DNA from: Candidatus Iainarchaeum sp.
GTDB lineage: Archaea; Iainarchaeota; Iainarchaeia; JAADDC01
Reading direction: 5' to 3'
Length of the DNA stretch: 28,538 nucleotides
NCBI GenBank assembly: GCA_030445695.1
Contig: JASUTF010000011.1
Coordinates: 1-28,538, forward strand
The notes beneath the pieces are model-generated. The model ran no database searches and was not told the origin of the DNA. It worked only from the letters and a program-made list of their open reading frames with translations. Below, piece after piece: positions 1 to 28,538 of the stretch. The position numbers and the translations under genes are program-made. How positions within the stretch are numbered: position 1 is the stretch's first letter; each line of letters begins with the position of its first letter.

Positions 1-11
1 TTATTCTATCC

Positions 12-1310
12 GTGGAGGACTTCAACTTCGTTTCCAGCGATATGGTGATTGTCGGCAGGAAGCCGTCCGTTGTACAGGAGTTCGGCACGCGGGGGACGGG
101 CTTCCTCGGCCGCGTCGTTCTGAGCAAGGGTGAGAGCCCTGTTCTTGGAAGGAAGGTGCTCATCGACCTTGCCACTTCCCACGTGATACTGGTTCTCGGG
201 AAACGTGGCTATGGAAAGTCCTACACGCTCGGCGTTCTGGTGGAGGAGCTCGCGTCTCTCCCCTACTCCGTGAAGAGCAGGACGGCGGTTATCGTCATCG
301 ACACCGTGGGGATCTTCTGGACCATGAAGGTGCCCAACAAGGAGCAGGCAGACCTCCTTCAGAAATGGGGACTGGAGCCGAAGGGCTTTGACGTGAACGT
401 TCTCGTTCCGAAGGCGGCCCTACCCTTCTATTTGGAGCACGAAATCCCCGTGGACGGATACTTTGCCATAAAGCCGTCGGAACTAGGCGTGGAGGGCTGG
501 CTGGGGCTCTTTGATCTGGACCTCGACTCTGAGGCGGGATCTCTTCTGGCAGGTGCCGTTGTTGAGGCGGAGGAGAAGATCGGTGAATACGATCTTGACG
601 ATCTTATCCGGATCGTTCAGGAGATGGACGCGTCGCCCCATGTGAAGCGGTCCGTTTCCATGCGTCTTGCAGCGGCCAAGGACTGGGGCCTCTTCGACAA
701 GGATGCACCGAAGATAACAGAATACGCGAAGGCGGGATCCGTGAACATCATAGACGTTTCCACGTTCAAGTCAGCCCTCGGAGGGCAGTCCATACGCGAG
801 ATCGTGGTCGCGGTCATCGGGAAGCGCATATTCGAAGAACGTATGAAGTACCGCAAGGTGGAGGAGATACAGGAGATGAAGACGGGCCGCCCCACGTCCG
901 AGATGCCCCTCGTATGGATGATCATCGACGAGGCACACCTTTTCATGCCCAAGGACAGGAAATCGCTGGCAAAGGACGTCCTGTCTGACTGGATACGCGT
1001 TGGACGTCAGCCGGGCCTCTCTCTGGTTCTGGCAACGCAGCGTGTCGACCGTATGAGCGACGATGCAATCACGCAGGCGGACATAATCATCGGTCACAGG
1101 GTTACCAGCTACCTGGACATCCAGGCACTCTCGGCGGTTAAGCCAACGTATGCAGGCGAATCGCTGGACAAGCACCTTGCAACGCTGCCGCACACCCGCG
1201 GCCTTGCCGTTCTCATGGACGATATCACCGAAAAGGTCTGGGTGCTCCGCGTCCGGCCGAGAATGAGCTGGCACGGTGGTGGTTCTGCCACTGCACTGGT
1301 GAAGCTCTGA
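12..1310 (+). CDS. HerA-like (DUF87) ATPase
   Basis: A 432-aa P-loop ATPase of the HerA/FtsK-like group (DUF87 family). The Walker A motif GKRGYGKS is at residues 63-70 and a Walker B region IIDEAHLFM near residue 305. An arginine-rich region follows (WIRVGRQPGLSLVLATQR), which resembles the sensor and arginine-finger region of hexameric DNA translocases. The N-terminal 50 residues form a beta-rich stretch like the HerA barrel. In archaea HerA proteins usually work with NurA nuclease and Mre11-Rad50 in DNA end resection. None of those partners is in this window, so a resection role is not supported by context. It may be a stand-alone paralogue. The GTG start lies at the very edge of the window, so an upstream extension or operon partner cannot be excluded. 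The family call is firm, the exact role is not. Confidence 0.85.
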   Translation: MEDFNFVSSDMVIVGRKPSVVQEFGTRGTGFLGRVVLSKGESPVLGRKVLIDLATSHVILVLGKRGYGKSYTLGVLVEELASLPYSVKSRTAVIVIDTVGIFWTMKVPNKEQADLLQKWGLEPKGFDVNVLVPKAALPFYLEHEIPVDGYFAIKPSELGVEGWLGLFDLDLDSEAGSLLAGAVVEAEEKIGEYDLDDLIRIVQEMDASPHVKRSVSMRLAAAKDWGLFDKDAPKITEYAKAGSVNIIDVSTFKSALGGQSIREIVVAVIGKRIFEERMKYRKVEEIQEMKTGRPTSEMPLVWMIIDEAHLFMPKDRKSLAKDVLSDWIRVGRQPGLSLVLATQRVDRMSDDAITQADIIIGHRVTSYLDIQALSAVKPTYAGESLDKHLATLPHTRGLAVLMDDITEKVWVLRVRPRMSWHGGGSATALVKL

Positions 1311-1355
1311 TCCCCCTTTTTAAACCTGACGGGTATTTAAATTTATTCGAGGTTC

Positions 1356-1925
1356 ATGCCCGAGAAAGACGGCATCAAATACAACGTTGAGAACATCGTT
1401 GCTTCTGCGTCCCTGGACGTCGACATCGACCTTTTCTCACTGGCTTTGACGGTGGACAACGTGGAATACGAGCCGGAGCAGTTCCCCGGTGCCATTCTGA
1501 AGATAGACGAGCCCAAATCGTCTCTACTGGTCTTCAAGAACGGGAAGCTCATATGCACGGGGAACAAGGACGAAAAGCAGATACGCGAGGCGATCAGGAG
1601 GACCGTTGAGATACTGAAGGAGGCGCAGCCGCACCTGAAGCTCCCCGATCCTGACAAGGTCCCCTTCAGAATCGAGAACATTGTTGCTTCTGCATCCCTT
1701 GACGTCACTGTGGATCTCTATTCACTGGCAGCAACGTTGGACAACGTGGAATACGAGCCGGAGCAGTTCCCCGGTGCCATTATCCGAGTCAAGAACCCCA
1801 AGGCCACAGTACTCCTCTTCAAGAACGGCGAGCTCATATGTGCGGGCGTCAGGAAGGAGGATGAAATCGTCGAGGCGATAAAGGCCGTTCGCGATCTCAT
1901 CCAGGACTTTGTGCAGCGTCGCTGA
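1356..1925 (+). CDS. tbp: TATA-box-binding protein (TBP)
   Basis: This 189-aa protein is the archaeal TBP, which binds and bends the promoter TATA box and recruits TFB and RNA polymerase. It is made of two direct repeats of about 90 residues. Each holds the signatures ENIVASASLDV, DNVEYEPEQFPGAI and (L)LFKNG(K/E)LIC(T/A)G, so the saddle fold is directly visible. Its length is normal for the family. AT-rich boxes at about 1315-1325 and 1334-1344 upstream are plausible promoters giving a very short leader. The two halves share an identical 44-nt DNA block (see findings), which is unusual because TBP halves normally diverge. The partner TFB is encoded near 25.1 kb. It stands alone between the HerA-like gene and 5S rRNA. 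Confidence 0.97.
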   Translation: MPEKDGIKYNVENIVASASLDVDIDLFSLALTVDNVEYEPEQFPGAILKIDEPKSSLLVFKNGKLICTGNKDEKQIREAIRRTVEILKEAQPHLKLPDPDKVPFRIENIVASASLDVTVDLYSLAATLDNVEYEPEQFPGAIIRVKNPKATVLLFKNGELICAGVRKEDEIVEAIKAVRDLIQDFVQRR

Positions 1926-1961
1926 TAGTTTTTTAACCCTTTTTATGCGATAGATGTAACG

Positions 1962-2083
1962 GGTCGGCGGCCATAGCGGCGGGGAAACACCCGGTCTCAT
2001 TTCGAACCCGGAAGTTAAGCCCGCCAGCGATGGGCCTTGTACTGGGTCCCCTCGGACCTGGGAAGGGCCCGACGCTGCCGCCC
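1962..2083 (+). rRNA. rrf: 5S ribosomal RNA (stand-alone)
   Basis: About 122 nt with the 5S hallmarks. The terminal helix pairs CGGCGGC (1965-1971) with GCTGCCG (2074-2080), extended by GG/CC pairs. The loop B-C region CATTTCGAACCCGGAAGTTAAGC is the universal 5S core at about 2000-2020. An AT-rich promoter (TTTTTTAACC, about 1929-1938) lies roughly 28 nt upstream and a T6 run follows at 2089-2094. No 16S or 23S gene is adjacent, so 5S is transcribed on its own. The ends are estimated from base pairing. Confidence 0.93.
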
Positions 2084-2088
2084 ACTCG

Positions 2089-2094
2089 TTTTTT
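2089..2094 (+). terminator. Oligo-T terminator after 5S rRNA
   Basis: A run of six T residues begins 6 nt after the 5S terminal helix. Archaeal RNA polymerase terminates at oligo-T tracts. The call rests on position and composition only. Confidence 0.4.
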
Positions 2095-2111
2095 GCTTCT
2101 TGGTGATCACG

Positions 2112-2510
2112 ATGATGGAGGCGATATTCAGGATTGTATTCGCGGCGTTCCTTTCCTTCTTCCTGGGCCTTGACAGGGAGAGGAGGGGCAAGCCGGCAGG
2201 CCTCCGGACGATGCTGCTCGTGGGAACAGGTGCTGCCCTCTTCACAGTGGTCTCCATCTACGGCTTTCCCGGGAGCGATCCCTCCCGCGTCGCGTCCAAC
2301 ATCGTTACCGGCGTCGGTTTTCTCGGTGCCGGCACGATCCTCCGCGTCAAGGAGAAGGAACGAATCCTGGGCCTGACGACTGCGGCCACTATATGGTACG
2401 TGGCGGCGGTGGGGACCCTCGTGGGCGTCGGCATGTATGCGGAGGCGGTTGTCGCCACAATCCTCGGGTGGCTTATATTAGAATCCAAGCAGTGGGGCCT
2501 GCCCTTTTGA
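2112..2510 (+). CDS. MgtC/SapB-family membrane protein
   Basis: A 132-aa hydrophobic protein with about four transmembrane helices and the MgtC/SapB signature. It starts with a membrane helix followed by GLDRERRGKPAGLRT, then a second helix, SRVASNIVTGVGFLGAGTIL near residues 57-76, and LGLTTAATIWYVAAVG. MgtC proteins are inner-membrane proteins linked to magnesium limitation and, in bacteria, to modulation of ATP synthase. The length fits a minimal membrane domain without the C-terminal soluble domain of Salmonella MgtC. The start is fixed by a strong ribosome-binding site GGTGATC at 2102-2108, complementary to the archaeal 16S 3' end. ATG codons follow at 2112 and 2115, and either could be used. 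The open frame continues upstream into 5S rRNA, which is not credible coding. A CorA-type magnesium transporter lies 3 kb away, but a functional link is only suggestive. Confidence 0.85.
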   Translation: MMEAIFRIVFAAFLSFFLGLDRERRGKPAGLRTMLLVGTGAALFTVVSIYGFPGSDPSRVASNIVTGVGFLGAGTILRVKEKERILGLTTAATIWYVAAVGTLVGVGMYAEAVVATILGWLILESKQWGLPF

Positions 2511-3941
2511 TCGATCGTTTCGATTTTTTATGATCTTGATATTCTTTGGTATGTTCGCGAACCCCATTTCTGGCGCATCTCTCATACCCATTCCTTCTTG
2601 CAGGTATTTTCCAACTTCCTCCCTGCCACGGATAGCGCCAATAGCAAAGCCCGCCAGCACCCTCTTCTTGAGCTCTGGAGGGACTTTGGCAAGGGTGAGG
2701 GCGGTCTTCAGGACGTGGTAGACCTCCTTCGCTTCTGGATCGTTTGCAGTTGCAAACAGTATCGCGCGGTATAGTTTTTTCGGGTGTTTGACCAGTTCGT
2801 TTATGCGTTTCAGGTCTGCGTCGTGCATGATCCTTTTTTGCAGCTCTATCCGTTTCTCAGGATCCAGATCTCTCCACCGGATGGGGATTTTCACGGTTTC
2901 TTGAACGGTATGGAAAATCTTTCTTCCTGTTCGTGTGGATCTTTCCACTCGGAACCTGTCTTCCAAGAACCTACGTATATAATTCAGCACTTTTTTTGCT
3001 TTTTCTTCATCTGCCAGTGCCAGAATTCCGATCATTTTCAGCGAGGGCCTCAACATCTTAACAAACCATCTCCGGTCGAGTTCATCGATTTTATCCCAGT
3101 ATCGCATCATTTCTTCCGCTTTCAGTACTCTGAAACGGCGGTTTTTTGATATTTTCCGGAGGAATTCTTGGCCCTTGAATATCATGAGGGGTTTGAGGGA
3201 GTGTAAAGAGTGTGCAAATGCGCTTATATCTTTGTCTGCGACGACTGTATCTTCGCGAATGTCCCAGAGTGCCGAGGGGATTCCCGCTTCCCATAGTCGC
3301 CTGTACAAGATCTTTATTGCCTTGTCAAATTCACCCGGTTTGGGATCCTTTATTACGACGAAGGGATCAACGTCCGGTATCGTGCCCAGGTACGTACGGA
3401 TTTTCGGTTTGTCCCAGTGCCCTCCAAAAGACCGCTCCTTTTCCCGAACCTTCACAGGGATCGTGGCTGCGTTTCTGGCAGCCATGCCGCCGCGAAGGGC
3501 AAACAGAAGTAACCTGTCTCCAAACGATTCTATCAGGTCGTTGTGTGCCTTCACAAACGCTTCTATGACTTTTCTCTGATATGGTATATACTGGAGGGCG
3601 TTCCCCTCCCCTACTGCGACCCTGCGTGCCTTTGTTTCACCGCTTTCTACAAGCTTTTTTACTTCTTCTTCAACCTCCTTTACCTTCCCTGGCGGAGCGT
3701 ATATCTGGGCATCTGCTGTGTTTGCCTCCAGAAATCCCGGTGCTGCCACGGGTATAAGGACCTTTTTACTTGTTCTCTCATGAGCATTTGTCCAGTACTC
3801 CCCACCGTATTTGCCGAAGATCCTGTCGAACTCCTCGAAGGATGTCTCCTCGTTGATTTTCCCGTCTGGCATTCTGTGTTTCTCGATTAGTTCGTGGATC
3901 TTTCTGAGCTGTTTGTGTTCCAAGGGAAAGAGATCTTCCAT
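2478..3941 (-). CDS. Uncharacterised protein with nucleotidyltransferase-like motif
   Basis: A 487-aa protein I do not recognise. An RGG sequence at residues 150-152 and an acidic pair in PDVDPFVVI (Asp190, Asp192) are followed by a further acidic segment WDIREDTVVADKD near 226-238. This is the order of elements in DNA polymerase beta-type nucleotidyltransferases (G-G, D-x-D, third D), with a longer than usual gap between the glycines and the DxD. The C-terminal half is helical and basic. I chose the ATG at 3941 because a TATA-like box AATAAATA is centred about 25 nt upstream, matching the leaderless pattern here; an in-frame GTG at 3980 would add 13 residues. The 3' end overlaps the convergent MgtC-like gene by 33 nt. 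The nucleotidyltransferase reading is inference. It is certainly a gene by length and codon structure. Confidence 0.8.
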   Translation of the reverse strand: MEDLFPLEHKQLRKIHELIEKHRMPDGKINEETSFEEFDRIFGKYGGEYWTNAHERTSKKVLIPVAAPGFLEANTADAQIYAPPGKVKEVEEEVKKLVESGETKARRVAVGEGNALQYIPYQRKVIEAFVKAHNDLIESFGDRLLLFALRGGMAARNAATIPVKVREKERSFGGHWDKPKIRTYLGTIPDVDPFVVIKDPKPGEFDKAIKILYRRLWEAGIPSALWDIREDTVVADKDISAFAHSLHSLKPLMIFKGQEFLRKISKNRRFRVLKAEEMMRYWDKIDELDRRWFVKMLRPSLKMIGILALADEEKAKKVLNYIRRFLEDRFRVERSTRTGRKIFHTVQETVKIPIRWRDLDPEKRIELQKRIMHDADLKRINELVKHPKKLYRAILFATANDPEAKEVYHVLKTALTLAKVPPELKKRVLAGFAIGAIRGREEVGKYLQEGMGMRDAPEMGFANIPKNIKIIKNRNDRSKGQAPLLGF

Positions 3942-3993
3942 ATGCAGAAAAAGAAGGCAGTGATATTTATTCGTTCTCACCCTTCTGAAACCC

Positions 3994-4001
3994 TTTTAAA
4001 A
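3994..4001. promoter_or_regulatory. Palindromic TATA box TTTTAAAA before tRNA-Asp
   Basis: A perfect palindrome TTTTAAAA sits 48 nt before the tRNA-Asp 5' end. That gives a predicted start near 4023 and a roughly 25-nt pre-tRNA leader. The same octamer occurs before tRNA-Glu. On the minus strand it could also serve the 487-aa gene if that gene starts at the upstream GTG. Confidence 0.5.
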
Positions 4002-4048
4002 TCAACGTCAAGATCGTATTATTGCTCCTTTTGCCCTGTTGGGCCGGT

Positions 4049-4122
4049 GCCCGAGTGGTGTAGCCAGGTTAGCATGCGGGCCTGTCGAGCCCGCGACCCG
4101 GGTTCAAATCCCGGCTCGGGCG
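4049..4122 (+). tRNA. tRNA-Asp (GTC)
   Basis: A 74-nt cloverleaf. The acceptor GCCCGAG pairs with CTCGGGC, followed by discriminator G. The anticodon stem CGGGC/GCCCG closes the loop CTGTCGA with anticodon GTC. The T arm is CCGGGTTCAAATCCCGG. CCA is not encoded and no intron is seen. Unlike the other two tRNAs here, no duplicated 3' end or 51-nt element follows it. Confidence 0.95.
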
Positions 4123-4128
4123 CTACCA

Positions 4129-5286
4129 CTACCTATGCATTTTCACTCTTTTTTCTGCAATATTCTTGACAAACAGGGCGAGTTCCGGATCTTTTAACTC
4201 TTTTTTAATTCTACCCGCAAACCGGCTCGCGTGCCGGGCGTACGTAAAGCCCCTGAGGTGTTTCTCCAGCTCTTTCAGGTAGCTCTGGACCAGTTTTTCT
4301 CTCAGATTTGGATCTTTCGTGTTCCTGAGGATGATCAAAAGCCCATTTTCCGCGGCGGGCCCATAGTTTGCTGCCAGTTCCGTAAGAACCTGTGCAGCAC
4401 TCTTTTCGTCCAGTATCCCGTTCTGGATGCCCCTGTTAATGGCCTTTGTTGCTATATTAACGCGCTCGAGAATCTTTTTGCTCGTTTGGTCATCTACGCT
4501 CAGTTCCACGTCGTGCCACAGGTTTTTTAGCACCTTTCTTACGCCCATTACGAACCGGTCCTCCGTGCCGTGATACTGGCGTACGAGATCCCGATCCGCG
4601 TGTTTCATGGTCTTCTGGAGGACGAAGAGCGCCTCCTTTGCGAGCCCGTGGTATGTGTTGTAGTGTTTCCTAAACTCTTCTTCCGTCTCGGCGTTCTTTG
4701 CGAGGTCTGCGTGGTGTTTTGCCGCCGCGAGTAGCACGTTTGACAGGTCCTGCCCCAGCATGACCAGGAGTCGCTTCACGAACTCCTTGTTTGTTCCTGT
4801 GTAGGCATCAATACGTTTTCGTAACAGTCCATACGCCTGTGCAAACTTTCTGGCTCTCTCCGGTGTTATATTTGCCGTTGCCGCCCTGAATACGTCGGAA
4901 AATACGTCCAGCGTTCTCTCTATGCTCTCTCTTCGCTTCAGATTTGTTCTCGCTATGTCTATGAGCAGGTCCAGCGCGTCGTCAGGGTTCTGGAGGAACG
5001 CCCTCTTCAAGGCCTCCTTTAGTTTCCCATAACTTATATCATCCATTTTTACGTGGTATTCCTGGAGGATAACGTGCCTGACAAGGTCTTTCTCCGATGT
5101 CACGGCCCCGAGAACCCGGGGGTTCGTCAAGAGTTCCGGCTCCTCCCTGAATATTCTGTCAAGCAACGCTTTCTTTTCGGAGATTCCCACATCCCTGCCG
5201 GTGATCTTGGCGATCCGCGGGTCCATCTTTTCCTTCTCCACCTTCTTTTCCGGCTCCTTCCCCCTGCCAAAGATTCTCGGAACCAT
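4129..5286 (-). CDS. Uncharacterised helical protein co-transcribed with corA
   Basis: A 385-aa, highly charged, almost entirely alpha-helical protein with no motif I recognise and no signal peptide or membrane segment. A basic, lysine-rich N-terminus (residues 5-25) precedes long helices that may form an alpha-solenoid or coiled bundle. The start at 5286 is chosen because its ATG overlaps the corA stop (TGATG), the usual translational coupling in archaeal operons. An in-frame GTG further upstream lies inside corA. The gene ends only a few bases from the tRNA-Asp 3' end on the opposite strand. Co-transcription with corA suggests a partner or a co-regulated cytosolic protein, but the sequence gives no function. 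Confidence 0.75.
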   Translation of the reverse strand: MVPRIFGRGKEPEKKVEKEKMDPRIAKITGRDVGISEKKALLDRIFREEPELLTNPRVLGAVTSEKDLVRHVILQEYHVKMDDISYGKLKEALKRAFLQNPDDALDLLIDIARTNLKRRESIERTLDVFSDVFRAATANITPERARKFAQAYGLLRKRIDAYTGTNKEFVKRLLVMLGQDLSNVLLAAAKHHADLAKNAETEEEFRKHYNTYHGLAKEALFVLQKTMKHADRDLVRQYHGTEDRFVMGVRKVLKNLWHDVELSVDDQTSKKILERVNIATKAINRGIQNGILDEKSAAQVLTELAANYGPAAENGLLIILRNTKDPNLREKLVQSYLKELEKHLRGFTYARHASRFAGRIKKELKDPELALFVKNIAEKRVKMHR

Positions 5287-6143
5287 CACATCCACCCTAT
5301 CTTCTTGAACCACCACCACATCCCAAAGTAGAGGAGTACCATGAACCCGTTTATGATCCAGAACCCGTAGGGGTGCTCTGCAAGGGGCAAGTATCTAAAG
5401 TTCATGCCATATATGCCCGTGACGATGGTTATGACCGCGAGAATTATGGAAATGGCCGTTAACCGCTTAATGAGCAGGTTCAGTTCCATGGAGAGTGCCC
5501 GGTCGTGCAGATCGAGAATGGAGTTGGCTGATTTGATGGTCAGGCCCACGAAGGACAGGACCTCTTGAACGTCCCCCTTGATGTCCTCTATTTCCTCCGG
5601 TTTCAGGAGAGGCCAGCGCTTCAATTTCATAATCACTTTCCAGAAGTAGGCGAGCTCCCGCCGCACGTCGTGGAGCTCAAGGAGGACGTCGTATACGTGG
5701 AGGACGTGCTCCGTGTTTTCCGACCGCAGGTTGCGCGACATGTCCTTTTCTACCCGTGTGACGATCTTGTGTATTTCCGAAACGTGGTCGTGGATAATGT
5801 CCAGCTGCTTCTTGATGGCCCTGTAGACGAACGCGCCTGGGTTCTGCAGGAACTTTCTCTTCTTTTTTATACTGTTACGTATCCACCGCAGCAGGTCCGT
5901 ATCCTCCTCTGCGACTACTGCCACCACGTTTTTCTTGACCGCGATGAGCGTGCTCTGGTCCATGAAGTTCAGGTCAACCACCAGCGTCCCGTCTACAAAA
6001 TAGACGTCCGGGACGTCCTCTTCCTCCCAGATCTGCTCAATCTGCTCTCCGGGCAGGCCGATCCGGTTCAGTTTTTCCCGCAGGTTCTCCGTGTTTCTCG
6101 TGATGTAGTAGATCACTTCACCCTGCCTGCTGCCTCTCGCCAC
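5286..6143 (-). CDS. corA: CorA-family divalent cation transporter
   Basis: A 285-aa member of the CorA metal-ion transporter family. The large N-terminal cytosolic domain ends in a long helix (residues about 105-235) leading into two C-terminal transmembrane helices. The first ends with the diagnostic selectivity motif YGMNF (GMN at 246-248). The periplasmic loop is followed by a second membrane helix and a basic KK tail. CorA works as a homopentamer carrying Mg2+, or Co2+/Ni2+, through a central pore. The GTG start at 6143 is supported by TATATAAA at 6165-6172, about 25 nt upstream, so the transcript is probably leaderless. It heads an operon with the 385-aa helical gene. Its divergent neighbour, isopentenyl phosphate kinase, has a separate box. 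Confidence 0.95.
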   Translation of the reverse strand: MARGSRQGEVIYYITRNTENLREKLNRIGLPGEQIEQIWEEEDVPDVYFVDGTLVVDLNFMDQSTLIAVKKNVVAVVAEEDTDLLRWIRNSIKKKRKFLQNPGAFVYRAIKKQLDIIHDHVSEIHKIVTRVEKDMSRNLRSENTEHVLHVYDVLLELHDVRRELAYFWKVIMKLKRWPLLKPEEIEDIKGDVQEVLSFVGLTIKSANSILDLHDRALSMELNLLIKRLTAISIILAVITIVTGIYGMNFRYLPLAEHPYGFWIINGFMVLLYFGMWWWFKKIGWM

Positions 6144-6236
6144 GGATAGAAAACGTCAGCCCTGTATATAAATGGTTACCGTTGATTGCCGAACCGCCGT
6201 AAAACACAATATAAACGTTCCCCCGCGTTTTCCATC

Positions 6237-7031
6237 GTGGTGCGGGACGTCATCTTCGTCAAGTGGGGAGGAGCCGTCATAACCAACAAGTCCGGTGTTA
6301 AGGAGCCGAAAGTGGGCATCATCCGTCGTCTGGGCAGGGAGTTGCGGCCCCTCCTTGACGAGTACAGTATCCTGCTCGGTCACGGAAGTGGCTCCTTCGG
6401 CCACTGGGCCGCCGTGGAGTACGCAGATCTCAAGAGGACGAACCCTGCCCTCTACGCCGCGAAGGTACACACCGTGGCCGCCGAGCTGAACCAGATCGTC
6501 GTTAACGAGCTCGTTTCTCTTGGCATCCCTGCCATTTCTTTTCCGCCATCGGCAATAGTGTACTCCAGAAACGACCATCCTTCCCGTCTCTGCCTCGGTG
6601 CCCTGACGGAGGTGCTGCGGACCGGGAAATACCTGCCGGTTACTTATGGCGACGCGGTGGCGGATGGTGATCTCGGTGCAGCCATTTACTCTACGGAGCG
6701 TATCTTCTTCACCCTCAACCCCGTCTTCAAGCCGAAGCGCATAGTGCTGGTAACCAGTGTGGACGGCGTTTACACGGCGGACCCCCTCAAGCATGAGAAC
6801 GCTGAAAGGATACCGGAAATAACTCCTGATAACTTCGACGAGGTCCGGGGTGCCTTTGGCGATCCGGAGGGCCCCGACGTGACCGGCGGTATGCTTTCCA
6901 AAGTGGAGACAATGCTTGCCCTTGTCAAAACGTCTCCCTGGCTGGAAGAGGTCATCATTACGTCCTCTGAACAGGGGAAGATGGCGGCGGCAATACGGGG
7001 AGAGCGTGTCGGGACAATAATTCACCGCTGA
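6237..7031 (+). CDS. ipk: Isopentenyl phosphate kinase
   Basis: A 264-aa amino-acid-kinase-fold protein that phosphorylates isopentenyl phosphate to isopentenyl diphosphate, the last step of the archaeal alternative mevalonate pathway feeding ether-lipid synthesis. The visible signatures are KWGGAVITNK (residues 9-18, nucleotide loop), GHGSGSFGHW (48-57), whose last histidine is the catalytic IPK histidine, VDGVYTADP and GPDVTGGM. The SFGH histidine separates IPK from acetylglutamate and UMP kinases. The tandem GTG codons at 6237/6240 lie 25 nt after CAATATAAAC (6208-6216), indicating a leaderless start; an upstream ATG would include the promoter. It overlaps the convergent kinase gene by 10 nt. 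Confidence 0.93.
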   Translation: MVRDVIFVKWGGAVITNKSGVKEPKVGIIRRLGRELRPLLDEYSILLGHGSGSFGHWAAVEYADLKRTNPALYAAKVHTVAAELNQIVVNELVSLGIPAISFPPSAIVYSRNDHPSRLCLGALTEVLRTGKYLPVTYGDAVADGDLGAAIYSTERIFFTLNPVFKPKRIVLVTSVDGVYTADPLKHENAERIPEITPDNFDEVRGAFGDPEGPDVTGGMLSKVETMLALVKTSPWLEEVIITSSEQGKMAAAIRGERVGTIIHR

Positions 7032-7738
7032 GCGCCTATCCACTTCTCAATCTGCTCCCACGACCGTTCCGGGCCCCCGCTGTTGTCAACGGTGGTGTGG
7101 AAGAAGGGTGATTCTGGTATCTTTCCAGAGAGCACGTCGCTCAGATTCTTCTGGAGGTCCTTTGCGGCGATGCGGTAGACCATCTTCCAGAAGTTGTCCT
7201 GCACGATGTCCGATATTGCTCTGTAAACCTCGATATCCGCCCTGGTTCTCTCTATCATGCTTTTCAGGGCGTCTTCGGGGCTGTTGTACGGTTCGTCTCC
7301 CTCCCGTCTTGCAGAAAAGACGCGCTGGCCTACGACTTCCGGCCTGCAGTATACGAGGAGTGCATACGCGTTCGGCCCCTCTGCGTGGTATGCCGCGAGG
7401 TTCGAATCGATAACCAGAACGTTGTTCACGCTTCTCTCTGCCATGATCTCATGGATCCTCGTGTCCACCGATATGTTCAGCGTGTAGAATCGCTGGGGGT
7501 CTTCTATCTGGAGTTTCATGAACTCATCTATGCTCATTCCGTTTTCTTCGGCGATCTCCCGGAAGATCTGCCCTGTGGATACGCGCTCCGCCGGGTACCC
7601 GGCCGCAACGATCTTCTTGTATGTCATATCTGCCAGAAAGCTCCTGCCCGAGCCGTGGAGTGCCGACCCGAATATGATAACGGGATATGCCCCCGTCTCT
7701 TCCACGACCCGCTCCACAAACGCCCTGATGCTGTCCAC
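7022..7738 (-). CDS. Cytidylate/adenylate kinase-like P-loop protein
   Basis: A 238-aa P-loop protein resembling archaeal CMP kinase. A nucleotide-binding loop GSALHGSGRS is at residues 24-33. Next come RVSTGQIFREIAEENGMSIDEF (52-73), the hallmark of archaeal Cmk, and a helical lid with ARREGDEPYNSPEDA. It is longer than typical archaeal Cmk (about 180-190 aa) because of a 19-residue N-terminal helix and an extended C-terminus. The canonical Walker lysine is replaced by arginine (GSGRS), so activity on CMP is uncertain. The start was moved to GTG 7738 because the TTTAAA core of the shared promoter is centred 24.5 nt upstream; the longer frame runs antisense into the GAPOR gene. It could instead be a divergent NMP-kinase-like regulator. 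Confidence 0.75.
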   Translation of the reverse strand: MDSIRAFVERVVEETGAYPVIIFGSALHGSGRSFLADMTYKKIVAAGYPAERVSTGQIFREIAEENGMSIDEFMKLQIEDPQRFYTLNISVDTRIHEIMAERSVNNVLVIDSNLAAYHAEGPNAYALLVYCRPEVVGQRVFSARREGDEPYNSPEDALKSMIERTRADIEVYRAISDIVQDNFWKMVYRIAAKDLQKNLSDVLSGKIPESPFFHTTVDNSGGPERSWEQIEKWIGAQR

Positions 7739-7756
7739 GTAGAGAGACGGCGTAGG

Positions 7757-7766
7757 ATATTTAAAG
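7757..7766. promoter_or_regulatory. Shared bidirectional TATA box (kinase / GAPOR)
   Basis: ATATTTAAAG contains the palindrome TTTAAA at 7760-7765. Its centre is exactly midway between the divergent starts at 7738 and 7787, 24.5 nt from each. This is the archaeal TATA distance to the transcription start, so both transcripts would be leaderless and driven from one box. Confidence 0.7.
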
Positions 7767-7786
7767 AACCGACGCCTTGTAGTAGC

Positions 7787-9592
7787 ATGATCGTAGTAGA
7801 CCTGAACAAGAAGAAGATCAAGGAACTTCGCATGTCCGCCTCTGGAGCGGTTGACGCGGGCCTGAAGATACACCAGGATGAGTATGAGACGTATTCTCTG
7901 GACGTTTATGACCCGAAGAACGCCCTTGTCTTCGCAGCAGGCCCCTTTGCACATCCCGACGTGCAGGGCGGCAACAGGGGCGTGGTTTCCTTCCGCTCAC
8001 CTCTGACCGGTGGCTTCTTCGTCTCCTCCGCTGGAAACCTCGGCCACTACATATCTCTGACGGGCGATACTGCCGTTACCATTGTTGGCAGGGCCGAGAA
8101 ACCGTCCATCGTTGTGCTCTACGGCGACAAAGCAGGCACGACGCTCAGGATATTTGAACTGAGCGAGTTCGACGACTTGGCCGGCAACGTGTTTGCCTTC
8201 GACGCGTTCCTGAGAAAGGAATTGGGAGACGTGTATAACGGTGCACCCTTCAGGGCGGTCATAGCGGGACTGGCGTCTGCAAACACTGATTACGGTGCAC
8301 TTGTCTCCGTGGATCCCGTCATGAACACCCCTGACTTCTTCGGGCGCGGCGGTGCCGGTTCAGTTATGGTGCGGGCACACAACGTTTATGCGGTGGTCTT
8401 TGGCGGGGAGGCAGACCCCGCGTTCTCAGAATCCGACGAGTTCAAGAAGATCGTGGAAAAGGCGACGGGAAAGGACTTCATACAGGCGATCACGGAGGCC
8501 ACCACAAAGTACCGCCTCTCCCCCAAGGACGGCATCGGCGGCACCATACTGAACTGGGCGCACATGAAGACGGTGCTTCCCGCCTACAACTGGCAGATGA
8601 TCTACATGAGTGAGAAGGACCGCGAGCGTCTCTGGGAGGAGAAGATTGCCCCTGCGGTGGAGCGCTTGAGGCAGATGTTCAAGGAAGGGACCATGAAGTC
8701 GAAGACCTGTGGCGAGAAATGTGCCGCTGTTTGCAAGAAGATATGGGATGAGAGAAAGCTGGACTACGAGCCGATAACGTCCCTCGGGGCACAGATGGGC
8801 ATATTTGATCTTGAAAAGGTCCGCGAGATCGTCCACCTTGCAGACGCACTGGGCTTCGATGCAATAGAGGCGGGCAACGTCGTTTCGTGGGTACTGGAAC
8901 TCAGGGAAAGGGGTATTATCACTCTGGAGGGCGTTCCTGAGACGAGCATGCGTCCCTTCGAGGTGGACGAGGACAAGCAGGCGGAGGCGGTGAAGAGGAT
9001 CCTTCTGGCCATTGCCCGCGGGGATCTTCCCATGCTTTCCGGTGGCATTAGGAGGGCCGCGGACCAGATAAAGCCGGAGGCAAGGGAATTCGCCGTATAT
9101 ATCCCGTTCTCGTCCGGGGGCGAGATCGTGCCCCCACAGTACTGGGTTCCCGGTTTCCTTGTGCCGCTCCCGCTCCACGGCAAGTTCATGACATACTACG
9201 GTTCCGACTGGCTGGAGCCGTATGAACTCGGGAAGAAGTCGTGGGAGCGGTTCCACGCAGAACTCATGATCGAGAACGCCGGGTTCTGCCGTTTCCACCG
9301 TGGCTGGGTCGAAAAGGTGCTGCCGGAGGTCTACAAGCGCTTCTACAACATAGGGATAGATATAGAGATCGAGCGCCTCGCCACGAAGATCATACAGTAC
9401 CAGCGTGCTGCAAACGCAGAGGCACAGATTCCAGAGAGCCAGAGGAGCAGGGATCTGATTGCAGCGTTTGCCCGGCTTCACGATCAGGGAGAATGGGCAG
9501 AGAAGCTGCAGACAGAGGATGGACTGCAGGCATACTTCCTAGAGGTCAGGAGGGGAATCTCCAACGCGAAATCTACAATCCTGAAGGGGTGA
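7787..9592 (+). CDS. gor: Tungsten-containing aldehyde ferredoxin oxidoreductase, GAPOR-like
   Basis: A 601-aa member of the aldehyde ferredoxin oxidoreductase family, most like glyceraldehyde-3-phosphate:ferredoxin oxidoreductase. GAPOR oxidises glyceraldehyde-3-phosphate directly to 3-phosphoglycerate with ferredoxin as acceptor, bypassing GAPDH and PGK. The N-terminal pterin domain has AAGPFAHPDVQGGNRGVVSF and RSPLTGGFF (residues 50-78), as in GAPOR. The iron-sulfur cysteines are C308, C312, C316 (Cx3Cx3C, TCGEKCAAVCKK) and C501. Other AORs have Cx2Cx3C, so this spacing supports GAPOR. ATG 7787 lies 24.5 nt after the shared TATA centre, and the 134 codons upstream in frame are only antisense to the neighbouring kinase. 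Triosephosphate isomerase and a sugar kinase follow within 1 kb, which fits a glycolytic role. It overlaps the convergent PfkB gene by 20 nt. Confidence 0.85.
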   Translation: MIVVDLNKKKIKELRMSASGAVDAGLKIHQDEYETYSLDVYDPKNALVFAAGPFAHPDVQGGNRGVVSFRSPLTGGFFVSSAGNLGHYISLTGDTAVTIVGRAEKPSIVVLYGDKAGTTLRIFELSEFDDLAGNVFAFDAFLRKELGDVYNGAPFRAVIAGLASANTDYGALVSVDPVMNTPDFFGRGGAGSVMVRAHNVYAVVFGGEADPAFSESDEFKKIVEKATGKDFIQAITEATTKYRLSPKDGIGGTILNWAHMKTVLPAYNWQMIYMSEKDRERLWEEKIAPAVERLRQMFKEGTMKSKTCGEKCAAVCKKIWDERKLDYEPITSLGAQMGIFDLEKVREIVHLADALGFDAIEAGNVVSWVLELRERGIITLEGVPETSMRPFEVDEDKQAEAVKRILLAIARGDLPMLSGGIRRAADQIKPEAREFAVYIPFSSGGEIVPPQYWVPGFLVPLPLHGKFMTYYGSDWLEPYELGKKSWERFHAELMIENAGFCRFHRGWVEKVLPEVYKRFYNIGIDIEIERLATKIIQYQRAANAEAQIPESQRSRDLIAAFARLHDQGEWAEKLQTEDGLQAYFLEVRRGISNAKSTILKG

Positions 9593-10442
9593 CGATTTCC
9601 CCCTCCTGCACATACCACTCCACTATGTCCATGGCGAGTTTCGCGGCCCTCCGCAGGTCCCCCGTCTTCAGTAGTGCCCAGATAAAGCCCGCGTTCCACG
9701 TATCCCCCGCACCCGTTGTATATCTGACCACTATTTTTTCCCAGGCGGGCGTGTAGATTTCGGAATCCTTTGTGATGATCTTTGCACCCCTCCTCCCCAT
9801 GTGGAGGCCGATCGTCGTGTGCTTTCTCAACGTTTCGATGGCGTCTCCAAGTTCCATTCCGGTCAGCGCGGTTATCTCCTGCTCGTTCAGGAATATGAAG
9901 TCGAGATGCCCCCTCTCTATGGCGTCAAGTATGTATCTGGACTCTCTCCAGTCCCTGTTCCACGATCCCACGTCAAAGGACGTTCTCATGCCCATCTCCT
10001 TTGCAGTTTTGAGCAGTTTTCCTATCTCCGGTCGCAGTTTGGTCAGGTGCCAGTAGCCGGATACGTGCAGCCACTGGCCCCGCAGGGATATGGGTGTACT
10101 GTCCAAGAATTCGTTCGATCCCCTATACGTGAACATGGTCCTCGTGCCTTTGAACTCTATGGCGGACGTGATGCCGGTGGGTGCGTCCACTCTCATGAGC
10201 CGTGCCTTCACTCCTGCCCTCTTCAGTTCTTTCTCACAGAAATCCCCCATAAAGTCCTTTCCCACCGCTCCGTAGAAGTTTACCTTCGCACCAAGCTTTG
10301 CCAGCGCGTATGCCGTGTTCGCAGCAGACCCCCCAAGTTTTATACGCAGGCCCTTCGCGATTTCTTGGCTGTCAAGGACGGGAAAGCCCTCTACCTCGTA
10401 TAGGATGTCCGGATTCACATCGCCTACCACTGTTACCTCCAC
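9573..10442 (-). CDS. PfkB-family carbohydrate kinase
   Basis: A 289-aa ribokinase/PfkB-family kinase. The N-terminal strand VTVVGDVNPDILYEV leads to the family signature GGSAANTAYALAKLGAKVNFYGAVGKD near residues 33-59. The C-terminal motif TTGAGDTWNAGF carries the catalytic base Asp and anion hole. The substrate cannot be read from sequence. Context (GAPOR convergent, triosephosphate isomerase divergent) makes a phosphofructokinase or fructokinase role attractive, but ribokinase or adenosine kinase specificity is equally possible. GTG 10442 was chosen because it immediately precedes the first beta strand and has the shared AT box about 28 nt upstream. The longer frame is antisense to the isomerase gene. 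Confidence 0.85.
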   Translation of the reverse strand: MEVTVVGDVNPDILYEVEGFPVLDSQEIAKGLRIKLGGSAANTAYALAKLGAKVNFYGAVGKDFMGDFCEKELKRAGVKARLMRVDAPTGITSAIEFKGTRTMFTYRGSNEFLDSTPISLRGQWLHVSGYWHLTKLRPEIGKLLKTAKEMGMRTSFDVGSWNRDWRESRYILDAIERGHLDFIFLNEQEITALTGMELGDAIETLRKHTTIGLHMGRRGAKIITKDSEIYTPAWEKIVVRYTTGAGDTWNAGFIWALLKTGDLRRAAKLAMDIVEWYVQEGEIVTPSGL

Positions 10443-10465
10443 GGTATTACAACGTCCTTCTGATA

Positions 10466-10477
10466 CATTAAAATATC
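10466..10477. promoter_or_regulatory. Shared bidirectional TATA box (PfkB / TPI)
   Basis: CATTAAAATATC sits midway between the divergent starts at 10442 and 10497. ATTAAAAT is centred near 10470.5, within 1 nt of the midpoint. The 25-28 nt spacing on both sides fits leaderless transcription in each direction from one AT-rich box. Confidence 0.6.
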
Positions 10478-10496
10478 GCTTTGCCGTTTTACCTAC

Positions 10497-11168
10497 ATGG
10501 ACCTTCCAGCAGTTGTCATAAACTTCAAGGCGTATGCACAAGCCATGGGCCAACGGGCCGTAGTGATCGCGAGGGCAGCGGAGCGTGTTCACAAAGAGAC
10601 GGGCGTTTCCGTTATCGTTGCTCCCAACGCCGTGGATCTCGTGAAGGTGCGCGAGGCAGTGGACATTCCCGTCTTTGCCCAGCATGTGGACGCCTACCAG
10701 CCCGGGGCGCACACGGGCTCTGTCCTCCTCGAGATGCTGGCGGAGTGGGGCATCGATGGAACGATAATAAACCACTCGGAGAGACAGGTAAACTTCTCGT
10801 GGGCGGAATACGTTGTTCACCGTGCGCGGGACCTCGGCCTTGAAACAATCGCGTGTGCAGCAGATGAGATAATCGCCCGGGCCGTTTCGGACCTGCAGCC
10901 CAACGCCGTCGCAGTGGAACCGCCGGAACTCATAGGAACGGACATATCCGTGTCAAAGGCAAGGCCCGAGGTCATAACGAAGTCCGTGGAGATGGTCCAC
11001 GCGCCGGTCCTCGTGGGCGCCGGTGTCAAGACAACGGAGGACGTCAAAAGGGCGGTGGAACTGGGAGCACAGGGTGTTCTCGTTGCTTCCGGGGTCACAA
11101 AGGCGAAAGACCCCTACAAGGCAATAATGGAGCTGGCCGAGGGCATCATTCAAGCACGACACGGATGA
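10497..11168 (+). CDS. tpiA: Triosephosphate isomerase (archaeal type)
   Basis: A 223-aa TIM-barrel enzyme interconverting dihydroxyacetone phosphate and glyceraldehyde-3-phosphate. Catalytic residues are visible: N9 and K11 in VINFKAY, H93 in IINHSERQ, and E141 in AVEPPELIGTD. The phosphate-binding loops VLVGAGVKT and VLVASGVTKAKDP follow. The short length is typical of archaeal tetrameric TPI (about 225 aa) against about 250 in bacteria. Its product glyceraldehyde-3-phosphate is the substrate of the GAPOR-like enzyme 1 kb upstream. ATG 10497 lies about 26 nt after the shared promoter box, so the mRNA is probably leaderless. The 3' end overlaps the convergent methyltransferase gene by 23 nt. 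Confidence 0.97.
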   Translation: MDLPAVVINFKAYAQAMGQRAVVIARAAERVHKETGVSVIVAPNAVDLVKVREAVDIPVFAQHVDAYQPGAHTGSVLLEMLAEWGIDGTIINHSERQVNFSWAEYVVHRARDLGLETIACAADEIIARAVSDLQPNAVAVEPPELIGTDISVSKARPEVITKSVEMVHAPVLVGAGVKTTEDVKRAVELGAQGVLVASGVTKAKDPYKAIMELAEGIIQARHG

Positions 11169-12277
11169 GGTGCGTGTGTAACTTTCCATACAGCACGAAC
11201 TTGCTCTTTTCTATTCTGTATCCCACTTCTCGCAACGCGTCCTCCATCCACTTCCACCTGCTCGTTATGGTGGTTACTGTTGGGATCCCGACATCCGCGG
11301 CCCTCTCCGCGAAGTCGTGGTAAAGATCGTAGACGACCCTTGGGTTCGCTATCCTGTTCCCGTAAGGCGGGTTTGTGACGACAACGTCCCCATATTCTCC
11401 CAACCTTGTGGCATCTCCCTTCTCAAAGACAACAGTGTCCGCCACCCCTGCACTCCTTGCATTCTTCCATGCCCCTTTCACGTGCTTCTCGAACTTCTCT
11501 ATTCCCTTCGCGTTAATCTTCTTGCCTTCAGTGACTTCTGCCAGCAAATCCCCCCGCACCCTCTCTGTCACGTCCTTCGGGACGATTCCGCTCTTCTCGA
11601 AGAGGAACGAACGAAAACGAAACCAGGGGATCCTCCGTGCGTAGAGTGCCGCCTCAATGGGTATGGTCCCACCGCCGGCAAAGGGATCGAGAAGTGATTT
11701 ATCCTCACTCCAGCCCGATTCGAGGGGCATGGCAGACGCGAGAGCAGCGTTCAGTGCGGCTGGATGATCGTAAACGCGGTAGCCCCTCTTGTGCAGCGCG
11801 TCGTAGCCCGTTGTGTCTATGGATATGTAGAGGACGTCCCCCGTCGAGGTCTGCACGCACGATGACGTCCGGTTCCGTCAGGTTTGCCCTGATTCGCTTT
11901 CCCGTTTCTTCCAGGAAATAGTCCACCACCGCCTGCCCCGCAGTCCTCTCTATATCCAGTGATGTGAACGAATGCTCTCCCATGCGGTCGGAACGGCACG
12001 CAAACGTCTCCTCCGGCCCGAAGTATTCGGAAAAATCCTGGCCCTTTACTGCCCCGTACACGTCTTCTAGCGTTTCTATTCCGTCAATCACGTCCAGCAC
12101 GATCATGACACGCTCGAAGGTCCTTCCGGAGTAGTTCAGGCGTGCGACGTCCTCCAGATCTCCCTTGACGACAACCCTCCCGTTTCTCAGCTTTTCCCCT
12201 TCCAGTCCGAAGCGCTGTTTCGCCTCCTTCAGCACCGTTTCCTCCAGTCCTACCATCGTCGTGAGAAGAATGTCCAC
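11146..12277 (-). CDS. THUMP-domain RNA methyltransferase (Trm14/RlmL-like), frameshifted
   Basis: One gene split across two frames. The N-terminal part (from GTG 12277) carries a ferredoxin-like plus THUMP region (VDILLTTMVGLEETVLKEA ... GKRIRANLTEPDVIVRADLDG). The C-terminal part continues as GDVLYISIDTTGYDALHKRGYR with a Rossmann methyltransferase: LLDPFAGGGTIPIEAAL (SAM motif I) and VVVTNPPYGNRI (catalytic NPPY). Together, after removing one base, they give about 376 aa in the order of Trm14, the archaeal tRNA m2G6 methyltransferase. The shift lies in a run of five C's (plus strand) at 11838-11842. With four, the reading DLDG-DVLYISID is continuous. Either a homopolymer sequencing error or a real inactivating or shifted allele is possible. 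The start lies 24 nt from a TTATTATT box shared with the DUF2283 gene. Confidence 0.85.
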
Positions 12278-12296
12278 GTTACCATCAGGGTGAACG

Positions 12297-12304
12297 TTAT
12301 TATT
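12297..12304. promoter_or_regulatory. Shared bidirectional AT box (methyltransferase / DUF2283)
   Basis: TTATTATT (AATAATAA on the other strand) is centred at 12300.5, within 1 nt of the midpoint of the starts at 12277 and 12326. It has the same geometry as the other shared boxes here, although it is less palindromic. Confidence 0.55.
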
Positions 12305-12325
12305 GAGTTTGTGGTAGTTATCTAC

Positions 12326-12544
12326 ATGGAACTTCGATACGATAAAGACGCTGATGCAGTGTATATTCGGCTGCGCGATGCTCCTGTGAGCCGTTCTGAG
12401 GAGTTGGAAGAGGGAATAATCGTGGACTATGATGATAGTGGCCGCGTTGTTGGCATAGAGATTCTGAACTTCAGCAAACGTGATATTGACGCCAGAAAGC
12501 TCATTACTGAACCGTCCTCCGTTCTGCCTGTTGCGGTGGTATGA
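12326..12544 (+). CDS. DUF2283 small protein (possible antitoxin)
   Basis: A 72-aa protein of the DUF2283 family. It opens with MELRYDKDADAVYIRL, the signature of the family, followed by EELEEGIIVDYDDSGRVVGIEILNFSKR. Genes of this family are commonly found directly upstream of DUF4258 genes, as here, and the pair has been proposed to act as a toxin-antitoxin-like module; that role is not proven. ATG 12326 is chosen over GTG 12290 because it lies 25 nt from the shared AT box and begins the conserved domain. Its stop overlaps the ATG of the next gene (ATGA), so the two are translationally coupled. Confidence 0.85.
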   Translation: MELRYDKDADAVYIRLRDAPVSRSEELEEGIIVDYDDSGRVVGIEILNFSKRDIDARKLITEPSSVLPVAVV

Positions 12545-12786
12545 TGCGGATTGTTTGGACGGTTCACGCTCTCGAACGTCTTGCACAGAGGCGGATTCGC
12601 AAGGAATCGGTCATTTCAGCCATCAAGAATCCTGATGCAGAGTCAGAGGACGCACAGGGAAACAGAAGGGTAGCTAAGCGCACAGATGGCCAAGTCCTTG
12701 TTGTTATCATCCGGGACTGCGGTCCGAACTGCGTAAAGGTGATCACGGCGTACGTTACTTCTCGAGTAGAGAAGTACCTTGGGTGA
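12541..12786 (+). CDS. DUF4258 small protein (possible toxin)
   Basis: An 81-aa protein of the DUF4258 type, with VWTVHALERLAQRRIRKESVISAIKNPD at the N-terminus and a C-terminal strand DCGPNCVKVITAYVT. The H-x-xx-R-x-xQRxI pattern resembles BrnT/RelE-fold ribonuclease toxins, which supports a toxin-like fold by inference. It overlaps the DUF2283 gene by 4 nt and ends 6 nt before tatD. No operator-like inverted repeat was obvious upstream. It could instead be a domesticated housekeeping pair. Confidence 0.8.
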   Translation: MMRIVWTVHALERLAQRRIRKESVISAIKNPDAESEDAQGNRRVAKRTDGQVLVVIIRDCGPNCVKVITAYVTSRVEKYLG

Positions 12787-12792
12787 TATTAC

Positions 12793-13527
12793 ATGCTGTC
12801 TGACGTGCACAACCACCTCTACGCCGTTGCTGATCCAGATGAGGTGGTTCGGGAATCACGGGAAAGGGGAGTGGGCCTGATCGTCACCAACGCCGAGGAG
12901 ATCGACACGGCGAGGAAGTGCATCGCGTTGGCCCAGAAGCACGACATCGTCTACGCCGCCGTTGGAATCCACCCCGAGTACGCGTTGAAACTGCCCGAAT
13001 CGTCGCTTGCAGAAGTGGAGCGCCTTTTGAACGAGGAGAAGGTCGTTGCCATCGGGGAAATCGGCCTCGACTACAAGTTTGCCCGGAGCAGGGAGGAAAA
13101 GGATCGCCAGATGCTCTTCTTCTCAAAACAGCTCGCCCTCGCAAAGGAGTATGACCTTCCCGTGATAGTCCATTCCCGCAGGGCTCACCGGCCCGTTGTG
13201 GAGACGCTCATCGATTCGGGTGTTACCGCGGATCTCCACTGGTTCTCCGGGCCGATCGACGACGTAATAAACGCGGTGGACCACGGCATTTACTTCTCCT
13301 TTGGCCCTGCCGTCCTTCACTACGATGCGTACAGGGCGGTGGTGGACGTCGTTCCCTTGGACCTTATGATGCTGGAAACGGACATGCCCGTTCGTTTCGG
13401 GGGAGGGGAGGCCCGTCCGTGGTGGGTCCGACAGGTCGCCGAATTCATAGCAGACGTTAAAAAGACGTCCGTGGATAATGTTATCGAGCATACCTGGAAA
13501 AATGCCAGGAGGTTCTTCCGTGTCTGA
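12793..13527 (+). CDS. tatD: TatD-family metal-dependent hydrolase
   Basis: A 244-aa amidohydrolase-fold protein of the TatD DNase family. Metal ligands and signatures are visible: DVHNHL (H6, H8), AIGEIGLDY (E89), PVIVHSRRA, DLHWFSG and MLETDMP. TatD enzymes are 3'-5' exonucleases on DNA or RNA repair intermediates, and some archaeal versions may act on other substrates. A GGTGAT site ending 6 nt before the ATG serves as ribosome-binding site. It overlaps a 30-aa membrane microprotein gene, which in turn overlaps the aCPSF2-like nuclease. All three likely form one operon, so nucleic-acid processing is a reasonable theme. Confidence 0.92.
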   Translation: MLSDVHNHLYAVADPDEVVRESRERGVGLIVTNAEEIDTARKCIALAQKHDIVYAAVGIHPEYALKLPESSLAEVERLLNEEKVVAIGEIGLDYKFARSREEKDRQMLFFSKQLALAKEYDLPVIVHSRRAHRPVVETLIDSGVTADLHWFSGPIDDVINAVDHGIYFSFGPAVLHYDAYRAVVDVVPLDLMMLETDMPVRFGGGEARPWWVRQVAEFIADVKKTSVDNVIEHTWKNARRFFRV

Positions 13528-13612
13528 GACGCTCATCGCGCTTGTTGCGGCGTTTCTCATCGGAAATATCATAATCGACATATACGACCGTTACAGGAGG
13601 CGAACCAAATGA
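13520..13612 (+). CDS. 30-aa single-pass membrane microprotein
   Basis: A tiny frame beginning GTG TCT GAG and ending at the TGA that overlaps the next ATG. The product has a hydrophobic helix (residues 5-19, LIALVAAFLIGNIII) followed by an acidic and aromatic turn (DIYDRY) and a basic tail (RRRTK), a typical single transmembrane segment with a positive cytosolic end. Three facts support translation. A perfect GGAGGT site lies at 13509-13514, 5 nt before the GTG. The start overlaps the tatD stop by 8 nt. The stop overlaps the start of the downstream nuclease gene (ATGA). Its function is unknown. It might tether or modulate the neighbouring nuclease. It may have been missed because of its length. 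Confidence 0.65.
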   Translation: MSETLIALVAAFLIGNIIIDIYDRYRRRTK

Positions 13613-14880
13613 GAATAGGCGTTTACGGAGCCGGCAGAGAAGTCGGTAGAAGTGCAATTTTAGTGGAGGCATCGAAGACAAGGGTGCTTCTCGACTACGG
13701 TGTGAAGATAACGGAGACCGTACCCGAGTTTCCCCTGCCCTTTGAGGGGCTTGTGGACGGCATCATCGTGTCCCACGCCCATCTGGACCACACGGGATAC
13801 GTTCCGCACTACTTCCAGGAGTCAGAGGCAAACGTGTTCATGACCCCGCCCACCAAGGATCTTTCACTCCTGCTGTGGAAGGACATGATAAAGGTGGCCA
13901 AAAGGAAGGAGATTGAGCCCCCTTACGCCATGAAGGACATTAAAGAGGCAGAATCCTTTACAGTGACGTATGACTACTACGAGATGGTCCCAGTAACGTC
14001 GGAGACGTCCTTTGAGTTCTACGACGCCGGCCATATCCCGGGATCCGCGTTCACGAAGCTCTACACGCCCGAGGGCAAGATCCTCTACACCGGTGACTTC
14101 AAGATAGAGGCGACACGGCTGCACAACGGCGCAGACCTGACGGGGATAGAGGCGGACGTCCTTATAATGGAGTCCACGTATGCGGATGAGGATCACCCGC
14201 CCAGAAAACTTCTGGAGCAGCGTTTCGTTGAGTCGGTGAAGGAGACGCTCGACGAGGGCGGTTTTGTCATCCTCCCGGTTTTTGCCGTCGGGAGAGCACA
14301 GGAGATGGTGGATATCCTCGTCTCCAACGGCGTGGACGCACCCATCTGGTTCGACGGCATGGCACGCGAGGCCACGAAGATTATCCTCCGCTACCCGGAG
14401 TACATTGCCAACCCCGGCCGTCTCAAGAGGATCATGCGCAAGGTCCACTGGATCCGCACGTCTGCGGATCGCAAGCGCGCTCTTGAGGAACCCGGGGTCA
14501 TAGTAACGACGGCAGGCATGATGCAGGGAGGCCCCGTTATATTCTACACCACTGCCCTGCGGAACGACCCGAAGTCCAAGGTAATCTTTACCGGCTACCT
14601 CGTTGAGGACACGCCGGGCCGTCGCCTGCTGGAAGAGGGCGTATTCGAGGCGGACGGCTACGAGTTCAAGACGGAGCTGAAGGTGGAGCGTTACGACTTT
14701 TCAGCCCACGCCGGACGGTCGGAACTCTTCGAGATCGTCCGCCGCGTCAACCCCAGCCACGTGGTGGTGGTCCACGGCGACGAGGAGAACGCCATACGCT
14801 TGGCGGAGGAGCTGAACGAGCAGGAGGGCGTGAAGGCGTTTGCCCCGAAGCTCGGGGAGCGGGTCGACATAGACCTCTAA
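13609..14880 (+). CDS. Metallo-beta-lactamase beta-CASP ribonuclease (aCPSF2-like)
   Basis: A 423-aa beta-CASP nuclease of the archaeal CPSF2 group. Motif II is SHAHLDHTG (H56, H58, D60, H61), with DAGHIPGSAF, LYTGDF, LIMESTYAD and the beta-CASP region VILPVFAVGRAQEM, TTAGMMQGGP, and SAHAGR (motif C). It starts directly with the nuclease fold and has no N-terminal KH domains, which separates it from aCPSF1. Archaeal members cleave RNA and may carry 5'-3' exonuclease activity in mRNA decay and 3'-end formation. A GGAGGCG site precedes the ATG, which overlaps the stop of the 30-aa membrane gene. A probable C/D sRNA follows 34 nt after the stop. Confidence 0.93.
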   Translation: MRIGVYGAGREVGRSAILVEASKTRVLLDYGVKITETVPEFPLPFEGLVDGIIVSHAHLDHTGYVPHYFQESEANVFMTPPTKDLSLLLWKDMIKVAKRKEIEPPYAMKDIKEAESFTVTYDYYEMVPVTSETSFEFYDAGHIPGSAFTKLYTPEGKILYTGDFKIEATRLHNGADLTGIEADVLIMESTYADEDHPPRKLLEQRFVESVKETLDEGGFVILPVFAVGRAQEMVDILVSNGVDAPIWFDGMAREATKIILRYPEYIANPGRLKRIMRKVHWIRTSADRKRALEEPGVIVTTAGMMQGGPVIFYTTALRNDPKSKVIFTGYLVEDTPGRRLLEEGVFEADGYEFKTELKVERYDFSAHAGRSELFEIVRRVNPSHVVVVHGDEENAIRLAEELNEQEGVKAFAPKLGERVDIDL

Positions 14881-14913
14881 TCCCCTTTTATTCTTCCGCG
14901 CAGAAATAGTTGT

Positions 14914-14972
14914 GGGCAATGATGATGCCGTCCCAGACGGATCGATGAAGAAAGGTGGTAACTGCTGAGCCC
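14914..14972 (+). ncRNA. Probable box C/D guide sRNA
   Basis: A box C sequence ATGATGA (14919-14925) and a box D sequence CTGA (14965-14968) are flanked by a terminal stem GGGC (14915-14918) and GCCC (14969-14972), exactly as needed for the kink-turn bound by L7Ae. Internal D'-like CAGA (14934-14937) and C'-like CGATGA (14943-14948) are separated by 5 nt. A TATA-like TTTTATTC (14886-14893) lies about 25 nt before the predicted 5' end. The length of about 59 nt is typical. The two guide regions (14926-14933 and about 14952-14964) would direct 2'-O-methylation. By the N+5 rule the D guide selects the target base opposite A14960. I did not identify the target. The internal boxes are imperfect. 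Confidence 0.68.
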
Positions 14973-15418
14973 TATGCGATTCCCTCGCGCCTCGCCGTTT
15001 CGGAGAGCTGGGCAATGAACTCGGACAGGTGTTCAGCAAACTTATACACTTTGTCCTCGATCTCACGGGCCGATCTCTCCAGTTCCTTCACGGCCTTTTC
15101 AGGAATGGAGAAGTTGTCAATGGTGTCCGTGTCTATGTGCATCTGAGTGTGGGCACGGAGCACGTGTATGTTGTATAGGAGTTCGGAGAGCTCCACGAAG
15201 AGTTTGTCCGCCTCCAGGGCCAGGAGCGCCAGATCCGTGCGTTCCTTCTGCGGCAGGTAGGGGCCGAACTTGTCCAGATAGTAGTGTATGACGTCGTTCA
15301 AATTGTCAAAGTGCTCCTTCAGCTTGAATACGCGGTAGTGTAGGTCCCCTATGTGCTGGGAGAGGACCTCGTCGGCTGTCGGCTTCGCTGCCCCTTCTTT
15401 TCCCTCTTTCTCGGACAT
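14972..15418 (-). CDS. Uncharacterised helical protein (148 aa)
   Basis: A 148-aa protein that I do not recognise. After a charged, flexible N-terminus (residues 1-15) it is predicted to be all helical, with long amphipathic segments containing many Leu, Glu and His residues. This suggests a four-helix bundle or coiled coil. No signal peptide or membrane segment is seen. It is divergently paired with another helix-rich unknown whose start lies 54 nt away, across a single TTTTAAAA box, so the two genes are likely co-regulated and may interact. The ATG at 15418 is supported by that 26.5-nt spacing. Its stop touches the 3' end of the C/D sRNA on the opposite strand. Confidence 0.75.
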   Translation of the reverse strand: MSEKEGKEGAAKPTADEVLSQHIGDLHYRVFKLKEHFDNLNDVIHYYLDKFGPYLPQKERTDLALLALEADKLFVELSELLYNIHVLRAHTQMHIDTDTIDNFSIPEKAVKELERSAREIEDKVYKFAEHLSEFIAQLSETARREGIA

Positions 15419-15440
15419 GATGGTAATATTCCCTCCATGA

Positions 15441-15448
15441 TTTTAAAA
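15441..15448. promoter_or_regulatory. Shared palindromic TATA box TTTTAAAA
   Basis: A perfect palindrome centred at 15444.5, while the midpoint of the divergent starts 15418 and 15472 is 15445. The spacing of 26-27 nt to each start codon predicts two leaderless mRNAs from one symmetrical TBP site. Confidence 0.7.
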
Positions 15449-15471
15449 CAGAAAATGCCAGATAATCTATC

Positions 15472-16158
15472 ATGGAGGAAGAATTGGGCCGCCTTAAAGA
15501 TGCCCTCCGCCGACTTCAAATGGGCATTTATTACCTCAACACGTATCTCCGCGAGAGTTTTGAGATGAAGTCCACGCTCGAATCGCTTGAGCAGGCGTTC
15601 AGGGACTACAAAGAGCTTGTTGAAAAGATGCCAGACCTCGAAGGTGTCGCGGAGGAGTACGTCAGGGAACAGGACCTGCTGCCCGTGTTCAAGGAGATGA
15701 AGGCACGCTACGATGCGATCTCCAACCTCATGCGCAAGTATTCCGAGCTCATCGACGAGATAGATGCCCGCCTTGAGCGATACCGCTCTTACCGCTACTA
15801 CATGTTCCCCGAGGACGACTCCGTGGCCCGCTTTGTTGATGCGGTCTTTGCCTCCAGGGGTGACATCACTGTCAAGCCCCTCATTGTCGGAGACGAGAAC
15901 ATCGTGGACGCCATGAAGAAGCTCGGCGGAGAACAGATTACAAAGTTCTCCTTTAAGTTCTCCGGCGACAAGGCAGCAAGCGTGGCGGATACATTTCTCC
16001 GCGATTTCGGCACGGCCGGGTTCATCATAGAGGATCACGAAATACGCCTCACGTGGAAACCGGAGATCAACGTGCTCCGTGTAGACGCACCGAAGGACAG
16101 GATATTCGAAATGGACGAGATCGCACGGCGTGTGGGTGCAACGATCCTCTCCGTCTAA
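15472..16158 (+). CDS. Uncharacterised protein with N-terminal coiled coil (228 aa)
   Basis: A 228-aa protein without a family I can name. Residues 1-110 are predicted to be a long helical or coiled-coil region rich in Glu, Arg and Leu. The C-terminal 110 residues are an alternating alpha/beta domain (ITVKPLIVGDENIVDAMKKL; ITKFSFKFSGDKAASVADTFLRDFG; EIRLTWKPEINVLRVDAP) that looks like a small ferredoxin-like sensor or binding domain. That domain reading is inference from the pattern of strands and helices. It is divergent from the 148-aa helical gene and shares its promoter box. The 3' neighbour is an HTH regulator with its own promoter. Confidence 0.75.
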   Translation: MEEELGRLKDALRRLQMGIYYLNTYLRESFEMKSTLESLEQAFRDYKELVEKMPDLEGVAEEYVREQDLLPVFKEMKARYDAISNLMRKYSELIDEIDARLERYRSYRYYMFPEDDSVARFVDAVFASRGDITVKPLIVGDENIVDAMKKLGGEQITKFSFKFSGDKAASVADTFLRDFGTAGFIIEDHEIRLTWKPEINVLRVDAPKDRIFEMDEIARRVGATILSV

Positions 16159-16224
16159 CGGCATTTAAAGAAGGGCAATTCGGCAAACGTCATATTTTTA
16201 TACGCCACTTTCCCCTTAACTACG

Positions 16225-16929
16225 ATGGAGAAGCTGGCACTGATCATAGCCGGCGAAATCGCCCTGTCAAAGGATCCCGGCTCATCTATGCGCAAGTGGA
16301 GAGAACTTTTCGGTGTTTCTCAGGCGGAGCTTGCACAAGAGCTTGGCGTTTCCCCGTCCACGATTTCTGACTACGAGTGTGGCAGAAGGAAGAGTCCCGG
16401 CATCGGTGTAGTCCGCCGTCTCGTGGAAGCGCTCATTGAGATCGATAAACGCCGCGGTGGAAAGTTTGTAAAGCAGTTGGAAAGACAGATCGTCCGCGGA
16501 TACGACCGTGCACCCTTCGAAAACCACGACTTCTACGCAGCTATGACCGCAGAGGAGTTTGCCGAGAAGATAGAGGCAAACGTCATAACACACCCCGAAC
16601 TACTGCCCACAACGAAGATCTTTGGTTACACGCTCATCGACTCTATTCGTACCATAACGGAGGTCAATGTGCACGACTACATGAAGCTCTTCGGATCAAC
16701 CCCCCAGCGCGCCCTCATATTCACGGGCGTCACGACAGGTAGATCTCCAATGATTGCCCTTAAGATCGGCCGCTTCTGCGTGGACATGCTCCCTGCAATG
16801 GTTGTCCTGCAGGGCATCACCAAGCCGGACATCGTTGCCGAGAAAATAGCAGAGAACGAGGGAATCCTGCTCGTTACCACCCAGCTCGAGCCCAAAGAGA
16901 TTGTAAGACGGCTACTGGAGTTCGAGTAG
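16225..16929 (+). CDS. HTH (XRE-type) transcriptional regulator, COG1709-like
   Basis: A 234-aa predicted transcription regulator. Residues about 23-60 form an XRE-type helix-turn-helix (WRELFGVSQAELAQELGVSPSTISDYECG), followed by a basic linker. The C-terminal 130 residues form an alpha/beta ligand-binding-like domain (FGSTPQRALIFTGVTTGRSPMIALKIG; MVVLQGITKPDIVAEKIAENEGILLVTT). This HTH plus C-terminal domain layout matches the archaeal family COG1709. The ligand is not known. ATG 16225 lies about 27 nt after ATATTTTTATAC (16192-16203), so a leaderless start is likely. It overlaps the convergent Nudix gene by 18 nt. Confidence 0.85.
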   Translation: MEKLALIIAGEIALSKDPGSSMRKWRELFGVSQAELAQELGVSPSTISDYECGRRKSPGIGVVRRLVEALIEIDKRRGGKFVKQLERQIVRGYDRAPFENHDFYAAMTAEEFAEKIEANVITHPELLPTTKIFGYTLIDSIRTITEVNVHDYMKLFGSTPQRALIFTGVTTGRSPMIALKIGRFCVDMLPAMVVLQGITKPDIVAEKIAENEGILLVTTQLEPKEIVRRLLEFE

Positions 16930-17310
16930 TTCCTTTGCCCTCTCTAATATTTTTCTGTGGTCAAACCCCATCTCCTCCGGCAGTTCATCCAGCGGGAACC
17001 ATTTGTACTCGTAGGCCTCACGGTTGATTTTTATATCGTCGCTCTTCGGCTCAGCTATGAACACAACGCTCACCAGACCCCTTGGGTCTCTGTCTGGGTC
17101 TGAAAACACGCCCACGAACTTCTTGAGTTCAACATCAATTCCAAGCTCTTCCTTCATCTCCCGAACCGCTGCTTCCTCCACCGTTTCGTTCCGCTCCACG
17201 TGCCCGCCCGGCAGCACCCAGTAGCCCTCGAACGGTTCATGCGCCCTCTTCAGCAGGAGCACCTTTCCATCCTTCACGATAACACAGTCCACGGCGACTT
17301 CTCTACCCAC
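16912..17310 (-). CDS. Nudix hydrolase
   Basis: A 132-aa Nudix-family pyrophosphohydrolase. The complete Nudix box is at residues 36-58: G36, E42, R50-E51, E54-E55 and G57, which coordinate Mg2+ for cleavage of nucleoside diphosphates linked to another moiety. The N-terminal strand AVDCVIVKDGKVLLLKRAHEPFEGYWVLPGG resembles ADP-ribose pyrophosphatases and MutT-like enzymes; substrate choice cannot be decided from sequence. GTG 17310 lies 26.5 nt from the centre of TTTTAAAA (17333-17340), indicating a leaderless mRNA. That box also faces tRNA-Glu on the other side. Confidence 0.93.
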   Translation of the reverse strand: MGREVAVDCVIVKDGKVLLLKRAHEPFEGYWVLPGGHVERNETVEEAAVREMKEELGIDVELKKFVGVFSDPDRDPRGLVSVVFIAEPKSDDIKINREAYEYKWFPLDELPEEMGFDHRKILERAKELLELQ

Positions 17311-17332
17311 GTAGATCTGACGTTTCGCCTAC

Positions 17333-17340
17333 TTTTAAAA
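17333..17340. promoter_or_regulatory. Palindromic TATA box between Nudix gene and tRNA-Glu
   Basis: TTTTAAAA, identical to the boxes at 3994 and 15441. It is 26.5 nt from the Nudix GTG, and it predicts a tRNA-Glu transcript beginning near 17362 with a leader of about 14 nt. One box probably serves an mRNA and a tRNA in opposite directions. Confidence 0.6.
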
Positions 17341-17375
17341 CCATTTCTTTGCTCCCATTCTACTGCTGTTCTGGG

Positions 17376-17450
17376 GCTCCGGTGGTGTAGCCCGGCCAAG
17401 CATTCGGGCCTCTCGAGCCCGAGACCCGGGTTCAAATCCCGGCCGGAGCA
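17376..17450 (+). tRNA. tRNA-Glu (CTC)
   Basis: A 75-nt cloverleaf. The acceptor GCTCCGG pairs with CCGGAGC, followed by discriminator A. The anticodon stem CGGGC/GCCCG closes the loop CTCTCGA with anticodon CTC. The T arm is CCGGGTTCAAATCCCGG. CCA is not encoded. An imperfect second copy of its 3' end lies about 121 nt downstream, next to the 51-nt repeat. Confidence 0.95.
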
Positions 17451-17453
17451 CTT

Positions 17454-17575
17454 CCAAACCATTTTTGTTGTTCACCAACCATCTCAGGATACTTGGTCGT
17501 GGGTACGGGTTCGAAGAACCTGTGGCCGCATTCGCGGCCCAATGAAATGGGCTTCAGGATCCCGGCAGGAGCACT
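17454..17575 (+). mobile_element. Putative tRNA-3'-end-associated mini-element, copy 1
   Basis: The 122 bases after tRNA-Glu contain no credible gene. They hold a 51-nt conserved core (17499-17549) with two tandem hairpins. ACGGGTTC (17505-17512) pairs with GAACCTGT (17516-17523), and GGCCGC (17524-17529) pairs with GCGGCC (17534-17539). The core runs into an imperfect copy (17549-17575) of the tRNA-Glu T-arm and acceptor 3' strand (17428-17452), with 23-24 matching positions over about 26. The core recurs at 26440-26490 beside tRNA-Pro with 49 of 51 identical bases. A tRNA 3' end duplicated around foreign sequence is the footprint left by tRNA-targeting integration, but no integrase is present. 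A structured pre-tRNA trailer or independent ncRNA is the main alternative. Confidence 0.55.
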
Positions 17576-17607
17576 ACATTCTTATACTTCTTCTGCCTTT
17601 TCTTCAC

Positions 17608-17931
17608 ATGCGTGTCCTTGTTATCCAGTCGAAGGACAGCGACTGGGACTTCTCGGAGAAGATCCGCGAGGCGGTGGAAGGAAAGGTTGCTCCGCTGGAG
17701 CTGGAGTTCAAGACCGTCCCACGTTTCTACGACACTCTACGAGCTGTATCTTCCACCTACGATCTCAACATCGTCCTGTTCTTCCCGAGAAAGGAAGAAG
17801 CTGCCGTAGCGGGGCCATTACTTGCAGAACTGCTAAAGACGGGCGCAAAGGTCGTCTTTTACTTCGCGGAGGATGTTGGTGTGTACGAGGATGAAATATT
17901 ATCCATGGTTCTTTCCTTCTTCGGCTTCTAA
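17608..17931 (+). CDS. Uncharacterised alpha/beta protein (107 aa)
   Basis: A 107-aa protein with an alternating strand-helix pattern (MRVLVIQS, then an acidic helix, LELEFKTV, DLNIVLFFPR, KVVFYFAEDV), like a small Rossmann or flavodoxin-type fold. No diagnostic motif is seen and I cannot assign a family. ATG 17608 is preceded by TTCTTATACTT centred near 17583, the 25-nt leaderless spacing. That box lies immediately after the tRNA-linked element, so insertion of the element stopped just short of this promoter. An upstream open frame through the element is not considered coding. The 3' end overlaps the convergent helical gene by 33 nt. Confidence 0.75.
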   Translation: MRVLVIQSKDSDWDFSEKIREAVEGKVAPLELEFKTVPRFYDTLRAVSSTYDLNIVLFFPRKEEAAVAGPLLAELLKTGAKVVFYFAEDVGVYEDEILSMVLSFFGF

Positions 17932-18429
17932 CTCCCTTATCTTTCTCACGAGGTCTTCGTGCAGGTATTTGAAGAGCCGGTAGATCGTTACCATACTTCT
18001 GGGCACCTTTCTGTTCACATAGTGCTCTTTCACCTTTCTATAGATTGCTCGCTCTTCCCGTGTCCAAGCTACTTTCTCGAGTATTTCTATACCTTTTCTT
18101 GGATCTTTTGGCCATATCGCATGGCCGATTGCGTTCACGATCTCGTTCCACCTTCGCTGTGCATCTCCCTCTGTTTCCCCTGCCGCCTTAAACGGTCCCC
18201 ATGGCTTCATCTTTGCCCAATCGTAGTAACTCACCTTTCCAGATAGTTCCTTCAGTTTTTGCTCGGCCCTCTCGAAGTCCCTCTGGTGCAGCGCCTCGAA
18301 GTACTCCATGATGCCCTCTGCCGCGTCCGAATAGAATGGGTGTATCTTTTTCAGCGTCTCCCGAAGAGGTTTCAACTCTCTCGGGTGCTCCTTTTCACAG
18401 GGAACGCATGCTTCAACCGTTTTTACCAC
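17899..18429 (-). CDS. Uncharacterised helical protein (176 aa), paralogue of upstream gene
   Basis: A 176-aa helix-rich protein of unknown function. Near the N-terminus is a CxxC pair (ACVPCEKEH), and the body contains helices such as IMEYFEALHQRDFERAEQKLKELSGKVSYYD. The order of elements resembles the upstream 191-aa protein (EYAKHLASGNLQEAERARIRLIKSVFYIDD), and both end with a segment around RNKDRVPLLLPFYFML or VNRKVPRSMVTIYRLF. This suggests an old tandem duplication. GTG 18429 is preferred because it overlaps the upstream stop by 17 nt and begins the recognisable protein. The 61 extra codons upstream are an out-of-frame shadow rich in Ser, Thr and Arg. It is third gene of a three-gene operon. 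Confidence 0.7.
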   Translation of the reverse strand: MVKTVEACVPCEKEHPRELKPLRETLKKIHPFYSDAAEGIMEYFEALHQRDFERAEQKLKELSGKVSYYDWAKMKPWGPFKAAGETEGDAQRRWNEIVNAIGHAIWPKDPRKGIEILEKVAWTREERAIYRKVKEHYVNRKVPRSMVTIYRLFKYLHEDLVRKIRELEAEEGKNHG

Positions 18430-18988
18430 CCTCTTTCGCGAGCTTGTCGACGATGTGGTGGTGTGCAAAGAGCATGAAGTAAAATGGGAGTAGCAGGGGA
18501 ACGCGATCTTTGTTCCTCCAGTTCTTGAACGAGTTCCACATCTTCTCTCCGACCGGCCCGAGGTCCGGGTGGTCCAGCAGCCATATCCGCGTTTTCCAGA
18601 AGATCTTTTCAAGTTCTCGCAGTTCGCCCCCGGGGTTGTCGCCGGCCAGAAGAGCTAACAACGCCCTCGCCTTCCTGTTCTGCTCTTCGTTACTCCGGAT
18701 AACTGCCATTCTTCTCGGGTTCAGCAGGCCATCGAGAATTCTGTCGCCCAGAGGTTCCTCAGAACCCCTCGTTATAATTGCGTCGATTTTCTTGGCGATT
18801 TTTTCCGCTTGCCTGGAGTCGTCAATGTAGAATACGGACTTTATTAGTCGTATCCTTGCCCTCTCTGCCTCCTGCAGGTTTCCACTGGCGAGGTGCTTTG
18901 CATACTCGCCGAGGTGCCTACACACGGGGTGGTCGCTCCTCGCAAGTTCCTCTCCCAGCTTAATGATCGCCTCTCTGTTATGCGGCAT
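18413..18988 (-). CDS. Uncharacterised helical protein (191 aa)
   Basis: A 191-aa, mostly helical protein with no known motif. Helical repeats resembling TPR- or HEAT-like pairs can be guessed around residues 25-75 and 100-185. A HHH triplet lies near the C-terminus (MLFAHHHIVDKL). The ATG at 18988 is chosen because AAAGGTG just upstream acts as ribosome-binding site; an in-frame GTG at 18994 lies inside that site. It starts 12 nt after the stop of the winged-helix-like gene, so the two are one operon, and it is followed by its likely paralogue. Confidence 0.75.
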   Translation of the reverse strand: MPHNREAIIKLGEELARSDHPVCRHLGEYAKHLASGNLQEAERARIRLIKSVFYIDDSRQAEKIAKKIDAIITRGSEEPLGDRILDGLLNPRRMAVIRSNEEQNRKARALLALLAGDNPGGELRELEKIFWKTRIWLLDHPDLGPVGEKMWNSFKNWRNKDRVPLLLPFYFMLFAHHHIVDKLAKEGGKNG

Positions 18989-18999
18989 CTGCACACCTT

Positions 19000-19473
19000 T
19001 TACTCTTTAACTATCCTGTCCAGGCGGGCTGCATGGTTCCTGATCTTTGCCAGCAGCGATGAGACGTCTCGTTCTATTTCGCTAAACACGTCCTCCAGGC
19101 GGTCCGCGCGCAGGCCGTACATGGAGCCCTTTTTCTTTACGATCAGGCCGGAGTCCAGGAATCGGGAGAGGTATGTGGTGTAGAGTTGTGACAGTCCCAG
19201 GGAGACGCCCTCGCTCTGTAGCCAGTGGTAGAGGTCGTCCACCTTGATCGCCCCGTTCTTGATGGCTATCTGGCGGTTTCCTATGACGACCGTATCCTCT
19301 CTCTTGCCCGCGATCTTGGAGAAGATCTGTATGAGCTTTATGACCACGTCTGGCTTGCCCTTCTTCGGTATCAGGTCGAGGGACTGGGCAATGAACGTGG
19401 CCAGAACGTCTGCACTGGTTATTCCGTCGGGCACGGGGGGGACGTCCACAATGTGGATCTTTTTCACTGCCAT
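19000..19473 (-). CDS. Predicted winged-helix regulator-like protein (157 aa)
   Basis: A 157-aa protein whose central part (residues about 80-125) reads as a winged helix: VDDLYHWLQSEGV, a recognition-type helix LSQLYTTYLSRFLDSG, then a beta wing LIVKKKGSMYGLR. A helical C-terminus follows (VFSEIERDVSSLLAKIRNHAARLDRIV), which could mediate dimerisation. The assignment is by pattern only. The start at 19473 is supported by AATTAAAAA (19494-19502) centred 25 nt upstream; 29 more codons lie upstream but overlap that promoter. As first gene of an operon with two related helical proteins it may autoregulate them. Confidence 0.7.
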   Translation of the reverse strand: MAVKKIHIVDVPPVPDGITSADVLATFIAQSLDLIPKKGKPDVVIKLIQIFSKIAGKREDTVVIGNRQIAIKNGAIKVDDLYHWLQSEGVSLGLSQLYTTYLSRFLDSGLIVKKKGSMYGLRADRLEDVFSEIERDVSSLLAKIRNHAARLDRIVKE

Positions 19474-19547
19474 ATTCCAAAAATGTTTTGGATAATTAAA
19501 AAGGTTCTCCCTGTTCCATTTTATTCCGGTAGCGATCATTGTATTCT

Positions 19548-20270
19548 GTGAGTGTGCCAAGGGATTACAGGTACTGGAAGTCCGTCAGCAGGGCCCGGGA
19601 GCTCAGGGTAAAAGAGGGGCTCAAAAAGCTATTTCCGTCTTTTGAGGAGGAAATAAACCGGCTCCGTATCCGGCATCATATAGAACTGATGCCTCTCATC
19701 TGGGAGAAAGATAAACATCTGCGTGCGAGAGATCTCCAACAGGCGTTCCAAGACGCACAGCTGGCGAATATGGGCTACCCGAACAGTGAGGTACGTACCG
19801 TAGCAGACACGGAGTACTTTATATCAAAGACGCTTGGAAAGGGGCAGTTTTTCGGCAAGAGGACGTATGCAACGAGATATTTTCCCGATTCGTGGAAAGC
19901 GGGGATCGGGCTCCGGGATTCGGACGTGCACGAGTTTGCACACTACCTTACAAGTATGCTCCTGAAGCGGAACTTTGGCAAAAGGACTGTGCTTCGTAAC
20001 GTCGTGCCTGCATCTGTTCATGAGGCCATTTCTTTCGCGTTTCAGGCAAGGTACTTGGAGGAAAGCACAGGTGGAAGAGCCCGGGTCGACCTCAATAAGA
20101 TAGCGGATGCCTACGGGTTTAAGGGTATGGAAAGGGAGCTGTTCAAGGATGTATTCCGTAGCATGTACGAAGAGATAAAGAAGCACGGGCTTGACGGGGC
20201 TGCCAGAAGAATACCAGATGTTGTGCAGAGGCATCTCAACTTGCCCCGAAAGCAGTTTAAACAGCGTTAA
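19548..20270 (+). CDS. Predicted zinc metallopeptidase (HExxH)
   Basis: A 240-aa protein carrying HEFAH at residues 128-132, the zincin HExxH motif, in a hydrophobic helix (VHEFAHYLTSMLL). A second helix SVHEAISFAFQARYLEE has Glu159, 27 residues after the second His, well placed to be the third zinc ligand as in gluzincins. The N-terminal 100 residues are helical and basic, with no signal peptide, so a cytosolic enzyme is expected. I cannot place it in a named peptidase family. GTG 19548 lies about 25 nt after CATTTTATTCC (19517-19527); TTG 19539 and GTG 19554 are alternatives. The zincin call rests on this motif alone and is moderately secure. Confidence 0.72.
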   Translation: MSVPRDYRYWKSVSRARELRVKEGLKKLFPSFEEEINRLRIRHHIELMPLIWEKDKHLRARDLQQAFQDAQLANMGYPNSEVRTVADTEYFISKTLGKGQFFGKRTYATRYFPDSWKAGIGLRDSDVHEFAHYLTSMLLKRNFGKRTVLRNVVPASVHEAISFAFQARYLEESTGGRARVDLNKIADAYGFKGMERELFKDVFRSMYEEIKKHGLDGAARRIPDVVQRHLNLPRKQFKQR

Positions 20271-20282
20271 CGTTATTCATCC

Positions 20283-21230
20283 GTGCTCATATACCCTTGG
20301 AAGAACGGCGTGGTCGTGGATACCGGACTGGCCAAGATCGCCGTGGACACGCCGAAGCCCGTTCCGGGTGCCACGCATGTAGTCACGCATGCCCACTACG
20401 ACCACACGGGCGCCGCGAGGAAGACGACGGTTCTTACCACTCCCGGGACGCATGAGATTCTGAAGGTTCTCGGCGGACTTTCATCAGAGCCCGTGCGGGA
20501 AGGAAGCATCCACTTTTTCGGCGATACGGAGCTCAGCTTTGCACCTGCCGGCCATATCCCTGGATCGGCACAGCTCATTCTGGACAATGGGAAGAGGGTT
20601 GTCATAACCGGGGACTGGAAGCTGGAGTCGGACATACTGGAGCCGGGAGCAGAAATAATCGATGACGTGGATGTTTTGGTCCTTGAGACGACCTTCGGAG
20701 CGCCCCAGTACCAGTTTCCGGACAGGAAGGAGATATACGGTGAGATGAAGCGGTGGGTACTTGCGAACCTGGGTATCAACAACCACGTGGTGCTTTTTGG
20801 CTACGCTGTTGGCAAGTCGCAGGAGCTAACGGCGTTGCTGAACTCGTGGGGCATCGTTCCTGTGGTTCCCGATCGGACCCATCGCGTCAATCGACTTTTT
20901 GGCCTTTCCGACGTCTTGATTGGTTCCGAGGGCTGGAGGGAATACGTTTCGGAACCCCGGGTATTCGTGCTGCCGCCCAACTTCTCTGATATACTTTCGG
21001 CCCTTGAGGTGGAGCTCGGGAGGAAGATCGTTGCCCGTTCCTGCTCCGGCTGGGCAAGAAACGGTTTCCAGCTGTCCTCCCATGCGGACTTCTGGCAGAC
21101 AATTAATCTTGTCAGGAAGACAGAGCCGGAATTGGTTCTTACGTATGGTGGAAACGCTGGGCAGGTGGCAACGGTCCTAAGGAGAATGGGCTACGACGCG
21201 CGACCCCTCACGCACACGGTAATGATCTAG
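20283..21230 (+). CDS. Metallo-beta-lactamase-fold nuclease (COG1236-like)
   Basis: A 315-aa metallo-beta-lactamase protein of the mRNA 3'-processing factor/exonuclease type. The metal motifs are THAHYDHTG (H36, H38, D40, H41), APAGHIPGSAQL, VITGDWKLES and LVLETTFGAP. A shortened beta-CASP-like region (VVLFGYAVGKSQELTALL) and the terminal SSHADF histidine near residue 267 follow. It is much shorter than the aCPSF2-like protein at 13.6 kb and probably acts as a processive exonuclease on RNA or DNA, by family analogy. GTG 20283 lies about 26 nt after GTTTAAAC (20253-20260), itself a palindromic AT box. Confidence 0.88.
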   Translation: MLIYPWKNGVVVDTGLAKIAVDTPKPVPGATHVVTHAHYDHTGAARKTTVLTTPGTHEILKVLGGLSSEPVREGSIHFFGDTELSFAPAGHIPGSAQLILDNGKRVVITGDWKLESDILEPGAEIIDDVDVLVLETTFGAPQYQFPDRKEIYGEMKRWVLANLGINNHVVLFGYAVGKSQELTALLNSWGIVPVVPDRTHRVNRLFGLSDVLIGSEGWREYVSEPRVFVLPPNFSDILSALEVELGRKIVARSCSGWARNGFQLSSHADFWQTINLVRKTEPELVLTYGGNAGQVATVLRRMGYDARPLTHTVMI

Positions 21231-21239
21231 AAACAGGTG

Positions 21240-21267
21240 AAAAGAAAGAAGGAGGTAAATACTCCTT
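21240..21267 (-). terminator. Hairpin plus U-rich terminator of the histone gene
   Basis: On the minus strand, AAGGAG (21267-21262) and CTCCTT (21254-21249) form a 6-bp stem with a 7-nt loop starting at the stop codon. TCTTTCTTT follows. This looks like a termination or mRNA 3'-end signal. It is unusual among these genes, most of which end in plain T tracts. Confidence 0.5.
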
Positions 21268-21479
21268 CAACCGAGCAGTGCCTTGGCCGCAAGCTTGATG
21301 TCCTCTGCTGTGATGGTCTTCCTCTTTGCGTGGCGTGCATACTGGACTGCGGCCTCGGTAATCTGCTTTGCAAGGTCCTCGAGAATGTTTGCAAGGACCT
21401 CAACTGCCTTGTCAGAGACACGCTCTGCACCGGCCTTCCTAATAAGCCTGTCAACAGGCGCCAACTGTAGTTCGCCCAT
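21267..21479 (-). CDS. Archaeal histone
   Basis: A 70-aa histone-fold protein. ELQLAPVDRLIRKAGAERVSDKAVEVLANILEDLAKQI is the first half of the fold, and VQYARHAKRKTITAEDIKLAAKALLG the second, with the conserved RKTITAEDI loop. It dimerises and wraps DNA in archaeal chromatin. The start is ATG 21479: the preceding GTG (21488) is part of the strong ribosome-binding site GGAGGTG (21486-21492). TATA-like CATATAAATAC (21515-21525) implies a leader of roughly 16 nt. This contrasts with the leaderless neighbours and suits a very abundant protein. Confidence 0.96.
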   Translation of the reverse strand: MGELQLAPVDRLIRKAGAERVSDKAVEVLANILEDLAKQITEAAVQYARHAKRKTITAEDIKLAAKALLG

Positions 21480-21622
21480 TTTTTCCACCTCCGCACTCTA
21501 CAAATGGATTTACTCATATAAATACCTTTCGCTTCAGACGCCCTCAAATCGGCGATTTTGCCACAATCGTCAGGTGTCGAAGGGGATGGAGTATTAATCA
21601 GTTTTCATACCATATATGGATA

Positions 21623-23926
21623 ATGCCTGAAACCCCAACAGTTGAGTACGTCAAGCACCCGCTCATAAAGCCGAAAACAGTGGAAGCACGGCTCTACCAG
21701 CAGCTCATAACGGTCAATGTCCTGGAAAAGGGCAACACCTTGGTCGTAGCTCCCACCGCTCTGGGCAAAACGATTATAGCAGCCCTGGTTGCTGCCGAAC
21801 GCCTCAAGCAGCACCCCGATGGGAAGGTGCTCATGCTGGCACCCACCAAACCGCTGGCCGTGCAGCACGCCGAGACGTTCCGCCGCGTCATGAATATACC
21901 GGAGGAAAAGATCGTTGTCCTGACCGGCACCACGCCTCCCGAGAAGAGGGAAAAGCTCTGGACCGATGCGAAGATCATCGTGGCCACACCCCAGACCGTG
22001 GAGAACGATATCCTTTCGGGGCGTGCGGATTTGAGCAACGTCGTTCTCGTGGTCTTTGACGAGGCCCACCGAGCAGTGGGCGACTACCCCTACGTGTTTA
22101 TAGCGAAGGAGTACATGCGATCGGCGAAGCATCCCCTGATCCTTGCCCTGACGGCGTCCCCGGGCGGTACGGAGGAGAAGATCCACGAGGTGCGCCAGAA
22201 CCTCTTCATAAGGAACATAGAGATCAAGACGCCGGACGATCCCGATGTCAGACCCTACGTGAAGGACATCTTCGTGCACTGGGTGGGCGTTCCCCTGCCC
22301 GACGAGTTCCGCGAGATAAAGCGGCTTCTGGAGAACGCCATGCGGGTACGTCTCCGCCGTCTGAAGGAGATCGGAGTGGTTTCTTCCGCGGATCTACACG
22401 CATACTCAAAGAAGGACTTTATCGGTATGCAGGAGAAGATACAACAGCTCATACAGGAGAACCCGGATCGGGAGGAGCTCTACGAGGCACTCCAGCGTGT
22501 TGCCGAGATACTGAAAATACACCACGCCCTCGAACTCCTCGAGTCACAGGGTATAACGGCTCTTCACCGTTACTTCGAGCGTATGGAGCTTCGTTCAGTC
22601 CAGCCAAGAGCCCCCCGATCGCTCAGGAACGTTCTCCTTGACCCGGCGGTGAAGGAGGCAGCCCGCATAACGAAGGAGCTCTTCCACAAGGGATACGAGC
22701 ATCCGAAGCTCGAAAAACTCAGGGAACTCCTTTCCACGTTCTTTGCGAAGAATCCGGATGCGAGGGCAATCGTCTTCGTTCAGTACCGTGACACGGCTCA
22801 GCGGATCGTCGAGGAGCTGAACAGGGTGGAAGGGATCAGGGCAGTCCGGTTCGTGGGCCAGGCAACGAAGGAGGGCGACCGTGGCCTTTCCCAGAGAGAG
22901 CAGCAGAGAATCCTTCAGGAGTTCAGGGAGGGCAAGTATAACGTGCTCGTTGCGACGTCCGTTGCCGAAGAGGGATTGGACATACCTGCGGTGGACCTCG
23001 TTGTTTTCTACGAGCCGGTCCCGTCGGAAATCCGACATATTCAGCGCAGGGGAAGGACGGGCCGCTTCGATGCGGGCCGCGTGTATATCCTCGTGACGAA
23101 GGGCACGAGGGATGAGGCGTACTACTGGGCAGCCCGTGCCAGAGAGCGGAAGATGGTAGAGACGCTGAAAAAGCTCAGAAAAACACTTGAAATCGTTCAT
23201 GATAAGGGCCAGAAGACAATAACGGAGTTTGTTCGCCCCGAGAAGCCGAGGGATATCGTGACCGTTCTCGTGGACCACCGTGAAAGGGCTTCCGGTGTGA
23301 TACATGCCCTCCGGGAGTTCGGGGACGTTATCATACAGGTCAAGGATCTCCCCGTTGGCGACTACGTTGTTTCGGATCGTGTGGCCATTGAACGCAAGAG
23401 CGCCGCCGATTTTGTCCAGTCGATCATCGACGGGCGTCTCTTCGAGCAGGCATCAAAGCTTGTGGATCACTTCGCGAAGCCGGTAATCATCGTGGAGGGT
23501 GAAAGCGTTTATACTGTGCGTAACGTTCATCCCAATGCCATTCGCGGTGCCATCGCGTCCCTCGTTGTTGACTACGGGATTCCGGTCATCTTCACACGGA
23601 ACGAAAGGGAGACAGCTGCGTTTATTCGGGCAATTGCCCGCAGGGAGCAGTTGGAACTGAACAGGGAGCCGCGGCTCCGTGGCGAGAAAAGAATTCTATC
23701 GTTACCGGAGATGCAGCAGTTTATCGTGGAGTCCCTCCCATACGTCGGCCCGAAACTCGCAAAACAGCTGTTAAAGCACTTCGGCACGGTGGAGCGCGTA
23801 TTTACCGCATCTGAGCGTGAACTTGCACAGGTAGAGGGCATAGGGCCCAAGAGGGCAAAGGAGATCCGGAGGGTCCTGACAGAACCGTACCAAGCCGAGG
23901 GAGATAAAGAAGGTATGCTTAAATAG
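21623..23926 (+). CDS. hef: Hef helicase/nuclease
   Basis: A 767-aa fusion of an SF2 helicase and an XPF/Mus81-type nuclease, the archaeal FANCM homologue that processes stalled replication forks. Helicase: LYQQL, APTALGKT (residues 43-50, Walker A), DEAH near 146, ALTASPGG, VFVQYRDTA, ATSVAEEGLDIP and QRRGRTGR. The last 220 residues form the nuclease (VDHRERAS, GDYVVSDRVAIERKSAADF near 575-595) and a double helix-hairpin-helix (LPYVGPKLAKQLLKHFG; VEGIGPKRAKEI). Full length and intact catalytic residues suggest an active enzyme. ATG 21623 lies about 26 nt after GTATTAATC (21592-21600). A palindrome CCATATATGG (21610-21619) between box and start may be an operator. Confidence 0.97.
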   Translation: MPETPTVEYVKHPLIKPKTVEARLYQQLITVNVLEKGNTLVVAPTALGKTIIAALVAAERLKQHPDGKVLMLAPTKPLAVQHAETFRRVMNIPEEKIVVLTGTTPPEKREKLWTDAKIIVATPQTVENDILSGRADLSNVVLVVFDEAHRAVGDYPYVFIAKEYMRSAKHPLILALTASPGGTEEKIHEVRQNLFIRNIEIKTPDDPDVRPYVKDIFVHWVGVPLPDEFREIKRLLENAMRVRLRRLKEIGVVSSADLHAYSKKDFIGMQEKIQQLIQENPDREELYEALQRVAEILKIHHALELLESQGITALHRYFERMELRSVQPRAPRSLRNVLLDPAVKEAARITKELFHKGYEHPKLEKLRELLSTFFAKNPDARAIVFVQYRDTAQRIVEELNRVEGIRAVRFVGQATKEGDRGLSQREQQRILQEFREGKYNVLVATSVAEEGLDIPAVDLVVFYEPVPSEIRHIQRRGRTGRFDAGRVYILVTKGTRDEAYYWAARARERKMVETLKKLRKTLEIVHDKGQKTITEFVRPEKPRDIVTVLVDHRERASGVIHALREFGDVIIQVKDLPVGDYVVSDRVAIERKSAADFVQSIIDGRLFEQASKLVDHFAKPVIIVEGESVYTVRNVHPNAIRGAIASLVVDYGIPVIFTRNERETAAFIRAIARREQLELNREPRLRGEKRILSLPEMQQFIVESLPYVGPKLAKQLLKHFGTVERVFTASERELAQVEGIGPKRAKEIRRVLTEPYQAEGDKEGMLK

Positions 23927-23948
23927 CGTCAGGTTATACCTTATTCTC

Positions 23949-24377
23949 GTGCGTGGAGTATCGGAGATGTTGGTTGCGGTACTTACCATGCTGATAGCGC
24001 TCGCGCTTGTGATATTCTATGCGGTGTGGGCATGGGGCACGACGAGCAGGGTGACTGTAAGGTCTGGTGATGAGCTTTCGTCCACTCTGCTCCCGACCAT
24101 ACGAATCGCAGCAGTATCGGCATCTTACGACTCCAACAGCAATGAAGCAAACATATCGGTAATCATTACACCAACGGTTGAGGCAAACAGCGCTACAGTC
24201 GTTTTATCCACGTTTTCTGGTGTAACACGGGCGGTGGTGGACGGGAACGTTACGTGCTATGACGATTACTGCATCATTTATGCAAGGGCTACAGTGCCTT
24301 CTGGAGATTACCGCGTTTCCGTGCATCTGCCGGACGGCAGGAGCGATGAGTATCTGTATCCCGTGCGCATGAGCTAG
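23949..24377 (+). CDS. Archaeal type IV pilin-like secreted protein
   Basis: A 142-aa protein with a class III signal sequence: MRG followed by VSEMLVAVLTMLIALALVIFYAVWAWG, so prepilin peptidase would cut after Gly3. The rest is a small beta-rich extracellular domain with two cysteines (CYDDYC) and many Ser, Thr and Val residues. This layout matches archaeal pilins/archaellin-like proteins (DUF1628-type). No other pilus genes are in the window. The GTG start is favoured by an AT box TGCTTAAATAG (23917-23927) about 26 nt upstream, within the end of hef. Confidence 0.8.
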   Translation: MRGVSEMLVAVLTMLIALALVIFYAVWAWGTTSRVTVRSGDELSSTLLPTIRIAAVSASYDSNSNEANISVIITPTVEANSATVVLSTFSGVTRAVVDGNVTCYDDYCIIYARATVPSGDYRVSVHLPDGRSDEYLYPVRMS

Positions 24378-24384
24378 CACAACC

Positions 24385-24449
24385 CTTATAAATCTTCTTA
24401 ACCGCCTATTGTAAGGTAGAGTTCACACTCTTCTCTGGAGGTGTTATGA
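24385..24449 (+). promoter_or_regulatory. Promoter and leader of rps8e
   Basis: CTTATAAAT (24385-24393) is a strong TATA box. The predicted transcript start near 24413 gives a roughly 37-nt leader ending in GGAGGTG (24437-24443), 6 nt before a TTG start. This is one of the few clearly leadered genes here, in line with high expression of a ribosomal protein. Confidence 0.6.
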
Positions 24450-24839
24450 TTGGCAGTTTGGCATGGCAAAAGCAGGCGACTGTTCACGGGCGGTCTTCGC
24501 CGCACACTCAGGGCCAGAATGAAGAGGAAGTATGAGATGGGCAGAATCACGGTTCACACAGTCCTTGCAGACGAGGAGGAGCGCAAGGTAATCCGTGTTC
24601 GCGGCGGTAACTACAAGGTCCGCGTCAGGAAGGCAGCCTACGCCAACGTGGCGGACCCGAAGACCGGTACGGTCAAGAAGGTGAAGATCCTGTCCCTCGT
24701 GGAGAACAGGGCTCACCGCCACTTCATCCGATCCGGCGTTATTACAAAGGGGGCTATAATTGAGACGGAACTTGGCAAGGCACGTGTAACGTCCAGACCG
24801 AACCAGCACGGCGTTGTCAACGCCGTCCTTATTCAATAA
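24450..24839 (+). CDS. rps8e: Ribosomal protein S8e
   Basis: A 129-aa archaeal/eukaryotic-type small-subunit protein eS8. It begins VWHGKSRRLFTGGLRRTLRARMKRKYEMG and contains VRVRGGNYKVRVRKA, the typical S8e fold. The start codon is TTG at 24450, chosen because a strong GGAGGTG site lies 6 nt upstream and the conserved N-terminus begins immediately. It is followed closely by gar1 and tfb, all in one direction; the gap to gar1 is only 29 nt, so co-transcription is likely. Length and motifs are normal. Confidence 0.96.
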   Translation: MAVWHGKSRRLFTGGLRRTLRARMKRKYEMGRITVHTVLADEEERKVIRVRGGNYKVRVRKAAYANVADPKTGTVKKVKILSLVENRAHRHFIRSGVITKGAIIETELGKARVTSRPNQHGVVNAVLIQ

Positions 24840-24868
24840 TTTTACGGCCGTTTTCGTAAGGTGGTTAG

Positions 24869-25132
24869 GTGAGGAGCGGGACCATGACATTTAAAAATCT
24901 TTCGCCGGTGGGTAAATATCTGCACACCGTTAATCGCTATCACGTGATTCGTGGGGACGGAAAAAACGTGCCGAAGATCGGCGCACCGCTCTACAGCCGT
25001 GACGGAAAAAAGCTCGGCGTTGTGGCTGACGTGTTCGGTCCCGTCTCCCGCCCTTACGTGCTGGTGAAAGGTAAAAAAGCCCAGGAGTACTTTGCCCGTC
25101 CGTCGGACCTCCTGGGCAAGACGGGGGTATGA
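24869..25132 (+). CDS. gar1: H/ACA ribonucleoprotein subunit Gar1
   Basis: An 87-aa Gar1-like protein of the H/ACA pseudouridylation complex. The core runs PVGKYLHTVNRYHVIRG, PKIGAPLYSRDGKKLGVVADVFGPVSRPYVLVK, a beta-barrel pattern (IGxxLYxxxGKKxGxVxDVFGPVxxPYVxVK) diagnostic of Gar1. Gar1 promotes substrate turnover with Cbf5, Nop10 and L7Ae. GTG 24869 is preceded by AAGGTGG, and ATG 24884 is an alternative. Its TGA overlaps the tfb ATG (ATGA), giving translational coupling with a transcription factor, an association known from other archaea. Confidence 0.9.
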   Translation: MRSGTMTFKNLSPVGKYLHTVNRYHVIRGDGKNVPKIGAPLYSRDGKKLGVVADVFGPVSRPYVLVKGKKAQEYFARPSDLLGKTGV

Positions 25133-26046
25133 TCATGGGTGAAAAGCTTGTCTGTCCGGAATGTGGTTCTCACAAGATCGTCTACGACCGCGCCCGTGGC
25201 GAGTGGGTGTGCCGCGAGTGCGGTTATGTGTTCGACGAGCCGGCAGTGGACTCTGGGCCCGAGTGGAGGGCCTTTGACTCCGAGCAGATGGAGGCAAGAG
25301 CAAGAACCGGTGCACCCATGAAGGAGACGAAGATCGGAAAGGGCCTGACAACGATAATTGACATGCACAACCGCGATACCCGCGGCTCCCAGCTCGCTCA
25401 GACCACAAAGGCCCAGATGTTCCGCCTGCGCAAGTGGCACAAGAGGACTACGGTTTCCTCATCCATGGAGAGAAACCTTTCCGTCGCACTCACCGAGATA
25501 AAGCGCATCGGCTCTTACCTGAACCTACCGGACGGCATAATCGAGGAAGCGGCAGCCCTCTACCGCAAGGCAGTGGAAAAGGGCCTGATCAGGGGCCGTC
25601 TAATTGAGGCGGTGGTTGCAGCCGTTATTTACGCTGTCTGCCGCATCTATGGGATCCCCAGAACCCTTGACGAGATCGCGGAGGCGTCTGGCCTGTCCAA
25701 GAAGGACATCGGAAGGACGTACAGGTTCATTGTCAACGAGCTGAAACTAAAGGTCCCACTGACCAACCCTGTATACTACGTGCCAAAGTTCGCCAGCGCT
25801 CTCGGTCTCTCCGGTGAAGTGCAGGAGGAAGCGATTCGCATCCTGCAGAAAGCCATAGAGAAGGGCCTTCTTTCAGGAAGGGGCCCAACAGGGGTTGCGG
25901 CGGCAGCGGTCTACATCGCGGCCCTCCTGAAGGGAGAGAGAAGGACCCAGAAGGAAGTTGCAGACGTTGCAGGGGTCACAGAGGTAACAATCCGCAACCG
26001 CTACCGCGAGTTAAAGAAGGAGCTGGGTATTCCCGTGAATGCCTAA
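25129..26046 (+). CDS. tfb: Transcription initiation factor TFB
   Basis: A 305-aa TFIIB homologue that bridges TBP-DNA and RNA polymerase. The N-terminal zinc ribbon has C9, C12, C28 and C31 (CPECGSHKIV ... CRECGYVF). The B-finger/linker region follows (EWRAFDSEQMEARARTG). Two cyclin repeats come next, about residues 115-200 (AAALYRKAVEKGLIRGR) and 210-300 (EEAIRILQKAIEKGLLSGRGPTGVAAAAVYIAALL). All elements of a functional factor are present. ATG 25129 overlaps the gar1 stop; ATG 25135 is a minor alternative. The 3' end overlaps the convergent 109-aa gene by 4 nt. Confidence 0.97.
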   Translation: MIMGEKLVCPECGSHKIVYDRARGEWVCRECGYVFDEPAVDSGPEWRAFDSEQMEARARTGAPMKETKIGKGLTTIIDMHNRDTRGSQLAQTTKAQMFRLRKWHKRTTVSSSMERNLSVALTEIKRIGSYLNLPDGIIEEAAALYRKAVEKGLIRGRLIEAVVAAVIYAVCRIYGIPRTLDEIAEASGLSKKDIGRTYRFIVNELKLKVPLTNPVYYVPKFASALGLSGEVQEEAIRILQKAIEKGLLSGRGPTGVAAAAVYIAALLKGERRTQKEVADVAGVTEVTIRNRYRELKKELGIPVNA

Positions 26047-26372
26047 ACAACGAACTCCTCTATTCTCATAATTTTTTCTTCTGGAAGAAACGCCGCGAGG
26101 TATGCCCCGCTGCCCAGTTTTCTCAGGACGATTCTCCCCTCTAATCCATCAGGCACGGCAATGACAGTGTTCATAAAATCCGGTAACCGCTCTGCAAGCG
26201 TTCTTGCATACGTCACGACCGTGTTCGCAAGCCGGATATTCACATCGCCCCTTATCGGGGCCAGGATTTCATTATCGTAGATTACGTATACGTAATTGGT
26301 ACCCAGAAACTTCTTCACCCGCTCGAGATATACATACACCGACTCGCCGGGCCGCACGTCCGGAACATCCAT
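26043..26372 (-). CDS. Uncharacterised small protein (109 aa), roadblock-like fold possible
   Basis: A 109-aa protein I cannot assign. Its strand-helix pattern (YVYVIYDNEILAPIRGD, a long helix ANTVVTYARTLAERLP, FMNTVIAVPDGLEGRIVLRKLGSGAYLAAFLP) resembles roadblock/LC7 domains, which bind small GTPases in archaea. This is pattern inference only. ATG 26372 is chosen over an upstream TTG because CTCTTAAAC (26394-26402) is centred about 25 nt before it. The promoter therefore sits right after the tRNA-Pro-linked element (copy 2), mirroring the arrangement after tRNA-Glu. Confidence 0.65.
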   Translation of the reverse strand: MDVPDVRPGESVYVYLERVKKFLGTNYVYVIYDNEILAPIRGDVNIRLANTVVTYARTLAERLPDFMNTVIAVPDGLEGRIVLRKLGSGAYLAAFLPEEKIMRIEEFVV

Positions 26373-26420
26373 CAATAAATAACCGTCCTCCGCGTTTAAG
26401 AGCAACTAAGAATGTGCAGG

Positions 26421-26515
26421 TTATGGGGCCGCAGGGGCACATTTCATTGGGCCGCGAACGCGGCCACGGGTTCTTCGAACCCGTACCCACAACTGGGATC
26501 GGGCATAATAGGAAG
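26421..26515 (-). mobile_element. Putative tRNA-3'-end-associated mini-element, copy 2
   Basis: Downstream of tRNA-Pro, about 95 nt hold the 51-nt core (26440-26490, minus strand) with the same two hairpins as copy 1. Only two bases differ: one turns a G-C pair into G-U in copy 1 and the other lies in a loop. An imperfect copy of the tRNA-Pro 3' end (26421-26437; 16 matches plus one inserted base against 26516-26531) follows the core. The duplicate matches tRNA-Pro, not tRNA-Glu, so each copy carries the tail of its own host tRNA. The interval between tRNA and core differs from copy 1 in sequence and length. Confidence 0.55.
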
Positions 26516-26518
26516 TTA

Positions 26519-26594
26519 TGGGGCCGCGGGGATTTGAACCCCGGATCTCAGGCTCCCAAAGCCTGAATGCTGGGCCAGGCTACACCACGGCCCC
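26519..26594 (-). tRNA. tRNA-Pro (TGG)
   Basis: A 76-nt cloverleaf on the minus strand. The acceptor GGGGCCG pairs with CGGCCCC, followed by discriminator A. The anticodon stem CAGGC/GCCTG closes the loop TTTGGGA with anticodon TGG. The T arm is CGGGGTTCAAATCCCCG. CCA is not encoded. Confidence 0.95.
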
Positions 26595-26616
26595 GGTCAG
26601 ATTCGGCTACTTGTGA

Positions 26617-27123
26617 TTATGGATGCTTTTTCTTAAAACCCTTGTGCAGTTCCCTGCGGAGATTAACGGACTCGCGTGCCAGGCGTGTCAGATCCAGAAC
26701 GTGTTCGAACAGGATGCGGAGATAGCTGCTCCTGTGGATTTTCCACTCCTCTTCGAGCTTTTTTACAAGGTTTTCGAACTCGGAAATCGTCTTTGCCTCT
26801 GACGCAGCCCCTTCCACAGCATCCAGGTCAATTATAATCTTGTGTGCTATGAATCTCGGCAGGTTTTGCAAGAACAAGTATCTCTTTTGCTCGATCTTCC
26901 CAATGTGCCCCAGAAACTCTTCCGGTTCCCTCGTGTGTGCGTGGTCTATGAAAACGGGCAAGACATTGTCGTCATCGGAGATTTTGAACTTCAAATGCAG
27001 ATTGTTTTTGCGTTTTGAGCGGATTGCAATGTGGTAGTGTGTTTTTCTCCTTTCCCTGAGTTTAATTGCTATCCAATCGGGTTCGTCGATCCTGCCGTCG
27101 TGGTGGTGGATGCGGATACTCAT
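26617..27123 (-). CDS. Uncharacterised protein (168 aa)
   Basis: A 168-aa protein without a recognised family. The N-terminal half is beta-rich with a histidine-rich start (SIRIHHHDGR), DWIAIKLRERRKTHYHIAIRSKRK and an acidic loop SDDDN. The C-terminal half is helical and basic (EEEWKIHRSSYLRILFEHVLDLTRLARESVNLRREL, KKKHP end). A nucleic-acid-binding role is conceivable from the charge. ATG 27123 overlaps the GNAT stop (ATGA), so it is the last gene of the operon, ending 23 nt before the tRNA-Pro gene. Confidence 0.72.
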   Translation of the reverse strand: MSIRIHHHDGRIDEPDWIAIKLRERRKTHYHIAIRSKRKNNLHLKFKISDDDNVLPVFIDHAHTREPEEFLGHIGKIEQKRYLFLQNLPRFIAHKIIIDLDAVEGAASEAKTISEFENLVKKLEEEWKIHRSSYLRILFEHVLDLTRLARESVNLRRELHKGFKKKHP

Positions 27124-27572
27124 AGTTCCATCTCCCACTTCAGTATTCCTTCGTGTTCTTTTGTAACTTGGAATCCATGTTTTTTGTATATCGCGTTTGC
27201 CACATCATTATCCTTCTTGGAGTAGATAATCGCACGGCGGAAACCCGTTGCCCGCAAAAACCGGATAGCGAACTCGAACAACTTCTTCCCGATCCCTTTC
27301 CCTCGCATCTCGGGCCTAACGGCAAAGCCAGCAATGATCGCGGTGTGTTCGTCCTCCAGCGACGGTTCCATATCTATAAACCCGGCAAACTTCCCGTCTA
27401 CCTCCGCTATGAAGAAGTAGTATCTGTGCATGCGCTCGAGGAAGAACGCGTCGGGGTGCTCGATGTAAGGAAACTCCCGGCTGCCCAGCGCGATGACCTC
27501 CCACCGGTCCTTCTCTTCTACCGGTCTTATTCTGACAGGTATTCCACTATCTCCTGCTCCGATACTGCACAC
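27120..27572 (-). CDS. GNAT-family N-acetyltransferase
   Basis: A 150-aa acetyltransferase of the GNAT superfamily. RIRPVEEKDRWEVIAL is the usual N-terminal strand and helix. AGFAVRPEMRGKGIGKKLFEFAI contains the acetyl-CoA-binding RGKGIG loop. Near the end is AIYKKHGFQVTKEHEG. The acceptor substrate is unknown. The only usable in-frame start is GTG 27572, which adds 12 residues before the domain and overlaps the PIN-like gene by 46 nt. That is a long overlap, so a non-standard start closer to 27533 is possible. Confidence 0.87.
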   Translation of the reverse strand: MCSIGAGDSGIPVRIRPVEEKDRWEVIALGSREFPYIEHPDAFFLERMHRYYFFIAEVDGKFAGFIDMEPSLEDEHTAIIAGFAVRPEMRGKGIGKKLFEFAIRFLRATGFRRAIIYSKKDNDVANAIYKKHGFQVTKEHEGILKWEMEL

Positions 27573-28168
27573 CCCGCATACTTGAGTGCATACATGGCAG
27601 CTTCAACGAAATCCTTTCCCCTCTGCAGTATTCCTTCCTCATGGGCATATGCAACGAGATCCACCGAACGAAGCATGAGAACGTCCCCTACGATCTCCTG
27701 CAGTTTCTCCGCGTTCTCATGATCCATTTTAACTCGCCCGCCTGTTCTTATTCTTAGCAGATCCTTTAATTCGAGGGGATCTTCGATGAGCAGGCGGATC
27801 GTGCGCTCATCCACAAGCATGGCGTGGTCTGTCAGGGTTGCAAGGGCTATCGCTTCCGCCTCTCCCCGCTGTATGATCTTCAGGGGGCGGTTCCGGATGA
27901 AATACGTGTTGTTCGCTATGTGCTGGACCTTTGCCGCGATCTCCTCTCCCTTCTCACCGAGTGCTGTCTCTTTCAATATACCTCTGGCGATGTAGTCGCC
28001 TATTCTGAGTGCCGAGAGCTTGTAGTGTTTCGTGTGCCGCGGGAACAGGGATACCTCGTTCACCACCCAAGGGGGCAGCAGAAACTCGAATGGCAGTTTC
28101 TCCAGTAGCCAGAGGAAGCACGTGTTCGACATGGAAATCAGGGGACCGGCGTCAACCACTATTCGCAT
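27527..28168 (-). CDS. PIN-like domain protein (predicted ribonuclease)
   Basis: A 213-aa protein beginning IVVDAGPLISM, with acidic residues D6, E38 (VVNEVS), the QRGEAEAIALA segment (E103/E105) and D120 (LVDERTIRLL). This spacing is that of PIN nucleases (DUF3368-like), which use a cluster of acids to bind Mg2+ and cleave RNA. The C-terminal 80 residues are an additional helical domain. No separate antitoxin is recognisable, though the partial gene upstream is overlapped by 17 nt and could be a partner. GAGGAGG just before the ATG is its ribosome-binding site. Confidence 0.8.
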   Translation of the reverse strand: MRIVVDAGPLISMSNTCFLWLLEKLPFEFLLPPWVVNEVSLFPRHTKHYKLSALRIGDYIARGILKETALGEKGEEIAAKVQHIANNTYFIRNRPLKIIQRGEAEAIALATLTDHAMLVDERTIRLLIEDPLELKDLLRIRTGGRVKMDHENAEKLQEIVGDVLMLRSVDLVAYAHEEGILQRGKDFVEAAMYALKYAGCAVSEQEIVEYLSE

Positions 28169-28538
28169 GCTGCATCCTCCTCAGCGCCTCAATCCTTTCT
28201 TTTATGCCGATCCTCGGTATGTGCTCGTCGTGGACCTTCATTTTGCCGATATAGTCCAGCAGGTCGTTCTTGTCCGCGTCGAAGAGATGTGCGGCAATGC
28301 TGGTGGAGATGCCGACGGAGTATGCTATGGCTGCCATCTTTGAGCGTGCCTTGTCCATGATGTTCTTGACGAAGTGTCCGTCTTCCTCGTCGATCCTGCG
28401 TATGGTTCGCTCCACGCGTTCGATTACGTTGGTCTCCCGGCCCATTTCTGCGTCTCTCAGCGCGGATATGATGGCGTTTCTGTACCTCGGCCAGTTGGGC
28501 GACTGCTTGAAGTGCGGCTTGGCCAGAATCTTGGACAG
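28152..28538 (-). CDS. Partial uncharacterised gene running off the window
   Basis: The frame is open from the stop at 28152 to the window edge, encoding at least 128 residues. No start is needed at the internal ATG 28445, because the 31 codons before it also read as protein (KILAKPHFKQSPNWPRYRNA). The visible part is helical and charged (VERTIRRIDEEDGHFVKNI; IAYSVGISTSIAAHLFDADKN). No family was recognised. It overlaps the start of the PIN-like gene and so belongs to the same operon. Confidence 0.75.
   Translation of the reverse strand: MSKILAKPHFKQSPNWPRYRNAIISALRDAEMGRETNVIERVERTIRRIDEEDGHFVKNIMDKARSKMAAIAYSVGISTSIAAHLFDADKNDLLDYIGKMKVHDEHIPRIGIKERIEALRRMQHANSG

Follow-up and report, generated by a model that had tools for sequence, protein, structure and literature searches.

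The window, that is, the whole 28,538-nt stretch of DNA analysed here, is contig 14 of an archaeal, DPANN-like genome (G000; 664 kb, or 0.66 Mb, in 29 contigs, 88.6% complete) in which ARAGORN identified 39 tRNAs. The elements described below adjoin two intact tRNA genes, tRNA-Glu(CTC) at 17376-17451 on the plus strand (ARAGORN, Rfam) and tRNA-Pro(TGG) at 26519-26594 on the minus strand (ARAGORN). The former is preceded by a TATA-like promoter, ACTTTTAAAACC (17331-17342, plus strand), which is kept at the syntenic loci of the genus mates G002 and G003. In another genus mate, G001, the genes on either side of tRNA-Glu(CTC) are those of the window, but the tRNA, together with its promoter and leader, is reversed (contig C14, locus 1430-1800) and thus forms a local inversion. 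The window also holds a 5S rRNA and tRNA-Asp(GTC), at 1963-2083 and 4049-4123, and no head or tail duplication was found for this tRNA-Asp.

The tail of tRNA-Glu(CTC), comprising the T-stem 3' strand and the acceptor 3' strand (17436-17452, plus strand), recurs 123 nt downstream at 17559-17575 on the same strand, with 16 of 17 positions identical. The first-pass annotation had matched 17428-17452 to 17549-17575; the duplication itself holds up, but those limits are too long, and the match begins at the T-loop/T-stem 3' strand and not earlier. Between the two copies lies an inserted element (17453-17558, plus strand), its limits set by the duplication. The 51-nt core that had been singled out within it (17499-17549, plus strand) is an inner module and contains the two hairpins ascribed to it, TACGGGTTCGAAGAACCTGT (17504-17523, plus strand), supported by sequence and fold, and GGCCGCATTCGCGGCC (17524-17539, plus strand), supported by sequence. 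A third, the right-end hairpin CCCAATGAAATGGG (17538-17551, plus strand), is likewise present in the sequence and partly overlaps its neighbour. The decayed left end, AAACCATTTTTGTTG (17456-17470, plus strand), is an inverted match to this right-end hairpin and is comparable to AAACCATTTCATTGTT at Pro-CGG and Ser-GGA. Taken alone, the Glu insert folds unexceptionally as a single strand (z -1.67), and the evidence for structure comes from covariation across copies. The second element of the window, at tRNA-Pro(TGG) (26438-26514, minus strand), contains the second core copy that had been reported, 3' of the tRNA at 26440-26490 (minus strand) and 49/51 identical to 17499-17549, followed by a decayed duplicate of the tRNA-Pro tail, CCCCTGCGGCCCCATAAC (26420-26437, minus strand), with 13 of 17 matches in the standard register.

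Most copies lying away from tRNA genes, or lacking a duplicated tail, would have refuted the initial proposal. However, a whole-genome search recovered five core copies in G000, all on the 3' side of a tRNA (Glu-CTC, Pro-TGG, Val-TAC, Val-GAC, and Ser-GGA), and each is followed by a duplicate of the 3' strands of its own host's T-stem and acceptor stem plus a few flanking bases (5/5). The inserts at the last four hosts are homologues of the Glu element. The core was also expected to be absent from known Rfam families, and no family matched: nothing scored at or above the gathering score, and for the core only tRNA and chance matches were returned. A self-cleaving ribozyme or an H/ACA guide, ideas raised by the hairpin-CACA layout, found no Rfam support.

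When all ARAGORN tRNAs of G000 were scanned, tail duplications were observed at 10 of 39 (Glu-CTC, Glu-TTC, Val-TAC, Val-GAC, Ser-GGA, Pro-GGG, Pro-CGG, Pro-TGG, Cys, and Leu-GAG), five of which surround modules other than the core; a Trp tail match at +174 was dropped, being the next tRNA. Upstream of at least 12 G000 tRNAs we observed head duplications, in which the initial 15-20 nt of the same tRNA occur as an extra copy, with hairpin modules and then the complete tRNA after it, and two further head copies lie at contig ends that break within such elements. A relative of the core occurs within the head-type element upstream of tRNA-Leu(TAG) on contig C27, and Pro-GGG and Pro-CGG have both head-type and tail-type elements. 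About half of the G000 tRNA genes carry hairpin elements adjoining or inside them. The first-pass annotation lacked these 5'-side elements with their head duplications, and it did not recognise that the core is just one interchangeable inner module; the core counts for less than the end hairpins. The same arrangement was found in G001, G002, and G003, at partly different tRNAs, while the search of G005, a member of another genus, yielded no convincing case, its two tail matches falling in a tRNA cluster. Contigs stop inside or near tRNA elements at the starts of C4 and C8 and the end of C11 in G000, and at several contig ends in G001-G003. Because the elements break assemblies at tRNA genes, tRNA sets look incomplete and the elements themselves are probably under-counted.

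The duplications range from about 15 to 37 nt and are often 16-24 nt long. Tail-type repeats start in the T-loop, at about position 58-60, and stop 2-4 nt past the tRNA or, at times, further on; about 34 nt are duplicated exactly at Ser-CGA of G001, and Glu-TTC of G002 has a tail-type repeat of 37 nt. Head-type repeats begin at the tRNA 5' end or as much as 6 nt ahead of it, reach the D-loop and mostly end after TAGCTCAG, GTCTAG or TAGCC. The inserts are non-coding, measure about 60-200 nt and are built as chains of hairpins. The commonest module consists of an end hairpin (e.g. CAACCG-CCACAT-CGGTTG), a small CGC-GCG hairpin, a third hairpin, and CACA, and it stands in the opposite orientation, as read from the sequence, in the element at the initiator-type tRNA-Met of G002. 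The left end CCATTTCATTG and the right end CAATGAAATGG are inverted matches at Val, Ser, and Pro, and CAACCG-loop-CGGTTG occurs at both element ends in G001. Because one end inversely matches the other in several elements, they look, as far as sequence comparison goes, like MITEs with inverted repeats that are hairpins themselves. This comparison is weakened by the ends being palindromic in themselves and by the variation of the right end.

The host specificity of the duplicated ends was measured against a chance control, in which the flank of a given tRNA and those of other tRNAs with different ends in the same genome were searched for the head or tail of that given tRNA. Tails matching at 15/17 or better were found in 18/131 own flanks versus 12/3708 for other tRNAs, and heads matching at 14/15 or better in 17/131 versus 2/3920. 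In the reverse test, all 22 head copies were nearest, or tied, to their own tRNA, as were 17 of 20 tail copies; the exceptions are two near-ties that fit another isoacceptor slightly better and one Gly-like tail (at Glu-CTC of G003 the tail copy fits the Gly tail better than its own). The elements at Val-TAC and Val-GAC are 98.6% identical and sit at different tRNAs with different repeats, and the head elements at Arg, Pro, and Ile have homologous bodies in common together with different host-derived repeats. Since related bodies always carry host-derived repeats, duplication of the target is indicated rather than a carried attP. The original notion, that of a small element without autonomy and with a flanking repeat that varies from host to host, is supported; its movement is inferred.

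The position of promoters and the occupancy of sites were also compared. A TATA-like box (at least 6/7, in a crude scan) was observed upstream of the head copy at 13 of 19 head-type loci and upstream of the tRNA itself at one of 19, which indicates that the head copy is the original gene start and that the element now lies in the leader. Empty sites, which the first-pass annotation had suggested looking for, were found in relatives at the syntenic Thr-GGT locus: in G001 and G003 the promoter and a short leader run straight into the tRNA, whereas in G000 and G002 the promoter and short leader are followed by a head copy and an element before the tRNA begins. The elements of G000 and G002 at this site differ, and both follow the same GTAGCTCAG. 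Val-GAC is occupied in G000, and in G001 this tRNA is followed by plain sequence. These comparisons were made between species and not between strains.

A covariance model of module R1 found 18-22 copies in each of G001-G003 and eight credible matches in G000, each of the latter lying either at a tRNA or at a contig end that interrupts an element. Nearly all matches in G001-G003 adjoin tRNAs when coordinates are compared by eye; those on contigs C111 of G003, C35 of G001, and C40 of G002 adjoin a tRNA-Leu(CAG) recognised without an Rfam call, from its sequence, and those on C78 and C42 of G002 lie at contig ends. On contig C54 of G002 (about 14400), an element stands beside an orphan tRNA-Thr tail copy in inverted orientation, without any tRNA close by, an arrangement that suggests rearrangement after insertion. 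On contig C13 of the same genome, a solo module lies in a plain intergenic region away from tRNAs, between TTGCTCAGCTCACCTCC and TTGCTCAGTTCACCTCC, and a 17-bp repeat, TTGCTCAG[C/T]TCACCTCC, flanks it on both sides.

Matches in G007 and G008, of the same family, are again at tRNAs. In distant families, an end hairpin of the form CCGCA(AA/TT)ATCGG..CGCT often begins at a distance of 2-6 nt from the end of a tRNA, with sense orientation on the 3' side and antisense orientation on the 5' side. The copies in G059 and part of those in G073 show no tie to tRNAs. G059, a member of another family, carries the same end hairpin off tRNAs at L227, L241, L250, and L262, two of which are near-identical over about 130 nt. 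The kinship of these distant hairpins with the elements of the genus is probable and not proven, the matches being few and partly weak. Position 37/38 of tRNA is the classical intron site, and at this position the tRNA-Gly(TCC) on contig C48 of G017 contains an 86-nt insert that begins with the element's end hairpin; it is possible that this intron derives from a mobile element.

The three-hairpin module covaries. In a 15-sequence alignment (A2, more homogeneous than a first alignment, A1, which was dropped for its mixed hairpin registers), 93.8% of pair cells hold standard pairs and double-change cells number 29 versus 8.5 in shuffles, and sliding the partner abolishes the signal. The sequences had been chosen by short anchors and the inner CCG/CGG of the first hairpin and were trimmed by eye, so the evidence rests on the variable outer pairs and the third hairpin.

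We interpret the elements as short, non-autonomous, hairpin-ended and MITE-type, inserting preferentially in tRNA genes, duplicating their target and regenerating the tRNA, and we give this reading a probability of roughly 0.6. Their mobility is inferred and was not observed, as are the transposition, the staggered cut, the removal of the element from the pre-tRNA, and the recombinase proposed here. One cut would fall in a tRNA loop, either in the D-loop near positions 15-20 or in the T-loop near 58-60, and the other at or just outside the nearer tRNA end; the stretch between the staggered cuts would be duplicated, and one complete tRNA would always remain. An insertion on the 5' side would give promoter, head copy, element, and tRNA, the element becoming leader RNA, and one on the 3' side tRNA, element, and tail copy, the element becoming trailer RNA. 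Normal end processing would then take it off the pre-tRNA. The elements are short, lack coding capacity, occur in several copies per genome, and have target-site duplications, though of varying length, as well as empty sites without the element, all of which are MITE features. Archaeal MITEs (e.g. those of Haloquadratum) are similarly short and non-autonomous and occur in several copies, and they have inverted ends, which the present elements appear to share, but they are not known to be tied to tRNA loops and make short duplications.

Several observations count against the MITE-like interpretation. The duplication length is variable, unlike that of a fixed-stagger transposase, just one clean duplication was found away from tRNAs, three of 20 tail copies fit another tRNA better than their host (two of them only slightly), and the hairpin covariation could also mean a selected RNA. 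The enzyme, presumed to act in trans, has not been identified: Cas1, reverse transcriptase, and tyrosine recombinase profiles (PF01867, PF00078, and PF00589) had no match in G000, G001, G003, or G004, all incomplete genomes, and G002 alone among the five genus members has Cas1, RVT_1, and Phage_integrase matches. No Y1_Tnp (PF01797) was found by profile search in these five incomplete genomes, and no autonomous relative with the same ends and a transposase was recognised in the genus with these four profiles. It is possible that the recombinase belongs to a different kind, or that a different element or a host supplies it.

Selected cis-acting RNAs offer a different explanation, improbable in our judgement but still to be reckoned with, in which structured leaders and trailers control tRNA processing and the copies act as decoys by offering the opposite acceptor strand an alternative partner. 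Such RNAs would suit the strong hairpin covariation, the position of the 5'-side elements inside the transcribed region, the presence of an element at roughly one tRNA in two, and the ability of the copies, by construction, to pair with the opposite acceptor strand of their host. Against this explanation, mismatches break that pairing in the tail copies of Glu-CTC and Val-TAC. Moreover, occupancy at the same tRNA varies between species, many modules have no recognisable copy, and the same module is also found off tRNAs.

The elements could also be remnants of tyrosine-recombinase integration, each having had its own attP matching a tRNA end and having lost its integrase, but we regard this as quite unlikely. 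tRNA genes are classical archaeal att sites; cleavage in the anticodon loop is established and in the D and T loops suggested, and pTN3-like integrases are known to target 5' halves (PMC8371274). Such integration also leaves a partial tRNA copy on one side and a complete tRNA on the other, with loops and ends as sites (PMC8371274, PMC9897764). G000 itself holds a classical-looking island (C24, 45901-46966), where an intron-bearing tRNA-Met(CAT) is followed about 0.9 kb on by a 17/17 tail copy; what lies between looks like small protein genes, possibly of toxin-antitoxin type. However, an attP would travel along with its element, whereas close relatives here bear different tails or heads that are always the host's. 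Known tyrosine-recombinase elements run to kilobases, encode an integrase and carry one fixed attP that matches their tRNA (PMC8371274, PMC9897764), whereas those described here measure about 0.1 kb, are too short to encode an integrase and have a repeat that follows the host. PF00589 was matched in G002 only, and the apparent terminal inverted hairpins and the 17-bp repeat away from tRNAs fit transposition better.

It is equally doubtful that the elements are MITEs of casposons or other Cas1-type elements, moved by a Cas1-family integrase that acts on terminal inverted repeats and makes a long duplication at tRNA ends. Casposons are likewise archaeal, with long target-site duplications, a preference for tRNA 3' ends and tandem arrays, and they have terminal inverted repeats, which the present elements appear to share (PMC6977970); the common duplication length here is of that order and tandem insertion at one site is shared. 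Yet casposons are multi-gene elements whose 14-15 bp duplications overlap the tRNA by few bases (PMC6977970), just the last 4 bp in the case of tRNA-Leu, whereas the repeats here span the T-stem/acceptor strand or the head, starting in the T-loop or ending in the D-loop, over 15-37 nt. No insertions on the 5' side have been described for them, and no casposase was found here in most genomes; Cas1 was found in only one of five genus members (G002), the genomes being incomplete, and it was not shown to be a solo Cas1.

The remaining candidates were rejected. An IS200/IS605-like (Y1) element is contradicted by the lack of PF01797 in the five genomes and by the presence of target duplications. As to a viral origin, four core or module patterns had no match in viral contigs, and a fifth matched three overlapping contigs with weak model scores in coding-like sequence, which we attribute to chance. 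An intron spliced at the T-loop so as to use the second tail is not compatible with the mismatches that second tails often carry, since these would disrupt acceptor pairing. Had tRNA genes undergone gene conversion, the host should retain the head or tail of a donor, and none was seen. An assembly artefact is countered by the recurrence of the arrangement with different sequences in four independently binned genomes.

Returning to the MITE-like elements, the nearest precedents appear, by analogy, to be casposases biochemically (PMC6977970), tyrosine recombinases for the sites (PMC8371274) and mitochondrial hairpin elements for the anatomy (PMC2800124), and no single one covers the combination found here. 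The double-hairpin or repetitive hairpin-forming elements of fungal and sponge mitochondria are also short, non-coding, modular and scattered, differ between close relatives and encode no enzyme (PMC2800124). They lie in intergenic regions and genes generally, unlike the archaeal elements, which occupy tRNA genes almost exclusively and have the tRNA's own end duplicated. The literature on tRNA-associated MITEs, Micrarchaeota tRNA repeats, casposons, and double-hairpin elements, as far as it is open access, contained no description of this arrangement, which is weak evidence.

More tentatively, and at odds that we would put well short of even, the elements may represent a new kind of mobile element that targets tRNA genes as a class. 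Its unknown machinery would read conserved tRNA features and duplicate the cut arm, with sites in the D and T loops, at the tRNA ends and, in one related genome, at the anticodon-loop intron site, and several families of this archaeal class would harbour the element in the form of leader, trailer or intron RNA. Host-derived repeats, cuts from loop to end, and the use of both sides of the gene are not the pattern of known tRNA integrases. If mobile, the elements would be tRNA-specialised parasites that avoid harm by copying their target, and they would also give rise to partial tRNA genes, to long leaders and trailers and possibly to tRNA introns, which would bear on the origin of split, permuted, and intron-bearing archaeal tRNA genes.
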